Of a DNA stretch of 64,000 bases, positions 1 through 64,000 are shown in pieces. Source of the DNA: an uncultured Acidobacteriaceae bacterium (GTDB lineage: Bacteria > Acidobacteriota > Terriglobia > Terriglobales > Acidobacteriaceae); contig CAIMKZ010000098.1 in the NCBI GenBank assembly GCA_903842065.1, positions 124,001-188,000 of the forward strand, given 5' to 3'. A model generated the notes under the pieces. It made no database searches. It worked only from the letters and a program-made list of their open reading frames with translations, and had not been told where the DNA came from. Made by a program: the position numbers and the translations under genes. The stretch's first letter is position 1. Each line of letters begins with the position of its first letter.

Positions 1-318
1 ACCGTCGCAAGCTCTGGTGATCAGCGAAAGGGCCGCTCCTTTGGGGCTTCGCCCATACATCATCATGCCGAAGTTGTAGAGCGTCTTGGGTGGCGCCGGG
101 AACACAAAGTCGTAAAACGCAATCAGCGCCAGAAGAACTACCACGCCTCCAACCATGCGGAGCGCTAGACTCCAGCGACTATCCTCCGGTAAATCCGAAG
201 GCCTTGCTGTTGCTGGCCCATCCAACGGGGCTCTTCGCGACCTTTTGATTGCAAAAGCTAAAACAAAAGCAACAACGACCACAAAAGCTAATACAAAAAT
301 TTCGAGCAACGAAATCAT
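1..318 (-). CDS. Hypothetical membrane protein, C-terminus cut by window edge
   Basis: The reading frame is open from an ATG at 318 to the window edge, giving 106 residues without a stop, so the C-terminus lies outside. The protein starts MISLLEIFVLAFVVVVAFVL, a clear N-terminal membrane segment, followed by a basic, proline-rich stretch and a second hydrophobic segment at about residues 61-75 (MVGGVVVLLALIAFYDF). A CTGGAG ribosome binding site sits six bases before the ATG. No family is recognised. It lies downstream of the ankyrin gene on the same strand, in the low-GC left end of the window. Confidence 0.6.
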   Translation of the reverse strand, partial: MISLLEIFVLAFVVVVAFVLAFAIKRSRRAPLDGPATARPSDLPEDSRWSLALRMVGGVVVLLALIAFYDFVFPAPPKTLYNFGMMMYGRSPKGAALSLITRACDG

Positions 319-559
319 GGCATACTCCAGGAACTGTCAGACTCCGGGTGTCTCCCCAGCTGAGCCGCGTAAATACCCCTTTGATTTATCGCCCTTCGGA
401 TTGTACGGCGCAAAGGTATTCCGCCACGGCGCCGGCGTAGAACCTGGCCCCGATCCGAACCCTCTGGCGCACAGCGATCCCGCGTTTGAGAAATGCCTTT
501 CAGGATCATGCGAGTCGTTGAATGACGATGGCTGCATTGTTGCCCCCAATTGATTAGCG

Positions 560-2221
560 CTATCTGGCCGCACTCTTCGCCGTTAGCGTCGCCTGGATGC
601 GCATTTGCGCTTCCGCAGCGTCATCCGCCGAGGGTTTCGAGTCCAGATAGTAATTGAACATCGTGATTGCATCGTCGAATTTGCTGTGCATTTGGAGCGC
701 GACCCCTAGGTTGTAGTAGCCGTTTCCCCACCACGGCGCCAGATCGACCACCTTGTGCAACAGTTCGATAGGCGCATCGAGAGCATTCGGCGTCCTGGCC
801 TGCTGAAGCTGTTGCGAAGCCTGCACAAACAATTGCCTGGCAACCTCCGGCAGTGCGGGCGCCGCAGGCAGCGCCGTTCCTAATTGGATCACTCTTCGGC
901 GTAGCAATAGGCTCTGCGGATCGGAGGAAAGTGCACGCACGTAGGCCGTAAATTGTTCCTGATTGTCCTTCCACTGCGTCTGTTCGAGCTGCCGGTATTG
1001 CAGGTCTCCGCTCTGCAGCAGCTTGCCAACCTCCACATTGCCGGCGAGGGCCGCGTGTTGCAATGCGGCCAGACCCTTCTTATCCTTTACCCCGGGATCA
1101 GCTCCCCTTTTTAGCAGATACTTGACTATCTCGACTTGGATTTTGTCGATGGCGAACAGCAGAGGCGTGCGCCCCTGAGCGTCGCGCTGCTCAAGATTGG
1201 CCCCTTGGTCGGCCAGCAGTTGGACCATGGACATCTTTCCCATCTCAATGGCCAACGTCAGCGGCGTCATGGAGCCTTCCACTTTGACGTTGAAGTGGTA
1301 GCAGTCGATTGCGCCCTCGCGCATGGCATCGATGTTGGCGTGACGGGACAAGAGCAGTTTAACAAGCTCCGGCTGGTTGATCGCCACAGCCCATATAAGC
1401 GGCGTGACATTTTTGAGGGTCGTCGAGTAGTACCCTTCCGCTTTGAAGTCGCTGCTCAAATTGGCTTCGATATCGGCCCCGGCATCCAGTAGCAGCTTCA
1501 GTTGTTCTGGACTTCGTTCCGCGATGGCAGCGGCCAATTTATTGTTCAACTCCCGCTGAACGCCGAGAGCCGCAAAGCGTTCCTGAAGAAAGGCGGTCAT
1601 GTCGGCATGATTCTTGTTATACCCGGAAAAGACCAGGGCGTTCGCACCCTCATTATTTACCGCCTCCAGGTTGGCGCCATGGTTCAGCAGAAGCGTAGCC
1701 GTTTCTACCGGGCAGTTGCGTGCTGCCCACATCAGCGGCGTGCGATTGTAGTTATCTCGCGCCTCGACGTTGGCGCCTTTGCTGACCAATAGATTCACTG
1801 GAACAGGCTTGTTATTGGCCGCGGCAAATATAAGAGGCGTCAGCCCGTCATTATTCCTGACTTCAAGATTGGCCCCTCGAGTCAACAGGGCTCGGAGAAT
1901 CTCCAGATTGTCGCCAATGACCGCCCAGTGCAGGGCGGTGTTGCCGGCCACGTCGCTTTTTACCTCTGTGTCGGAGCCGGCATTCAGCAGAACCAAAACC
2001 ACATCGGCTTGTTCCGCCATGACGGCATGCTGGAGCGGCGTGTAGCCCTGGTCGTCTTTTGCATTGAGATCGGTGACCTGGGCCAGCAGCGATCGAACCG
2101 TGTCCACCTTTCCCGCATCGATTGCCGCGATCAGCTTATCTTTCAGGCTTTGGCTGGAGAGGGAAAGACTTCCGAAAAGAAGGATGGCAAGTATTGAATA
2201 GATTCGAGCGGCGCTCTTCAT
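560..2221 (-). CDS. Exported ankyrin-repeat protein with C-terminal TPR-like region
   Basis: The 553-residue protein begins MKSAARIYSILAILLFGSLS, a signal peptide; an upstream in-frame start exists, but this ATG follows a GGGGAG ribosome binding site and gives a proper signal sequence. About nine ankyrin units follow, with the TPLxxA and LLxxGAxxxxx signatures (for example GYTPLQHAV, GNTALHWAV, RTPLMWAARN, GRTPLLFAI) in two blocks split by a helical insert near residues 210-240. The last 90 residues contain a tetratricopeptide-like pair (YYNLGVALQMHSKFDDAITM). Ankyrin and TPR repeats bind proteins; the partner is unknown. Probably periplasmic. No operon partner is evident. Confidence 0.85.
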   Translation of the reverse strand: MKSAARIYSILAILLFGSLSLSSQSLKDKLIAAIDAGKVDTVRSLLAQVTDLNAKDDQGYTPLQHAVMAEQADVVLVLLNAGSDTEVKSDVAGNTALHWAVIGDNLEILRALLTRGANLEVRNNDGLTPLIFAAANNKPVPVNLLVSKGANVEARDNYNRTPLMWAARNCPVETATLLLNHGANLEAVNNEGANALVFSGYNKNHADMTAFLQERFAALGVQRELNNKLAAAIAERSPEQLKLLLDAGADIEANLSSDFKAEGYYSTTLKNVTPLIWAVAINQPELVKLLLSRHANIDAMREGAIDCYHFNVKVEGSMTPLTLAIEMGKMSMVQLLADQGANLEQRDAQGRTPLLFAIDKIQVEIVKYLLKRGADPGVKDKKGLAALQHAALAGNVEVGKLLQSGDLQYRQLEQTQWKDNQEQFTAYVRALSSDPQSLLLRRRVIQLGTALPAAPALPEVARQLFVQASQQLQQARTPNALDAPIELLHKVVDLAPWWGNGYYNLGVALQMHSKFDDAITMFNYYLDSKPSADDAAEAQMRIQATLTAKSAAR

Positions 2222-2654
2222 CGCTGGTTGATCTCCCCTGACAAACGCGTTCTCGTATGATCGAGACGCACCGCACGCCGCTGATTCCGCGGCCGAAGGG
2301 GACGCCTCTGCGGGCACCACAAAATGGAATACCCGTTACGAAAGCTCAAATTACAGCCTTCGCAATTTCGATTTTTCAGATCGTCATAACAATAAACGAT
2401 TGTAGCCGCCACCGCTCAGGCCTCAGCCTCGAAATTTGAACCTCGGTGCGCTCTTCGCCTCGTAGATTTACTTGACTCGCCGGCCCGGCGCTTCTCTACG
2501 AAATCTTTGGCGGAGTTGGCATTGTGCAGGGTTCGGACTTGAGCATGAGGAGAAGACCTGGCTCTTCCGGGAAAAGTAATCTCCCGAGGCAGTACCAAAG
2601 CCTGATTTGAGTTGTTCTTGGCCGGGCGCTTGTCAGAAACAGGCAGCTGTCCCG
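2222..2654. other. Gap with no recognised gene
   Basis: I see no supported gene in this stretch between two minus-strand genes. The bases around 2,330-2,405 are AT-rich and could hold the promoter of the ankyrin gene. The ORFs that cross the region have no ribosome binding site and no recognisable protein features. Confidence 0.4.
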
Positions 2655-3518
2655 CTACTGCAGCCTCTCCGGCTCCGACCAGGTCTTTGTCTCCGGGATG
2701 TAGCACCACTCGGTCGGCGTTCCGGCCTTCCGCCGCCCAATGTAGCTCCCATGCTCTCTGTCTGCCTGGCGGAACGATGCTACAGAGTCTTCCACTTTGA
2801 TTTCCTCCTCGGTGGGGAACCAGCCCTGAGGTTCCCATGGGAGGGTTCCGCTGGCGGAGGTGAACGAGCCGATAGGCGTCTTCAAGCTCCCGGCGCCTGC
2901 CGGAATCGGTCGGCCATTGTAGGTAAGCACACCCCGTTCGCCAGCCGATTTCGATCCCTTGGCCGATGTCCCCAACTCGTAGGTAAATACTGCGCTGCTC
3001 GTATCGGCCTGTTGCTGAGAGCCCGCCTCCTTAAGAAAACTTGCCATGAGGCTGCCGGGTTCGGCGATGTCCTTCAGTTCGGTTTCGGCATAGGCGTTCA
3101 GAGAGTGTGGATCGACCCAGACCTGCTGACTCGGAAGGTAGAGCCACGATCCAGGTGTGCCGCGCCGCCACCCACCCTTGTACCAGTGCGTCCCGGACTC
3201 CTGTCCGGCTTCGAAGTTCTGGCCCGACTTCGAAGACTTCGCCAAGCCGCTCGTTTTCTTCCAGCCGCTTACAGACCAGAGCTTGGCTTCGGCAACGAAC
3301 TCATACTCTCCGATCGGCGTCAAAATCTGCCCCACTTTGGCTGGAACCGGCTTCCCGTCGTAAGAGAGCGCTCCAATGAATCCCTCGCTGCGCGTCTCCC
3401 GGTTAGAAATCGTGCCGCTGTACCGCCACACATCAGCAAGGTCCTGGGCTGAGGAGGACGACCACGCCGCTACCAAAAAGATCAACCCGATCGCCGCCAG
3501 TGCTCGTCTGCAATTCAC
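2655..3518 (-). CDS. Secreted hypothetical protein with an internal duplication
   Basis: I chose the GTG at 3518 because AAAGGAAG lies just upstream and the product (287 residues) then starts MNCRRALAAIGLIFLVAAWS, a signal peptide; an ATG at 3542 is possible but lacks a ribosome binding site. The mature protein contains two related halves, at about residues 47-138 and 196-283. Each has a Y-(D/N)-G-(K/R)-P-(V/I)-P-A motif, a TPIG(E/S) motif, an aromatic stretch (SGWKKT or QGWFPT) and a GTPxxWxYxP motif. The aromatic, glycine-rich pattern suggests small beta domains. Family not recognised; function unknown. Confidence 0.75.
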   Translation of the reverse strand: MNCRRALAAIGLIFLVAAWSSSSAQDLADVWRYSGTISNRETRSEGFIGALSYDGKPVPAKVGQILTPIGEYEFVAEAKLWSVSGWKKTSGLAKSSKSGQNFEAGQESGTHWYKGGWRRGTPGSWLYLPSQQVWVDPHSLNAYAETELKDIAEPGSLMASFLKEAGSQQQADTSSAVFTYELGTSAKGSKSAGERGVLTYNGRPIPAGAGSLKTPIGSFTSASGTLPWEPQGWFPTEEEIKVEDSVASFRQADREHGSYIGRRKAGTPTEWCYIPETKTWSEPERLQ

Positions 3519-4047
3519 TGCGCTTCCTTTCTCTTGCCACATTTAATGTATCTCGCTGTTGGACCGGATTGGCAAAGCAGCTAAAACAGTGGATCGAGTG
3601 GCGCCCTAATACGTCCCGGCAAACGCCATTCCGTCCAGAAATCTTCAAAAGGCGTCTACGAGCGCCAAATCATCGATGCGCTCATCGACAACAGATCAGG
3701 AACGAAAAGTCAGCTAGCCTGTATCGCTCGAGTCGTCCACGGAACCGAGGACGATAGTCAATTTGTAGTATCAATCCTATGCGCTAAGTGAGCCCATTTT
3801 TAATAGCAGGCCGGATGCCCGGTAGAACCGAAAGTTGAAAGCTCTGCCAAGATTATCCTGAGAGAATCTCATTGGTAGAACTCCCTATCGGTAGGTCGTG
3901 GGAAATACCAGGAACGAGCGAATGCTGATCCTAATTGTCTAAAATGCGTGTACTTGTAGCGTACTCAAGATCCGCGATTCGTGCGTATTGACAGATTCAA
4001 GCATAAGGCAGTTTCAGTAACTTGTTTGCAATCACATATTGCAGAAA
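3519..4047. other. Low-GC gap left of the tRNA-like fragment
   Basis: No coding region is supported here. The sequence is clearly richer in A and T than the sulfur genes to its right, especially from 3,780 to 4,040, and carries no obvious repeat or RNA gene. ORFs across it are short and without start signals. Confidence 0.4.
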
Positions 4048-4070
4048 TTTAAGTCCCCCTCCGGGCACCA
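4048..4070 (+). other. tRNA 3'-end-like fragment, possible attachment-site remnant
   Basis: These 23 bases read like the T-loop, T-stem and acceptor 3' half of a tRNA ending in CCA: a TTTAAGT loop, CCCCC stem strand and TCCGGGC acceptor strand plus ACCA. The 5' partner strands (GGGGG and GCCCGGA) are missing in the preceding 90 bases, so this is not a working tRNA. tRNA 3' ends are common integration targets, and the fragment sits exactly between low-GC unknown genes and the broken TauE/SafE gene. The att role is inference. Confidence 0.4.
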
Positions 4071-4075
4071 TGGAT

Positions 4076-4216
4076 TTAGTGCTTTAGGCTTTGGCTTTTG
4101 GCCTCGGGCGCTGGCACACAGAGAAACAGAGCCAGCACCGGAACCGTGATCGTACCCGCGCCGACGCCGGTGAGGATGATATACAGCGCGATGAAGAACC
4201 CGATGAGGTAGCGCAC
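4076..4216 (-). pseudogene. Truncated TauE/SafE-type sulfite exporter (N-terminal stump)
   Basis: A GTG at 4216, two bases... overlapping the tail of the cysH ribosome-binding region (GGGAGG lies 10 bases upstream), opens a 46-residue frame. Its residues 1-36 match the start of TSUP family permeases: a first membrane helix (RYLIGFFIALYIILTGVGAG) and the family-typical TITVPVLALFLCVPAPEA, where exporters continue with further helices. Here the match stops at residue 36 and ten unrelated residues lead to a stop. Exporters of this family are about 120-260 residues long. It directly follows cysH, the usual place for a sulfite exporter, so it is probably a gene cut by recombination at about 4,105. 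Confidence 0.55.
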
Positions 4217-4219
4217 CTA

Positions 4220-4936
4220 TCAACCTCCCTGAACAGACGAGCTGGAAGACGCGGCCTGAATGTGAATGCCGCATTCTACTTTTTGCCCGGCCCAGCGGCC
4301 CGAACGTGGGTCGTTCGGATCGAGCGGTAGCGTAGTGCAGGGCTCGCAGCCGATCGAGGTATATCCGAGTTCGTAGAGCGGCAGGCGTTCGATGCCGAGC
4401 GACTCGCATGCGTACCAGACTTCGCGCGTCGTCCAATTCGCGAGAGGCGCGAGCTTGAGCACGGTCTTACCACCGGGCAATGCAAAGGGCGCAGACTCTT
4501 CAAGCACAGTGCGGCTGCGAGCCTGTTCGCGGCGCAGGCCGGTGAGCCAGAGGTCGTAGCCCGCAACGGCGCGGAAGAGCGGCTCCACCTTGCGCAGCTT
4601 GCAGCATTGGTCCGGCGCGGTGCGGAAGAGCTGGCCGTGTTCAGCCTCCTGCGCGGCAACGGTCTGCGCCGGTATCAGGTTGACAAGGTTCAGATTCCAC
4701 GCGGCTGCTATCTTGTCGCGATACTCCAGCGTTGCGGCAAAGTGATAGCCGGTGTCGAGAAACAGAATTGGCAGGCTTGGAGCGATCGCGATTGCAAGCC
4801 TGGTGAGGAGAACATCCTCGGCCTGAAAGCTGCACGTCAGGCAGGCGCTGCGGCTGCCGTCGAGAGTGGCGGCAAGAGCGGAACGAACCACTTCGATTTT
4901 TGCTTCAACTTCAGCGTGAATTGCGGCGATGCTCAT
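4220..4936 (-). CDS. cysH: Assimilatory APS (phosphoadenylyl/adenylyl-sulfate) reductase CysH
   Basis: This 238-residue protein reduces activated sulfate to sulfite in the cytoplasm. The PP-loop fold start is visible (TCSFQAEDVLLTRL, residues 34-47), with DTGYHF at 61-66 and the C-terminal ECGIH containing the catalytic Cys222. Cys111-Cys112 and Cys197-x-x-Cys200 are the four ligands of the [4Fe-4S] cluster that marks the APS-using branch; PAPS-using enzymes lack them. So APS is the likely substrate. It is the last intact gene of the cysD-cysN-cysH run, and its start codon meets the cysN stop. A truncated exporter gene follows. Confidence 0.93.
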   Translation of the reverse strand: MSIAAIHAEVEAKIEVVRSALAATLDGSRSACLTCSFQAEDVLLTRLAIAIAPSLPILFLDTGYHFAATLEYRDKIAAAWNLNLVNLIPAQTVAAQEAEHGQLFRTAPDQCCKLRKVEPLFRAVAGYDLWLTGLRREQARSRTVLEESAPFALPGGKTVLKLAPLANWTTREVWYACESLGIERLPLYELGYTSIGCEPCTTLPLDPNDPRSGRWAGQKVECGIHIQAASSSSSVQGG

Positions 4937-6660
4937 CAGAGTCCAGCCCTTTCGATTTGGTGAAGTATGCCAACTTCGCGCAGCAGGCGCAGTACAGCAG
5001 CCCGCGCGCCACCGGAGTTGCTCTCGTCCGCGACGATGCTCCGCCCGCCTGCCTCAGCAGTGAGAGGCTCATCGTGTGTAACGGTTGCCACGATGACAAG
5101 AAACCCTGAGGCGATGCCTGCACTCACTAGCGCATCGAGTAGTTGAGGATTTGCGGCAAAGTCGGCCGATGCGGCGTCAATGCGCTGCGTAACCGCGCCG
5201 GATGCGAAGAGCGACCGCTCGACAGTTTCGATCTCTAGTCGTGTCCCCCGCAGTCGGAGTACACCGCCCTGATGTCCCCAGCGCGAGGCGCGCTCTGTTG
5301 CCAACACCGGCCCTTCGACTTCAGAAGCAAGACCGTCTTCGTCCGAGGTGTCGGGAACCGAGGCGCGGATCATGCCTGCCGCCACAGTGCCGTTGGTAGT
5401 TGGATCGATGAGGATGAATGCGCCGGTCGAGCGGTTCCGGCTGTAGATATCGATCGCAATCGAACGCAGAAGGTCGATCGAGACCGTGCCGATCGCATTC
5501 ATCTCCAGCACGTCCGCAGGCCGATGTTCGAGCGACCCGAGATCGACGGCGTGATCCACATGCGATACAAAAGCGGGAACGGTGTGGCTGGTGTGCTTGA
5601 GCAGATAGCGCCGCTTTGAATCGAGCGGGCGCGCATCCATCCAGACAAGCGCGGCGCTCAACTGGCGGCTTACCTCGGGCTGTTGCTCTTCACCAACGAT
5701 CAAGTCTCCGCGGCTGATGTCGAGTTCGCGATCTAGAACCAGCGTGACTGAGAGCGGAGCCTGCGCCTCATCGAGGTCGCCATCGAAGGTGACGATCCGC
5801 TCGATGCGTGCACTGCGGCGCGAGGGCAGCACCACGATGCTGTCTCCGGCGCGCACCACACCCGATGCGATCTGCCCGGCAAAGCCGCGAAAGTCGCGAT
5901 TGGGCCGCAGAACGCGCTGCACCGGAAAGCGGAATGGCTCGGCTCCCGTTGTCAGCGTGGCAGGCAGCGACTCCAGCAGTTCGAGCAGCGAAGGGCCTTC
6001 GTACCACGGCATGGACGGGGAGCGATGAACGACGTTGTCGCCGGCCAGCGCGGAGACAGGAACGTAGCGCACTTCGACCGCGTTGCCCGTGTCGGCGGCG
6101 ATGTGGCTGAGAACCGCGGAGAAGTCTTCGACGATCGCCTCGAAACGCGAGCGATCGTAGCCCACCAGGTCCATCTTGTTCACCGCAACGATGACATGGC
6201 GCACGCCAAGAAGCGATGCGATGTAAGCATGACGCCGCGACTGGACCAGAACGCCCTTGCTCGCATCGACCAGCACAATGGCAGCATCCGCTGTGGATGC
6301 GCCGGTGGCCATGTTGCGCGTGTACTGCTCGTGGCCGGGCGTGTCGGCAATAATGAACTTGCGCCGCGGAGTGGAGAAGTAGCGATAGGCGACATCGATG
6401 GTGATGCCCTGCTCGCGCTCGGCGCGAAGGCCGTCGGTAAGCAGCGCGAAGTCGAGTTGGCCGGGCGCGGTAGTTCCCTTGCCCTCAATGGACTTCACCT
6501 GGTCTTCGTAGACCGATTGCGTGTCGTAAAGCAGGCGGCCGATGAGCGTGGACTTGCCGTCATCGACGCTGCCGGCTGTCGAGAACCGCAGCAGATCTTT
6601 GCTGCGCTCCTGCGCCAGGAACTCTTCAACTGAAAATTCTGCTTGAGCAAGAGCAGTCAT
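4936..6660 (-). CDS. cysN: Sulfate adenylyltransferase GTPase subunit CysN, with degenerate APS-kinase-like tail
   Basis: The 574-residue protein powers APS synthesis by CysD through GTP hydrolysis. The GTPase signatures are present: P-loop GSVDDGKST at about 30-38, DTPGHEQY at 106-113 and NKMD near 160. EF-Tu-like beta domains follow to about residue 436. The start is the ATG at 6660, which overlaps the cysD stop by one base. CysN alone is usually near 475 residues; here the last 138 residues resemble the APS kinase domain of CysNC fusions (VERSLFASG, LVSAGIASGFLVIVA), but the place of the GLSGAGKS P-loop reads VLRLRGTRLE. The kinase activity is therefore probably lost. Confidence 0.93.
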   Translation of the reverse strand: MTALAQAEFSVEEFLAQERSKDLLRFSTAGSVDDGKSTLIGRLLYDTQSVYEDQVKSIEGKGTTAPGQLDFALLTDGLRAEREQGITIDVAYRYFSTPRRKFIIADTPGHEQYTRNMATGASTADAAIVLVDASKGVLVQSRRHAYIASLLGVRHVIVAVNKMDLVGYDRSRFEAIVEDFSAVLSHIAADTGNAVEVRYVPVSALAGDNVVHRSPSMPWYEGPSLLELLESLPATLTTGAEPFRFPVQRVLRPNRDFRGFAGQIASGVVRAGDSIVVLPSRRSARIERIVTFDGDLDEAQAPLSVTLVLDRELDISRGDLIVGEEQQPEVSRQLSAALVWMDARPLDSKRRYLLKHTSHTVPAFVSHVDHAVDLGSLEHRPADVLEMNAIGTVSIDLLRSIAIDIYSRNRSTGAFILIDPTTNGTVAAGMIRASVPDTSDEDGLASEVEGPVLATERASRWGHQGGVLRLRGTRLEIETVERSLFASGAVTQRIDAASADFAANPQLLDALVSAGIASGFLVIVATVTHDEPLTAEAGGRSIVADESNSGGARAAVLRLLREVGILHQIERAGL

Positions 6661-7610
6661 TAGAAGTAACCCTCCCGCTTCTTCAACTCCATGGAGCCTT
6701 CCTGGTCGTGATCGATAGCGCGGTTGGCGCGCTCGCTGGTTTTGAACTGGATCAGCTCGGCGATGATCTTGGGCAGCGTATCTGCGTCGGAACGGATGGC
6801 GCCCGTGCAAGGGCTGCAACCGAGCGAGCGCAGACGGCACTTGATCATCTGCGGCTTTTCTCCGGGAAGCGCCACGTAGGACTGTTCAATCGGAATCAAT
6901 GCCTCGCCGCGAACAAACATCGGGCGCTCTTTGGCGTAGTAGAGATCGACGATGGGAATGTGCTCCTCGTGGATGTACTGCCAGACGTCCATCTCCGTCC
7001 AGTTGGAGAGAGGAAAGACCCGGATGCTTTCGCCGGGATGAACGCGTGCGTTGTAGAGGTTCCACAACTCCGGACGCTGGTTCTTCGGGTCCCACTGCCC
7101 GTTCGCATCGCGGAAGGAGTAGATGCGCTCCTTGGCGCGGGACTTCTCTTCATCGCGGCGCGCGCCGCCGAAGGCAGCGTCGAAGTTGAAGTGCTTGAGC
7201 GCATCGAGCAGCGCCTGCGTCTTGAGAGCCCCGCAGCAGCGCTTCGTGTCGAGAGCGACGGGATTCGTGCCTGCGGCGATGGCCGGCTCGTTGCGCCACA
7301 CCAGCAGTTCCACGCCCAACTGCTTTGCAATACTATCCCGGAATTCCAGCATCTCGGCAAACTTGAAGCCGGTATCGACATGCAGCAGCGGAAATGGTAT
7401 CGGCCCCGGATAAAAGGCCTTCTGCGCGAGGCGAAGCATGACCGAAGAGTCCTTGCCGATCGAGTAGAGCATCACCGGCCGCTCGAACTCTGAAGCGACC
7501 TCGCGCAAAATATGAATGCTCTCCGCCTCAAGCAGGCGCAGATGGCTGAGGCGTTCGCCAGATAGCGGGTGCGCGGCTGCGGCGGTTTGCAAGGAATCAA
7601 CGACAGTCAA
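6660..7610 (-). CDS. cysD: Sulfate adenylyltransferase small subunit CysD
   Basis: CysD (316 residues) forms APS from ATP and sulfate with CysN. It has the PP-loop [10 protein letters not shown] at about 49-58, [10 protein letters not shown], the [15 protein letters not shown] stretch and the conserved C-terminal part ending KKREGYF. The start is a TTG at 7610 preceded by GGGAGG five bases upstream, which fits the family start; no better ATG is present. It is the first gene of cysD-cysN-cysH. Its long 5' leader (from about 7,889) contains a cysteine-rich leader ORF and a hairpin, suggesting control by cysteine supply. Confidence 0.95.
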
Positions 7611-7683
7611 TTGGACCTCCCGGGTGAATTGAGCGACAGAAGCGACGGGACCGGATCAGCGGCAACAACAACAGGAAACAGGC

Positions 7684-7700
7684 GCGATCCCGACGATCGC
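7684..7700 (-). terminator. Possible attenuator hairpin in the cysD leader
   Basis: On the minus strand, GCGATC (7700-7695) pairs with GATCGC (7689-7684) around a five-base loop. It is followed by a T-rich run, TGTTTCCTGTTGTTGTTG, about 70 bases before cysD. The stem is only six base pairs and the T-run is interrupted, so termination would be weak. It lies between the leader ORF stop and cysD, where an attenuator would be expected. Confidence 0.35.
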
Positions 7701-7811
7701 CGGGGCAGTGGGGCGGACGGATTGGCTGAAGTCAGTCAAGGCTCGCTCGGTGCTGCTGGTTCGTTGTGGGGGAAATGCCGTTTTGGCTACGGCTTAAGAC
7801 GTTTGCGAGGG

Positions 7812-7889
7812 CTAGCGCAGACAACAACAGGGCATGCACACGCTGAAAGCGCGGCAACAGGCCATATTCTTGCGCAAGGGAAACGTCAT
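7812..7889 (-). CDS. Cysteine-rich leader peptide upstream of cysDNH
   Basis: A 25-codon ORF begins with an ATG at 7889 and ends with TAG at 7812. Residues 9-25 read MACCRAFSVCMPCCCLR: six cysteines, including a CC pair and a CCC run just before the stop. It has no ribosome binding site, but a -10-like box ends seven bases before the A of ATG, so the mRNA would start at the start codon. A cysteine-rich leader in front of sulfate-reduction genes is the expected layout for ribosome-mediated attenuation, known from polycysteine leaders in mycobacteria. The role here is inferred from position and sequence. Confidence 0.6.
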   Translation of the reverse strand: MTFPLRKNMACCRAFSVCMPCCCLR

Positions 7890-7895
7890 ATATGC

Positions 7896-7924
7896 ACAAT
7901 ATCATGCGCGCCTTTTGGACGCAA
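7896..7924 (-). promoter_or_regulatory. Candidate promoter of the cysDNH leader
   Basis: On the minus strand TTGCGT (7924-7919) and TATTGT (7901-7896) are spaced by exactly 17 bases. Three of six bases match the -35 consensus and four of six the -10. The predicted transcription start, seven bases after the -10 box, is the A of the leader ATG at 7889. Confidence 0.5.
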
Positions 7925-8006
7925 CCAGTCCAATTATTCCGCCGGGTAAACGCCTGCGCACACAACACTTAACGCCATCGCACAATCCAACACATGGGAT
8001 GCTTGC

Positions 8007-8035
8007 TTGACATTCAACTTCCTCGCCCATACGAT
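8007..8035 (+). promoter_or_regulatory. Strong sigma70-type promoter of the sulfite reductase leader
   Basis: TTGACA at 8007-8012 is a perfect -35 box and TACGAT at 8030-8035 a good -10 box; the spacer is 17 bases. The A of the leader ATG at 8042 is the seventh base after the -10 box, so a leaderless transcript is predicted. The geometry is identical to the minus-strand promoter at 7896-7924. Confidence 0.75.
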
Positions 8036-8041
8036 CCACTT

Positions 8042-8092
8042 ATGGCTGGTTTATTCTGTTGTCGCTTTTGTACGCCACATGTGGGCGCATAG
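8042..8092 (+). CDS. Cysteine-rich leader peptide upstream of the sulfite reductase gene
   Basis: A 16-codon ORF reads MAGLFCCRFCTPHVGA and stops with TAG at 8090. Three of its 16 residues are cysteine, with a CCRFC core. There is no ribosome binding site; the predicted transcription start is the A of the ATG. A terminator-like hairpin follows 49 bases after the stop, directly before the sulfite reductase start. Stalling at the Cys codons when charged tRNA-Cys is scarce would be the expected sensing step. The core shares CCR-F with the minus-strand leader (CCRAF). Function is inferred. Confidence 0.65.
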   Translation: MAGLFCCRFCTPHVGA

Positions 8093-8141
8093 GTGACATC
8101 GGTCCTGTCCTAGTAAGCTAGATTCCGATTCCCTACTTTCG

Positions 8142-8180
8142 CCCGCGTTGCAGCCATGCTGCCGCGGGTTTTCCGTTTTC
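8142..8180 (+). terminator. Intrinsic terminator / attenuator before the sulfite reductase gene
   Basis: CCCGCG (8142-8147) pairs with CGCGGG (8163-8168), and after a TT bulge GCAGC (8150-8154) pairs with GCTGC (8158-8162) around a CAT loop, giving 11 base pairs. TTTTCCGTTTTC follows at 8169-8180. The hairpin lies between the leader ORF and the sulfite reductase ribosome binding site (GAGGTG), which is where an attenuator acts. GGCTG at 8044-8048 is complementary to CAGCC at 8151-8155 and could compete with the stem. Confidence 0.7.
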
Positions 8181-8192
8181 AAGCGAGGTGCA

Positions 8193-9887
8193 ATGAGCGA
8201 AGCAGTCCGGAAAGAGACCAAGGCGCAGCGCGCCGAGCGGCTGAAGCAGGAGAAGAACCCCTGGCAGGCCTTTGATGAAGTACGCGCCTTCGCGCGCGAG
8301 GGCCGCACCAGCGTCACGCAGGAGTGGGCGTCCACTTACTTCAAATGGTGGGGAATCTACACGCAGGGCGACGGCGCGGGTGTTACCGGCGGAAAAGGCG
8401 GCGAGGGCGTAACTTCCGACTACTTCATGATGCGCATCGGCATTCCGAACGGCATCCTGAACGCAAAGCAGTTGCGCGCCATCGGCGAACTGACCTTGAA
8501 GTATGCGCGCAATCTTGCCGACATCACGGTGCGCCAGGCGATCCAGTTGCACTGGCTCACCATCGAGTCACTGCCCGGGATCGTGGATGCGCTCGATGCC
8601 GTGGGACTCTCGCCCCGGGGCGCGTGCGGAGACGTTGTGCGCAACGTGACCGGTTGCCCGCTGGCCGGTGTGGATGCGGACGAAGCCTTCGACGCCTCGC
8701 CTGTAGCGCTTGAGGCGGCACGGCTGCTCACCGCCAATCCTGACTTCTACAATCTGCCGCGTAAGTTCAAGATCGGCATCACCGGCTGCCCCTCCTGGTG
8801 CAATCACCCTGAGATCAACGACGTTGCAATGACGCCGGCGCGAAGCAAAGGCCGCGACGGCTTTTCCATTCGCGTAGGCGGCGGTCTCTCGCGCGAGCCG
8901 CACATTGCCGTTAAACTCGACGCGTTCATTCTGCCCGAGCAGGCGCCGCGCGTTATCCAGGCAGTGGCGGAGCTGTTCCGCGAGCAGCAGGAGTTGCGTG
9001 AGAGCCGCGAGCGAGCACGGCTGAAGTATCTCTTCCTTAAACAAGAGTGGACGGCGGAGAAGTTTCTCGCCGAAGTGCAGTCGAGGCTGCCGTTCAAGCT
9101 TGAGCCGGCCGGCGAAGAACAGGTTCCGTCGGATGTCTACCGCGATCACACCGGCATCCACAAGCAGCGCCAGCCGGGCCTGAGCTACGTTGGCGCATCG
9201 GTGCTGCGCGGAAGGCTGAGCGGCGAGCAGTTGGTCGCAGCGGCCGATCTGGCTGAGCGCTACGGCGACGGATCGTTGCGCACCACCGTGGCACAAAATC
9301 TCATCTTCCTCAACATCCCCACGGAAAAGACCAGGGCATTTGCCGAAGAACTCAACAAGTTGGGCCTCCGCGTGGATGGTTCGTCGTTCTGGCGCGGAGC
9401 CGTGGCCTGCACCGGTACCGAGTTCTGCAAGCTTGCCATTACTGAGACCAAAGGCTTCCTGCGCTGGCTGGTCGACGAAATGGAAAACCGTCTGCCTGAG
9501 TTCGACCAGCAGTTGCACTTGAACGTGACCGGCTGCCCCAACGGCTGCGGACAGCATTGGGTTGCCGACATCGGCGTCGAAGGCAAGAAGATCAAGCACG
9601 ACGGCCAGCTTGTCGATGCTTACTACTTCTGCGTCGGGGGCGGCTTGGGCGAGCACGCGCGAATCTCCCGGCCGGTTGGATACCGATGCCTGGCTACCGA
9701 GACGCCCGATGCGATCGAGCGGCTGCTGCGCGGCTACCTTGCAACGCGGAGCAACGAAGAGACTCTGCGTGCCTGGCTTGCCCGCCACTCCAACGAAGAG
9801 TTGCGCACTCTGCTGGCAGGCGAGACCACAGCAGCGGTCGAGCGCGATCTGCCGGCTGGACGGCCGCCCTCAGGAGCAGGTGAATAA
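8193..9887 (+). CDS. Ferredoxin-type sulfite (nitrite/sulfite) reductase
   Basis: The 564-residue protein belongs to the siroheme/[4Fe-4S] sulfite and nitrite reductase family with two ferredoxin-like half domains. It reduces sulfite to sulfide by six electrons. Cluster ligands are visible as ACTGTEFC followed, 40 residues later, by NVTGCPNGCGQH; siroheme-contact arginine and lysine stretches are seen near VRNVTGCPL and ITGCPSWCNHPE. The start at 8193 has GAGGTG upstream. Sequence alone does not separate sulfite from nitrite reductase, but the divergent cysDNH, the following cysG and the cysteine leader point to sulfite. No flavoprotein subunit is nearby, so ferredoxin is the likely donor. 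Confidence 0.9.
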   Translation: MSEAVRKETKAQRAERLKQEKNPWQAFDEVRAFAREGRTSVTQEWASTYFKWWGIYTQGDGAGVTGGKGGEGVTSDYFMMRIGIPNGILNAKQLRAIGELTLKYARNLADITVRQAIQLHWLTIESLPGIVDALDAVGLSPRGACGDVVRNVTGCPLAGVDADEAFDASPVALEAARLLTANPDFYNLPRKFKIGITGCPSWCNHPEINDVAMTPARSKGRDGFSIRVGGGLSREPHIAVKLDAFILPEQAPRVIQAVAELFREQQELRESRERARLKYLFLKQEWTAEKFLAEVQSRLPFKLEPAGEEQVPSDVYRDHTGIHKQRQPGLSYVGASVLRGRLSGEQLVAAADLAERYGDGSLRTTVAQNLIFLNIPTEKTRAFAEELNKLGLRVDGSSFWRGAVACTGTEFCKLAITETKGFLRWLVDEMENRLPEFDQQLHLNVTGCPNGCGQHWVADIGVEGKKIKHDGQLVDAYYFCVGGGLGEHARISRPVGYRCLATETPDAIERLLRGYLATRSNEETLRAWLARHSNEELRTLLAGETTAAVERDLPAGRPPSGAGE

Positions 9888-9897
9888 GGAGGCGCTG

Positions 9898-11274
9898 GTG
9901 AATCTGCTGCCCATCTTTGTGAAACTCGAAGGCAGGCGCGTACTCCTGGTTGGCGCTGGGGCCGTAGCGCTCGAAAAAACCCTCACGCTGCTTGAAACCG
10001 GCGCGCGGATTCTTGCCATCGCGCCGGCTGCTACGGCCGCAATGGAGAAGCTCGCGCAAGAAGGACGGATCGAATGGATTGAGCGTTCTTACACTCCATC
10101 CGATCTCGATGGAGCGGCGCTCGCGATTGCCGCGACGGATGTGCCGGAGGTAAATGCGCAGGTATTTGCCGATGCGCGGCACCGCGGAATTCCAGCGAAC
10201 AGCGTTGACGATCCGCCCAACTGCGACTTCTACTTCGGCGCGATCGTACGCCGCGGAGCGCTGCTGGTCGCTGTCTCCACGGCCGGAGAGAGCCCAGCCG
10301 TAGCCCAGCAACTGCGCGGAGAAATCGACGATCTGCTCAGTCACGACCTGGGCGAGTGGCTGAAAACAGTAGGCCAGGAGCGCCGAGAGATTCTGGCCAG
10401 TCTGCCTCCCTCGCCTGATCGCAAGGCGCTGCTGAAGAGTCTGGTAAGCCGGCAGTTACTCAGTACCGCGCGAGATTCCGGCAACAAAACGCAGTCAGCG
10501 CGGCCCGGCGAAGTGCATCTCGTCGGCGCTGGCCCCGGAGATCCCGATCTGCTGACCGTGAAGGCTCTGCGCTTGCTCGAATCGGCCCATGTCGTGCTGC
10601 ACGACGATCTGGTGCCAAAAGCAATTCTCGATCTGGCTGCCGCCAATGCCGATATCGTTAATGTGGGCAAGCGCTGCGGCACAAAATCCATTACGCAGGA
10701 TGAGATTCACGCACTCATGATCTTCCACGCGCGCCAGGGCCGCGCCGTGGTTCGGCTCAAGTGCGGCGACCCCATGCTCTTCGGCAGAGCTGCCGAAGAG
10801 ATGGAAGCCCTGCGCGAGGCCGGCATTCCCTTTCACGTTACGCCCGGCATCTCCGCCGCCTTTGCCGCGGCCGCGGCGGCTGGCTGTTCGCTCACCCAGC
10901 GCGGTTCGTCCTCCAGCACTCTAATCTCCACCGCGCATCGAGCCAAAGACAAAGACGAAGCAGCAACGGAGCCGACGCGAGTCATCTATATGCCCGGCAA
11001 GAATCTGGCGGCGCTTGCCGAGTCTCTTGCTGCCGAAGGACTGGCGCACGATCTGCCCTGCGTGGTTGTGTCGCGCGCATCTCAGCCCGGTGAAACTGTC
11101 CAGCGTCTAACTCTGGCTACGCTATCCGATGCCGAGCCGATCGAAGCACCCAGCCTCATCCTGCTGGGCAAGGCCGTCGGACAGCCAGGCCACGATCGCC
11201 GCGAAGTCGAGTCAACTTCAGCAGGTGCGATCGGTGAGTCATCGTGTCTAGCTTCGGCCTGCGAACAGGCCTGA
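9898..11274 (+). CDS. cysG: Siroheme synthase CysG (dehydrogenase/ferrochelatase plus SUMT)
   Basis: This protein of 458 residues makes siroheme, the cofactor of the upstream reductase. The N-terminal half is the precorrin-2 dehydrogenase/ferrochelatase domain (LLVGAGAVALEKTLTLLETG, DDPPNCDFYFGAIVRRG, VSTAGESPAVAQQLR). The second half, from about residue 200, is uroporphyrinogen-III methyltransferase (VHLVGAGPGDPDLLTVKAL, CGDPMLFGRAAEE, TPGISAAFAAAAAAG). The start is a GTG at 9898 preceded by AAGGAGG five bases upstream; a GTG at 9880 overlapping the reductase gene is an alternative. The ten-base gap implies one transcript with the reductase. Confidence 0.92.
   Translation: MNLLPIFVKLEGRRVLLVGAGAVALEKTLTLLETGARILAIAPAATAAMEKLAQEGRIEWIERSYTPSDLDGAALAIAATDVPEVNAQVFADARHRGIPANSVDDPPNCDFYFGAIVRRGALLVAVSTAGESPAVAQQLRGEIDDLLSHDLGEWLKTVGQERREILASLPPSPDRKALLKSLVSRQLLSTARDSGNKTQSARPGEVHLVGAGPGDPDLLTVKALRLLESAHVVLHDDLVPKAILDLAAANADIVNVGKRCGTKSITQDEIHALMIFHARQGRAVVRLKCGDPMLFGRAAEEMEALREAGIPFHVTPGISAAFAAAAAAGCSLTQRGSSSSTLISTAHRAKDKDEAATEPTRVIYMPGKNLAALAESLAAEGLAHDLPCVVVSRASQPGETVQRLTLATLSDAEPIEAPSLILLGKAVGQPGHDRREVESTSAGAIGESSCLASACEQA
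11256..11271 (+). other. Small hairpin at the end of cysG
   Basis: GGCCTG and CAGGCC form a six-base-pair stem with a CGAA loop overlapping the last codons of cysG. A short T-run follows only loosely, so it may be a weak terminator or an mRNA end structure. Confidence 0.3.
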
Positions 11275-11321
11275 GCTTATTTGCACCCAACTCCTCGTGC
11301 GCGCTTCTGAAAGCCGCATAT

Positions 11322-11422
11322 AGCAGGCTCGGTTTGTATCCTCGCTATTGATGCCTATCACTTTGTCCTTGCGCCTTCCGTGATAGATTCAAGGTAATTT
11401 ATCATCATGAACCGAGCCTGCT
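11322..11422 (+). repeat. Nested inverted repeats in the leader of the CsgG-like gene
   Basis: AGCAGGCTCGGTT (11322-11334) is perfectly complementary to AACCGAGCCTGCT (11410-11422). Inside it CTATCAC (11355-11361) pairs with GTGATAG (11380-11386). AGATTCAA (11385-11392) could instead pair with TTGAATCT (11432-11439). The nested arms suggest a folded RNA or a protein-bound palindrome in front of the gene at 11469. Confidence 0.5.
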
Positions 11423-11468
11423 TCCGCCCAGTTTGAATCTGGACGATCGCTATCGGACAGAGGTACGC

Positions 11469-12848
11469 ATGACAAGTTTCAGCAATACCAGCAGAAAGAA
11501 CCAGCTCCCCGGTATTTTGTATGCGGCAATCACTGCGCGCATTTGTGCGTTTCTTGTCCTGATGGCCGTTTTGTCGTCGGCATGTAGCGCTCACGCACAG
11601 CTCTGGGATATGCTCACCAATCCCCAGATCACCGTGAACCTTACCCACCCGCCGCGCCTCGGCCTGACCCTGAATAAGTTCGCCATCGGTCCCGCATGGG
11701 GCGGATGTGCCGACCAGATCGCCGACCAGCTCGCCTCGGCCCTGGCATCGAGCGGCGCCGAGGTGGTGAACACATACGCTTTCAATACGATGATGACCTC
11801 GCGGCGGATGACCCTGGGCACTTCGATGGACGCGCAGAGCGCCACGCAGTTGGGAAGAGTCTTCGGACCCACCGCGCTCATCTTCGTCAAGATTTCCAAC
11901 TGCGACGTCGACCACCACAACGCCACGACCGAGCGGCGCGAAGAGGTCCGGAACAATCAGCAGAATCAGCAATACAATCAGCAGAACAATCAGCAGAACA
12001 ACCGGCCCTACTCCAGCACCAACAACAACAGCAACAACAACAGCCAGAACGACAACAACAATAACAACAATAACAACCGGCAGGAAAAGCAGTACCGCAC
12101 CATCCGCATCAATCACGCCATCACCGAGATTCATCTGCGCGGGACCATTCAGACCGTCGATCTGGCTACTGGGCGCATCTTCTCGGCCACGCCGATCGTG
12201 CAGGATTCGAGGCTCGAAAACCTGGGCGAGGATCGCTTTCCTGAGTATCCTCCCGATCGCGCGGTTCGCGACCCAGCCATTGGGCGTGCCGTTCAGGATG
12301 CGATCACTCTGTATCTGACCTGGAACGAGCAGAAGCTGCTCTATTTCTTCGACGACAAACCATGTAACCTCAACACCGCCTATTCGCTGCTGAAGGCGGG
12401 TGACCTTGCCGGCACACTGCGCATGTCCCAGGAGAACCTCGAGACCTGCAAGGTCACGCCGAAGGTCAAGGACAGCACCCTTGCGCATGCCTACTATAAC
12501 GTCGGCCTCTCCTATCTGCTGGTCAACGATCACGAGCGGGCTATGCAGTTTCTCACTCAGTCTCTCCGGCTCAAGGGCGGCAACATCGTTGAGCAGACCA
12601 TCGCTGAAACCAATCAGTCGGCCCAGCTTGAGTCCGAGATGCGCCAGGTGGTGCAGAGAACCGAGCAGTTCGAGCAGTCGCAGTCAGCTGCACAGGCGCC
12701 TGTCGCACAGCAGCCAGCCGCGGGCCCGGCGCCTGCCTCTGGTTCGGTCGAAGACCGGCTCCAGAGACTGGACGACCTCTACAAAAAAGGCCTGATCACA
12801 AAGCAGGAGTTCGATCAGAAGCGTCAGGCTCTCTTAAAGGAACTCTAA
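11469..12848 (+). CDS. Exported CsgG-like protein with Asn/Gln tract, TPR-like region and SHOCT tail
   Basis: The 459-residue protein begins with a signal peptide (hydrophobic stretch at about 24-40, SSACSAHAQ cleavage region). Residues 65-145 resemble the CsgG/LpoB-type domain (LNKFAIGPAWGGCADQIADQL). Residues 161-205 are almost only Asn and Gln, a low-complexity linker encoded by runs of CAG and AAC. After a beta-rich block, residues 320-390 look TPR-like (AYYNVGLSYLLVNDHERAMQ). The last 35 residues form a SHOCT-like short helical domain (RLDDLYKKGLITKQEFDQKR). The ATG at 11469 follows AGAGG. Envelope function is likely; the exact role is unknown. Confidence 0.8.
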   Translation: MTSFSNTSRKNQLPGILYAAITARICAFLVLMAVLSSACSAHAQLWDMLTNPQITVNLTHPPRLGLTLNKFAIGPAWGGCADQIADQLASALASSGAEVVNTYAFNTMMTSRRMTLGTSMDAQSATQLGRVFGPTALIFVKISNCDVDHHNATTERREEVRNNQQNQQYNQQNNQQNNRPYSSTNNNSNNNSQNDNNNNNNNNRQEKQYRTIRINHAITEIHLRGTIQTVDLATGRIFSATPIVQDSRLENLGEDRFPEYPPDRAVRDPAIGRAVQDAITLYLTWNEQKLLYFFDDKPCNLNTAYSLLKAGDLAGTLRMSQENLETCKVTPKVKDSTLAHAYYNVGLSYLLVNDHERAMQFLTQSLRLKGGNIVEQTIAETNQSAQLESEMRQVVQRTEQFEQSQSAAQAPVAQQPAAGPAPASGSVEDRLQRLDDLYKKGLITKQEFDQKRQALLKEL

Positions 12849-12981
12849 TCGATCGGTACCAATTCGGGCGGCACGGGGACACATCCTCGTGCCGCCCTGT
12901 GCTTTCCGTCACCCTCTGGTGCGCCGCATCCTTTTACAATCAAAATTGAGGCAATTCGCGCAATTTCTGAAAAGAGGACAT

Positions 12982-13734
12982 ATGGGACGCAAAGCACTTA
13001 TCGCCGCCAACTGGAAGATGTATAAAACCCCGGCCGAGGCCGCAGACTTTGTTAAGGCCTTTCTGCCCCTGGTAGCAGGCCACACCCGCGACGAGATCGC
13101 GCTCTTCCCCTCGCCCGTTCTGTTGCCCACGGTTGTTGCCGCCTGCGCTGGCTCAAACGTTGCCGTAGGCGCGCAGAACATCTACTTTGCCGAAGAGGGC
13201 GCCTACACCGGTGAGACCTCTGTCGGCCAGTTGAAGGCCATCGGCGGGACACATACATTGATTGGCCACTCCGAGCGCCGCCAGTGCTTCGCCGAGACCG
13301 ACGAGATCGTCAATAAGAAGCTCCACACCGCCCTCAAGCACGGCCTCATCCCCGTCGTCTGCATCGGTGAGGTCCTCGAAGAGCGCGAGGCGGGCAAGAC
13401 CGCGGACGTGCTCAAGACCCAGGTCACGGGCGCATTCGTCGGCATCACGCCCGAAGCCGCCGCTCCCATCGTCATCGCCTACGAGCCCGTCTGGGCCATC
13501 GGCACCGGCAAGACCGCCACCCCCGAGATGGCCGTTGAAGCCCATCGCATTATCCGCGCGGAAGTTGCCAAGCTGCTCGGCGCAGATGTTGCCGCTAATA
13601 TCCGCATCCTCTACGGCGGCAGCGTCAAGCCCGAGAACGCCACCTCGCTCATCGGCGAGGAAGAGATCGACGGCGCTCTCGTCGGCGGAGCCAGCCTCAA
13701 AGCCGACTCCTTCGAGAAGATCGTCAAGTACTAA
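12982..13734 (+). CDS. tpiA: Triosephosphate isomerase
   Basis: TpiA interconverts dihydroxyacetone phosphate and glyceraldehyde 3-phosphate in glycolysis. The 250-residue length is typical. All hallmarks are present: NWKMYKT near the start with the catalytic lysine, IGHSERRQ with the catalytic histidine, AYEPVWAIGTG with the catalytic glutamate and flexible loop, and LYGGSVKPEN binding phosphate. The start at 12982 follows AAGAGGA; an upstream in-frame ATG at 12889 would add 31 residues unlike the family. A terminator and repeat elements follow. Confidence 0.98.
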   Translation: MGRKALIAANWKMYKTPAEAADFVKAFLPLVAGHTRDEIALFPSPVLLPTVVAACAGSNVAVGAQNIYFAEEGAYTGETSVGQLKAIGGTHTLIGHSERRQCFAETDEIVNKKLHTALKHGLIPVVCIGEVLEEREAGKTADVLKTQVTGAFVGITPEAAAPIVIAYEPVWAIGTGKTATPEMAVEAHRIIRAEVAKLLGADVAANIRILYGGSVKPENATSLIGEEEIDGALVGGASLKADSFEKIVKY

Positions 13735-13743
13735 TACAAGCGG

Positions 13744-13777
13744 CGCTAGCGGGGTTAGAGTTGTTAGCGGTGTTAGT
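13744..13777. repeat. Short dispersed repeat with TAGCGG motif
   Basis: The stretch carries CTAGCGGGGTTAG and TTAGCGGTGTTAG in tandem. The same words occur inverted at 54,640-54,668 before the acyltransferase gene. It is intergenic in both places. Confidence 0.4.
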
Positions 13778-13785
13778 ACGAAAAT

Positions 13786-13828
13786 GGGTGACCCAGGTCC
13801 CTCGTCCGCCGCTGCGGAGGGACCTGGG
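13786..13828. repeat. Hairpin repeat, family A, copy 1
   Basis: GGGTGA is followed by CCCAGGTCCCTC (13792-13803) and its exact complement GAGGGACCTGGG (13817-13828), then AAAGCACGAACC. The layout GGGTG + stem + loop + stem + GAAAG recurs at 13874, 28761, 29501 and 32789. Only the stem sequence varies, with compensating changes. Confidence 0.65.
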
Positions 13829-13873
13829 AAAGCACGAACCTCATCCAGGCACTCTCAACCAACCACTGAAACT

Positions 13874-13909
13874 GGGTGCCCCAGGTCTGCATTATCAGAC
13901 CTGGGAAAG
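13874..13909. repeat. Hairpin repeat, family A, copy 2
   Basis: GGGTGC is followed by CCCAGGTCTG (13880-13889), a CATTAT loop and CAGACCTGGG (13896-13905), then AAAG. It is flanked on the left by the family-typical CTCAACCAACCACTGAAACT. Confidence 0.65.
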
Positions 13910-13935
13910 AACAGAGCTCAACCAGCCAAAATTAC

Positions 13936-13971
13936 AAAGGCCGTTCGGAGTCGATCTCCGAACGGCCTTTT
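13936..13971. terminator. Bidirectional terminator between tpiA and nuoN
   Basis: A 15-base-pair perfect stem, AAAGGCCGTTCGGAG (13936-13950) with CTCCGAACGGCCTTT (13956-13970), has a five-base loop and T/A runs on both sides. It can end both tpiA and the convergent nuo operon. Confidence 0.9.
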
Positions 13972-13989
13972 CATCTCACGAAGCGAAGC

Positions 13990-15453
13990 CTACAGATAGA
14001 AACCAGCGATCCAGTCCTGAAGGTACGCTGGGAAGCAGCCGCAACCCAGCACCGCCAGCGCAATTACGATCAGCACCAGCATGGTGACCGGTCCGGCCTT
14101 GATCTTTGTCTCTGCCGCCGGAGCAGCCACGTAGGCGCTCTTGAGCACTTGCAGGTAGTAAAAGAGTGACACCGCGCTGAAGGCCACGGCAAGCGCGACC
14201 AGAGCAAAGGGAGCCGCGCCGCCGCCAACCATCAGCACCGCCGCAAACAGGTTGAACTTGGCCCAGAAGCCCACCAGCGGCGGAATCCCGGCCAACGACA
14301 GGAACAGCACAAGCAGCACCGCCGCCAGCACCGGATTGCGCCGGTGCAGCCCTGCAAAGTTGCCGATCGAGTCGTTGCCCGTGGCGCGTTCCACCGCGCT
14401 GATCACGCCGAAGGCGCCGATCGTAGTCAGACCGTAAGTCAGGATGTAGTAGAGAATCGCCTGCGCATTGCGGCCGCTTGGTTCAAAGTAAGCGAGGCCC
14501 AGCAGTATGTAGCCTGCATGAGCGATCGCCGAATAGGCAACCAGACGGCGGACAGAGGTCTGCGCCAGCGCGGCCACGTTGCCGAAGATCATTGAAGCGG
14601 CAGCGAGCACAGCCAGAATCAGCGACCAGCTCTGTGCGGCGCCATGCCCTGGCACGAGCGCCGTGCCTATCGAGATCAACAGCGCAAAGCTCGCCACCTT
14701 TGAAACCGATGCGATGAACGCAGCCGCCGGAGCAGGCGCGCCCTCGTAGGTATCGGGAGCCCAGAAGTGGAACGGCACCGCTGCCACCTTGAAGCCGAGA
14801 CCGACAGCAATCATCACCAGCGCAACCGATACCAGCGCGACGCCTCCGTTGAGGCTTGCAACAGAAACACCCAGAACAACCTGCGGCAAACTCGTCGAAG
14901 CCGAAAGGCCGTAAAGGTAGCTGAAACCGAACAGCAGAAACGCGGCAGCCATGCCGCCGAAGAGGTAGTACTTGAGCGAGCTCTCGGCGCTCGCAGCGGA
15001 CTTCTTCGCAAACGCAGCCAGAATGTACAAGCTCACCGAAAGCAGTTCGAGTCCGGTGAAGATCACCAGCAGGTCCTGCGCGGCCGCTATCAACAGGCCT
15101 CCGGCCGCGGCCATCAACACCACCGCAACGTACTCGCCGGGATTGCGTGAGAATACGCAATCGACAAGCAACAGCAGCGTGATGCCGGTAAGAATCAGGA
15201 TCGAGCACTGCGCAACGCCTGCCGTGCCGCCCACAGTCAGCAGCAGTGTCGAGCCGAAGTGCAGTGCCGGCGCAATCGAAACCGCCCACAGCGCAACGGC
15301 GCATCCTGCAACGCCGAAGAAAGCGGCTACAACCGCGCGGTATCGCGGACCGGCATTGCGCACCAAGCCCAGGTCAACGATCAGCACCAGCAGCGCGGCT
15401 AGTTCGAGAACGGTTTCAGGCAGTGTGGCCAGGAAGAGTTCGTTGTAGTTCAT
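13990..15453 (-). CDS. nuoN: NADH-quinone oxidoreductase subunit N
   Basis: NuoN is one of the three antiporter-like proton-pumping membrane subunits of complex I. The 487-residue protein is nearly all membrane helices, with the family core at KYYLFGGMAAAFLLFGFSYL, FKVAAVPFHFWAPDTYEGAP and RRLVAYSAIAHAGYILLGL, including the lysines used in proton transfer. The start overlaps the nuoM stop by four bases (ATGA). It is the last gene of the operon and ends at the shared terminator with tpiA. Confidence 0.96.
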   Translation of the reverse strand: MNYNELFLATLPETVLELAALLVLIVDLGLVRNAGPRYRAVVAAFFGVAGCAVALWAVSIAPALHFGSTLLLTVGGTAGVAQCSILILTGITLLLLVDCVFSRNPGEYVAVVLMAAAGGLLIAAAQDLLVIFTGLELLSVSLYILAAFAKKSAASAESSLKYYLFGGMAAAFLLFGFSYLYGLSASTSLPQVVLGVSVASLNGGVALVSVALVMIAVGLGFKVAAVPFHFWAPDTYEGAPAPAAAFIASVSKVASFALLISIGTALVPGHGAAQSWSLILAVLAAASMIFGNVAALAQTSVRRLVAYSAIAHAGYILLGLAYFEPSGRNAQAILYYILTYGLTTIGAFGVISAVERATGNDSIGNFAGLHRRNPVLAAVLLVLFLSLAGIPPLVGFWAKFNLFAAVLMVGGGAAPFALVALAVAFSAVSLFYYLQVLKSAYVAAPAAETKIKAGPVTMLVLIVIALAVLGCGCFPAYLQDWIAGFYL

Positions 15454-16958
15454 TGCACTCCTCCGGCAAGGAAGGTCTTGACCGCCGGCTCAATCTGATC
15501 GAGCAGCAGTCGTGGATAAACGCCGACAGCCAGCGTTGCGGCCACCAGCAGCGTGACTCCGGTGGCTTCAGGCCAGGTAATAGCGGCCATATCGTGCCAG
15601 CCGGTCTTGGGATGATCTTCCGCGGTCGGCAGCTTGTCGTTGAAGAACGCCTTTTGCAGTGCGCGCCATGTATAGGCAACGCCGATTACGATTCCGATGC
15701 CGGCCGCTACAGTCCACCCCGGAGCCGCGCGCCAGGAGCCGACCAGTACCTGCAATTCGGCCACGAAGCCCGAGAAGCCGGGCAGGCCCATCGACGCCAC
15801 ACCGGCAATCACAAAGGCCCAGGCCGCAAAGGGCAGCCGTCTGCTCAGATGCATCTTCTCCAGGTCTGCGAACTGTCGCGTATGCGTGCGCTCGTAGACG
15901 ATGCGGCCCACAATGGCGAACAGCAGCCCGGCGATCACGCCGTGCGAGAACATCTGCAGCACCGCGCCCGTCATGCCGATCTGGTTGAGCGTCATCAGGC
16001 CCAGCAGCACAAAGCCCATGTGGCTCACCGACGAGTAGCCGATAACAAACTTGAAGTCGGTCTGCGCCAGAGCCACCAGCGCACCGTAGATGATGCCGAT
16101 AATCGCCAGCACCGCGAAGACATCGCGCCAGGAGCCAAGCCCGAGCAGGCTGAACCCCCACGGATCGAGCCCGTGTGGATAGAGCCCCATCGCAACTCGC
16201 AGGCAGCCGTATGCGCCAAGCTTCATCACCACGCCTGCCAGCAGCATCGATGCAGCGGTCGGAGCGGCCACGTGTCCGGTCGGCGCCCATGTGTGGAACG
16301 GCCACAGGCCGGCCAGAATTCCGAAACCGATAAAGACCAGCGGGAAGCACCACATCTGGAACGAAGTCGAAAGTCCTGCGTGCGCCAGATCGACCAGCCC
16401 TGTTGAGTGCGCTCCGGCCGTGGCATAAGAGGCCAGCAGTCCGATCAGCACCATCGCCGAGCCTACAAACGAGTACAGCGCCAGCTTCATCGCTCCGTAC
16501 TCGCGCCGCGTCGAACCCCAGATGGCGATGATGAAGTACTTGGGCACGATCGCAATCTCGTAGAACACAAAGAGCAGGAACAGATCGTAGCTTAGAAAGA
16601 CGCCGAAGACGCCGCCAATCAACGCCAGATAAAACGCGAAGAACTGGTTGGTGCGCTTATCGATGTTCCAGCTGAACAGCACACCGGCAACCGAAGCCAG
16701 GCCGGTAAGCAAAACCAGCACGCGGCTGATGCCGTCGGCGGCAAGAATGTAGCGGATGCCCATCGACGGAATCCAGGGCACGTCCGTCACCGTAATCCGA
16801 CCCTGCGAGAAGCCGGCCGCGTAGCCTGCAACAGCAACAACCAGACCGGCAACGGCCACAAGCAGAGCCAGCGCGCGCGCAAGTCCCGGCTTGCCCTTGG
16901 GCAGCAGGGTCTCAAGCAGCGCGCCGGCAAATGAGAGGTAGATCGTCCAAGCCAACAT
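15450..16958 (-). CDS. nuoM: NADH-quinone oxidoreductase subunit M (second copy in order)
   Basis: The 502-residue antiporter-like subunit has about 14 membrane segments and the NuoM signatures ADGISRVLVLLTGL, FYEIAIVPKYFIIAIWG, PFHTWAPTGHVAAPTAASML and FVIGYSSVSHMGFVLLGL. It takes part in proton translocation of complex I. Its ATG overlaps the stop of the preceding nuoM paralogue by one base and its stop overlaps nuoN by four, so translation is coupled. Compared with the neighbour at 16958-18484 it is a distinct NuoM type, not a recent duplicate. Confidence 0.95.
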   Translation of the reverse strand: MLAWTIYLSFAGALLETLLPKGKPGLARALALLVAVAGLVVAVAGYAAGFSQGRITVTDVPWIPSMGIRYILAADGISRVLVLLTGLASVAGVLFSWNIDKRTNQFFAFYLALIGGVFGVFLSYDLFLLFVFYEIAIVPKYFIIAIWGSTRREYGAMKLALYSFVGSAMVLIGLLASYATAGAHSTGLVDLAHAGLSTSFQMWCFPLVFIGFGILAGLWPFHTWAPTGHVAAPTAASMLLAGVVMKLGAYGCLRVAMGLYPHGLDPWGFSLLGLGSWRDVFAVLAIIGIIYGALVALAQTDFKFVIGYSSVSHMGFVLLGLMTLNQIGMTGAVLQMFSHGVIAGLLFAIVGRIVYERTHTRQFADLEKMHLSRRLPFAAWAFVIAGVASMGLPGFSGFVAELQVLVGSWRAAPGWTVAAGIGIVIGVAYTWRALQKAFFNDKLPTAEDHPKTGWHDMAAITWPEATGVTLLVAATLAVGVYPRLLLDQIEPAVKTFLAGGVQ

Positions 16959-18484
16959 TAAAAGCTCCAGTGCGACAGCAGCCTAAGGACCGTGGGATTC
17001 ACGGCGCCGACGATGAGCTGGGGCACAAGTCCGAGCAGCAGCATCAGCCCAAGTACAGGAACCATGGCAAGCCGCTCGCTCAGGTGCAGATCGGGAAACT
17101 CGACCAGGTGCGCGGGCACCGGACCGGCAAAGACCTTCTGAATCACGGTAAGCAGCACCACTGCGGTGACCAGCAAACCAAGAACAGAAACCGTTGCGCT
17201 AATCCAGGTCAACGGTAAAACTCCGCGGAAGATCAGAAACTCGCCGACGAAGCCGTTGAGTCCGGGAAGCCCGAGCGAACTAAAAAGCGCAATGCCCATC
17301 AGTCCGGCCAGCACCGGCGCAGGCTTGCGCAGTCCGCCAAAGTCGTCGATGCCGCGCGGCCCGCCGGTGCGGAACTGAATCATCGAGATAAACCAGAACA
17401 GCGCCGCCGCCGTGATGCCGTGGTTGAACATTTGCAGAATCACGCCGTTCAGCGCCGCGGCCTGGCTCGCAATCTGCATGCCGCTCGCCGGAACGGCGAT
17501 CGCGAAGATGCCGAGCATACAGTAGCCCAGGTGGTTTACCGAGGAGTAAGCCAGAAGCCGCTTCAGATCCTTCTGCGCGGCGGCTGCGAATGCGCCCAGC
17601 ACAACCGTGGCAACCGCCAGCACCAGCAGCACCGTCCGCATCTGCGCAATCTCGTGCCCGAAGATCGGCACCGCTATCCGCAGAAAACCGTATACGCCCA
17701 TCTTCGACATCGCGCCGGTAAGCAGCATCGTCACCGCCGAAGGCGCCTCGGCATACGCGTTCGGCAGCCAAGTATGGAACGGCATCAGCGGAGTCTTTAC
17801 CGCGAATCCGGCCAGCACGCCTACCGCCAGCCACGGCATCACCGGTCCAAGATGCTGCGTCACCGCCTGCGCCAGTAAGCCCGAGTGCGCAAGCTCTGAC
17901 AGCTTGATAAAGTCCATCGAGCCCGTGGCAAGAAACACCGCCATGAAGCTCAGCAGCAGCGCCACCGAACCCGCCATCGTATAGACGAAGAACTGCGTCG
18001 CCGCGGGTCCGCGCTTCGGTCCGCCCCAAAGTTTGATCAGGAAGAAGGCCGGTATCAGGCTGATCTCCCAGAAGATAAACCAGTGGTAAAAGTTCAGTGC
18101 CGTGAACGCTCCGAACAGGCCCGCCTCAAGCAGCAGCACTAGCGCAAAGTAGAGATTTGGCGAGTGGTGTACGCGGTTGGCCGCGTCAATGCTCATCAGG
18201 CCTACGATCGCCGACAGCACCAGCATCAGCGCGCCCAGCCCATCGACGCCGAGATGGTACTCGATGCCCAGCGAAGGCACCCACGCGATCTTCTCGACCA
18301 GACCGATGTGACCGTCGGCGGGAAGATGCGTCCAGATGACAAGCGAAAGCGCCAGCGAACCAAGCCCGGTGACAAGCGCGACCGCGCGGGCCTGCTTGCC
18401 TGAAAAGAGCGCGATCAGCGCGCCCACCACGGGCAGCAGAGTAATGAGCGTAAGGAGCCCGATGCCGGTATTCATTTCATTCAT
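16958..18484 (-). CDS. nuoM: NADH-quinone oxidoreductase subunit M (first copy in order)
   Basis: A second NuoM-type protein of 508 residues, with GVDGLGALMLVLSAIVGLMS, FWEISLIPAFFLIKLWGG, PFHTWLPNAYAEAPSAVTML and RLLAYSSVNHLGYCMLGIFA. It would sit as another antiporter-like pump module in the membrane arm. I chose the ATG at 18484, which overlaps the nuoL stop (ATGA); an ATG at 18499 would lie inside nuoL. Two different nuoM genes in tandem suggest either an extra pump subunit or alternative forms of the complex. Confidence 0.95.
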   Translation of the reverse strand: MNEMNTGIGLLTLITLLPVVGALIALFSGKQARAVALVTGLGSLALSLVIWTHLPADGHIGLVEKIAWVPSLGIEYHLGVDGLGALMLVLSAIVGLMSIDAANRVHHSPNLYFALVLLLEAGLFGAFTALNFYHWFIFWEISLIPAFFLIKLWGGPKRGPAATQFFVYTMAGSVALLLSFMAVFLATGSMDFIKLSELAHSGLLAQAVTQHLGPVMPWLAVGVLAGFAVKTPLMPFHTWLPNAYAEAPSAVTMLLTGAMSKMGVYGFLRIAVPIFGHEIAQMRTVLLVLAVATVVLGAFAAAAQKDLKRLLAYSSVNHLGYCMLGIFAIAVPASGMQIASQAAALNGVILQMFNHGITAAALFWFISMIQFRTGGPRGIDDFGGLRKPAPVLAGLMGIALFSSLGLPGLNGFVGEFLIFRGVLPLTWISATVSVLGLLVTAVVLLTVIQKVFAGPVPAHLVEFPDLHLSERLAMVPVLGLMLLLGLVPQLIVGAVNPTVLRLLSHWSF

Positions 18485-20556
18485 GGCCGTGCGCTCCAAA
18501 GCAGAATTGCAACAAGAACAATCATTCCGACAGCCAGATAACGCAGGTAGGTTTGTGCGCGGCCGCTCTCAACGTTCGAGAGAATGCCGCCGCCGGTTGA
18601 GAGCTGCTCGCAGCCCTTGTCAAAGCCGCCGTTGATGAACGTCTCATCGAGAAAGCGGTTGATCTTTGCGCACAGACCGAAGACCCACGCGACCAGAGCA
18701 ACGATGCCGCCCCACACGCAGCGGTCGAAAAAGTCCGTCAATATCGCTAACCCTTTGTAGAGAGCGATCACGGTCACGCCGTAAAGCTCGTCCACATAAA
18801 AGCGGTTGGCAAGCAGCGTCCAGATCGGCCCCAGCGCCTTTTCAAGCGCGTCCTTGGCGTGCGCGTCCTGCTGCTTATTTCCGTAGATCATCCAGCCAAG
18901 GCCGATGCCCACAAGCACGATGCACGACGAGAGCAGCATCAGCGAGGCCAGACCCGGCTCCGCAAATCCCGCAAACTCGAACGGCGCTGCCTCGTTGTTC
19001 AGGAAGCTCTTGAACCACGGCCAGGCCGGCGTTCCAATGGCGCTCAGCGCGATGGCGAAGAAAGCCAGAATCGCCAGCGGCATCGTCATCACCTTCGGGC
19101 TTTCGTGCGCCTCGTGGTGCGCCCGCTTGTTGCCGAAGAAGACGTAGCTGACCTGCCGCGTCATATAAAACGCCGTCAGCAGCGCGCCAAAAGCCAGCAT
19201 GTAAAACGGTCCCTTGATCGCGCCGTTGTGCGCGGCCTCAAGAATTCCGTCCTTAGACCAGAAGCCCGAAAACACCAGCGGAAATCCGCACAGCGCCAGC
19301 ATACCAATGCCGTACGTCACGAAGGTGGTCTTCATCTTCGCGTTCAATCCGCCCATGTGGCGTATGTCCTGCTCCTCGTGCACGCCGTGAATCACCGAGC
19401 CCGCGCCCATGAACAGCAGCGCCTTGAAGAAGGCATGCGTGATCAGGTGGAAGAAGCCCACCGCCACGCCACCGAGTCCAAGTCCGGCCATCATGTAGCC
19501 AAGCTGCGAAACCGTCGAGTAAGCCAGAATCCTCTTGATGTCGTTCTGCGCTACGGCGATCAACGCTGCAAACACCGCCGTCGCCGCACCAACCCACGTC
19601 ACTACTGTGAGCGCAACCGTTGTGCCGCCGGCAAGCGACCCTGCCGACATCAGCGGATACACGCGCGCAATCAGGTAAACGCCAGCCGCCACCATCGTCG
19701 CCGCGTGAATCAGCGCGGACACCGGCGTCGGGCCTTCCATCGCGTCGGGTAGCCAAACATGCAGCGGAACCTGGCCACTCTTACCCGCCGCTCCGGCAAA
19801 AATCAGCAATCCGATTGCAGTTGCTGCGCTCAATCCCAGTCCGGCGTGTTGCGTAAGCAGATTGCTCAGCGCCAGGCTCTCAAGCGATCCCGCTCCGTGG
19901 CTGTAAAACAGCAGCGTGCCGGTCGAAGAGAACAGCCACACGATTCCCAGCAGGAAGAAGATGTCACCCACGCGCGTGGTTACGAACGCCTTCTTGGCTG
20001 CCGCCGCCGCCGAAGGCTTGTGATACCAGAAACCGATCAGCAGGTACGACGTTAGTCCAACAATCTCCCAGCTCATGAACAGCAGCAGAATACTGTTGGC
20101 GATCACCACGCCCAGCATTCCGCCCGCAAACAGCGAGAGGAAGCAGAAAAACCGCGTGAAGTTTTCGTCGTGAGCCATGTAGCCCACCGAGTAGATGAAG
20201 ATGAGCAGGCCCACAAAGCAGACCATCACCAGCATCACGGCCGAGAGCGGATCGAGCACCCAGCCCAGATCGACCGATGATGTGCCCACCTGAATCCATG
20301 AGAAGTTGAAGGTCTCGCGCACCGCATGGTTCGCCATCCATCCAGCGAGCACATGCGCGAAGGCGGCGATAGCGATCAACAGCGAGATGCCCAGCGATCC
20401 GATCGCCAGCGCGGCCGCAGGCACACGGCGCTTCTGTTTGAGCAGCGCGATGATGCCAGAGGCCACAATGGGTAGCGCCGGGATCAGCCACAGATTGCCC
20501 GTGATCGCCGATGCGGCGGTTTGCGGGGTGAAGATTAAGGCAGTTTCCTGTATCAC
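18481..20556 (-). CDS. nuoL: NADH-quinone oxidoreductase subunit L
   Basis: NuoL is the distal proton-pumping subunit with the long lateral helix. At 691 residues it has the usual length. Visible are DPLSAVMLVMVCFVGLLIFI, FMSWEIVGLTSYLLIGFWY, TTRVGDIFFLLG, GKSGQVPLHVWLPDAMEGPT and KRILAYSTVSQLGYMMAGLG, followed by the C-terminal long amphipathic helix and last membrane segment. It starts four bases after the nuoK stop... on the same strand, within the operon. Confidence 0.97.
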   Translation of the reverse strand: MIQETALIFTPQTAASAITGNLWLIPALPIVASGIIALLKQKRRVPAAALAIGSLGISLLIAIAAFAHVLAGWMANHAVRETFNFSWIQVGTSSVDLGWVLDPLSAVMLVMVCFVGLLIFIYSVGYMAHDENFTRFFCFLSLFAGGMLGVVIANSILLLFMSWEIVGLTSYLLIGFWYHKPSAAAAAKKAFVTTRVGDIFFLLGIVWLFSSTGTLLFYSHGAGSLESLALSNLLTQHAGLGLSAATAIGLLIFAGAAGKSGQVPLHVWLPDAMEGPTPVSALIHAATMVAAGVYLIARVYPLMSAGSLAGGTTVALTVVTWVGAATAVFAALIAVAQNDIKRILAYSTVSQLGYMMAGLGLGGVAVGFFHLITHAFFKALLFMGAGSVIHGVHEEQDIRHMGGLNAKMKTTFVTYGIGMLALCGFPLVFSGFWSKDGILEAAHNGAIKGPFYMLAFGALLTAFYMTRQVSYVFFGNKRAHHEAHESPKVMTMPLAILAFFAIALSAIGTPAWPWFKSFLNNEAAPFEFAGFAEPGLASLMLLSSCIVLVGIGLGWMIYGNKQQDAHAKDALEKALGPIWTLLANRFYVDELYGVTVIALYKGLAILTDFFDRCVWGGIVALVAWVFGLCAKINRFLDETFINGGFDKGCEQLSTGGGILSNVESGRAQTYLRYLAVGMIVLVAILLWSARP

Positions 20557-20560
20557 TCTC

Positions 20561-20872
20561 TCACCCTTTCATCCGGTTCAACTGGTCGAGGTCGGTCGTG
20601 TTGTAGTGGCGATAAATCGCGATCACCAGACCCAGGCCGACAGCGGCCTCGGCCGCGGCCACCGCAATCGAGAAGATGGCGAACATCATGCCGATCAGCG
20701 CTTCAGGATTAGGCCCAAACCGCCAGAAGGCGATCAGGTTCAGGTTCGCTGCGTTGAGCATCAACTCAATGCCGATCAGCACAAGGATCGCGTTGCGGCG
20801 TGTGAGCGCCGCGGCAAGTCCGATGGCGAACACCAGCGCGCCTACCAATAGATAGGCCGAAAGAGGCGTCAT
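20561..20872 (-). CDS. nuoK: NADH-quinone oxidoreductase subunit K
   Basis: This 103-residue protein has three membrane helices, the normal NuoK size. The core NAILVLIGIELMLNAANLNL carries the conserved membrane glutamate used in proton coupling. I chose the ATG at 20872, which overlaps the nuoJ stop by four bases; the longer frame to 21106 would add 78 residues read out of frame through nuoJ. Part of the membrane arm of complex I. Confidence 0.96.
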   Translation of the reverse strand: MTPLSAYLLVGALVFAIGLAAALTRRNAILVLIGIELMLNAANLNLIAFWRFGPNPEALIGMMFAIFSIAVAAAEAAVGLGLVIAIYRHYNTTDLDQLNRMKG

Positions 20873-21369
20873 TGCTCGCCCTCCTTTTCGTGCATGGCCA
20901 CAATCACCGCGCCGATAGTAGCGGCGGTGAGCAGCAGGGCGACGATCTCGAGCGGCAGCACGTAACGTCCCATCAGCGCCACGCCGATGTCGCGCACCGT
21001 GGCGGTAGGAACAGCAAGTTGATTCGGCAGCACCGATCCGCTGCGCAGAACCGCCCAGCCAATAACAGCGAAGACCGCGGCCGCCACCACCAGACCCGCG
21101 AACCACGTGCGGCTGAACAATCCGCCATCTTGCTCTTCGGCGTTGCGCGTGAGCAGAATGGCAAAGACAATCAGAATCGCAACCGCGCCAAGGTAAACCA
21201 GGAACTGCACAAAGCCTGCGAACTGCGCGTCGAGCGAAAGAAACAGCAGCGCCAGCCCAGCAAAGGCCGCCGCCGCGGCAAGCGCGCAGTGGACAAGCTT
21301 CTTGAGCAGCACCGCGGCCAGGCCGCCGGCGATCGTTATCGCGGCAAGCAGATAGAAGACCGGGCTCAT
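20869..21369 (-). CDS. nuoJ: NADH-quinone oxidoreductase subunit J
   Basis: NuoJ (166 residues, five predicted membrane helices) belongs to the membrane arm next to NuoK and NuoH. The family core is FVQFLVYLGAVAILIVFAIL, with the conserved tyrosine and glycine of the pi-bulge helix. It overlaps nuoK by four bases and follows nuoH after nine bases. Confidence 0.95.
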   Translation of the reverse strand: MSPVFYLLAAITIAGGLAAVLLKKLVHCALAAAAAFAGLALLFLSLDAQFAGFVQFLVYLGAVAILIVFAILLTRNAEEQDGGLFSRTWFAGLVVAAAVFAVIGWAVLRSGSVLPNQLAVPTATVRDIGVALMGRYVLPLEIVALLLTAATIGAVIVAMHEKEGEQ

Positions 21370-21378
21370 TGAGTCACC

Positions 21379-22554
21379 TCAATCCGCATAGCTATACTTC
21401 CTTGGGGCCACGTGCTGGCGGCGCATGCCCCAGAGGCCCAGAACAATGTAAGAGACAATCACGATCGCGGCGCAAACAATCCAGCGCTGCCAGCCATCAC
21501 CCATGAACCGCCACAGTGCCGTCACGCCCAGGTTGATGAGCGAGAGCGGCAGCAGAAACTTCCAGGCAAAGTTCATCAGCTGGTCCTGACGCAGCCGTGG
21601 CAGCGTGGCGCGAACCCAGATGAAGACAAAGATGATCGTCAGCACCTTGGCGAAGAACCATATCCACGACGGGATGAATGTCAGGAACGACAGCGGCGCG
21701 CCCCAGCCGCCGAAGAACAGCGTCACCGAGACACTCGATATCGAGAACATGCCCAGATACTCGGCGATGAAGAAGATGGCGAACTTGAACCCCGAGTACT
21801 CGGTGAAGTAGCCGGCCACCAACTCGCTCTCGCCCTCGGGCAGATCGAACGGGCAGCGATTTGTTTCTGCCTTGGCCGCGATGCCAAAGATCACCGCTCC
21901 GGCAAATCCCCACGGCGTGAACACGTACCAGTGAGGCAATATCCCGCTGAAGCCCGCCTGCGCCTCGACGATCTTCGGCAACGAGAGAGTGCCGGCGATC
22001 ATCACCGCGGAGATAGCCGAAAGCAGCAGCGGCACCTCGTAGCTGATCATCTGCGCAATGGCGCGCATGGCGCCCAGCAGCGAGAACTTGTTACGGCTCG
22101 ACCAGCCGGCCATGAAGACGCTCAACTCTGTCGATGCGCCCAGCGCGAAGAAGAACAAGAGGCCCGCGTCCATGTCTACCAGCACCATGTTGCGGCCCAC
22201 CGGCAGAATAGCCAGCCCCATGCAGATCACGATAAGCAGCACGAGCGGCGCCAGGAAATGAACCACCTGATCGGCGCTCCGGGGTACGAGGTCTTCCTTC
22301 GTCAGTGCCTTGATGCCATCGGCCACGGGCTGAAACAGGCCAAAAGGCCCACAGCGGTTCGGGCCGTAGCGGTTCTGCATGCGGCCCAGGCCCTTGCGCT
22401 CAAACCATGTGGTCAGCGCAAACAGCGTTACGTAAACGGCCAGCACTCCCACCACACCCAGAACGGCCACGCCATAAGGCCTGAGCCACTCGGGCAGGTA
22501 CGAGACCATCCAGCCGGTGAGAAGGACGAATATCTGGTCCAGATTTTGGGCCAT
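21379..22554 (-). CDS. nuoH: NADH-quinone oxidoreductase subunit H
   Basis: NuoH (391 residues) joins the membrane arm to the peripheral arm and forms the quinone chamber. Typical motifs are ERKGLGRMQNRYGPNRCGPF, QPVADGIKALTKED, GWSSRNKFSLLGAMRAIAQM and CPFDLPEGESELVAGYFTEY. It follows nuoI after two bases. The order nuoI before nuoH is the reverse of the common nuoH-nuoI order. Confidence 0.97.
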   Translation of the reverse strand: MAQNLDQIFVLLTGWMVSYLPEWLRPYGVAVLGVVGVLAVYVTLFALTTWFERKGLGRMQNRYGPNRCGPFGLFQPVADGIKALTKEDLVPRSADQVVHFLAPLVLLIVICMGLAILPVGRNMVLVDMDAGLLFFFALGASTELSVFMAGWSSRNKFSLLGAMRAIAQMISYEVPLLLSAISAVMIAGTLSLPKIVEAQAGFSGILPHWYVFTPWGFAGAVIFGIAAKAETNRCPFDLPEGESELVAGYFTEYSGFKFAIFFIAEYLGMFSISSVSVTLFFGGWGAPLSFLTFIPSWIWFFAKVLTIIFVFIWVRATLPRLRQDQLMNFAWKFLLPLSLINLGVTALWRFMGDGWQRWIVCAAIVIVSYIVLGLWGMRRQHVAPRKYSYAD

Positions 22555-22556
22555 GG

Positions 22557-23192
22557 TTATGCTCCTCCCCCTGCCGGCGCGGCGTTTTCAGCGGCGGCTT
22601 TTGCTGCTGCGGCCTTCGCTGCGACAGCCTCCGCAGCGGCTTTGGCCTTGGCTGCGGCGGCGGCGCGCTCAGAGGCCAGCGCCGCGTCTACTTCGGCGGC
22701 TTCTGTGGGATGAATCTGGTGATAATACGAGTTCGACTTGGCCAGTTTCTGCCTGTCCAGAATCAGCCCTTCAAACCGGTCGTCGGTCGACAGCTCAAAG
22801 ATCCGGTCCATCTTGATCGAGTCGAAGGGGCAGACCTCCACGCAGATCTGGCAGCTCATGCACACCGAGATGTCGATGTCGAAGCGCGTCGGATAGAACT
22901 GCATCTTGCCCACTGCGTCCGGCTTCTTGTCGGCCGACTTCTCGATATAGATGCACTTGGGCGGGCACTCTTTCTCGCAGATCTGGCACGAGGTACAGCG
23001 CAGCCCCGCCAGCCATTCGTCGCCGTCGTACACCAGGAACGGGAAGGTGCGCGAAGCTTCCGGCGCCTCCCAGCGCTCCTCCGGATACTGGACCGTGGTC
23101 AGCCGCTCTTTGGAGACGTAGCTGCCGACGAAGTTTCTCGCCGTCTCCAGCAGGCCTTTGATGATTCCTTCACCCAGCAAGGGGTCCTCCAA
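22557..23192 (-). CDS. nuoI: NADH-quinone oxidoreductase subunit I (two [4Fe-4S] clusters)
   Basis: NuoI carries clusters N6a and N6b that hand electrons to quinone. The two cysteine sets are CTSCQICEKECPP and CMSCQICVEVCPF. The protein is 211 residues; the last 45 are an alanine-rich, lysine- and glutamate-containing tail (AAAAAKAKAAAEAVAAKAA) not found in most NuoI proteins and probably an extended helix. It starts a second block of the nuo cluster, after a 163-base gap with inverted repeats. Confidence 0.95.
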   Translation of the reverse strand: MEDPLLGEGIIKGLLETARNFVGSYVSKERLTTVQYPEERWEAPEASRTFPFLVYDGDEWLAGLRCTSCQICEKECPPKCIYIEKSADKKPDAVGKMQFYPTRFDIDISVCMSCQICVEVCPFDSIKMDRIFELSTDDRFEGLILDRQKLAKSNSYYHQIHPTEAAEVDAALASERAAAAAKAKAAAEAVAAKAAAAKAAAENAAPAGGGA

Positions 23193-23193
23193 G

Positions 23194-23356
23194 TTGCTAG
23201 CTGCTAGCTCCTAGCTTCTAGCTCATCGTGCAGGTGCAATCTTCCTATACATCCGGGCCGAATCCATAGCTTTCGCGTTCGGTTACCGTCGATAAAAACC
23301 CAATCAGCAAATAACAGTAAGAAGCAGCTAGCAGCTAGAAGCTAGAGGCTAGTAGC
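23194..23356. repeat. GCTAG-rich inverted repeat between nuoD and nuoI
   Basis: The left arm (about 23194-23224) contains GCTAGCTGCTAGCTCCTAGC and the right arm (23321-23354) contains AGCAGCTAGCAGCTAGAAGC. Each arm is itself made of repeated CTAG words and the two arms are complementary over about 30 bases, spaced by some 95 bases. It would form a large hairpin in the nuo transcript. Confidence 0.7.
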
Positions 23357-24537
23357 TATCTGTCCACTTCCCCAAGCACAATGTCCACGCTGCCCAGAAT
23401 CAGAATCGCGTCGGCAACATTGTGGCCCAGGCACATATCTTCCAGAACCGTCAGATTGATAAAGCTCGGCGGACGGATCCGGTACCGGTACGGACTTCCC
23501 GCGCCGTCGCTGATGAGATAAAAGCCAAGCTCGCCCTTCGGCGCTTCAATGCGTCCGTAGGCCTCGCCAGCCTTGGGCCGGATGCCCCGGCTCTTGGCCT
23601 TGGGATCGAGAATCGGTCCCCCCGGCACGCTCTTCAGCGCCTGCTCCAGAATGCTGAGCGACTCGCGAATCTCGAGCACGCGCACCATGTAGCGGTCGTA
23701 GATGTCGCCGTGCTCGCCGAGCGGCACACGGAAGTTGAAACGGTCGTAGATGCCGTAGTGGTCCACCTTGCGGATGTCGTAGTTGACGCCCGAGGCGCGT
23801 GCCATCGGTCCCGACACGGACGCATTCACAGCCAGATCGTGCGACAGAACGCCCACACCCTGCGTACGCGACATCAGAATCTCATTGCCGGTGAGCAGGT
23901 TTTCGAACTCATCGACGAACTTGTGCAGGCCCTGCACTACTTTGCGAGTCTCGCTGAGCCACTCCGCGGTCGGATCCACGCGGCAGCCGCCAAAGCGCAT
24001 GTAGTTGCACATCATGCGCGACCCGGTCAGTTCCTCGAATAAATCCAGAATCTTCTCGCGCTCGCGGAAGGCATACATCAGAGGCGTGCCGCTGGCGCCC
24101 ATCTCCTGTGCAAGGAAGCCGATCCACGATGCGTGGTTCTGGAACCGCGTCAGCTCGGCCAGGATCACGCGCAAGTGATCGGCGCGCTCGGGCACTTCGA
24201 GGCCGGCCAGCTTCTCAACCGCCATCGCATAGCCCCAGTTGTTTGAAAGCGAGCAGAAGTAATCGAGCCGGTCCGTGTAGGGCATGATGGCCAGATAGCT
24301 CAACTTCTCGCCCAGTTGCTCGTGATTGCGGTGCAGGTACCCGAATACCGGTTTAAGGCCGATCACCTTCTCGCCGTCCAGCTTCACATCCATGCGAAAG
24401 ACGCCGTGAGTCGAGGGATGATGCGGCCCCATCGATACTTCCAGCACTTCGCCGTCGCCCTCGGGCTTGATCACCTGAGGACGGTTCCACCCGGCAAGAT
24501 GCTCGTTTGTGCTCTGTTGCAGTGTCCAGGAGCTCAT
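23356..24537 (-). CDS. nuoD: NADH-quinone oxidoreductase subunit D
   Basis: NuoD (393 residues) is the 49-kDa-type subunit related to nickel hydrogenase large subunits and helps form the quinone site. Motifs seen are GPHHPSTHGVFRMDVKLDGE, GYLHRNHEQLGEKLSYL, PYTDRLDYFCSLSNNWGYAM and the C-terminal DIVLGEVDR ending. nuoC and nuoD are separate genes here, not fused; their ends overlap by four bases. Confidence 0.97.
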   Translation of the reverse strand: MSSWTLQQSTNEHLAGWNRPQVIKPEGDGEVLEVSMGPHHPSTHGVFRMDVKLDGEKVIGLKPVFGYLHRNHEQLGEKLSYLAIMPYTDRLDYFCSLSNNWGYAMAVEKLAGLEVPERADHLRVILAELTRFQNHASWIGFLAQEMGASGTPLMYAFREREKILDLFEELTGSRMMCNYMRFGGCRVDPTAEWLSETRKVVQGLHKFVDEFENLLTGNEILMSRTQGVGVLSHDLAVNASVSGPMARASGVNYDIRKVDHYGIYDRFNFRVPLGEHGDIYDRYMVRVLEIRESLSILEQALKSVPGGPILDPKAKSRGIRPKAGEAYGRIEAPKGELGFYLISDGAGSPYRYRIRPPSFINLTVLEDMCLGHNVADAILILGSVDIVLGEVDR

Positions 24538-25205
24538 TGGGCGGCTCCTTCCTGCGCAACGTCCGCACGGTGCGCTTCGGCGCGCTTCAACACATCGTCG
24601 TGAGGAGTCGGCTCGTACTCAAAGTCGTCCGGCAAAACATAATCCTTGCGCATGGGATGATCCTTGAACTCATCCCACATCAGAATCCGCCGCAGATCGG
24701 GATGCCCCGTAAACACGATCCCGTACAGATCGAAGACCTCGCGCTCCTGAAACTCCGCGCCGCGCCAGATCGGCGTCAACGACGGCAGCTCCACCATGTC
24801 GCTGCGATTGGCCGTACGCATCCGGATCACCACCGGCCCATGCTTCTTGGCAACCGAGTAGAGGTGATAGACGCACTCCAGATACCCGGGCACTGCGCGC
24901 TTCACGGTCTCCTCGACCGTCTCTTCAACCTGCTGCTCAACACCGTCCACCGTCTTGGTAACGGTCTTCGTCACCTTGACCTTCTCGGCGATCTCCCTGT
25001 CGAGCCAGTCCACGCCCGTAACGTTCGAGCAGAAGTCCAGAGCCAGTTCGGCGTCGTCGCGCAGAAATTTGGCGACGGCCACAGCCTTTCCTGCGCCCAC
25101 CAGCAGCGAGTGCTGCGCCGCCGGACTGGGGTTCATCACAATCGTGACCTCGCCGCCTGGAACGGCTGCCTCGATGGCCGCTTGGATCTCTTCAATCGTC
25201 TTCAT
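24534..25205 (-). CDS. nuoC: NADH-quinone oxidoreductase subunit C
   Basis: NuoC (223 residues) is the 30-kDa subunit of the peripheral arm. The signature is ERVFDLYGIVF-like (REVFDLYGIVFTGHPDLRRI) followed by LMWDEFKDHPMRKDY. A glutamate- and valine-rich insert at about 75-105 (KTVDGVEQQVEETVEETV) is longer than usual. The ATG at 25205 overlaps the nuoB stop (ATGA) and is preferred to an ATG at 25232. Confidence 0.95.
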   Translation of the reverse strand: MKTIEEIQAAIEAAVPGGEVTIVMNPSPAAQHSLLVGAGKAVAVAKFLRDDAELALDFCSNVTGVDWLDREIAEKVKVTKTVTKTVDGVEQQVEETVEETVKRAVPGYLECVYHLYSVAKKHGPVVIRMRTANRSDMVELPSLTPIWRGAEFQEREVFDLYGIVFTGHPDLRRILMWDEFKDHPMRKDYVLPDDFEYEPTPHDDVLKRAEAHRADVAQEGAAQ

Positions 25206-25819
25206 CAGCGGATCACCACCGGAACGGTCCATACACCGGGATTGGAAGTAGGTTCGAGATCGTGCTCGCCCTGCACAGGAACCGGAAACTCGCCCTGCGC
25301 CTCGGCGTCCAGATGCCGGGGCCGGTTCGGGCCGGTCAGAGGCTGCGCCTGGATCTTGTTCTGCAAAGTGATAAAGGCCTGTAACAGCGCCTCGGGCCGC
25401 GGCGGACAGCCGGGAATGTGCACGTCAACCGGAATGTAGCGGTCGATACCCTTCAGCACGTTGTAGCCCTGCTTGAACGGCCCGCCCGAAATCGCGCAGG
25501 CGCCCATCGCGATCACGTACCGCGGCTCGCCCATCTGGTTGTAGAGCCGCACCACCTGCGGCGCCATTTTCTTGGTCACCGTGCCGGAGATGATCATCAG
25601 GTCCGCCTGACGCGGCGACGGCCGAAAGACCTCGGCGCCGAATCGCGCCAGATCGTAGCGAGCCATCGTCGTCGCAATCATCTCGATCGCGCAGCAGGCC
25701 AGACCGAACTGCATCGGCCACACCGACGACTTCCGGCCCCAGTTATAGAGTTCCTGCAGGGTGGTCACAACCACTCCCTGCTTGCCCATCTCGATCTTCA
25801 GTTCCTGGTCGATGGCCAT
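25205..25819 (-). CDS. nuoB: NADH-quinone oxidoreductase subunit B
   Basis: NuoB (204 residues) holds the terminal cluster N2. The ligands are the tandem cysteines in [10 protein letters not shown], plus MGACAISGG and [13 protein letters not shown]. The ATG at 25819 gives the normal N-terminus; the open frame to 26080 has no family match. A gap of 196 bases separates it from nuoA. Confidence 0.97.
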
Positions 25820-26015
25820 AGTTTCGCTGCGCTCCAGTGTCCTTGATCGGTGCTCAGTGCCCGATCGGGCTAGCTTCGGCTCTTCAGGGTATTTCGCTCT
25901 GCGGACCCTGCCCGCAATCTCGTCCGGATGGCTCAACCTGTCTAACAGGCCCAACAACCGATATCTGGCCGCGGGAAACGATCGCTTATTCTGATCCTGT
26001 TCCCTGACCCTGTCT

Positions 26016-26384
26016 TCACGCCCAGGTAAGAATCCCCTTCGCCCATGCCCATGCCAGCCCCTCGACCAGCAAAAGCACAAACACCAGCATCGCCGCGCAA
26101 GCGGCCATGCTCAGTCCGGTAAAAGCCACGGCGAAAGGCATTAGGAAGACGGCCTCCACATCGAAGATAAGAAAGATGATGGCGTACAGATAGTAGGCGG
26201 AACGGAAGCGCACCCAGGCATCGCCCTTCGACACCAGACCGCACTCATATATGGAGTTCTTCACTGCGTTGGGTTTACGCGGAGAGAAAAACCTGGCCCA
26301 CGTCCAGGCAAGCGATAGCGGAACCAGCCCGAAGGCCAGTGCCGCCGCGAAAAGTACAACGAGAGGGAAGTAGGTAAAAGACAT
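26016..26384 (-). CDS. nuoA: NADH-quinone oxidoreductase subunit A
   Basis: NuoA (122 residues) has three membrane helices and the conserved loop [20 protein letters not shown] followed by [20 protein letters not shown] with its acidic residues. The ATG at 26384 follows AGGCGG; an upstream ATG at 26429 adds 15 residues without support. It is the first gene of the nuo operon, diverging from glgA across 193 bases. Confidence 0.95.
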
Positions 26385-26577
26385 AATCCGCCTGTAATCC
26401 ATCGATATGGTAGCAGCACGGATGAACACTGCGAAAAGGACTTCCGGTCGCCGTGTCCCATTCTTACGCTATTGTTCCCACATCGTGGACCGAAAAAGCA
26501 GCCTAAATCCTGGCCGCGCTATCCTCCGCCTTCCTCAACGCCCGCGCGTAGTAGACTTTCCGCTAAGAGAGCGCAAA

Positions 26578-28041
26578 ATGCGTATTGTTTTCGCGGCTTC
26601 CGAGTGTGTTCCCTTCGCCAAGACCGGCGGTCTGGCCGACGTGGCAGGTGCTCTGCCGGCCAAAGTCGTCCGACTCGGACACAAGGTCACCGTGTACCTG
26701 CCCCTTTATTCCCGGGTCAGGTCCTTGCTCGGCGAGCCCAGCTACGCCCTCCGCTCCGTCACCGTACCCTTCCGTTACTACAACCGGTTTGCGGGCATCG
26801 TTGACGGCGGCATCCGCGCCGGCGTCCAGTATTACTTCGTCGAGTGCCCGGAGCTCTTCGACCGGCCCGAACTCTACGGCCCCGCAGGCGGCGACTACCC
26901 AGACAACGCCGAGCGCTTTGCCTTCTTCTGCCGCGCCGTCCTTGAGGCCACAAAGATCCTCGGCGTGCCTGACGTCTTCCATGTCCATGACTGGCAGACC
27001 GGCATGATCCCGGTCTATCTCAAGACCGTCTACTCGGCCGACCCCGTGCTCAGCCATGCGGCCTCGGTCATAACCATTCACAACATCGCCTACCAGGGAG
27101 CATTTCCCCCCGTCACCACAGAGGATCTGCTGCTGCCCTGGGAAGTTTTCACCATGGACCGGGTTGAGCAGTTCGACTGCTTCAACTTCCTCAAAGGCGG
27201 CTCGGTCTTCGCCGACATGCTCACCACCGTCAGCCGCAAGTACGCCGAGGAGATCCAGACCCCCGAGTTCGGCTGGGGCCTCGAAGGCGTCGTCAGCGGA
27301 CGCGCCGCCCGCCTCCGCGGCATCCTCAACGGAGTCGACTACGACCAGTGGAATCCCGCCACTGACCGGCTGATCGCCGCGAACTACACGCCTCAGGACC
27401 TCACCGGCAAGCGCGCCTGCCGCCGCGACCTGCTCACCGCCTTCGGTCTCGACCAGGTCGCCGATACCACTCCGGTCATTGGCATCGTCTCCCGGCTGGC
27501 AAGCCAGAAGGGCTTCGATCTGGTCTCGCACCTCGGCGAGGAGCTGATCGCCCGCGACGCCGCCTTCGCCGTCCTCGGCACCGGCGAGCCCGCCATCGAG
27601 GGCTTCTTCCGATCCTGGGCCGAGCGCTACCCAGACCGTGTCTCGGTCCGCATCCGCTACGACGACGCCCTCGCCCACAAAATCGAGGCCGGCGCGGACA
27701 TCTTCCTCATGCCCTCGCGCTACGAGCCATGCGGACTCAATCAGATCTACTCGCTCAAGTACGGAACCGTACCAGTGGTCCATGCCACCGGCGGGCTAGA
27801 CGACACCATCGACGAGTGGAATCCCTCCAACCGCACTGGCAGCGGCTTCAAGTTCGCGGTCTACGACCCGGCCGCGCTGCTCGGCGCCATCGACCGCTCG
27901 CTGGCCACATTTAAGAACAAGATCGCCTGGCAGATCCTCATGCGCAACGGCATGGAGCATAACTTTAGCTGGGAGACAGCCGCCGCCGAGTACGTCAAGG
28001 TCTACGAGGAAGCAGTCGAGTTAGCCGGAACGCCTGAATAA
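26578..28041 (+). CDS. glgA: Glycogen synthase (ADP-glucose type)
   Basis: GlgA builds glycogen from ADP-glucose. The 487-residue protein has the GT5 start RIVFAASECVPFAKTGGLAD, where KTGGL binds the nucleotide sugar, and the second domain with SRLASQKGFDLV and MPSRYEPCGLNQIYSLKYGT carrying the catalytic glutamate. The start at 26578 gives the family N-terminus; the frame is open to 26407 but the extra 57 residues overlap the nuoA promoter region. No other glycogen gene is nearby. Confidence 0.96.
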   Translation: MRIVFAASECVPFAKTGGLADVAGALPAKVVRLGHKVTVYLPLYSRVRSLLGEPSYALRSVTVPFRYYNRFAGIVDGGIRAGVQYYFVECPELFDRPELYGPAGGDYPDNAERFAFFCRAVLEATKILGVPDVFHVHDWQTGMIPVYLKTVYSADPVLSHAASVITIHNIAYQGAFPPVTTEDLLLPWEVFTMDRVEQFDCFNFLKGGSVFADMLTTVSRKYAEEIQTPEFGWGLEGVVSGRAARLRGILNGVDYDQWNPATDRLIAANYTPQDLTGKRACRRDLLTAFGLDQVADTTPVIGIVSRLASQKGFDLVSHLGEELIARDAAFAVLGTGEPAIEGFFRSWAERYPDRVSVRIRYDDALAHKIEAGADIFLMPSRYEPCGLNQIYSLKYGTVPVVHATGGLDDTIDEWNPSNRTGSGFKFAVYDPAALLGAIDRSLATFKNKIAWQILMRNGMEHNFSWETAAAEYVKVYEEAVELAGTPE

Positions 28042-28205
28042 ACCGCGACAAAGCTGCACTTACTCTACGAATCTATTCCCCACGCACGGCATCTACTCTC
28101 CATAGCACTTTCCCACTTCCCCATCGTACCGGCGCTGGTCTATATTACCCGCGTGCCGTTTCCCCAACCCATACGGCATCTCAAGTTCGGGAGGTTTGAC
28201 TACAC

Positions 28206-28658
28206 ATGAACGGAACCGATCCCATCTCTCTGGTTCTCAAAGCCAAGCAACACGGCATCCTCGCCATAACGCCCGACAAGCCGGTATACGACGCGCTCTC
28301 CCTGATGGCCGAGCATCATATCGGCGCACTGATGGTGATCGAGGCAGGCGGCAAGCTCGTCGGCATGATCTCCGAGCGCGACTACGCTCGTAAAGGCGTC
28401 CTCAAAGGGCACCTGGCAAAATCCACCCGCGTCACAGAGATCATGACCAGCCCCGTCACCTACGTCAGCCCCTCGAACACGGTAGACGAGTGCATGAACC
28501 TGATGACCGAGGGCCGCTTCCGGCACCTGCCTGTGGTTGACGGCGAGAAGGTCGTAGGCCTGGTCTCGATCGGCGACCTGGTCAAGTGGATCATCACCAG
28601 CCAGGCCCACCAGATCCGCGACCTCCACGGCTACATCACCGGCTCCTACCCCAGCTAA
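28206..28658 (+). CDS. CBS-domain pair protein
   Basis: This 150-residue protein consists almost wholly of two CBS domains, at about residues 15-75 (PVYDALSLMAEHHIGALMVI, GMISERDYARK) and 80-140 (TVDECMNLMTEGRFRHLPVV, GLVSIGDLVKWII). Such stand-alone pairs bind adenine nucleotides and act as energy sensors, but the partner is unknown. GGGAGG lies 11 bases before the ATG. It stands alone between glgA and ubiX. Confidence 0.9.
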   Translation: MNGTDPISLVLKAKQHGILAITPDKPVYDALSLMAEHHIGALMVIEAGGKLVGMISERDYARKGVLKGHLAKSTRVTEIMTSPVTYVSPSNTVDECMNLMTEGRFRHLPVVDGEKVVGLVSIGDLVKWIITSQAHQIRDLHGYITGSYPS

Positions 28659-28675
28659 CAAGGCCAACCCGCCCC

Positions 28676-28800
28676 TTCTCCACCAACCATTCTCAACCAA
28701 CCACAGAAATGGGTGGGAACCACCTACCCTCAACCCGTCCATCTCAACCAACCACAAAACTGGCTGCCCCAGGTCCCTCGCATTTGGGGACCTGGGAACC
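28676..28800. repeat. Hairpin repeat, family A, copy 3 with a broken copy beside it
   Basis: An intact unit lies at 28761-28800: CCCAGGTCCC (28768-28777), loop TCGCATTTG, GGGACCTGGG (28787-28796), then AACC. To its left the flank word CTCAACCAACCACA occurs twice (near 28690 and 28745) around a degenerate unit with GGGTGGGAACC. The tandem arrangement suggests local duplication followed by loss of one stem. Confidence 0.6.
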
Positions 28801-28841
28801 ACCAATCTTCAACCCGCCACCCAACGGTATATCCTGATTCC

Positions 28842-29441
28842 GTGAACTCTGCCGAGATCATCGTCGCCGTCACCGGAGCATCCGGCTCCGTCATCGCCAG
28901 CGAACTGCTGCGTGCCCTCGAAGCTGACTCCCGCGTCGCCCGCGTCCACTTCGTGCAGTCGGAGCACTCCCGCCGCGTCATGGCCGACGAGCTGGGCCTC
29001 AACCGACAGGCCCACATCATCGAAGACATGCTCGGCGCGCCTCCGGCCAAAATCACCGTCCACGACAACGCCAACATCGGCGCATCCATCGCCTCGGGCA
29101 GCTACAGAACAGACGCCATGATCGTCCTTCCCTGCTCTATGGGCACTCTGGCCTCCATCGCCAACGGCCTCGCAGATTCCCTGCTCACCCGCGCTGCCGA
29201 CGTCTGCCTCAAGGAGCGCCGCCCCCTTCTGCTCTGCGTCCGCGAGACCCCCTTCAACCGCATCCACCTGCGCAACATGACCCTCGCAGCCGAAGCCGGC
29301 GCAACCATCTTCCCCCTCATGCCCGCCTTCTACAACAAACCCACCGACACCCTCACCATGGTCCGGCACTTCATCAATCGCGTCCTGGCCCACATCGGTC
29401 TCCCCCAGCCCGACGCCTACGTCTGGAACCCCGGGGAGTAA
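28842..29441 (+). CDS. ubiX: UbiX-type flavin prenyltransferase
   Basis: The 199-residue protein joins dimethylallyl phosphate to FMN to make the prenyl-FMN cofactor of UbiD decarboxylases. Signatures are VAVTGASGSVIASELLRAL at the N-terminus, VLPCSMGTLASIANGLADSL in the middle and RETPFNRIHLRNM near the C-terminus. The start is a GTG at 28842; no ribosome binding site precedes it, but TATCCT ends seven bases upstream of the G, compatible with a leaderless message. An in-frame ATG at 28713 lies inside the repeat region and is unlikely. No ubiD is in the window. Confidence 0.93.
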   Translation: MNSAEIIVAVTGASGSVIASELLRALEADSRVARVHFVQSEHSRRVMADELGLNRQAHIIEDMLGAPPAKITVHDNANIGASIASGSYRTDAMIVLPCSMGTLASIANGLADSLLTRAADVCLKERRPLLLCVRETPFNRIHLRNMTLAAEAGATIFPLMPAFYNKPTDTLTMVRHFINRVLAHIGLPQPDAYVWNPGE

Positions 29442-29460
29442 TCGCTTCTGAACGCAAAAA

Positions 29461-29531
29461 GGCCCGCATCTCAGAGAAGAAAACTCACCACCACTGAATG
29501 GGTGCCCCACATCTCGATTTTGAGATGTGGG
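29461..29531. repeat. 48-base direct repeat copy 1 plus hairpin repeat family A, copy 4
   Basis: Bases 29461-29508 recur exactly at 29630-29677. The repeat starts GGCCCGCATCTCAGAGAAGA and ends ATGGGTGCCCC. In this copy it runs into an intact hairpin: CCCACATCTC (29506-29515), loop GATTTT, GAGATGTGGG (29522-29531). Confidence 0.8.
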
Positions 29532-29629
29532 AGACCACCACACTCAACCAGTTTCAATTCCCTACAGCTGCTGCCAAAGCTCCCGTTCCACCTTGTTCGG
29601 GTCGTTCTCCACCTTCCACTTCGGCAGGT

Positions 29630-29731
29630 GGCCCGCATCTCAGAGAAGAAAACTCACCACCACTGAATGGGTGCCCCCGAGCCTGCCCTGAGCGCAGCCG
29701 AAGGGTCCCTCGCATTTGGGGACCGGGGAAT
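29630..29731. repeat. 48-base direct repeat copy 2 with a chimeric hairpin end
   Basis: After the exact 48-base repeat (29630-29677) the stem is replaced by GAGCCTGCCCTGAGCGCAGC and CGAAGGGTCCCTCGCATTTG, the latter part matching the loop and right stem of copy 3 (28,774-28,790). So two repeat types have recombined here. Confidence 0.6.
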
Positions 29732-29740
29732 AACCCCGCA

Positions 29741-29790
29741 TACACAACTAAGAGCGGCGCGGAATCATCCGCGCCGCTCTTAGTTGTGTA
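29741..29790. terminator. Perfect 23-base-pair hairpin, likely bidirectional terminator
   Basis: Bases 29741-29763 and 29768-29790 are exact reverse complements around an ATCA loop; the stem core is AAGAGCGGCGCGGA. It separates ubiX from the convergent hydrolase gene. The T-run on either side is short, so the strength comes from the long stem. Confidence 0.75.
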
Positions 29791-29808
29791 CCGATCAAAA
29801 GCCGTTCC

Positions 29809-31233
29809 CTACTGGAACCGCCCCTTCGCGCTCAGCCACTTGTCCACGTAGTTGTACAGCGTCTTCTGCGTGTCGCCGAACTGCCCCGGAGTTGTCTCGC
29901 ACTCCTTGCAGGTGTTGTAGCCGTGGCTTGCGCCTTCGACGAACCCGATCGTCTTGTCCTTGCTGCCGGCGTTCTCGTAGATAGTCTCAGCGGCCAGGTA
30001 CTCCCAGCTCCCCGTCATGCCCATGATCAGGATCGGCGAACTTACCTGCTTCATATTTCCCGGCGGGCTCGAGTAGGTCGAATCCCACTCCACTCCCTCC
30101 ACATGATCGGCGTCGTACATGAACTTGTCCGTCACCCGAATCGCGTGGTCGTTCAGGAACTCCTTCGCCGTCGTCATCTCGCCGCCGCGCGCCAGTTGCG
30201 CTGTCGTCGCCTGGAAGTTCCGTGGCTTGCGTACCGTGTGCACTATCTCGGTCGTGAACGTCTCGTCCTTATGCAGCAGAGGACGCGGCTTGGCCGTGTG
30301 CGACATCAGATTCACGTCCTGCGCAAACAGCTTGTTGCTGGTCTGGCTGATGCCGGCAATAATCATCGGCTCGTCGTCGCTGAACCGCGCCTTGCCCGCC
30401 GCCACCAAAGCCAGCGCGTCCTGCGCCTGCTTCACCAGCGCCTGCTCGCGCTTGCCCACCGCCGTCTGCCACTTCTTGATGAACTCCGCGCTATAGTCCG
30501 AGTTGCCTTTGGCGTTGAAACCGTTCTTCGGGTTGAACAGGTCGAGATCGGGATTGATCTTCATCCCGTTGTCCTGCTCGATCACCGCCGGGTCCACGCT
30601 GAACAGCGACATCTCAGCGTTGCCCCAGTTCGCGTCCAGCAGCATCACCCCGTCAGCCGCCGGCATCCCAGCCAGGCTGTTCGGACACTTGAACAGCTTC
30701 TCCGGTCCCTGGCAGCTTGCCACTCCCTTCTCAGCGATCATCTGGTACGAACTCATCAGCGTCGCGCCGCCCGAGTGGCCCAGCAGCACGATCTTCTGCA
30801 CGCCTTCAACTTTGCGCAGATACGTCATCCCCTGCCGCAGACTCGCAATCCCCTGGTCCAGCGTTCCCGCCCCGTTGCGGGTCTCGCAGAACACCCGGTA
30901 GCCGCGCTTGGACATCTCCGTGCAGGCCGAGTGATTCATGTAGTTGAGATCGGAGTGCATTACCACAATCGCGATGTGCGCCTTCTCGCCCGGCGCTACC
31001 GGTTCATAAAGGTATGCTCCGCCCGCCACCTGCACGTAGGTCCGCTTGATCGAGGGATCGAGAGGCGCGTTCTGCCCTGTCCCTCCGCCCTGGCCGCCCT
31101 CCCGCGCGCCGGCACCGCCCGCTCCACCAGGGCCACCTGGACCGCCGGGGTCCTGGGCCAACAACATCGAACCAAACGACAAGCTCAACGCCACAATCGC
31201 CGCATTCAGCAGGAACGATCCCATCCTCTTCAT
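29809..31233 (-). CDS. Exported alpha/beta hydrolase
   Basis: The 474-residue protein begins with a signal peptide (MKRMGSFLLNAAIVALSLSF) followed by a glycine-rich linker (PGGPGGPGGAGGAGAREGGQ). The hydrolase fold has the nucleophile elbow GHSGG (in VLLGHSGGATLMSS) and a late histidine in GASHGYNTCKECE. Long insertions lie between strands. Substrate unknown. The ATG at 31233 has AAGGAGAG six bases upstream, so the longer open frame to 31452 is not used. It stands alone. Confidence 0.88.
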   Translation of the reverse strand: MKRMGSFLLNAAIVALSLSFGSMLLAQDPGGPGGPGGAGGAGAREGGQGGGTGQNAPLDPSIKRTYVQVAGGAYLYEPVAPGEKAHIAIVVMHSDLNYMNHSACTEMSKRGYRVFCETRNGAGTLDQGIASLRQGMTYLRKVEGVQKIVLLGHSGGATLMSSYQMIAEKGVASCQGPEKLFKCPNSLAGMPAADGVMLLDANWGNAEMSLFSVDPAVIEQDNGMKINPDLDLFNPKNGFNAKGNSDYSAEFIKKWQTAVGKREQALVKQAQDALALVAAGKARFSDDEPMIIAGISQTSNKLFAQDVNLMSHTAKPRPLLHKDETFTTEIVHTVRKPRNFQATTAQLARGGEMTTAKEFLNDHAIRVTDKFMYDADHVEGVEWDSTYSSPPGNMKQVSSPILIMGMTGSWEYLAAETIYENAGSKDKTIGFVEGASHGYNTCKECETTPGQFGDTQKTLYNYVDKWLSAKGRFQ

Positions 31234-31590
31234 CTCTTTCTCTCCTTCGAAGAATAAAGACATCCGCCGCAGCCGGAAACGCACAGCGAAACCGCGCCAC
31301 GCGCACCGACCTGCACGCAAGGTGTTTCCCGAAAACTGAGGCTGAGATACTGCACTATTAGACGGTGCAACAACAATAAAAGACCACACCCCGCTCGCCC
31401 CCGCAGTCAACCCCCTGCTCTTCACTTCGCCAACCATCCGGCGCAGATTCAACTACATGCCGCGGAAGCCCATCTGCCGATCATTTCCACCCCTTGGCGC
31501 ACAATATTTCTATGTCGGCTCTCGCACTCTCAACCCGGATCTTCCCCACGCTAGCCCAGGCTCACTCGCGCCCATCAACTCCCATAAGTT

Positions 31591-31881
31591 CTTTATTTTC
31601 GGCATTTACAAGCAGAGAAAAGGAAAGTCCTTTATTTTCTGCACTTACAGAACCCAAAAACGAAAGTCCTTTATTTTCTGCACTTACAACATGCTTCCGC
31701 ACATATTTCACCACGGCCCGCCACGAACTACGTACCACGTGCTTCGAACCACTTACCATGTCCCCCGCCTTACCCGTAACCCATTTATTTTCTGCACTTA
31801 CAAGTAATATCCGCGTAACCCCTTTATTTTCTGCACTTGCAAAATTAAAAAACGAAAGTCCTTTATTTTTATACACTTACA
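31591..31881. repeat. Array of six 20-base repeats with exact 39-base period
   Basis: The unit CTTTATTTTCTGCACTTACA occurs, with few changes, at 31591, 31630, 31669, 31783, 31822 and 31861. Spacing is exactly 39 bases within two groups of three; the groups are 114 bases apart. The 19-base spacers are partly alike and mostly end in GAAAGTC or GTAACCC. The units are AT-rich in a GC-rich genome. On the minus strand the unit reads as V-S-A-E-N-K-G in a frame kept open across the array. No coding role is supported. Confidence 0.85.
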
Positions 31882-32047
31882 CTCAAACCGCAAACTTCTC
31901 TCCCGCCGCCCCATTCCGCAAAAGCCCCAACTCTCAAACCAAATAAATACAATAAGCCGTTAATAATCAACAAGATAAAAGAGAAAGGCCAGGAGATTAC
32001 CATCCCCCAGCCTCTATTCCCTATTCCCTAATCTCTATTCCCTGCCT

Positions 32048-32722
32048 TTAGTACCCGTTAGCGACCAGCCACTCCGCTGTGAGATCGCTCTCCTGCTCTT
32101 TGGCCTTGGCCTGCATCGAGGCCAGCTTGATCAGCACATCGGCCTCGACGTTGAGCGGTGCGCCGGGGGCAAGCGTGTGCAGGTTCGTTCTCCAGTAGGT
32201 AAGCGGCAGGATGGCGATGTCGATCAGGTCGTTGCCGTTGGTGTCGGCGATAGTGAGGCTGATGCCCTCGATAGCCACCGAACCCTTGGGAACCATCCAC
32301 TGGCGAACGTTCGAGGGCACGCGCACTTTGAGGGTCCAGTCTGTAGTCTGGCGATCGAATGCGGGATCGGACTCAGGCGTGATGGGTTCGAGCGAGACGA
32401 GCGTACCGGTGCCATCCACGTGCCCCTGCACGATGTGGCCTCCGAGCGGACTGCCTGCGGCGGTGGGCAGTTCGAGGTTCACCTCAGCGCCTGCGGCCAG
32501 GCTGCCAAGCGAGGTGCGGTCCAGCGTCTCCCGGGCCAGATCGGCGTAGAAGAGATTGGGGTCGGGGTCGAGCGCGGTGAGGCAGACGCCCGAGACGCCC
32601 AGCGAATCGCCCTCGCGCAGGCGGTTGGCCAGACCCGGGGCTTCGACAGTGATGCGGCGGACGCCGCCACGCTCTACGAGACTGACAAGCTTGCCGGTCT
32701 GCTCGATGATGCCGGTGAACAT
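32048..32722 (-). CDS. ribE: Riboflavin synthase alpha subunit
   Basis: The enzyme converts two 6,7-dimethyl-8-ribityllumazine molecules to riboflavin. The protein of 224 residues has two lumazine-binding repeats: MFTGIIEQTGKLVSL with GVSGVCLT, and GGHIVQGHVDGTGTLVSLEP with AIEGISLTIA. The C-terminal helix forms the trimer. It lies on the same strand as ribD but is separated from it by the STAS gene and repeats, and no FMN riboswitch is seen upstream. Confidence 0.96.
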   Translation of the reverse strand: MFTGIIEQTGKLVSLVERGGVRRITVEAPGLANRLREGDSLGVSGVCLTALDPDPNLFYADLARETLDRTSLGSLAAGAEVNLELPTAAGSPLGGHIVQGHVDGTGTLVSLEPITPESDPAFDRQTTDWTLKVRVPSNVRQWMVPKGSVAIEGISLTIADTNGNDLIDIAILPLTYWRTNLHTLAPGAPLNVEADVLIKLASMQAKAKEQESDLTAEWLVANGY

Positions 32723-32788
32723 AGCTCTATTCTATAGGGCCGAGGGAACAGGGGTTATTGATCCAGCCCTAAAGAGTACGACTTTGAG

Positions 32789-32830
32789 TGCCCCATCCAA
32801 ACCGCGCTCTTTGCGGTTTGAGTGGGAAAG
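32789..32830. repeat. Hairpin repeat, family A, copy 6 (diverged)
   Basis: GAGTGCC is followed by CCA, TC and CAAACCGC (32798-32805), a loop, GCGGTTTG (32813-32820), AG and TGGG, then AAAGCAAGAACTC. The outer and inner stems pair, with one two-base mismatch. The flanking words match the other copies though the stem differs fully. Confidence 0.55.
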
Positions 32831-32902
32831 CAAGAACTCATCCTTTCGGGCCGGATCAGTAAGACAGTTGCCGCCGCCACTGCTCGGCGGTGCGGCATCA
32901 CT

Positions 32903-33214
32903 CTACGCCCCGAAGAGCGACATCGTATTCGTCATGGTGAGCAGTTGCTGCACCTGCCTGCTCGGATTCGCCAGTTCGAGAGTTACGCCGGCCTGGCGAG
33001 CCGAGACGTTGAGGCGGACAAGCACTCCCAAACCCATGCTGTCGAGGAACGTCACTTTATCAAGGTCGATAACGATGCGCTGGCACGACGGAATCAGCTC
33101 GCGGACACGGATGGAGAGGTCGATGCCGGATCCGGCAACAATACGGCCGTAGCAGCGCACAATGGCGGCGCCGCCTTTCTGTTCGACTTTGATATCGAGA
33201 AGAGGTGAGGACAT
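32903..33214 (-). CDS. STAS-domain protein, anti-sigma factor antagonist type
   Basis: The 103-residue protein is a single STAS domain. The phosphorylation-site motif FLDSMGLGVLVRL (serine at about residue 59) is intact, and the N-terminus (GAAIVRCYGRIVAGSGI) has the usual beta strands. Such proteins bind anti-sigma factors or act in stressosome-like switches. No kinase or sigma factor gene is adjacent, so the partner is unknown. Confidence 0.9.
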   Translation of the reverse strand: MSSPLLDIKVEQKGGAAIVRCYGRIVAGSGIDLSIRVRELIPSCQRIVIDLDKVTFLDSMGLGVLVRLNVSARQAGVTLELANPSRQVQQLLTMTNTMSLFGA

Positions 33215-33304
33215 GAGCTGGTTCCTTTGCGGACGCCGGAATTAGCCGGACGGATTGATAGATGCCATTATCGGGCGCGGCAAACGAACCACGCAAGGGC
33301 ATGG

Positions 33305-34429
33305 TCAGACCCACGGATCGCGCAGCAGTGCGGTCAGGCTCAGATCGTCGCCGTGGTTTTCGACTTCAAGCGGGCCTGGATGCGCGATGGCGAGCTGTGA
33401 AGCGAAGGCAGGAATGCCATCCGCGCCGACGATCCGCGGCGAAACAAACAGCTGGATGCGATCGACCAGATCGGCTGCAAGCAGCGCGGAGTTCAACCGC
33501 GAGCCAGTCTCGGTGAGCACAGAGAGGATGCCCTCCGCTCCGAGTACGTCGAGAACCCGTTCGAGGGAGACTTTGCCGCTGGCCGCCGGGACAACTTCAA
33601 CCCGAACGCCACGCTCGGTTAGCGCGCGAAGCTTCGGTTCGTCACTGCTGACGGTAAAGACCAGCAGGTCGGAAGCGGCCGTCTCGACAAGTTTGGAATC
33701 GAGTGGGATGCGCAGGTTCGAATCCAGGACCACGCGCAGCAGAGGGCGGCGGCGGCGATGGCCGCTACGGTCGGTGAGCTGCGGGTCATCGATAATCACG
33801 GTATCGACGCCGGTCAGGATCGCGTCGGCCTGCCGGCGCAGGAGCTGCACCTGAGCGCGGGACTCTTCGCCTGTGATCCAGAAGGGCTCCCGTACTGCGC
33901 GAGCGGCAGGAAGCGGTGCGATGCGGCCGTCGAGCGACTGTGCAACCTTCATCAGTACGAAGGGGCGCTTCGACTGCACCCAGCAGGCGAAAGGCTCGTT
34001 GAGGCGGCGGGCTTCGGGCTGGCAGAGGCCCACTGTGACTTCAATGCCTGCGTCACGAAGAGTTTTGAAGCCACCGCCTGAAACGGCGACGTTAGGATCG
34101 ATGGTGGCCGCCACCACGCGCCTAACGCCTGCCTGGACAAGTGCCTGCGAACAAGGCCCGGTGCGCCCGGTGTGGTTGCAGGGCTCAAGCGAAACGTAGG
34201 CCGTGCCGCCACGGGCGCGCTCTCCTGCCCGCTTGAGCGCGGCAACCTCGGCGTGGTCGCGCAGATCGTACTCGTGCCAGCCCTCGCCGGCAAGTTGGCC
34301 GCGCTCGTCGAGAAGGACGCAGCCCACGGCGGGATTGGGCGAAGTGAGGCCGATTCCGTTGCGGGCCAGCGCAAGAGCGCGCTGCATGTAGCGGAGATCG
34401 GCGTCGGCGATAGGTTTCGTGGCGGTCAT
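33305..34429 (-). CDS. ribD: Bifunctional riboflavin biosynthesis deaminase/reductase RibD
   Basis: RibD performs the deamination and the side-chain reduction of the pyrimidine intermediate in riboflavin synthesis. The N-terminal deaminase has the zinc site HAEVAAL and PCNHTGRTGPC plus NPAVGCV; the reductase starts near residue 155 (PFVLMKVAQSLDGRIA, ITGEESRAQVQLLRRQADAI). The 374-residue length is normal. It shares strand with ribE but is not adjacent. Confidence 0.96.
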   Translation of the reverse strand: MTATKPIADADLRYMQRALALARNGIGLTSPNPAVGCVLLDERGQLAGEGWHEYDLRDHAEVAALKRAGERARGGTAYVSLEPCNHTGRTGPCSQALVQAGVRRVVAATIDPNVAVSGGGFKTLRDAGIEVTVGLCQPEARRLNEPFACWVQSKRPFVLMKVAQSLDGRIAPLPAARAVREPFWITGEESRAQVQLLRRQADAILTGVDTVIIDDPQLTDRSGHRRRRPLLRVVLDSNLRIPLDSKLVETAASDLLVFTVSSDEPKLRALTERGVRVEVVPAASGKVSLERVLDVLGAEGILSVLTETGSRLNSALLAADLVDRIQLFVSPRIVGADGIPAFASQLAIAHPGPLEVENHGDDLSLTALLRDPWV

Positions 34430-34534
34430 CTGCGCGGCTTAAAGGAACAATTCAGTTTAACTGGAGAACACGTGGGAGCGTGAGCCGGCGGGCAATGGCG
34501 TAGACTGTACGCAAAGCGCATCTGCATTTCCTTT

Positions 34535-35521
34535 ATGAACTCTTCTGCCCGCATCTCGTATGCTTTGCTCGTCCTTATACTGGCCGTTGTAGTTTGGCTG
34601 AACCTGGGGACGCTGCTGCTGACCACACTTTTCGGGTATCTTGCGCTGCGGGTCTTCTGTTTTCGCGACAGACGGGCGCTGGCCGCCGCGATCTATCTGG
34701 TAGTTGTCGCCATTATCGTTGCCGGGCTGGCATACTTCTCGCACCTCGCCTACCGAACCCTGCCGAAGATCGCAGAGAACGCCATCCCCGCCATGGCCGC
34801 ATACGCAGAGAAGAACGGCATCGAACTGCCGGTCACCGATTGGGAAAGCCTGAAGAGCGCCGCGCTCGATGAGGCGCGCGAAGGCGTAGCCGTCATTGGA
34901 CAGTACGCGAAGGTCGCCTCGCTGCAATTTGTGATGCTGGTGGCCGGCATTATTGTGGCCTTGAGCCTGTTTATCGGCAGATCGTGGACGGTCGAGGCTC
35001 CCGCGCCGGACGCGCCCGAGAACGTTTACTCAGCCGTAACGCGCCAGTTGAGCGCCCGCTTTCGAGGCCTCTATGATAGCTTTGCCACGGTGATGGGCGC
35101 GCAGCTCGCGATTTCGGCCATCAACACGATTCTCACCGCAATCTTCCTTCTCCTGAACGGCTATCCCTACGCCCCTTTGCTGCTGGCCTTCGTTTTTCTC
35201 TGCGGGCTGCTGCCGATCGTCGGTAACCTGCTCAGCAATGCGCTGATCGTCGGCGTGGGCTTCACGGTTTCGCCGCGCACGGGACTCTTCGCGCTGGCTT
35301 TCCTGGTGGTGATCCACAAGCTGGAGTACTTTCTGAACAGCAGGATCGTCGGCAAGCGGATCGACAGCCCGATGTGGCTGACGCTGATCGGGCTGATTGT
35401 GGGCGAGCGGCTCGCCGGGATCGCGGGCATGGTGCTGGCGCCCGTAATCCTGCACTACATCAAGGTGGAGGCCACCGCGTACAAACTGCCTCCCGGCCAG
35501 AGTGCGGCTGACCAGACGTAG
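34535..35521 (+). CDS. AI-2E family (PerM-type) permease
   Basis: The 328-residue protein has about seven membrane helices: two near the N-terminus (residues 7-35 and 48-70), a soluble helix stretch at 75-115, one at about 127-147 and a C-terminal group with SAINTILTAIFLLLNGYPYA, LLGIVG-like GLLPIVGNLLSNAL and the ending region AGMVLAPVILHYIK. These are the features of the AI-2E/PerM family, whose members include sodium/proton antiporters and transporters of unknown substrate; autoinducer export cannot be assumed. Confidence 0.88.
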   Translation: MNSSARISYALLVLILAVVVWLNLGTLLLTTLFGYLALRVFCFRDRRALAAAIYLVVVAIIVAGLAYFSHLAYRTLPKIAENAIPAMAAYAEKNGIELPVTDWESLKSAALDEAREGVAVIGQYAKVASLQFVMLVAGIIVALSLFIGRSWTVEAPAPDAPENVYSAVTRQLSARFRGLYDSFATVMGAQLAISAINTILTAIFLLLNGYPYAPLLLAFVFLCGLLPIVGNLLSNALIVGVGFTVSPRTGLFALAFLVVIHKLEYFLNSRIVGKRIDSPMWLTLIGLIVGERLAGIAGMVLAPVILHYIKVEATAYKLPPGQSAADQT

Positions 35522-35565
35522 AAGATATCGGGGCTGACCGGCATCCGCCTGATTCACGCGCCTCG

Positions 35566-36546
35566 TTAGCCGAGCAGCGAATCGACAAACTCTCCGGCAG
35601 AAAATTCCAGCAGGTCTTCCATCTTTTCACCGACCCCGACAAAGCGAACAGGCAGGTTCAGCTCGCGGGCGATGGCTACGGCGATGCCGCCCTTGGCGGT
35701 GCCGTCGAGCTTGGTCAGCACGATGCCCGTTACTCCTGCCGAACCGGTGAACAGGCGGGCCTGTTGAAGGCCGTTCTGGCCCGTCGTCGCATCCATCACC
35801 AGCAGCACCTCGTGGGGAGCGCCGGGGATGAGCCTTGCGGCGGTGCGGCGCATCTTGTCGAGTTCGTCCATCAACCCCGATTTGGTGTGCAGGCGGCCGG
35901 CAGTGTCCACGTAGAGGTCCTGAACGTTGCGCGCCTTTGCGGCAGAGATGGCGTCGTAGAGCACCGCCGATGGATCGCCACCGGGCTTGGTCTTGATGAT
36001 CTCCACCTGCGACCGCTGCGCCCATACCTCAAGCTGCTCGATTGCCGCGGCGCGGAAGGTATCTGCCGCGCACAAGATCACGGAGTGGTTCCGCGCGCGA
36101 GACCATGCGGCAAGCTTGCCGCTCGACGTGGTCTTGCCGGTGCCATTTACGCCAACCAGAAAGGTGACCTTCGGGGGCGCGTCTGGCTGTGGAATCGGCT
36201 GTTGCGGCGCTTCAAGGATGCGCACCAGCTCGGCCCGCAGAAGCGCGCGCAACTCCTCGCCGCTGCCGATGTCCTTGCGTTTGGCGTGGTCGCGCAGCGC
36301 GGTGAGGATCTCGGTGGTTGTAGAGACGCCAAGATCGCTGGTAAGCAGCACCGCTTCGAGGTCCTCGAGCGTGGCCTCATCGACCGTACGCGTGAGGGCT
36401 ACCAGGCCCTCCATCTTCGAGGCGAGCGACTCGCGGGTGCGCGAGACCGCCTGCCGCATGCGATCGAACAGGCCCGACGCTCCGCGGTCTTGTGTTTCCG
36501 GTGTTTCCTCGGGCTGTTTCTTGCCAAACAGAGAGAACTTTGCCAT
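35566..36546 (-). CDS. ftsY: Signal recognition particle receptor FtsY
   Basis: FtsY docks ribosome-SRP complexes at the membrane. The 326-residue protein has an N domain and the GTPase G domain with [17 protein letters not shown] (P-loop), [27 protein letters not shown] and [10 protein letters not shown]. The acidic membrane-binding A domain is very short here, about 25 residues. The ATG at 36546 is chosen; the frame extends to 36732 over the metH promoter without support. Its partner ffh is at 60439-61827. Confidence 0.96.
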
Positions 36547-36710
36547 GCATCTCCAGTGTATCGGAGGGGCGGTGAGACATGAACCCGCAGTTCGGTGACG
36601 CAGGATGCCGTTCAGGATGCGCAAGGGCATATTCGCAACGAAGTGGTTTGTTTGAGGATGTGAGTCCGATATTCTGAAAAGAAGGCATCCAAGGCGGGAA
36701 GACAAAAAAC

Positions 36711-37801
36711 ATGAGCAAAGAAATGCACCCACTGGAGCGGATTTTGGCCGAGCGCATCGCCGTCATTGATGGCGCCATGGGCACGACCATCCGTACCTAC
36801 GGCATGAAGGAAGCCGACATTCGCGGCGAGCGCTTCCGCGACTCGAAGAAAGATCTGCTCAACAACGGCGACCTGTTCACGCTAACCCAGCCCGCGATGA
36901 TCACCGACATTCACCGGCGGTTTCTCGATGCCGGTGCGGACATACTTGAGACCAACACCTTTGGTGCAACCTCGATCTCGCAGAGCGAGTTCTTTGTGGA
37001 CGACCCGCGCGAACACGGTGGACGCAAGAATCCCGAGTTTTATCAAAAAGTCATCGAGGACAAGTTCCTGCGCGAACTGGCCTGGGAGATTAACGAGCAA
37101 TCTGCCCGCCAGTGCCGTGCGCTGGCCGATCGCTACTCGAACGAAACGGGCAGGCAGCGGTTTGTGGCCGGAGCCATCGGGCCGCTAACGGTGTCGCTGT
37201 CGAACTCGCCCGACGCCGACGATCCGGGATTTCGCGTGGTGACCTTCGATCAGGTAAAGACCGCCTACGCCGAAGAGGTGAGAGCGTTTCTTGCCGGGGG
37301 CGTGGATACGATCCTTGTAGAGACGATCTTTGACTCGTTGAACGCGAAGGCCGCGCTTGTGGCCGTGCAGGAAGTGTTTGCCGAGACGGGCAAGCAGTTG
37401 CCTATCATGATTTCGGCGGCGGTGGGCCGCGGCGGCGAAACGATGATCTCGGCGCAGACAGTCGAGGCAATGTGGAACGCGGTCGAGCATGTGCACCCGC
37501 TCTCGGTGGGGCTGAACTGCTCGCTCGGACCGGACCTGATGCATCCGTTCTTGCAGGAGCTTTCAGAAAAGGCGGCGGCGGCGATCTCCTGCTATCCGAA
37601 TGCGGGGCTGCCGAATCCGCTCTCGGCGACGGGCTTTGACTGCGGGCCTGAGGACATGGGCCGGCATCTGGGCAGGTTTGCCGAAGAGGGGCTGATCAAT
37701 ATCGCCGGTGGCTGCTGCGGCAATACGCCGGATCATATCGCCGCCATCGCAAAAGCGGTTGCGGGCGTTACGCCAAGGGCGATTCCCACGGGAGGTGCGG
37801 C

Positions 37802-37805
<4 letters not shown>
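36711..37805 (+). CDS. metH: Methionine synthase, homocysteine-binding module (split MetH, part 1)
   Basis: This 364-residue protein equals the first domain of cobalamin-dependent MetH. It starts [20 protein letters not shown], has [16 protein letters not shown] and the zinc ligands GLNCSLG and [15 protein letters not shown]. It binds and activates homocysteine. The stop overlaps the start of the next gene by four bases, so both parts are made together. In most bacteria these are one chain of about 1,230 residues. Confidence 0.93.
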
Positions 37806-40507
<2,702 letters not shown>

Positions 40508-40603
40508 AATTGTAACCGCGCCGGCTGGCAGCGGCTGTGTTGCCTGACCTTGTGCCGATTTTCTTTCTGGGTTCATATCGGATTAACCAGGTTTTCACGG
40601 AAT

Positions 40604-41488
40604 ATGAACGATTCTAAACAAGTGATTACCACTACCCGCACAGCAGCCGTGGCTGGAGTTTCGAGCAATTCTGCCACGGTGAACGCCTACGCTCCGCAAT
40701 TCCTCAATTCAACGGGCGCAGTGTCAATGCCCCTCATTCATGCCGAAATGGGCAATTACCACTTGCGCATGGCTGAAAGCCAGCAGGACCGCGAGGCGGC
40801 TTGCCGCCTGCGTTTTCGTGTGTTCAATATTGAGTTGGGCGAGGGGCTGGAGTGTTCCTATCAAACAGGACTCGATCAGGACCGGTTCGACGAAGTGTGC
40901 GAGCACCTGATCGTTGAAGACTGGCAGAGCCGGCGGGTGGTAGGTACCTACCGGATGCAGTCGGGACTGAATGCAGCGCGCAACATGGGCTACTACTCCG
41001 AGCAGGAGTTTATGCTTGCCCCTTACGAGCCGTTGCGGCGGGGAATACTGGAGTTGGGCCGGGCAGCGGTGGACCGCGAGCATCGCACATCGGAAGTGCT
41101 TACATTATTGTGGCGAGGCATTGGACAATATGCCAACGCGATGGGGCTGCGTTACCTGCTTGGCTGCTCGAGTATGAACTCCAACAACCCCGCTGAAGGC
41201 TGGCAGATGTACCGCCAGTTGGAGCGTTACCGGGTTTCGCCGGAGTTTGAGACTGTACCGACCGCCGCGTATGCATGCCCCCGTGAGGAGCAGGGTGCGC
41301 TCGATGGAGAAGCGAACCCGATCAAGATCCCCAAGCTGCTAAAGACCTACCTGGTGCTGGGCTCGCGAATCGCGGCAGCTCCGGCGTGGGACCGCGAGTT
41401 CCGCACTATCGACTTTCTTACGCTATGCGATATCGAGTCGCTGGTGCCGGCCGCGCGCGAACGCTTCTTCGGACTGCATACACCATGA
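40604..41488 (+). CDS. olsB: Ornithine N-acyltransferase OlsB-like (GNAT fold)
   Basis: The 294-residue protein has the GNAT-like acyltransferase domain of ornithine-lipid synthesis: LRMAESQQDREAACRLRFRV, FDEVCEHLIVED, VGTYRM and the acyl-carrier contact region GILELGRAAVDREHRT. It would add a 3-hydroxy fatty acid to ornithine to form the lyso-lipid. The next gene overlaps by four bases and encodes the O-acyltransferase, which supports the call. The first 60 residues are low in conservation. The ATG at 40604 is preferred over one at 40550. Confidence 0.83.
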   Translation: MNDSKQVITTTRTAAVAGVSSNSATVNAYAPQFLNSTGAVSMPLIHAEMGNYHLRMAESQQDREAACRLRFRVFNIELGEGLECSYQTGLDQDRFDEVCEHLIVEDWQSRRVVGTYRMQSGLNAARNMGYYSEQEFMLAPYEPLRRGILELGRAAVDREHRTSEVLTLLWRGIGQYANAMGLRYLLGCSSMNSNNPAEGWQMYRQLERYRVSPEFETVPTAAYACPREEQGALDGEANPIKIPKLLKTYLVLGSRIAAAPAWDREFRTIDFLTLCDIESLVPAARERFFGLHTP

Positions 41489-42246
41489 CACTGCGAAGGT
41501 TGCGACGCGCTGTGGCGCTGGTTTTGGGAGTGTCGGGTTGCCTGCTGAAATATGCGGTTGCCAGGCTGCGCGGGCCGATGACGCTGGAGCAGCGGGCACG
41601 CTGGCTGCAGGGCACGGCGCAGTGCGTAATGGCCTGCCTGGGCATTGAGAGCCGCGTCGAAGGCCAACTGCCGAGCCAGGGCCTGGTGGTTTCAAATCAT
41701 CTCAGTTATATCGATATCGTCCTGATCGGCTCGGCGATGCCCTGCTTCTTTGTGTCGAAGAAAGAGGTGGCAGGCTGGCCGCTCTTCGGATGGGCGGCGC
41801 GGCTGGGTGGAACGCTGTTTCTGGACCGCTCGAGCCACGCCAGCGCCAACCAGGTGGCAAAGAAGATGGCCGACAGGCTGGCTTTGCCGGTTCCCATCCT
41901 GCTCTTTCCCGAGGGGACCAGTACCGATGGGGCGCATGTGTTGAAATTCCGCACCCGGCTGATCTTTCCTGCGGCGCAGATCGCGGCTCCGATTACGGCT
42001 GCTGCCGTTTCGTACCGCATCGACGGCGGCCAGATGCTGGAACGCGAACTGTGCTGGTACGGCGACGAAACCTTCGCGAACCACCTCTGGAAGGTGCTGG
42101 GCGTGGAAAATTTCACGGGGATTCTACGCTTTGGCTCGCCGCATATCTACACCGACGGGCGCGAGGCCGGCCTCAAGACTCATGCCGAGGTGACCGCGCT
42201 GCGCGGGGTCGGCCCGGTGGAGATGCTCGCACCACAAGCCAGCTGA
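41485..42246 (+). CDS. olsA: 1-acyl-glycerol-phosphate-type acyltransferase, OlsA-like
   Basis: This 253-residue membrane-associated enzyme has the PlsC motifs: NHLSYIDIV (catalytic His and Asp, about residues 72-80), GTLFLDRS and LFPEGTSTDG. An N-terminal hydrophobic helix anchors it. Coupled to the upstream OlsB-like gene by an ATGA overlap, it probably acylates lyso-ornithine lipid, giving a phosphate-free membrane lipid. A general phospholipid acyltransferase role cannot be excluded. Confidence 0.82.
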   Translation: MTLRRLRRAVALVLGVSGCLLKYAVARLRGPMTLEQRARWLQGTAQCVMACLGIESRVEGQLPSQGLVVSNHLSYIDIVLIGSAMPCFFVSKKEVAGWPLFGWAARLGGTLFLDRSSHASANQVAKKMADRLALPVPILLFPEGTSTDGAHVLKFRTRLIFPAAQIAAPITAAAVSYRIDGGQMLERELCWYGDETFANHLWKVLGVENFTGILRFGSPHIYTDGREAGLKTHAEVTALRGVGPVEMLAPQAS

Positions 42247-42279
42247 TATGACTTGACGATCCGCGTCTGCCGCTTGCGA

Positions 42280-43737
42280 TCAGCCCTCCGCAACCAGCAG
42301 ACGAAGGTCGCGCAGGTTGTGCCCGGTGGGGCCGGTTACGATGTTATCGCCGATGGCGGTGAACAGCGTGCAGGCATCGAACTCGCGCAGGGACTTCTCC
42401 GGATCGAAGCCGAATGCGCGGGCGCGGGCCGTGGTGGTGGGGTCGACGATTGCACCGGCGGTCTGGGTGTTTCCGTCGATGCCGTCCGTACCGGCACTGA
42501 GCACGGCGATGCGCTCGCCGGGGTGGCGCTCAAGTTCGAGCGCGCAAAGCAGCGCAAACTGCTGATTGCGTCCGCCCGCGCCGGGATTGGACCCGAGTTC
42601 GACCGTGACTTCGCCCACTGAGATAAGGCATAGGCGCGGATGCGCCGCGTGCAGCGAGTGGAAGCGCTCAAGAAGATAGTGGGCCGCGGCGTTGTAGTCC
42701 CAGTCGTCGCAGCTATTGTCTACAACCGCGTAGAATCCCGCGGCGCGGGCCAGCGAACGCGCGCCTTCCACCAGATCGTTGGTCGACAGCAGAACCTCGT
42801 AAACCGAATCGCGGAAGGCCGGGTCCTCGCCCGTGAGGCTGGCGGCCGAAGTAATCGGAGTGCGGCGTATATGCTGCACGTCTGTCCACGGGAGCCGCGG
42901 CAACAGCGAAGGCTTGCGCGCCTTGTTTCCGGGCGACTCGGGCAGATCTTCTCGCTCGAAGAACAGCCGCACGCTCTCGGGAAGTTTGGGGGCGAGCTGG
43001 TAGCGATCGAGCAGATCGCGAACCTCGGAGACTGTTGTGTGATCGGGAGAGGTGGGGCCTGAGGAGAGCGCGTCGAGGGTGCGCAGGGGTACGTCGGGAA
43101 CCAGCAGGCTCACCTTCTGCGCATCGGGCGCAGCGATGGCCAGCCGGCCTCCCTTCACGGCAGAAAAGTGCTTGCGCAGCGTGTTGATCTCATTGATGGG
43201 CGCGCCGGAGGCAAGCAGCAACTGGTGGAAGGCGATGGTGTCTTCGAGGGTGATAGTAGGATCGAGCGGCAGATCGAACATGGCCGATCCCCCGCCGGAG
43301 ATCAGGAAGAAAACCAGCGTATCCTTGCGCGCCTTCTTGAGCAGGTGGAGCGTGGCGCGGGCCGCGGCAAAGGACTCCTGATTGGGAAGCGGGTGGCCGC
43401 TCTCAAAGTAGCGGAACCGCCAGTTATGCTCCTGGGGCAGATTGTTCGAGCAGCAGATGCCGCGCAGGCCCCGGCGCCGCTCCATGCGATTGAGCAGAAC
43501 CTCAAGCATGGGGGTGGCGGCCTTGCCGATAGCGATCACGAAGATGCGCTTGTAGTGATCCAGATCGATCACTTCGGGGCCGCTGCCATCGGGAACAAGG
43601 CGGATCATCCGGCTGCCCTCAAACCGTATGCGCCGGTCAAAGGCAGCGGAAATGTTGCAGGACTCAAGCGCCCCGGTAAATATCTGGGTGGCGGACGCAT
43701 GAAGCTGATTGAGATCGTATACCCTGACAGGCGTCAT
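42280..43737 (-). CDS. Glycerate 2-kinase (MOFRL family)
   Basis: The 485-residue protein belongs to the GckA/TtuD class of glycerate kinases that make 2-phosphoglycerate. The N-terminal DUF4147 domain has FVIAIGKAATPMLEVLLNRM, FLISGGGSAMFDLPLDP and EINTLRKHFSAVKGGRLA; the C-terminal MOFRL domain has SVGEVTVELGSNPGAGGRNQ and LSAGTDGIDGNTQTAGAIVD. The ATG at 43737 overlaps the stop of the upstream hydrolase gene, so both are co-transcribed. Confidence 0.92.
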   Translation of the reverse strand: MTPVRVYDLNQLHASATQIFTGALESCNISAAFDRRIRFEGSRMIRLVPDGSGPEVIDLDHYKRIFVIAIGKAATPMLEVLLNRMERRRGLRGICCSNNLPQEHNWRFRYFESGHPLPNQESFAAARATLHLLKKARKDTLVFFLISGGGSAMFDLPLDPTITLEDTIAFHQLLLASGAPINEINTLRKHFSAVKGGRLAIAAPDAQKVSLLVPDVPLRTLDALSSGPTSPDHTTVSEVRDLLDRYQLAPKLPESVRLFFEREDLPESPGNKARKPSLLPRLPWTDVQHIRRTPITSAASLTGEDPAFRDSVYEVLLSTNDLVEGARSLARAAGFYAVVDNSCDDWDYNAAAHYLLERFHSLHAAHPRLCLISVGEVTVELGSNPGAGGRNQQFALLCALELERHPGERIAVLSAGTDGIDGNTQTAGAIVDPTTTARARAFGFDPEKSLREFDACTLFTAIGDNIVTGPTGHNLRDLRLLVAEG

Positions 43738-44495
43738 TGAACGTGCTCCTGAATCCATCGCGCAAGCGCGAGTTGCATAGCTTCGATGGCATCGGTGAAG
43801 AAGTGATCGGCGCCGGGAATGAGCGCCAGGTGCCGGGGAGCGGGTGCGGCATCAACGATGTGGGCTAGCTCGGCCGGGGATGCGAAGCAGTCGCGGTCGC
43901 CGCTGAGGAAGAGCTTAGCTGCCGAGGTGTTGTGGAGAAAACTGTACTGGTACTGGCGGCCGTCTACGTTTGCCGGCAGTCCCAGCAACGCGAGCGCGCG
44001 GATGTCGTGATTGGCCGCCTGCGCACCGCAACAGGCTTCGAGGGCCATCGCCGCTCCAAAGCTGTAGCCGCAGACGATGACCGGCTTGCCGAACTCGCGG
44101 GCGAGCCAGTCGAGCGCGGCGAGCACGTCGGCGGTCTCGGCCTGACCGTCGTGCTTTCCCTGGCTCAGGCCCGCACCGCGGAAGTTGAAGCGCAGCACCG
44201 GCCAGCCGAATCCCCACGCCGGATCGTTGAACACCTTCATGGCGCGGTATACGACCTTGTTGTGCAGGTCTCCGCCGTAGACGGGATGGGGATGGCAGAT
44301 CAGGGCGGCGAAGGGAGCGTCGGGAGCGCCTGCGTTCAGGATCGCTTCCAGGCGTCCGGCCGGCCCGCGCAGTTCGACAGTATGGGAGGCTCGCGCCGGG
44401 TGCGGAATGGCCTGTTCCCCGCCCCGGACACTGCCGATTGGCGCGGACGACTCGGTTTCGGCTTGCGGTTCCGCGGTGCTCATCCCACTCTTCAT
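43734..44495 (-). CDS. Alpha/beta hydrolase of the HPHPxxGG type
   Basis: The 253-residue protein has LICHPHPVYGGDLHNKVVYR near residue 66, FNFRGAGLSQG, the nucleophile elbow VCGYSFGAAMALEA and a final histidine in GADHFFTDAI. This combination is common in small cytoplasmic hydrolases of unknown substrate. It directly precedes and overlaps the glycerate kinase gene, but a linked pathway is not evident. An ATG at 44483 is an alternative start. Confidence 0.87.
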   Translation of the reverse strand: MKSGMSTAEPQAETESSAPIGSVRGGEQAIPHPARASHTVELRGPAGRLEAILNAGAPDAPFAALICHPHPVYGGDLHNKVVYRAMKVFNDPAWGFGWPVLRFNFRGAGLSQGKHDGQAETADVLAALDWLAREFGKPVIVCGYSFGAAMALEACCGAQAANHDIRALALLGLPANVDGRQYQYSFLHNTSAAKLFLSGDRDCFASPAELAHIVDAAPAPRHLALIPGADHFFTDAIEAMQLALARWIQEHVQ

Positions 44496-44569
44496 TGTAC
44501 GCGGCTTGAAATCAAGGATGTATGAGGAATACCTGAGGAGTTCCGCGCCTCAGGTATTCTGAAAGCACC

Positions 44570-45604
44570 ATGAGTAACGCCGCCGGAATCGACCCGATCG
44601 AGCTGACTCGCCAGCTTTGCGCCATTGTTTCGACCACATATCAGGAGGGCGAGGTGGGCGACTTCCTTGCCGGATATCTGGCCGAGCGCGGCTGGGAGAT
44701 CGAAAAGACTCCGGTGGAACAGCCTGCCGAGAGCGGCGTTACGAGCGAGCGGTGGAACGTCTACGCGGGTACGCGGGGCCAGACGCCGGAGCTGGTCTTT
44801 TCCACGCACATGGACACGGTTCCACCTTACATCCCCTTCAGCGAAGACGATGAGTTCTTGTACGGGCGCGGGGTTTCAGACGCCAAGGGCATTATCGCTG
44901 CGCAGGTGGCAGCGGCGACCGCCCTGCGGGCCGAGGGCTTCCGCGTAGGGATGCTGTTTGTGAGTGGCGAGGAGCGGGACTCGGCCGGTGCCAAGGCTGC
45001 GAACGAGAACCCCAAGCCGAGCCGGTTTCTGATCAACGGCGAACCTACCGACAACCGCCTCGCGCTGTCCTCGAAGGGTGCTCTGCGGGCGGTGATTCGC
45101 GCGAAGGGCAAGATGGCGCACTCGGCTTATCCGGAGCTGGGCGACTCGGCCGTAAACAAGCTCGTCGAGGTTCTGCACCGGATGCTCGCGATCGAACTGC
45201 CTGTGACCGAAGGCATCGGCCCCAGCACGCTCAACATCGGCCAGATCAGCGGCGGCCATGCGCCGAACGTAATCGCCGACAAGGCCGAAGCGCAGATATT
45301 GGTTCGCTTGGTAAGCGACTCCTCGCCGGTTCGCAAGGCGCTCGTCGATGCCGCAGGAGATCTGGCCGAGGTCGAGTTCACGCTCGAACTGCCATTCGTA
45401 AGGTTGAAAGCGGTCGAAGGCCTTCCGACGATGGTAGCCAAGTTCACCACCGACATTCCGCAGTTGAGCAACTGGGGCGAGCCGCTGCTGCTGGGTCCGG
45501 GCTCGATCCACGTGGCCCACACGCCGGACGAGAAGCTGGCCAAGAAGGAGCTGCTCGAAGCCGTGGAGCTTTACATCAAGGTGGGACGGCAGTTGCTGGG
45601 CTGA
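44570..45604 (+). CDS. M20-family zinc peptidase/deacylase (ArgE/DapE type)
   Basis: The 344-residue protein shows the M20 metal-binding motifs: FSTHMDTVP, GRGVSDAKGIIAAQVAA and SGEERDSAGAKA, then a lid domain (KGKMAHSAYPELGDSAV). It removes an N-terminal or acyl group from an amino acid or dipeptide in the cytoplasm. The exact substrate (acetylornithine, succinyl-diaminopimelate, dipeptide) cannot be read from this. A strong terminator follows. Confidence 0.9.
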   Translation: MSNAAGIDPIELTRQLCAIVSTTYQEGEVGDFLAGYLAERGWEIEKTPVEQPAESGVTSERWNVYAGTRGQTPELVFSTHMDTVPPYIPFSEDDEFLYGRGVSDAKGIIAAQVAAATALRAEGFRVGMLFVSGEERDSAGAKAANENPKPSRFLINGEPTDNRLALSSKGALRAVIRAKGKMAHSAYPELGDSAVNKLVEVLHRMLAIELPVTEGIGPSTLNIGQISGGHAPNVIADKAEAQILVRLVSDSSPVRKALVDAAGDLAEVEFTLELPFVRLKAVEGLPTMVAKFTTDIPQLSNWGEPLLLGPGSIHVAHTPDEKLAKKELLEAVELYIKVGRQLLG

Positions 45605-45618
45605 ACGCCTGCTCCAAC

Positions 45619-45657
45619 AAATCAGAAGGGGCGCGATCATCGCGCCCCTTCTGATTT
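45619..45657. terminator. Bidirectional terminator
   Basis: AAATCAGAAGGGGCGCGAT (45619-45637) is exactly complementary to ATCGCGCCCCTTCTGATTT (45639-45657), with A/T runs at both ends. It serves the M20 gene and the convergent glycosyltransferase gene. Confidence 0.9.
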
Positions 45658-45676
45658 CACTTCAACCAAAAGTCCA

Positions 45677-47671
45677 CTACGGCAACGGCCGATCAGTCCA
45701 CAACTGCTTGTCGGAGATCGTCGCCACCGGTATCAACTTCGAACCAAGCACTTTTTCGGCCTTGGTAATATCCTGATCCTCGGCAAACAGCCACTTGCGT
45801 TCGCCCGTGCCCCAATCGGCGGCAAGCTGCGCGTCGCTCAGGAAGATATCCGGCGCATCGGGATAGCAGGAGCCCCACAGCAGCGGCGTGCCCTCGCCGT
45901 TCTGCCCGCAGCGGGGCAGAACCAGCAGGCTGGGCCGGTGCTGGAAGAACTCGTGCGTGTAAAACACCACGCTTGAGCCCACCGACTGCTCGCCGTAGAT
46001 GATGAAGGTGTCGTTCGGCGTGCCTTTTTCCATAATGATGTCGGCCGCCTGCTTCGAACTCAGCATCGGCTGGAAGCGGGCGAAGGCGATGTGCGCCGCG
46101 ACGAAGAAGACCGCGATAGTGATGGCGATCGACACCGTCGAAGCCACATGTTTGCCGCGCAACCTGAGCATCCATCCGGCGATGGGCCCGATAAGCAGCG
46201 CGATCATGGCCAGAGCGGCAGGCAGCCGCAGAGCCGCGAAGGAGCTGCCCGTCAGGTCGAAGAGGTGCGACATGGAGAGCGTGTAGTCGCCCACGCCGCG
46301 ATGGGCCAGCACCGTGCCGATGTCGGGAACGAAGGGCAGGCTGCGCGAGGTCCACAGGTCCCAGAACAGCGCCGCCGCCGAGACCACTCCGATCACGGCG
46401 AAGACGGCCTGCGCATTCGTAAGCCACTTGACGGAAAGCACCGCCGGAGCGCCGCCCGAACGGCGGTTCTGCTCGAGATCCGAGACCACGGCGGCGATCA
46501 GCATCACCAGCGGCGGCCACACCATGAAGGTGTAGTACTCCTGGTTCGACGAGATGGCGAAGAAGACGAGCGTCCAGGCCGTGAACAGGCTGAGCAGCCA
46601 GATGGTGCGAACGCGGAACTTGAGCCGCCGGACGTGGGTGGCAACGTCCTCGCGCAGGGCGTTGTCGATGTAGAAGTCCACCGTCTGGCCCGAGTCCTGG
46701 CGCATGTGCCGCATCCACTGGCTGCGGGTCTTCCATGCCGTAACAACCACGGCGGGCAGGAAGAGGCTCCAGGGAAAGATCCACGCCAGCTGCGTCAGCC
46801 AGTAGGCATAGCCGGGCATCTTGTTGTAGTCGTGCGGATAGCGCAGGCTGAAGAAGCGCAGCACATGCTCGTTGATGAAGTAGAAGTAGAAGAACCCATG
46901 CACGTTGCCGAGCGTGGGGTGGTTGCCTACAGCGATGCCCTGATCGGGATTAGCCAGCCCGCAGAGAATGTGCCAGGGAGCGGCAATCGCGAGAAAGAGC
47001 AGCGGGCCGGAGATGAGCTTGATCTGCTTCCACTTGCGCCACTGGCCGGTAAGGATCAGATACGGAATGGCCGCGCCGAAGAAGAACACCGGCGCAATGA
47101 GCCCCTTGGTAAGCAGCGCCAGCGCTACGCAAGCCCACATCCAGTAAAAGCGGGTCGGCTTCTCGTCCTCAAAACCCGTGATCAGTCCATAGAGAGCCGC
47201 CAGCAGGAAGAACGAAAGAATCGCCTCGGGGATGATGAAGCGCGTGAACAGGAAGCCGCCCACCATGGTGAGCGAACCCATGCCCGCATAAAGCCCGGCG
47301 CGGTCACCCCACGCCCTGCTGCTCCACAGCCAGGCCAGCCAGCACAGTCCCAGCATGGCCAGCGCGTTCGGCAGGTGGGTGGTGAAGGAGTTCTCAACCC
47401 CGGTGACGCGGTAGAGCGCTGCGACGAACCAGTACGGAAGCGGCGGCTTTTCAATATAGCGGATGCCGTCGATCTTGGGCGTAACCCAGTCGCCGGTGTC
47501 GGCGATGGACTGGGCCGCCTGGGCATGCGAGGCATCGACGTCGTCCATAAGGGGCGGGGTCCAGAGCGATGCGAAGTAGATGACGACGAAAAGCGCCGCG
47601 AAGAAGAGCCACGCGGCACGCGTGGAGATCGCTGTGGAGGGCCGTTGAGCGGAATCGGAGGCTGCGTTCAT
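45677..47671 (-). CDS. ArnT-like (GT-C, family 83) membrane glycosyltransferase
   Basis: The 664-residue protein has about twelve membrane helices and the PMT/ArnT-type start with the catalytic acidic loop (SLWTPPLMDDVDASHAQAAQ) and IRYIEKPPLPYWFVAALYRV. It would move a lipid-linked sugar to a cell-envelope acceptor such as lipid A or a protein. A periplasmic C-terminal domain follows the last helix (from about residue 540). The ATG at 47671 follows GAGGA; the open frame to 48013 would run over the ppx promoter. Confidence 0.88.
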   Translation of the reverse strand: MNAASDSAQRPSTAISTRAAWLFFAALFVVIYFASLWTPPLMDDVDASHAQAAQSIADTGDWVTPKIDGIRYIEKPPLPYWFVAALYRVTGVENSFTTHLPNALAMLGLCWLAWLWSSRAWGDRAGLYAGMGSLTMVGGFLFTRFIIPEAILSFFLLAALYGLITGFEDEKPTRFYWMWACVALALLTKGLIAPVFFFGAAIPYLILTGQWRKWKQIKLISGPLLFLAIAAPWHILCGLANPDQGIAVGNHPTLGNVHGFFYFYFINEHVLRFFSLRYPHDYNKMPGYAYWLTQLAWIFPWSLFLPAVVVTAWKTRSQWMRHMRQDSGQTVDFYIDNALREDVATHVRRLKFRVRTIWLLSLFTAWTLVFFAISSNQEYYTFMVWPPLVMLIAAVVSDLEQNRRSGGAPAVLSVKWLTNAQAVFAVIGVVSAAALFWDLWTSRSLPFVPDIGTVLAHRGVGDYTLSMSHLFDLTGSSFAALRLPAALAMIALLIGPIAGWMLRLRGKHVASTVSIAITIAVFFVAAHIAFARFQPMLSSKQAADIIMEKGTPNDTFIIYGEQSVGSSVVFYTHEFFQHRPSLLVLPRCGQNGEGTPLLWGSCYPDAPDIFLSDAQLAADWGTGERKWLFAEDQDITKAEKVLGSKLIPVATISDKQLWTDRPLP

Positions 47672-47831
47672 TGTCTTCCTCAAAATAAGGATATCAGCCG
47701 CAAACTTCGGTTTGTGTGACGGATGGACTTTGATTGGCCCGCGCACTGGTGGCGTCTCACCGGCCGGAGTCGGGTAAACGTGCCAACACCCCCTGCCCGG
47801 ATCGTGTATCTTGAGGCGTGAAAGGTCCCCG

Positions 47832-49382
47832 ATGCCCACATTCGCCGCCGTTGACGTTGGATCGAACTCCTGCCGCCTGAGAATCGCACGCGTAGTCAAC
47901 CACAAGCTCAAGACCGTGGCGGAGGATCGCGAGGTGACGCGGCTTGGTTCCAGCGTCTTCGACTCCGGGCTCATCTCTCCGGAGGCCATGTCGGCCACGC
48001 TGCGCGCGCTCAAGCGCTTCCACCGAACCGTGCAATCTCATGGGGTAGACAAGATTCGCCTGGTTGCCACCTCCGCCATGCGAGACGCCCGCAACGGCGC
48101 GGCCTTCCAGGCCTGGGTAAAGGCCGAGACCGGCTGGAACCTTGAAATCATCTCCGGCCTCGAAGAGGGCCGCCTGATCCACCTCGGCGTCTCCAATCTT
48201 GAGCCGGGTGCGGCCGGCCGGGTGATGCTGCTCGACCTGGGCGGCGGCAGTTGCGAGATCACGCTCAGCGACAAGAAGCACATCAAGGAAACGGTGAGCC
48301 TGCCCCTGGGCGCGGTGCGGCTGACCGAGCAATTCCTCTCCTCCGACCCGCCAACAGCCGATTCGCTGGCGCAGATGCGCCGCCTCATCCAGCGCGAACT
48401 GCGCAAGGCCCACCGCAAGTTGCAGCCCGGCCGCGTGCCGCTGGTGATCGCAACCTCTGGAACCGCCGCGGCGCTCTCCGACGCATGGGTGGCGATGGCC
48501 AGGAGCGCGAAGGGCGGTGCAAAGAGCGGCAAGACCGCATCTCTCGGAGTCGTACCAACCAGTTCCGTACGCGCGCTGGCCAAGAAGCTGAGCAAGATGC
48601 CGCTGCCCGAGCGCGAAACCGTGGCCGGCATCGGCCCGCGCCGCGCGGAGATCATTGTGCCCGGCGCCGAGGTTTACGCCGAGCTGCTTGAGAGCTATAG
48701 CCTCGCCGGCTTTCGCTACTCGCCGCTCGGACTGCGCGACGGCATCCTCGAACAGATGCTGGTGGCCGAGGACAGCCGTGCCCGCGAGCACGCCGAGTTC
48801 GAACACGAGCGCTGGGAGAGCGTGCTGGCCACCGCCAAGCGATACGGAGTCGACATCAAGGCCGCCGAACCGGTGCGCGCCCACGCCGTGCAGCTGTTCC
48901 GCGATCTCAAGCCAGTGCATAAGCTGCCGGCCGAGTACGAGGGCTGGCTCGCCGCAGCCGCCATGCTGCGCGAGACCGGCAAGTTCGTCAACCACCAGGG
49001 GCATCACCGCCACACGCAGTACATCGTGTCCAGTTCTGAGATCTACGGCTACACAGCTATCGAGCGCACCATCGTCTCGGCCCTCGCGCGTTACCTGGGT
49101 AAGAGCCGCCCGCAGCCCAACGATCGCGCGCTGCGCAACATTCCCGCCGATCAACATGAAAAAGTGAAACGCGCCGTGGTGTTGCTGCGCCTGGCCGACG
49201 CGCTCAATCAGGATCGCGCCAGCGACGTGGTGCGCGTGCGCACCAAGATCTACCCCAAGCGCGTCTATCTTGAGATCGAGCCGGGACGAACAGGCGCCGA
49301 GCTGGAGCTATGGTCGCTGCGCCGCGAGGCCGCTTACTTCCGCGAGGTCTTTGCGCGCGAACTCTTCTGCACGCTCGAGTAG
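47832..49382 (+). CDS. Exopolyphosphatase / pppGpp phosphatase (Ppx/GppA)
   Basis: The 516-residue protein has the actin-like Ppx/GppA phosphatase fold: FAAVDVGSNSCRLRIARVV at the N-terminus, SAMRDARNG, SGLEEGRLIHLGV and MLLDLGGGSCEITL. From about residue 330 a C-terminal HD-type helical domain (GKFVNHQGHHRHTQYIVSSS) completes the long form. It hydrolyses polyphosphate or pppGpp. Its 3' end overlaps the convergent sixA gene by 49 bases. Confidence 0.93.
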   Translation: MPTFAAVDVGSNSCRLRIARVVNHKLKTVAEDREVTRLGSSVFDSGLISPEAMSATLRALKRFHRTVQSHGVDKIRLVATSAMRDARNGAAFQAWVKAETGWNLEIISGLEEGRLIHLGVSNLEPGAAGRVMLLDLGGGSCEITLSDKKHIKETVSLPLGAVRLTEQFLSSDPPTADSLAQMRRLIQRELRKAHRKLQPGRVPLVIATSGTAAALSDAWVAMARSAKGGAKSGKTASLGVVPTSSVRALAKKLSKMPLPERETVAGIGPRRAEIIVPGAEVYAELLESYSLAGFRYSPLGLRDGILEQMLVAEDSRAREHAEFEHERWESVLATAKRYGVDIKAAEPVRAHAVQLFRDLKPVHKLPAEYEGWLAAAAMLRETGKFVNHQGHHRHTQYIVSSSEIYGYTAIERTIVSALARYLGKSRPQPNDRALRNIPADQHEKVKRAVVLLRLADALNQDRASDVVRVRTKIYPKRVYLEIEPGRTGAELELWSLRREAAYFREVFARELFCTLE

Positions 49383-49861
49383 AAGCCGCGCACCGTGCGT
49401 ACATCGAGCAGCCACTGCAAGCGCGGCGGGTGGTGCCTCATGTCCACGCAGGCAATCGAGCCCTTCCTCATGCGGATGGCCGCGCCGTTCGGGCCGGCGA
49501 TCAGGTTGCCGAGGAAGCGGAAGATGTTGGGATTGTGCCCCACCACAAGCATGGTTTCGCGGCCGGTGTGCGCGGCCAGCATGGCCTGGAACTCGATGTA
49601 CTTCGCCTCTGGAGCCAGGGCCTGGCTGACCTCGACCTTGGCCTCGTAGCCAAGCTCGGTGCCCACAAACTGAGCCGTTTGCAGGGCGCGCTTGAGCGGG
49701 CTTGAAACCACAACGTCGAGCTGCACCTTGAGCGCGTTCAGGGCGCGGCCCATGACCATGCACTGGTCCTTGCCCTCTTTTACGAGCGCGCGCTTGGAGT
49801 CGAGCGCAGGGTTGCCGAGCATCTTTCCGGCGTCGGCGTGCCGCATCAGGTAAAGGATCAT
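49334..49861 (-). CDS. sixA: SixA-type histidine phosphatase
   Basis: This small phosphatase (175 residues) begins ILYLMRHADAGK, the RHG-type catalytic motif with the phospho-accepting histidine. LDVVVSSPLKRALQTAQFVG and LVVGHNPNIFRFLGNL supply the other catalytic residues. SixA proteins remove phosphate from histidine-phosphotransfer domains. The ATG at 49861 fits the family; its last 16 codons lie antisense to the end of the Ppx gene. Confidence 0.9.
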   Translation of the reverse strand: MILYLMRHADAGKMLGNPALDSKRALVKEGKDQCMVMGRALNALKVQLDVVVSSPLKRALQTAQFVGTELGYEAKVEVSQALAPEAKYIEFQAMLAAHTGRETMLVVGHNPNIFRFLGNLIAGPNGAAIRMRKGSIACVDMRHHPPRLQWLLDVRTVRGFYSSVQKSSRAKTSRK

Positions 49862-49961
49862 AAAAATGCCCGGGCGGCTGGCACAGAGTGGCCGCCGCCC
49901 CGGATTCCTCATTGTAGCAACAGCGCGGATTTCTCCGCGCCGTATGCCGATTCACCGTATA

Positions 49962-51260
49962 TTAGTTCGCCTCGATCAAACCCACCAGACCGTCCACGAT
50001 TCCGTTCTCAGCGCATCCCGATGCAATCGGGCTTCCGCTCAGTTCGAAGATTCCCCGGCCATACGCGGCATCGTCCACAATGTAGCCGATGCGGTCGTTC
50101 GCCATGGTAATCATCATCGTATTCACCAGCGGCGAAGCCTTCCGCAAGTGCAGGTAGATGTTGGTCACCACTTCGCCCGAGACGCCGGTAAAGGCGATAT
50201 CGTTCACCCGGATAACGCTCAGGTGCATCTTGATATCCGGCGGCTGTTGCGCTCCGCCAGGAGCGTTCGCAGGACGCGGCTTGGTGGCACAGGTGAGGAT
50301 CTTCTCCCCTGCCCCGATGCGCGCCGTCGCGACTGGATTTTCGATGCGGTTGGCCACGCGTACAACTTCAGCGCCCAGCATCAGCCCCTCTGCGTCGATG
50401 GTCGGGTAAATCGGAGCAGCCTCTTCCTTCTGTTGCCCCGGCCCGATGAACGTGGGATTCTGGTCCCCGGCCGGCCCAATGGTGAACAGCGCGACTACCT
50501 TGTCCTTGAAGTGGGTTTCGATATAGCGCTCGGCTGCGCCGGCCAGATCGCCCGTCACCTGATCGTTCTCAGGCCCCGCCACTACGGAGTGAACGCCGTA
50601 GTTGAACAGCACCGCGATCGGCTCGCCTGCCGCGTTGTCAAAGCGGACCACCCACACGGTCTTGTCCGAAGGTCCGTCGGGATTCACGCCCAGAACCCAC
50701 TTATTCTCCCGCTGCACAAACTCGTCGCGGCTGATGTTCACATAAGAACGCCCCGTGCCGATGCCCATCTTCGCCGGCTGCTCGGCGGCCTTGGCCTTGG
50801 TTAGCGCTTCCACAATGCGGTCATAGAGCCACGCCGAGTAAGCAGCCGTACCCTCTCCACCGGCCTGCGCCTGCGCACCCGGCGTCACAACCCCGCCGCG
50901 CGGAGCGCTGTGGTCGTGGCTGGCGGTCAGAATAATGTGATCGGCCGCGATGCCCACTTCCTTCTCGATGCGCGCCCGCAGTGCCGTGGTATCGCCGTAC
51001 TCCACCAGATCGGTAGCTACGATAGCCGCCTTGCTCGTGCCGTTGTCGATCACCAGCGCGCGCACAAACAGGTGGTCGTGTACGCCGGCGTAAGGCTTGC
51101 GCCACAGGTTGGTAAGTCCGGCAAGATTGGTAGGCGTAGTGTCCACTTTAGCCACGCCAATCTTGAGCGGACCGGCATCCGCGCCGCGCGCCAGCGCGGG
51201 AGAGAGGCCGAGACACGTCGCAAAAGCAAGCACAACAGGAATCAGACGGTTACGCTGCAC
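49962..51260 (-). CDS. Exported neutral/alkaline ceramidase-like protein
   Basis: The 432-residue protein starts at a GTG (51260) after AAAGGAG, giving the signal peptide NRLIPVVLAFATCLGLSPAL. The mature part shows the ceramidase-family N-terminal region: LKIGVAKVDTTPTNLAGL, VHDHLFVRALVIDNGTSKAA and the zinc-type histidines in LTASHDHSAPRGG, followed by FNYGVHSVVAGPEN. It lacks the long C-terminal domain of classical ceramidases. The substrate may be another amide; outside the cytoplasm. Confidence 0.82.
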   Translation of the reverse strand: MQRNRLIPVVLAFATCLGLSPALARGADAGPLKIGVAKVDTTPTNLAGLTNLWRKPYAGVHDHLFVRALVIDNGTSKAAIVATDLVEYGDTTALRARIEKEVGIAADHIILTASHDHSAPRGGVVTPGAQAQAGGEGTAAYSAWLYDRIVEALTKAKAAEQPAKMGIGTGRSYVNISRDEFVQRENKWVLGVNPDGPSDKTVWVVRFDNAAGEPIAVLFNYGVHSVVAGPENDQVTGDLAGAAERYIETHFKDKVVALFTIGPAGDQNPTFIGPGQQKEEAAPIYPTIDAEGLMLGAEVVRVANRIENPVATARIGAGEKILTCATKPRPANAPGGAQQPPDIKMHLSVIRVNDIAFTGVSGEVVTNIYLHLRKASPLVNTMMITMANDRIGYIVDDAAYGRGIFELSGSPIASGCAENGIVDGLVGLIEAN

Positions 51261-51466
51261 AGGAGTTACTCCTTTTCTGTTTGGGTCGCATGGAAGCGAA
51301 CGCACCAGAATACTCCCTGCGCGCGTTGTGGCGAAAGCAGGCCGGACACAGAGCCTGCGAACAATGGAAACGCGTGATTCGGACACAAGCATGCGATGGG
51401 TCCGGAGACCCGGACCCATCGCAGCATGCAAGCAGACAGACAGTCGCGCTTATCAAGGCAGCACAG

Positions 51467-51910
51467 CTATGCCTTCGGCTTGTCCTTGAGCAGGGCCTCA
51501 ACGCTGTAGCGGCCAGAACCGGTCACCATCAGCGCGGCAAAGGCCCACAGGTAGAGCACGATCAGCTCGCCGTGATCGGCGGCCGGACTCTTGCCCAGGA
51601 AGCTGAAGTGATGCACAAAGGCCCAGGCGATCGCGATGTTGACGAAGGCCCAAGCCGAGAGCCAGCGGGTACCGACGCCGAGAACGATCAGCAGCGAAGC
51701 AATGCCGTCGCAGAGCAGAGCGAGCGTCCAACTGGTGTTGTGCCCAATGCCGAGGGGGTCGGGAAAGGTAGGGCGGATGAGGGAGAGCGTTGAGACCTTC
51801 TCCCAACCATGGCGCAGGAAGAGGGTGCTTCCGGCGCCGACTCGCAGCAGCAGCAGACCAAGGTCCGTGCAGGTGGGCACAAACCCGGCTTTCAGGATTC
51901 TTGCAAACAC
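51467..51910 (-). CDS. DoxX family membrane protein
   Basis: The 147-residue protein has four membrane helices and the DoxX core LGLLLLRVGAGSTLFLRHGWEK and GELIVLYLWAFAALMVTGSG. I chose the GTG at 51910 because CGGAGG lies seven bases upstream; an ATG at 51958 would add 16 residues. DoxX proteins take part in oxidative-stress or quinone-linked membrane functions; the exact role is unknown. A paralogue is at 54062-54511. Confidence 0.83.
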   Translation of the reverse strand: MFARILKAGFVPTCTDLGLLLLRVGAGSTLFLRHGWEKVSTLSLIRPTFPDPLGIGHNTSWTLALLCDGIASLLIVLGVGTRWLSAWAFVNIAIAWAFVHHFSFLGKSPAADHGELIVLYLWAFAALMVTGSGRYSVEALLKDKPKA

Positions 51911-51995
51911 AGGGTAACCTCCGAGTGAAGCCGAAGCTTCAGGGAATAGCCGGATCATACACGGCCAATTGTAGAGTTGGCTTGCGAAAAACGAC

Positions 51996-52484
51996 TCAGT
52001 CCCGTGGCCCCTCGGCAAAGAGCCGTGGCTGGTCGTCTGGCTGTGGACGCTTGCGGCCCGCGCCGATGAGGCTCACAACCTCAAGCGTCTGGATCGCCTG
52101 CCGGGGCACGTAGATGCGCTGAGTATTCGATCGCGTATCCGGCGGAGTAAGCAGCAGGCCGCCGCCGGTAACCAGAGACAGATCGTTCTCGGCCAGCCCT
52201 TCCAGTTCGTCGCCGTCGGTCAGAGTCATGCGCAGCCACAGCCCCGCCGCGCGCGGCCGGACTGAGAATCGTTTATGCAGCAGCCGCTCGGGGTTGGCTG
52301 CGTCGGCACTGGCCAGGTCGCGCACATAGCAGACCCACTTCACCTGATCCCAGCCCATGCGCAGAACCTTGCCGGTGGTGTCCAGGATCTCAAGCTCCTC
52401 GCCGCCAAGCGACGCACCCGCATAGCCCCCCACCCAGTCCCGGGAGAACTTGCGCACGATCACCGGTTTGCGGGCAGAGGCCAT
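51996..52484 (-). CDS. Conserved-looking hypothetical protein
   Basis: The 162-residue protein starts MASARKPVIVRKFSRDWVGG and has a beta-rich pattern: LEILDTTGKVLRMGWDQVKW, SVRPRAAGLWLRMTLTDGDE and RIYVPRQAIQTLEVVSLIGA. No signal peptide, membrane helix or catalytic motif is visible. It resembles small cytoplasmic beta-barrel proteins of PilZ- or SH3-like size, but I cannot assign a family. It lies between a DoxX gene and the lyase gene on the same strand. Confidence 0.7.
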   Translation of the reverse strand: MASARKPVIVRKFSRDWVGGYAGASLGGEELEILDTTGKVLRMGWDQVKWVCYVRDLASADAANPERLLHKRFSVRPRAAGLWLRMTLTDGDELEGLAENDLSLVTGGGLLLTPPDTRSNTQRIYVPRQAIQTLEVVSLIGAGRKRPQPDDQPRLFAEGPRD

Positions 52485-52602
52485 TGCTTTGAATTTTCGC
52501 ACGCGGAAGGGCGCGGGAGACACATGGATCGGCGGAGGTGCGCATGGTTGGGCAATAAGGGTGGGGACCACAACCCTCACCGCGCCGCCACACAACTCAC
52601 CC

Positions 52603-53958
52603 CTAGCCCATCGGCTCCAGGTGCGCGGTAAAGTGCCGCAGGAAGGGCGCCTCGTAGGTGAGCCGCATCCCCTTGATCCGGTCGCGGCGCTCCCAGACGC
52701 GCAGAATAATCTCCACCACGTAATCGATGTGGCTTTGCGTGTAGACCCGCCGCGGAATGGCCAGCCGCACCAGCTCCATCTGCGCCGCCGAGCCGAACAT
52801 CAGGCTGCCTATCTCTACCGAACGGATGCCGCCTTCGAGATACAGCTCAGCCGCCAGGGCCACACCCGGAAACTCGTCCACGGGAACGTGCGGCAGAAAC
52901 GCTTTGGCGTCGATATAGATGGCGTGGCCGCCGGGGGGCTGCACAATGGGGACGCCTTTCGCCGAAATGTGGTCGCCCAGGTAGGCTGTCGAGGCAATCC
53001 GGTAGCGCAGGTAGTCCTGCTCGAGCGCCTCCCCTAAACCCACAGCGATCGCCTCCAGATCCCGCCCGGCCAGCCCTCCGTAAGTTGGGTAGCCCTCGGT
53101 CAGGATCAGCAGGTCCTTCTCCTGGCGGGCCAGCAGATCGTCGTTGGTGCAAAGAAATCCGCCGATGTTGGCCATGCCGTCCTTCTTGGCAGACATGGTG
53201 CAGCCATCGCCCAGCGCAAACATCTCCTGGGCAATCTGCCTCGGAGTCTTGTCTGCGTAGCCCGGCTCGCGCTGCTGAACAAAGTACGCGTTCTCGGCAA
53301 AACGGCAGGCATCGAAATACAGCGGAATCCCGTGTTTGTGGCACACGGCCGAAACCGCCCGGGCATTTTCCATTGAAACCGGCTGTCCACCGCCGGAGTT
53401 GTTGGTCACCGTGAGCATCACCAGCGGAATGCGTTCCCGCCCAACGCGCGCAATCAGGGTATCAAGCGCATCCACATCCATGTTGCCCTTAAAGGGCAAA
53501 CGCGTCTCCGGATGACGGCCTTCGGGTTTGAGCAGATCGACAGCTTCAGCCCCTACCGATTCCACGTTGGCGCGCGTCGTGTCAAAGTGCGTGTTGTTCG
53601 GCACCACGTCGCCCGGCTTGCACATCACCTTGAACAGGATGCGCTCCGCGGCGCGGCCCTGATGAGTGGGGATCACATGCTTGTAGCCGAAGATGCTCTG
53701 TACGGAGTTCCTGAAGCGGTCGAAGCTGCGGCTGCCCGCATAGCTCTCGTCGCCTTCCATGATGGCCGCCCACTGATGTGTAGACATGGCTCCGGTGCCG
53801 GAGTCGGTCAGCAGGTCGATGAGCACATCGTCAGCGGGGAGCAGAAACAGGTTGTAGTGCGCGGCGCGCAGCAGTTCCTCCCGCTGTGCCCGAGTGGTCC
53901 AGCGAATGGGCTCGACGCTCTTGATGCGAAACGGCTCGAAAACGGTCTTGGTCGGCAT
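52603..53958 (-). CDS. Tryptophanase / tyrosine phenol-lyase family enzyme
   Basis: The 451-residue PLP enzyme belongs to the beta-eliminating lyases that release ammonia and pyruvate from tryptophan or tyrosine. Signatures: PTHQGRAAERILFKVM, LTVTNNSGGGQPVSMENARA, PLYFDACRFAENAYF, and CTMSAKKDGMANIGGFL with the cofactor lysine at 258 or 259. The start at 53958 gives the family N-terminus. Tryptophan versus tyrosine use cannot be told from the sequence alone. The gene sits between two DoxX genes on the same strand. Confidence 0.9.
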   Translation of the reverse strand: MPTKTVFEPFRIKSVEPIRWTTRAQREELLRAAHYNLFLLPADDVLIDLLTDSGTGAMSTHQWAAIMEGDESYAGSRSFDRFRNSVQSIFGYKHVIPTHQGRAAERILFKVMCKPGDVVPNNTHFDTTRANVESVGAEAVDLLKPEGRHPETRLPFKGNMDVDALDTLIARVGRERIPLVMLTVTNNSGGGQPVSMENARAVSAVCHKHGIPLYFDACRFAENAYFVQQREPGYADKTPRQIAQEMFALGDGCTMSAKKDGMANIGGFLCTNDDLLARQEKDLLILTEGYPTYGGLAGRDLEAIAVGLGEALEQDYLRYRIASTAYLGDHISAKGVPIVQPPGGHAIYIDAKAFLPHVPVDEFPGVALAAELYLEGGIRSVEIGSLMFGSAAQMELVRLAIPRRVYTQSHIDYVVEIILRVWERRDRIKGMRLTYEAPFLRHFTAHLEPMG

Positions 53959-54061
53959 GGAGAAAGTGCTCCCGGAGCGCGCTGTTCTTCTCTGCCTCGC
54001 GTAAAATCCGGCAGACGACGCCCAACGCATTCTACCGCTGTTGCCGCCACTGCCGTTCTTC

Positions 54062-54511
54062 TTACCGGTCGATGAGTGTGTCGATGCTGTACTTGCCGCC
54101 ACCTGCAAAGGCCAGAGCGATCAGCGATGCGAGATAGGAGACTACCAGTTCGCCGTGCGTGGACCCGATGAAGTTGTGGGGATCGTTGTAGATGAAATGG
54201 CCCACCATGCTCCACGCCACCGCCAGGTTCACAAAGCACAGCAGCGCACACCAGCGCGTCGCCAGTCCCAGAGCCAGCGGAACGGTAAGAATCGCATCGG
54301 CCACCGTCGCGCAGAAGAGGCTGATGCCGACGCCGAGCGGGATCACATAAAAGTGGTTCGCTGAAAGCCTGAGATACATGCCTTGATAGTCGAGGACTTT
54401 TTCAAGCCCATGCTTAAGCAGAATGTTGACGGCGGCGATCACGCGCAGGAACAGCAGAGCCAGGTCTTTGCTTTCCGGGGCGAACTTGAAGAGCAGAAGT
54501 TTGCGAAACAT
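54062..54511 (-). CDS. DoxX family membrane protein
   Basis: A second DoxX protein, 149 residues with four membrane helices. The core is ALLFLRVIAAVNILLKHGLE and GELVVSYLASLIALAFAGGG, ending in KYSIDTL like the paralogue (RYSVEALL). It lies upstream of the lyase gene on the same strand, with a 103-base gap. Function not known in detail. Confidence 0.87.
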   Translation of the reverse strand: MFRKLLLFKFAPESKDLALLFLRVIAAVNILLKHGLEKVLDYQGMYLRLSANHFYVIPLGVGISLFCATVADAILTVPLALGLATRWCALLCFVNLAVAWSMVGHFIYNDPHNFIGSTHGELVVSYLASLIALAFAGGGKYSIDTLIDR

Positions 54512-54639
54512 GGCTTCCCCTTAAATCCGATGAATTCGGCCTCCACCGCGATACTCAGCTGCGCTGCCTGATCGATTGTTTGAAGTTGTCTGATAGTTTA
54601 GCGCAGTCCCTGGGCAGAACCCGCGGCGGCGGCACACCC

Positions 54640-54668
54640 TAACTCCGCTAGCACCGCTAACCCCGCAA
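54640..54668. repeat. Short dispersed repeat with GCTAAC motif, second copy
   Basis: AACTCCGCTAGCACCGCTAA and the following CCCCG are the inverted counterpart of the words at 13,744-13,777. It lies directly behind the acyltransferase stop codon. Confidence 0.4.
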
Positions 54669-54674
54669 ACTCAG

Positions 54675-55793
54675 CTAAAACTTGCTCTTCAGCTTGAGAA
54701 TGGGCGTCTCAACCCAGCGCCATATCGCCGAGGCCACGCCGATGGCCACAACCAGCCTGAGCGCCACGATGGCCAGGTTGCCCACAATGCCCGGATGGGC
54801 CTTGTCGATCCAGATGTCGAACGCACCAATAAATACAAACGAAGCGATGTGGAACAGGTAGAGGCCGTAGCTGATCTGTCCCAGATAGGCGAGCGGACCA
54901 CGGCTGAGCGCGGCGCTCAGCGGGTTGCGTTTGCCGGTCGAGGCGATGAAAACAAGGATCGCGCCGCCGAAGCCGAGCGTGAGCGCGGAGTCAAGAAACG
55001 CCGTGCCTCCGGCGATAGTCCCCGCAGCCCAGATGCCCACAACGCAGGCTACTGCGCCCATCGCGAACCAGACGCGGCGGCCGAGTTTGAACGAGTACAT
55101 GGCTATCGCCAGCAGACTGCCTAGTGCAAGTCCGTCGAGGTGGATAAGCGAGTGCACGGGGTTCAGCCAGGGATGGCTCATGTAGTGGAGCTTGAGCCAC
55201 GGCGAGACACCCAGAGCCGCACAGAGCGGCACAACCAGCATCCACGGATGGCGCAGCCAGCGGACAGCAGGCGCCCAGAAGAAGTAGTACTGCTCCTCGA
55301 TGGCCAGCGCCCAGGTGGGATAGAGCGCGGCCGGCACGCTCAAGTGAAACAGGTTCTGGATAAAGAGCAGATAGGCCCACCACGGCGCGGTGCGGACGGC
55401 ATCCCAGACGCCGGGGCCGATGAACCAGGGCGAGTTGAGGTAAACAACAATGAGCACCAGCAGGTAAACGGGCCAGATGCGGATCGCCCGCCGCGCGTGG
55501 AAGTTGTGGAAGTAATGTTCTTTGTCACGGGCCGTTAGAAGGTTGGCGGTGATTAGAAAGCCGGAGAGGATGAAGAAGAGAATGACGCCAGACCAACCCC
55601 AGATGGCTCCGCCGAAGAGCCAAGTACCCTTGAGCCGCGCGTTCGAGTGGTAGAGAACGACCCAGAGAATGGCGAATCCGCGAATGCCCTGAAGCTCCGG
55701 GATGTAGTTGGGTAGCCACGCGGGACGCCGGGGCAGCCATGTGGCTGGCTGCTCTGTTGATGAAGCGAGATCTGGCTCGGCTCCCGGCGTCAT
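54675..55793 (-). CDS. OafA/YrhL-type membrane acyltransferase
   Basis: The 372-residue protein has about ten membrane helices and the acyltransferase-3 features LQGIRGFAILWVVLYHSNAR (with the catalytic histidine), FFILSGFLITANLL and ARRAIRIWPVYLLVLIVVYL. Such enzymes add acetyl or other acyl groups to sugars of the cell surface. No SGNH domain follows. The acceptor is unknown. A gap of ten bases separates its start from the proC stop, so the two may share a transcript. Confidence 0.9.
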   Translation of the reverse strand: MTPGAEPDLASSTEQPATWLPRRPAWLPNYIPELQGIRGFAILWVVLYHSNARLKGTWLFGGAIWGWSGVILFFILSGFLITANLLTARDKEHYFHNFHARRAIRIWPVYLLVLIVVYLNSPWFIGPGVWDAVRTAPWWAYLLFIQNLFHLSVPAALYPTWALAIEEQYYFFWAPAVRWLRHPWMLVVPLCAALGVSPWLKLHYMSHPWLNPVHSLIHLDGLALGSLLAIAMYSFKLGRRVWFAMGAVACVVGIWAAGTIAGGTAFLDSALTLGFGGAILVFIASTGKRNPLSAALSRGPLAYLGQISYGLYLFHIASFVFIGAFDIWIDKAHPGIVGNLAIVALRLVVAIGVASAIWRWVETPILKLKSKF

Positions 55794-55803
55794 CGGTCTT
55801 GTC

Positions 55804-56658
55804 TTATCCCGCCGCTAACTGCCGCGCGCGTTCAGTGGCGCGCATGACCGCTTTGATGAGCGTGACGCGCAGGCCGCCCTCTTCGAGTTCGAGGATGCCA
55901 TCAATAGTGCAGCCCGCCGGAGTGGTCACTGCGTCCTTGAGCAGGGCCGGATGGTAGCCGGTCTCAAGCACCATCTTCGAAGCTCCGAAGGTCGTCTGCG
56001 CCGCAAGCTGCGTTGCGATGTCGCGAGGCAGACCCACCTTGACGCCGGCCTCGGCCAGCGCCTCAATAATGATGTAGATGTAAGCCGGGCCGGAGCCGGA
56101 GAGGCCGGTAACGGCGTCCATATGCTTCTCTTCGACGACCACGGTGCGGCCCACGGTCTCAAACATGCGTTCAGCAAGTTCCATCTGCTGGTCGCTGACG
56201 AAGCGTCCGCGGCAGAGCGCGGCAACTCCGGCGCCAAGCGCCGAAGGTGTGTTGGGCATGGCGCGCACCACGGCAACTGCCTGGCCGGCAGACTCTTCCA
56301 TGGCGGAGGTCTTTACGCTGGCGGCGATCGAGACCAGGGTTGTCTTCTTGGTCAGCGCCGGCTTGATCTGCGCGATCAGTTCCGGCACCTGGAAGGGCTT
56401 GACGCCGATCAGGATGAGGTCTGCGCCGCGGGCGGCAGCCAGATTGTCCGTGCCCACATCCACGCCCCACTGGGTGCTGAGAGCGACGGCGCGCTCAGAG
56501 TGCGCCACCGTGGCCCGAATCTGCTCGGGGGCAAAGAGGTTCTGCTTGAGGAAGGCCTGAAGCAGAATGCCGCCCATCTTGCCTGCGCCAAGAACCGCCA
56601 CTTTTACGTTCGGCAGCTGCGCGGGAATCTCATTGGCCTCAACGGTTATCTCGGACAT
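55804..56658 (-). CDS. proC: Pyrroline-5-carboxylate reductase
   Basis: ProC makes proline from pyrroline-5-carboxylate with NAD(P)H. The 284-residue protein has the Rossmann start VKVAVLGAGKMGGILLQAFL, VRAMPNTPSALGAGVAALCR and the C-terminal signature DAVTTPAGCTIDGILELEEG. The N-terminus carries about 17 extra residues before the Rossmann strand. The ATG at 56658 is preferred; the frame extends to 56784 without support. Confidence 0.96.
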   Translation of the reverse strand: MSEITVEANEIPAQLPNVKVAVLGAGKMGGILLQAFLKQNLFAPEQIRATVAHSERAVALSTQWGVDVGTDNLAAARGADLILIGVKPFQVPELIAQIKPALTKKTTLVSIAASVKTSAMEESAGQAVAVVRAMPNTPSALGAGVAALCRGRFVSDQQMELAERMFETVGRTVVVEEKHMDAVTGLSGSGPAYIYIIIEALAEAGVKVGLPRDIATQLAAQTTFGASKMVLETGYHPALLKDAVTTPAGCTIDGILELEEGGLRVTLIKAVMRATERARQLAAG

Positions 56659-56847
56659 CGTCTTTATCCTGATCTGAATTTCGTAGTGGATTGGGCCGCG
56701 TGGCCCATACATCAAGGATACTCGCAGCGGGCGGCGATCGGTCTGCGCTGGCAACAAATCGAAGCGTTCGAGCCCGCACAGCATCCCTGTCTGGCCCGTA
56801 GTATGATGAGTTCGCTTCCCAATTTATCTAACCCATGAGGTGGAATT

Positions 56848-57423
56848 ATGGCAGTTGCAGCAGAGTTTCAGAAGACCGTTGAGAACCTGATCGCAGCCTA
56901 TGAGGGCGAGTCGGGCGCATCCGCCAAGTACGCGGCCTATGCCGCCCGAGCCGACGCCGAGGGTTGGCACGGAGCCGCCAGCCTCTTCCGCGCCGCATCG
57001 CGCGCCGAGCAGATTCACGCCGCCAACCACGCGCGCGTGATCAAGCAGTTGGGCGGTGAGCCCAAGGCCAAGCTGGAAGCAGTCGAGATTGGCGATACTC
57101 TGGCCAACCTGAAGGCCGCTCTCGCCGGCGAGAACTACGAGATCGAGACCATGTACCCCACCTTCCTGGCCGAGGCAAGGCAGAGCGGCAACGCCCGCGC
57201 CATCCGGACGATGGAGTATGCGCTCGAAGCCGAGAAGACCCACTCGCGGCTCTATGGCGAGGCCATTGCGCTGGTCGAGGCCGGCAACAAGACCTCCTGG
57301 GCCGCCAGGAGCATGTACTTCTACGTCTGCCCCACCTGCGGCTGGACGTCGGAAACCAAGGAAAACGATCCCGACTGCCCGATCTGCGGCGTGCCGGCCG
57401 AGCGGTACTTGATGATCCGGTAA
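56848..57423 (+). CDS. Rubrerythrin
   Basis: Rubrerythrin (191 residues) reduces hydrogen peroxide. The diiron four-helix domain has AYEGESGASAKYAAYAARAD and, later, EYALEAEKTHSRLY (ExxH-type ligands). The C-terminal rubredoxin domain is complete, with CPTCGW and CPICGVPAERY. An electron donor gene is not adjacent. A terminator hairpin follows 28 bases downstream. Confidence 0.95.
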   Translation: MAVAAEFQKTVENLIAAYEGESGASAKYAAYAARADAEGWHGAASLFRAASRAEQIHAANHARVIKQLGGEPKAKLEAVEIGDTLANLKAALAGENYEIETMYPTFLAEARQSGNARAIRTMEYALEAEKTHSRLYGEAIALVEAGNKTSWAARSMYFYVCPTCGWTSETKENDPDCPICGVPAERYLMIR

Positions 57424-57450
57424 CAAAGCAAAAGCCGGTTGGAGAAATGA

Positions 57451-57487
57451 CGAAGCGGGTGGAGAGATCCACCCGCTTCGCGTTTTC
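57451..57487. terminator. Terminator after rubrerythrin
   Basis: CGAAGCGGGTGGA (57451-57463) pairs with TCCACCCGCTTCG (57468-57480) around GAGA. CGTTTTCC follows. It may also stop the convergent kinase transcript. Confidence 0.85.
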
Positions 57488-57523
57488 CGGCTCGATTGGA
57501 TTTCGAACAGAGTCAAACCGATG

Positions 57524-59296
57524 CTAGAAGAGATTCCGCTCCATCGAAACAATGACGCTCGCGGAGGGATCGAACGAACCGCTGCTCTCGGGCCAGAGCT
57601 TGACGCCCAGGGTCATGCGCTTGCCCTCGTCAAACTGGCCGTTGATGTCGCCTGAACTCTTCTGCGTGCCACCTGCGCCGGCCATCACGCGCAGCACGTG
57701 ATACCCCGTCGGCACCCTCAGGCCGTCGTAGCTGCGCTTGTCGCCGGACTGTCCGGACCACAGAACCTTGCCGTCGAACAGCACAGTAACCACAACCGCC
57801 GGAGGCAGCGAATCGAGATCGAGCGAGAGTGCCGTGCTGTTCTTTGATTCAAGAGCCTTGGGATCGAAGTAGACCTTCTCCAGAGGCTGATCGCCGGTTT
57901 CGCTGGACGAAGAGATCACCGCGCCGCCCTCGGGCTGTTGTTCCGTGGTCTTCACGCGGGTGTGCATGAAGACCCACGTGCCGCCAATGGCGATGGCGAT
58001 GAACACGAGCGCGGCCAGCGGCGAAAAGCCCTTCTTCTCGCTCTCTTTGTGAGAGCCGAGAGTTGCATAACTGGGCCGCACGGACTGCGAGGCTTCAGAG
58101 TTCGAACTCTTGGTGGGCAGCAATCCGGAGTCAGGGTGGCGCGTGGGAACAACTGGGCGGGTAAAGGTCTCGTGTGCCGACTGCCTGGGCGGAATGCTGC
58201 GTTCGCTCTCAGTCTTCTGCGCGGAAGGCTGAGCAGGCTGGCGCTGGGCTGTGGGTACGCTCTGCGAAGGACGCGGAACGACAAGTGGCGCCGGCGCAAA
58301 TGGATGCGAAGTGCTTGCGGGGCTGGGCGGGGCCGATGAGGCAGGCTGCACCGCCGGAGCTGGACGCGGAGTTGGGACGGCCGCAGGGGGTGTTGCCGGG
58401 CTCGGGATCGAGGCGCTCGCAGCAGGCGCTGGAGTTGTCCTGTACTGCGCCGGAGCAACAAGTGTCTGTTGAACCGAAGCGAGCGCCGACGCCAGATCCT
58501 CGCCATACTGGAAGCGGTCGAGAGGATTCTTGGCGATGCAGCGGAGGATCACAGCCTCAAGCGACTGCGGCACACCCGGATTGAGACGCGAGGGAGGAAC
58601 AGGTTCCGTATAGACAATCTTGTAAGAGACGGCGCTTAGCGTCTCGCCGGGGAAGGGCTGCTCTCCGGTTGCCATGCGGTAGAGGATGACGCCGAGCGAA
58701 AAGATGTCGGTCCGGCCGTCGACCGGCGCGCCGGTGAACTGCTCGGGAGGCATGTAGGCCGGGGTTCCGATGAGCTGTCCCGTGGTAGTGATGTCTCCAC
58801 CGGCCATCTTGGCCACGCCGAAGTCGGTGATGCGGGGCCGCTCAACGCCGTAGACCTCGCGCGAGGCCATGAGAATATTCGCCGGCTTGATGTCGCGGTG
58901 AACGATGCCGTTGCGATGCGCGTAACCGAGGGCCTCGGCAATTTGGCGGCCTACCTCGCAGACATGCTCGAGCGAAAATCGCTCCCCGGCCTTAAGCACC
59001 GCATCGAGGGTGCGCCCCTGCACAAACTCCATCACCAGGAAAGGAACGCCTTGCTCCTCTCCGACGTCGAAGACTGGCACGATGCCGGGATGAGAGAGGG
59101 CTCCGGCGGCGCGGGCCTCGCGCTGGAACCGCTCCCGGTACTCGCGCGCGTTGTCACTATTGAGCGCCGCAGCATGGATGGACTTGATGGCGACGACGCG
59201 GCCCATGGCGGGATCGCGCGCGCGCAGCACACTACCCATGGCGCCGCGCCCAATCTCATCCTGAATCTCGTACCGTCCAATGGTTTTCGGGTTCAT
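57524..59296 (-). CDS. Membrane-anchored Ser/Thr protein kinase
   Basis: The 590-residue Hanks-type kinase has all catalytic motifs: GRGAMGSVLRAR (glycine loop), VAIK, HRDIKPANILM, DFGVAKM and the activation-segment end GTPAYMPPEQF. The kinase ends near residue 280. A long proline- and alanine-rich linker (to about 440) leads to one membrane helix (PLAALVFIAIAIGGTWVFM) and an outside domain of about 120 residues with beta-strand pattern. It probably senses an envelope signal. Start at 59296; the frame is open further upstream without support. Confidence 0.93.
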   Translation of the reverse strand: MNPKTIGRYEIQDEIGRGAMGSVLRARDPAMGRVVAIKSIHAAALNSDNAREYRERFQREARAAGALSHPGIVPVFDVGEEQGVPFLVMEFVQGRTLDAVLKAGERFSLEHVCEVGRQIAEALGYAHRNGIVHRDIKPANILMASREVYGVERPRITDFGVAKMAGGDITTTGQLIGTPAYMPPEQFTGAPVDGRTDIFSLGVILYRMATGEQPFPGETLSAVSYKIVYTEPVPPSRLNPGVPQSLEAVILRCIAKNPLDRFQYGEDLASALASVQQTLVAPAQYRTTPAPAASASIPSPATPPAAVPTPRPAPAVQPASSAPPSPASTSHPFAPAPLVVPRPSQSVPTAQRQPAQPSAQKTESERSIPPRQSAHETFTRPVVPTRHPDSGLLPTKSSNSEASQSVRPSYATLGSHKESEKKGFSPLAALVFIAIAIGGTWVFMHTRVKTTEQQPEGGAVISSSSETGDQPLEKVYFDPKALESKNSTALSLDLDSLPPAVVVTVLFDGKVLWSGQSGDKRSYDGLRVPTGYHVLRVMAGAGGTQKSSGDINGQFDEGKRMTLGVKLWPESSGSFDPSASVIVSMERNLF

Positions 59297-59453
59297 CGCG
59301 TGGGCCCTTGCAAGCTCGCTCGAAAGGCAGCTAGCTGCGGTGACTCTCAATCTACCATGAGGGCGCAGGGCGGGGCCATGGTGGGCGCGTAAGACTGTGT
59401 GGAGTAGTGTGTTTTTGCCGTTGCGGCGGTACATCTGGGGTAATTCTGAATGC

Positions 59454-59475
59454 TGTAGCACAATTGAGCTACAAT
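59454..59475 (+). promoter_or_regulatory. Palindromic operator over the -10 box of the toxin-antitoxin pair
   Basis: TGTAGCACAATTGAGCTACA (59454-59473) is a palindrome with a single mismatched pair. It overlaps a TACAAT -10 box at 59470-59475. The A of the antitoxin ATG (59482) is the seventh base after the box, predicting a leaderless message. Antitoxins of this type usually bind such sites to repress their own operon. Confidence 0.65.
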
Positions 59476-59481
59476 AAGCAC

Positions 59482-59739
59482 ATGGCTACAAACGAAGTCG
59501 TCCGTTCCAGAATCGACGCCGATGTAAAGAACAGGGCTGCGGTCGTGCTTGGCGGCATGGGGCTCACAGTCTCCGATGCGATCCGTATCGTTCTGACAAG
59601 GGTCGCAAACGAAGAGGCCTTGCCCTTCGATCTGAAGCCAAACAAGCTGACCCGGGCGACGATGCGCAAGACGGCGCTGGGCAAGGAAGTGCACCGGGCT
59701 AAGAACGCCTCCGACCTCTACCACAAGCTTGGAATCTGA
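59482..59739 (+). CDS. RelB/DinJ-type antitoxin
   Basis: The 85-residue protein starts MATNEVVRSRIDADVKNRAA and has a ribbon-helix-helix fold typical of RelB/DinJ (VVLGGMGLTVSDAIRIVLTR). The C-terminal half would wrap around the toxin. Its TGA overlaps the toxin ATG by one base. A palindromic operator lies directly upstream, consistent with autoregulation. Confidence 0.88.
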   Translation: MATNEVVRSRIDADVKNRAAVVLGGMGLTVSDAIRIVLTRVANEEALPFDLKPNKLTRATMRKTALGKEVHRAKNASDLYHKLGI

Positions 59740-60011
59740 TGCGCACGCCCAGCTACTCCAGCCAGTTTGAACGCGATGTGAAACGGCTCCAGAAGCGGGG
59801 CAAGAACCTCGACAAGCTGAAGCGGCTCATCGAACTGCTGCTTACCGGCGATCCGCTTCCATCGCAGTACAAAGATCATCTGCTGAAACACGGGTGGACC
59901 GGCTACAGAGACGCGCACGTGGAACCGGACTGGGTGCTGATCTATCTCGCGACCGAGAAAACAGTACACCTAGAGCGAACCGGGACACACGAAGAGTTGT
60001 TTGAGTATTGA
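59739..60011 (+). CDS. YafQ/RelE-family toxin (mRNA interferase)
   Basis: The 90-residue protein matches YafQ-type toxins: SSQFERDVKRLQKRGKNLDK, LPSQYKDHLLKHGWTGYRDA and WVLIYL, ending near RTGTHEELF, with the catalytic histidine region close to the C-terminus. These toxins cut mRNA on the ribosome. It is translationally coupled to the antitoxin (TGATG). Lower GC downstream hints at acquisition of this region. Confidence 0.88.
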   Translation: MRTPSYSSQFERDVKRLQKRGKNLDKLKRLIELLLTGDPLPSQYKDHLLKHGWTGYRDAHVEPDWVLIYLATEKTVHLERTGTHEELFEY

Positions 60012-60097
60012 GATCGTCGCTACAAGATAGATAATCCAGTGCGAATCGACAGTGAAGCCCCACGGTTGATACTAGAGAGCAGACGTAAGCACTTGTC

Positions 60098-60415
60098 TTA
60101 TTTCTTCCAAAGTGAAATCACGGCAATTATCGCTTGGATGGCTGTAAAGAAAACCAAAGCCCATGTTGCATTCTTCAATGACTTGGTAGACTTGGCAAGC
60201 TGATCTGATGCTCGATTCATTGCCTCAGCATTTTTATCTGCAGCTTGGCGTGTTGCATATTCACTATCGAGAAGCTTCTCGTTTAACTCATTTGCACGCA
60301 ATGCGACTTTAATCTCCGCGACTTGAAGTGACTGAATAGCATCAGCACTTCCGGGACTGCCATCATCAGCCCTAGCGAGCAATTGTTCAGAAGTCATTTC
60401 GTGCATTTTCGTCAT
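60098..60415 (-). CDS. Small tail-anchored membrane protein with coiled coil
   Basis: The 105-residue product begins MTKMHEMTSEQLLARADDGS, continues with a long charged helix (about residues 30-78, coiled-coil like) and ends with one membrane helix (TWALVFFTAIQAIIAVISLW) and two lysines. A GGAG site lies five bases before the ATG. The gene is distinctly richer in A and T than ffh beside it, suggesting recent acquisition together with the toxin-antitoxin pair. Function unknown. Confidence 0.65.
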   Translation of the reverse strand: MTKMHEMTSEQLLARADDGSPGSADAIQSLQVAEIKVALRANELNEKLLDSEYATRQAADKNAEAMNRASDQLAKSTKSLKNATWALVFFTAIQAIIAVISLWKK

Positions 60416-60438
60416 ACGTACTCCAAGTGATTGTCGGC

Positions 60439-61827
60439 CTACCGCCCGAACCTCTGCTTCGGGCTCAGTGCCCCCATCCCGCCGCGCATCATGTTCCTGG
60501 CCAGCCCGCCCTTGCCCATGCTCTTGAACATCTTGGCCATCTGAGCGTACTGACGCAGGAGAGTATTCACGTCCTGAACGCTGGTGCCCGAACCGGCCGC
60601 GATGCGCTTCCTGCGGGTTCCGGAGATGATCTCGTGATTGCGGCGCTCTTTGGGCGTCATCGAGTTGATGATGGCCTCGGTGCGGCTGAACTGCTTCTCG
60701 TCGATCGAACTGGCGGCCTGCTGCATTCCGGCAAAGGGGCCGACTGAGGGCAGCATCTTGAGGATCGACTCCATCGACCCGAGCTTTTTGATCTGCTTGA
60801 GCTGCTCGCGGAAGTCGTCGAGCGTGAAGCCGTCGCCGAGCAGGGCCTTCTTGGCAAACTCCTCGCTCTTCTTGTGGTCGAGCGTCGCTTCGGCCTTTTC
60901 GATAAGCGAGAGCATGTCGCCCATGCCCAGAATGCGGCCGACGATGCGATCCGGATGGAAAGGCTCAAACGCGTCCGGCTTTTCGCCCACGCCGATGAAC
61001 TTGATGGGCTGGCCGGTCACATGTCTAATCGACAGGGCCGCGCCGCCCCTTGCGTCGCCGTCCATCTTGGTCAGAATCACACCCGTCAGTCCAAGTCGAG
61101 AGTGAAAATCCTGCGCGGAGTTGACGGCGTCCTGACCGGTCATCGAGTCGGCGACGAAGAGAATCTCCTGCGGGCCGAGGAGCTTTTTGAGGCTCTCCAT
61201 CTCTGACATCAGCTCGGAATCGATGTGCAGACGGCCGGCGGTGTCGACGATGAGCGTGTCGCAGCCCATGATGACGGCCTCGCGCTTGGCCTCTTTGGCC
61301 AGCCGCTCGACCAGTGCCGTACCGGCGGGCTCGTCGTTGAGCTTGCCCTCGTAGAGCTTGGCGCCAACCTGGCCGGCAACGATCTTCAACTGCTCGCGCG
61401 CGGCGGGGCGATAGACGTCGACCGAAACCAGCATGGGTCGATGCCCGCCCTTCTTGAGCCAGGCGGCGAGTTTGGCCGAGGTGGTCGTCTTGCCGGAGCC
61501 CTGCAGGCCAGCCATCAGAATGACCGTCGGGGGCCGCGAAGCGAAGTTGAAGCGCGCCGTATCTCTGCCGAGCAGGGTGATGAGCTCGTCGCGCACGATC
61601 TTGATGACCTGCTCGGAGGGCGAGAGAGCCGTCAGGACCTCTGCACCCACGGCCTTTTGGCGGATCTGCTCCACCAGGTCGCGGACGACGTTGAGGTTGA
61701 CATCGGCCTCAAGCAGGGCCACGCGCAGCTCGCGCAGGGCCTCGGAGATGTTCTCTTCGGTCAGGGTTCCCTGGCCGCGCAGGCTTTTGAATACGCGTTG
61801 AAGTTTGTCGCTTAGATTCTCAAACAT
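60439..61827 (-). CDS. ffh: Signal recognition particle protein Ffh
   Basis: Ffh binds signal peptides of nascent chains and the SRP RNA. The 462-residue protein has the N domain, the GTPase with GLQGSGKTTTSAKLAAWLKK, DTAGRLHIDSELMSEM and TKMDGDARGGAALSI, and the methionine-rich M domain with SMTPKERRNHEIISGTRRKR that contacts RNA. The tail ends in a short glycine- and methionine-rich stretch. FtsY, its receptor, is in the same window. Confidence 0.97.
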   Translation of the reverse strand: MFENLSDKLQRVFKSLRGQGTLTEENISEALRELRVALLEADVNLNVVRDLVEQIRQKAVGAEVLTALSPSEQVIKIVRDELITLLGRDTARFNFASRPPTVILMAGLQGSGKTTTSAKLAAWLKKGGHRPMLVSVDVYRPAAREQLKIVAGQVGAKLYEGKLNDEPAGTALVERLAKEAKREAVIMGCDTLIVDTAGRLHIDSELMSEMESLKKLLGPQEILFVADSMTGQDAVNSAQDFHSRLGLTGVILTKMDGDARGGAALSIRHVTGQPIKFIGVGEKPDAFEPFHPDRIVGRILGMGDMLSLIEKAEATLDHKKSEEFAKKALLGDGFTLDDFREQLKQIKKLGSMESILKMLPSVGPFAGMQQAASSIDEKQFSRTEAIINSMTPKERRNHEIISGTRRKRIAAGSGTSVQDVNTLLRQYAQMAKMFKSMGKGGLARNMMRGGMGALSPKQRFGR

Positions 61828-61879
61828 AGGTATCTCTTTAAGTGTACCGGAGGCCGTGGCACGGTTCTAAACTAGTGAA

Positions 61880-62008
61880 ATGAGCGACGGACGCGAAGAA
61901 CGCCAGGAACAGGAAGAGCGCCGCCAGTGGGAGAACGAGCGGGAGCGGGAAGACCGGCTCGACCGCTACCCGGTGGACCCCCGGCAGCCGGAGCGCAAGG
62001 AATCCTAG
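61880..62008 (+). CDS. Possible small charged protein, 42 residues
   Basis: An ATG at 61880 opens a 42-codon frame ending with TAG at 62006. The product is extremely rich in Arg, Glu and Gln (MSDGREERQEQEERRQWENE at the start) and would be a single helix. No ribosome binding site is clear. It lies between divergent ffh and ilvD, 31 bases before ilvD. It could be a real small protein or a chance frame. Confidence 0.35.
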   Translation: MSDGREERQEQEERRQWENEREREDRLDRYPVDPRQPERKES

Positions 62009-62027
62009 CCTGCGCTCGCGCGGCCAT

Positions 62028-62033
62028 TAAAAT
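62028..62033 (+). promoter_or_regulatory. Candidate -10 box of a leaderless ilvD message
   Basis: TAAAAT ends seven bases before the A of the ilvD ATG (62040), the same distance as in the cysteine leaders and the antitoxin gene. No ribosome binding site precedes ilvD. A -35 box is not convincing. Confidence 0.4.
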
Positions 62034-62039
62034 AGATTC

Positions 62040-63887
62040 ATGCCAGCTTATCGGTCTCGCACCTCAACGCATGGACGGAATATGGCCGGAGCGCGCAGCC
62101 TTTGGCGCGCCACCGGTATGCAGGAAGGCGACTTCGGCAAGCCGATCATCGCCGTCGTGAACTCTTTCACCCAGTTTGTGCCCGGTCACGTGCATCTCAA
62201 AGACCTGGGCCAGATGGTCGCTCGCGAGATTGAGCGGGCGGGCGGGGTGGCCAAGGAGTTCTCGACCATCGCCATCGACGACGGCATCGCCATGGGCCAC
62301 GACGGCATGCTCTATAGTCTGCCCTCGCGCGAAGTGATCGCCGACTCGGTCGAGTACATGGCCAACGCGCACTGCGCCGACGCTCTGGTCTGCATCTCAA
62401 ATTGCGACAAGATCACGCCCGGCATGATGATGGCCGCCATGCGGCTGAACATTCCGGCGATCTTCGTCTCCGGCGGGCCGATGGAAGCCGGCAAGGTGCA
62501 GTTGCAGGACAAGACCGTCTTCGTCGATCTGATCGACGCCATGATCGTGGCCGGCGACCCCAAGGTCTCCGACGCCGACGTGGACGAATACGAGCGCTCG
62601 GCCTGCCCGACGTGCGGATCGTGCTCGGGCATGTTCACAGCCAACTCGATGAACTGCCTCACCGAGGCGCTGGGGCTCTCGCTGCCCGGCAACGGCACTC
62701 TCGTCGCCACCCACTCCGATCGCAAGGATCTGTTTCTTGAAGCCGGACGTCGCATCGTCGATCTGGCCAAACGCTGGTACGAGCAGGACGACGCTAGCGT
62801 GCTGCCCCGCTCGATTGCCAGCTTCAAGGCATTTGAAAACGCCATGACGCTTGATATCGCCATGGGCGGCTCAACCAATACGGTGCTGCACATTTTGGCC
62901 ACGGCCGAAGAGGCCGAGGTCAAGTTCACCATGGCCGACATCGACCGGCTCTCGCGCCGCGTGCCGAACCTGTGCAAGGTCGCGCCCTCGCTGGCCACGG
63001 TACACGTCGAAGACGTGCATCGCGCCGGAGGCATCTTCGCGATTCTGGCCGAGCTCGATCGCGGCGGTCTGATCCACCGTGATGTTCCCACCGTTCACAC
63101 GGCAACTTTGGGCGAGGCTATCGAGAAGTTCGACGTGCTGACGGCTTCTGAAGCGGTGAAGGAGATGTATCGCGCCGCGCCGGGCGGAGTTCGCACGACG
63201 GAAGCGTTCAGCCAGAACAAGCGCTTTGCCTCGCTCGATGTGGACCGCGCAAAGGGCGCGATCCGCGATATCGAGCACGCCTTCAGCAAGGACGGCGGTC
63301 TGGCGGTGCTCTTCGGCAACATCGCTGAAGACGGCTGCATTGTGAAGACGGCTGGCGTGGACGCTTCGATCCTGACCTTCAAGGGTCCGGCGCGCATCTT
63401 TGAGAGCCAGGAGGACGCTGTAACCGCGATCCTCGGCGACAAGATCGTGGCCGGCGACGTGGTGCTGATCCGCTACGAGGGGCCGAAGGGCGGCCCCGGC
63501 ATGCAGGAGATGCTCTACCCGACGAGCTACCTCAAATCCAAAGACTTGGGCAAGAAGTGCGCGCTCATTACCGACGGGCGCTTCTCCGGCGGAACGGCTG
63601 GGTTGTCGATCGGCCATGTATCTCCCGAGGCGGCCGAGGGTGGCGCTTTGGCGCTGGTCGAAGAAGGCGACACCATCGAGATCGACATCCCCAAACGCGT
63701 GCTGAGGGTGGCTATCAACGACGAACTGCTTGCCAGCCGGCGCAGGACGATGGAGTCCAAAGGCGCTAAGGCTTTCAAGCCGGCGACGCGGGTACGGCAT
63801 GTCTCGCAGGCTCTCAAGGCTTACGCGGCCATGGCTACCAGCGCGGCACGCGGCGCGGTGAGAGATGTCAACCAGATTCTGCGTTAA
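62040..63887 (+). CDS. ilvD: Dihydroxy-acid dehydratase
   Basis: IlvD dehydrates dihydroxy acids in isoleucine and valine synthesis. The 615-residue protein has the iron-sulfur ligands in [12 protein letters not shown] and [20 protein letters not shown], and [13 protein letters not shown]-like [17 protein letters not shown] and [20 protein letters not shown] near the C-terminus. The length fits the long enterobacterial type. The start ATG at 62040 has no ribosome binding site but a -10 box at the leaderless distance. Other ilv genes are not in the window. Confidence 0.97.
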
Positions 63888-63903
63888 TCCAACCTGGATG
63901 CAA

Positions 63904-63944
63904 ATGAATACGCGCCGCCCTTTGGGCGGCGCGTATTCATTTTG
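63904..63944. terminator. Bidirectional terminator after ilvD
   Basis: A 17-base-pair stem, ATGAATACGCGCCGCCC (63904-63920) with its complement at 63924-63940, has a TTT loop and is followed by TTTT. It separates ilvD from the convergent partial gene. Confidence 0.9.
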
Positions 63945-63949
63945 CCACG

Positions 63950-64000
63950 CTATTGCACCGGTGCAATAAGGAACTGCTCTAGCTTTCCGTCCGGGTATGT
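63950..64000 (-). CDS. C-terminal end of a gene cut by the window edge
   Basis: Reading inward from the right edge, 16 codons (TYPDGKLEQFLIAPVQ) end in TAG at 63950. The frame is terminated just before the bidirectional terminator, as expected for a real convergent gene. Too little is visible for a product name. Confidence 0.4.
   Translation of the reverse strand, partial: TYPDGKLEQFLIAPVQ

Follow-up and report, generated by a model that had tools for sequence, protein, structure and literature searches.

What controls the expression of the reductase gene at this locus of a soil bacterium of the family Acidobacteriaceae? The window, i.e., the whole stretch of 64,000 nucleotides analysed, carries a gene of the siroheme sulfite/nitrite reductase family on the forward strand (8193–9887, start codon ATG at 8193), with GAGG at 8185–8188 as its likely ribosome binding site (RBS). 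On the reverse strand, a divergent cysD-cysN-cysH group is headed by cysD, encoding a sulfate adenylyltransferase subunit (6660–7610), and includes a cysN-like gene (within 4936–6840) and the PAPS/APS reductase gene cysH (4220–4936). By family, the reductase is a NIR_SIR protein; among proteins of solved structure, M. tuberculosis NirA (1zj8) is closest to it in sequence. In this alignment, both the Tyr in 'YTQ' and the Cys in 'ACGD' are present in the window protein; at the Cys site, a plant nitrite reductase carries Gly. We take both residues to be marks of the sulfite reductase type. No NCBIfam equivalog cut-off was reached, so 'sulfite reductase' is a call from context; with the cysD/cysN/cysH neighbourhood and the above residues as its basis, the assignment as an assimilatory sulfite reductase is reasonable.

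Upstream of the reductase lies a sigma-70-like promoter, TTGACA-17-TACGAT (8007–8035, +), with boxes at 8007–8012 and 8030–8035. It is the sole site of this kind found by a scan across 7500–8300 (shuffles: mean 0.3). Six nucleotides further, ATG 8042–8044 opens a Cys-rich ORF of 16 codons plus stop, MAGLFCCRFCTPHVGA* (8042–8092, +). Its three Cys codons, all TGT, are located at 8057–8062 and 8069–8071; the limitation to three counts against an attenuator. The ORF is followed by a terminator hairpin at 8142–8168 (+), the stem CCCGCG-tt-GCAGC / GCTGC-CGCGGG comprising 6 + 5 bp with a 2-nt bulge (−17.6 kcal/mol, or −19.6 kcal/mol with the pair G8141-T8169 added), and by the T-rich tract TTTTCCGTTTT (8169–8179, +). 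The initial annotation had described this succession of a promoter, an ATG at the expected transcription start, a 16-codon Cys-rich ORF, an 11-bp hairpin, a T-run and the reductase RBS, and had interpreted it as a candidate cysteine attenuator. All the elements are present where it placed them, with the bulge as an additional feature of the stem. A longer ORF from ATG 7994 was rejected: it begins 5′ of the promoter, and relatives keep the start at the 8042 position (alignment A1). Riboswitches and T-boxes were also discarded as candidates, with 0 Rfam matches in the window at the gathering score (SAM riboswitches, T-box and other families).

The window by itself would not settle the question. 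A generic terminator scan found 0 terminators (shuffles: mean 1.1); the bulge and the interrupted T run presumably explain why it missed the hairpin. The leader (8036–8200) is barely more stable than its shuffles (z = −0.66). Judged on these two results, the ORF, the promoter and the hairpin might be unrelated and their succession due to chance. Orthologous loci settle the point.

Upstream regions of orthologous reductases were gathered from two sources: a set of 120 family genomes, 76 of which gave a match at E ≤ 1e-60 (loci L001–L070), and 80 named loci, the best 80 of 200 relatives. The family genomes contained 78 places with at least 56% identity, of which 70 were taken (30 + 40) and eight left out. 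The named relatives are titled Acidobacteriaceae, Acidobacteriales, Acidobacteria or by genera such as Edaphobacter, Granulicella and Terriglobus, and one is titled Opitutia. Removal of two loci with short upstream DNA (L083 and L121) and 18 duplicates left 130 loci, each counted singly without correction for relatedness. Further family loci (L205–L223, several repeating earlier ones) were kept outside the counts; two of them, L212 and L215, have no leader at the reductase.

A Cys-rich ORF, defined as an ATG-started frame 8–45 codons long that holds 3 or more Cys in 8 codons, no more than 300 nt from the reductase, was found in 105 of the 130 non-redundant orthologous regions. The controls gave a mean of 3.0 (maximum 5) in 10 dinucleotide-shuffled sets, 4/130 on the antisense strand and 3/95 at 1.1–1.4 kb upstream. 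With the stricter threshold of at least 4 Cys in 8 codons, 72/130 loci were retained versus 0.2 in shuffles. The leader peptides vary from MQGQLCCRRCTLLRARR to MSGSQNFRQMCRCTCCCCCCCCAFVSSDARGLLT. The conservation of the Cys-rich ORF in relatives, suggested as a check along with the initial annotation, is therefore borne out, and short leader ORFs with clustered codons for the end product, as in an attenuator, are present before a gene of the pathway concerned, to which cysD, cysN and cysH also belong.

The search missed 25 of the 130 loci. Leaders of L015, L017, L096 and L122 begin with GTG or TTG, and that of L020 lies farther upstream. The remaining 20 loci were read one by one; L023 and L142 are two doubtful matches. 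Ten loci (L009, L027, L036, L044, L049, L099, L125, L141, L147 and L148) have a long frame on the same strand shortly before the gene, which makes it probable that another gene opens the operon; the upstream neighbours were named by eye, save in L125. The leader tracks the operon head: in L027, L036 and L125, where a membrane-protein gene comes ahead of the reductase, the leader stands before that gene. In L141 (Terriglobus roseus), L044, L049 and L147, the reductase follows a PhoU-type frame (by eye) with no convincing Cys leader nearby, and loci of the Terriglobus roseus type may represent a lineage that left the attenuator. Cys codons are fewer or spread in the leaders of L007, L016, L029, L081 and L088, the L039 leader lies farther upstream and the L028 leader contains one Cys. 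No trustworthy leader was recognised by eye upstream of the reductase in L034 and L037. A set of 114 leaders used below includes the probably wrong ORFs of L009, L023, L034, L039, L142 and L147, which were kept in the counts.

The leader frame of L111, which lies some 150 nt ahead of the gene, reads ATG CAG GGC TGA TGC TGT GGC CGA; the stop precedes the Cys codons and the terminator remains. This disrupted leader may reflect a sequencing error, decay or recoding. Two sequenced strains have upstream regions identical to family loci, namely Acidobacterium sp. S8 (L106, identical to L006) and Acidobacteriaceae bacterium ZG23-2 (L115, identical to L026). A MAG titled Opitutia (L080) bears a reductase locus of the Acidobacteriaceae type, with one Cys leader on each strand (2617–2670, −, and 2829–2882, +), pointing to either mis-binning or transfer. 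Eight reductase matches were obtained outside the family. Seven of them were examined as distant homologues of the phylum (L224–L230, 36.5–39.9% identity; G143 was left out), and none has such a leader near the gene; L224 contains one chance-like ORF at −484.

The Cys codons of the leaders are biased. The TGT:TGC ratio is 367:179 (67% TGT) in 107 leaders, 76:692 (10% TGT) in the reductase bodies of L071–L150 and 0:23 in the window's four cys genes. We infer from this codon usage that the scarce TGT codon sits where slow decoding would matter.

The position of the promoter relative to the leader ATG was examined using the best TTGACA/TATAAT pair. With the ATG chosen by promoter score, the −10 box ends 6–8 nt before the ATG in 67/107 leaders. 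Since this ATG had been picked for its promoter, the test was rerun with the 5′-most ATG, and the same spacing was found in 61/105 leaders versus 66/525 shuffled sequences, or in 54/105 versus 12/525 when a promoter score of at least 8 was demanded. With that score and a free choice among in-frame ATGs, the values were 59/105 for leaders and 21/525 for shuffled sequences given an equal choice. SD-like motifs precede 5/107 leaders (6/105 with the 5′-most ATG) versus 63/105 reductase starts. The leader ORF looks leaderless, because the promoter ends 6–8 nt upstream of the ATG and SD-like motifs are rare, both features being read from sequence. The promoter spacing fitting leaderless initiation, left open in the initial annotation, thus holds in relatives. 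In 22/107 leaders, the −10 box is 10–14 nt from the ATG; these are therefore not strictly leaderless, and their 5′ end would lie a few bases upstream of the ATG. In the window's own genome, 24 sites fit two patterns of a promoter followed after 6 or 7 nt by ATG (7 + 17; reversed-pattern controls 3 + 9). Cys-rich short ORFs begin at only two of the 24, the reductase leader and a divergent one facing cysD. Leaderless genes have been inferred in Acidobacteria earlier, with an average of 13.3% over three genomes in the passage cited (PMC3160421).

A hairpin of −10 kcal/mol or lower with a T tract lies between the leader stop and the reductase in 108/114 leaders versus 24/228 shuffles. Conservation of the hairpin, another proposed check, is thereby confirmed, and an intrinsic terminator, as judged from sequence, is a regular feature of these loci between the leader ORF and the first gene. 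Alignments of two clades, with 27 and 23 sequences, keep the terminator pairs in 93.6% and 96.0% of cells. The hairpin was also considered as a structure masking the RBS; this was ruled out by geometry, because in the window it ends 16 nt before GAGG. The same measurements bear on translational attenuation, in which translation of the leader would control access to the reductase RBS and not termination. A precedent exists in mycobacteria, where, in the passages cited, leaderless Cys-rich ORFs are predicted (PMC4633059), leader peptides before the cys operons of Mycobacterium lack a conserved terminator hairpin (PMC1262725) and translation attenuation is reported (PMC13236596). Furthermore, the cysD leaders of the close relatives L072, L076 and L158 have no terminator. 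However, the hairpin and T tract that follow nearly all reductase leaders, and the unmasked RBS in the window, make this explanation improbable for the reductase.

Region 2 (8073–8109, + strand; core 8079–8087), which covers the 3′ end of the leader ORF and the bases behind it, is complementary to region 3 (8116–8152, +), the antiterminator partner, made up of the bases ahead of the terminator and the greater part of its 5′ arm. Over 108 loci, the region 2/3 duplex has a mean energy of −19.97 kcal/mol versus −15.05 kcal/mol with a shuffled region 2 and −16.59 kcal/mol with region 2 of other loci. The pairing is better than its own shuffle mean in 94/108 loci and no better in 14/108; weak pairing is seen in L130, L132, L134, L139 and L140, which are Edaphobacter and Granulicella loci. 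When partners were swapped between loci with dissimilar terminators, 1325 of the 1500 sampled swaps paired less well than the native combination. From clade to clade, the antiterminator partner changes jointly with the terminator. Region 2 of one clade has the sequence CTGGCG..GGGG and is similar to the 3′ arm of the terminator, CTGGCGGTGGG (alignment A2), a likeness that can account for the 'GAGRLLT' ending conserved among the leader peptides there. In the clade alignments of 27 and 23 sequences, antiterminator cells are paired at 85.1% and 88.0% (slid controls: 29–57%). Column shuffles gave 84.6% and 86.3%, with 91/500 and 18/500 shuffles as high, respectively. Covariation within a clade is therefore weak evidence: many of the pairs are nearly invariant, and column shuffles come close to the antiterminator.

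Folding of the window RNA with a ribosome placed at the Cys codons predicts one coherent antiterminator in the pre-terminator RNA (−28.7 kcal/mol). With the ribosome at the stop codon, the 5′ arm is predicted to be largely free (−4.1 kcal/mol) and the terminator can form (−19.6 kcal/mol). Switching at equilibrium by ribosome position does not hold, with just 7/108 loci switching; the mean probability of the terminator is 0.84 with the ribosome stalled, 0.94 with it at the stop and 0.91 with it stalled on a shuffled leader. A kinetic switch must therefore be assumed, because equilibrium folding favours the terminator wherever the ribosome stands. In RNA ending before the 3′ arm, the sequestered fraction of the 5′ arm is 0.67 with the ribosome at the first Cys codon, 0.27 with it at the stop and 0.51 with a shuffled leader, a difference that agrees with a kinetic switch but is partly built in, because less RNA is free with the ribosome at the stop.

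Similar leaders were sought before other sulfur genes. In the window, a divergent Cys-rich ORF, MTFPLRKNMACCRAFSVCMPCCCLR* (7812–7889, −), precedes cysD and has its own promoter, TTGCGT-17-TATTGT, followed after 6 nt by the ATG. No good intrinsic terminator follows it, the best candidate having −4.6 kcal/mol. 'SCCCLSxIFDGC' peptides precede cysD in the close relatives L072, L076, L153 and L158, also without a good terminator, and a different output mechanism may act at this leader. An in-frame run ending in ...SCCCCR* with a TTG start (7656–7739, −), 45 nt before cysD, may be due to chance (TTG repeats) or be a second leader. Among 34 non-redundant cysD loci, a Cys-rich ORF was found within 500 nt upstream in 27, some perhaps by chance (L156 and L179), and within 300 nt in 26, 16 of which have a terminator-like hairpin.

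A covariance model of 27 reductase leaders only was searched in the 120 genomes and gave 22 matches at E ≤ 0.01 in 17 genomes: 13 at the reductase (four of which belonged to the model by construction), four at cysD, one at cysH, one at a PF03601 gene and three that are probably chance (L244, L245 and L247, E 0.003–0.008). The reductase and three cysD matches were assigned by position, cysD L241 and cysH L251 by translation and the PF03601 gene by Pfam. In the own genome, the model found only the reductase leader; strict filters lose weak matches. A PF03601-type gene with a Cys leader precedes the reductase in L027, L036 and L125 (by Pfam in L125, by eye in the other two) or stands apart (L248), which suggests a role of the PF03601 family in sulfur metabolism.

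The genes behind the leaders also bear on a further explanation, in which the terminator is constitutive and the leader peptide has another role, e.g., metal or redox sensing, with a signal other than cysteine supply. Poly-Cys peptides can indeed bind metals. However, the leaders precede cysteine-pathway genes, and outside the Cys run the peptides diverge widely among clades, whereas the run and the RNA complementarity stay; the favoured, otherwise scarce TGT codon bears on decoding and not on the peptide. Such a role is very unlikely. As for a chance succession of unrelated elements, it is contradicted by the counts of ORFs, hairpins, swaps and promoters and by the model matches given above, and can hardly be credited.

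Taken together, the Cys ORF, the promoter spacing, the terminator, the region 2/3 complementarity with its co-change, the TGT bias and the association with sulfur genes make it highly probable that the leader attenuates transcription through a ribosome, in response to cysteine, and that its peptide is translated from a leaderless ORF; the reductase is very probably read only when cysteine is short. The interpretation offered by the initial annotation is supported by the Cys codons, terminator and promoter spacing conserved in relatives. In the proposed mechanism, RNA polymerase would start at 8042, the AUG would form the 5′ end and a ribosome would load at once. With ample Cys-tRNA, the ribosome would reach the stop codon (8090–8092) and cover region 2, leaving region 3 free; the terminator (8142–8168) would form and transcription would end before the reductase. 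With Cys-tRNA in short supply, the ribosome would stall on the TGT codons (8057–8071), region 2 would pair with region 3, holding the 5′ arm of the terminator, and the polymerase would read through. Cysteine would thus act as the signal.

A broader proposal, to which we give somewhat better than even chances, is that in Acidobacteriaceae a large part of sulfate assimilation, namely the reductase, the cysD operon, cysH and the PF03601 membrane-protein gene, is run by related leaderless cysteine attenuators that moved with the operon heads and originated apart from the mycobacterial ones, the 5′-terminal AUG coupling the ribosome to RNA polymerase from the first bases. A cysteine regulon is predicted across this soil family, and the sequenced strains Acidobacterium sp. 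S8 and ZG23-2 keep the leader. In the part of a 2010 survey cited here, almost no predicted attenuator of the phylum Acidobacteria had an associated function (PMC2965389); a cysteine attenuator would give a mechanism to this phylum. If true, a classical attenuator has been built for leaderless initiation, and the timing of leaderless translation versus RNA polymerase becomes testable.

The separate parts of this system are known elsewhere; the combination of a leaderless Cys ORF with a terminator, and its occurrence in this phylum, were not found described in the literature searched. No description of a cysteine leader in Acidobacteria was recognised among the open-access papers listed, an absence that weighs little because only open-access papers were covered. 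Among known systems, mycobacterial leaderless polycysteine short ORFs, reportedly tested by Canestrari et al. in 2020, are similar in that a leaderless Cys-rich ORF heads sulfur operons and cysteine is the signal. The Acidobacteriaceae leaders differ from them in the conserved terminator with a matching antiterminator, in place of control at translation without a conserved terminator, and in belonging to another phylum. The candidate Cys attenuator uORFC-8-2 of Rhodobacterales likewise has a short ORF containing tandem Cys codons, with an intrinsic terminator behind it; it precedes the cysteinyl-tRNA synthetase gene cysS in Alphaproteobacteria, its Cys codons lie within a stem and the cited part of its description does not mention leaderless initiation (PMC8632094). 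The gene behind the leader here is, in contrast, a member of the sulfite/nitrite reductase family in Acidobacteriaceae. The attenuators of trp and his operons have in common with the reductase leader an ORF rich in codons for the end product and mutually exclusive antiterminator and terminator structures, which for the reductase leader are predicted ones. Their leader ORFs have a ribosome binding site, whereas the AUG of the reductase leader would coincide with the 5′ end of the RNA or be only a few bases away from it.
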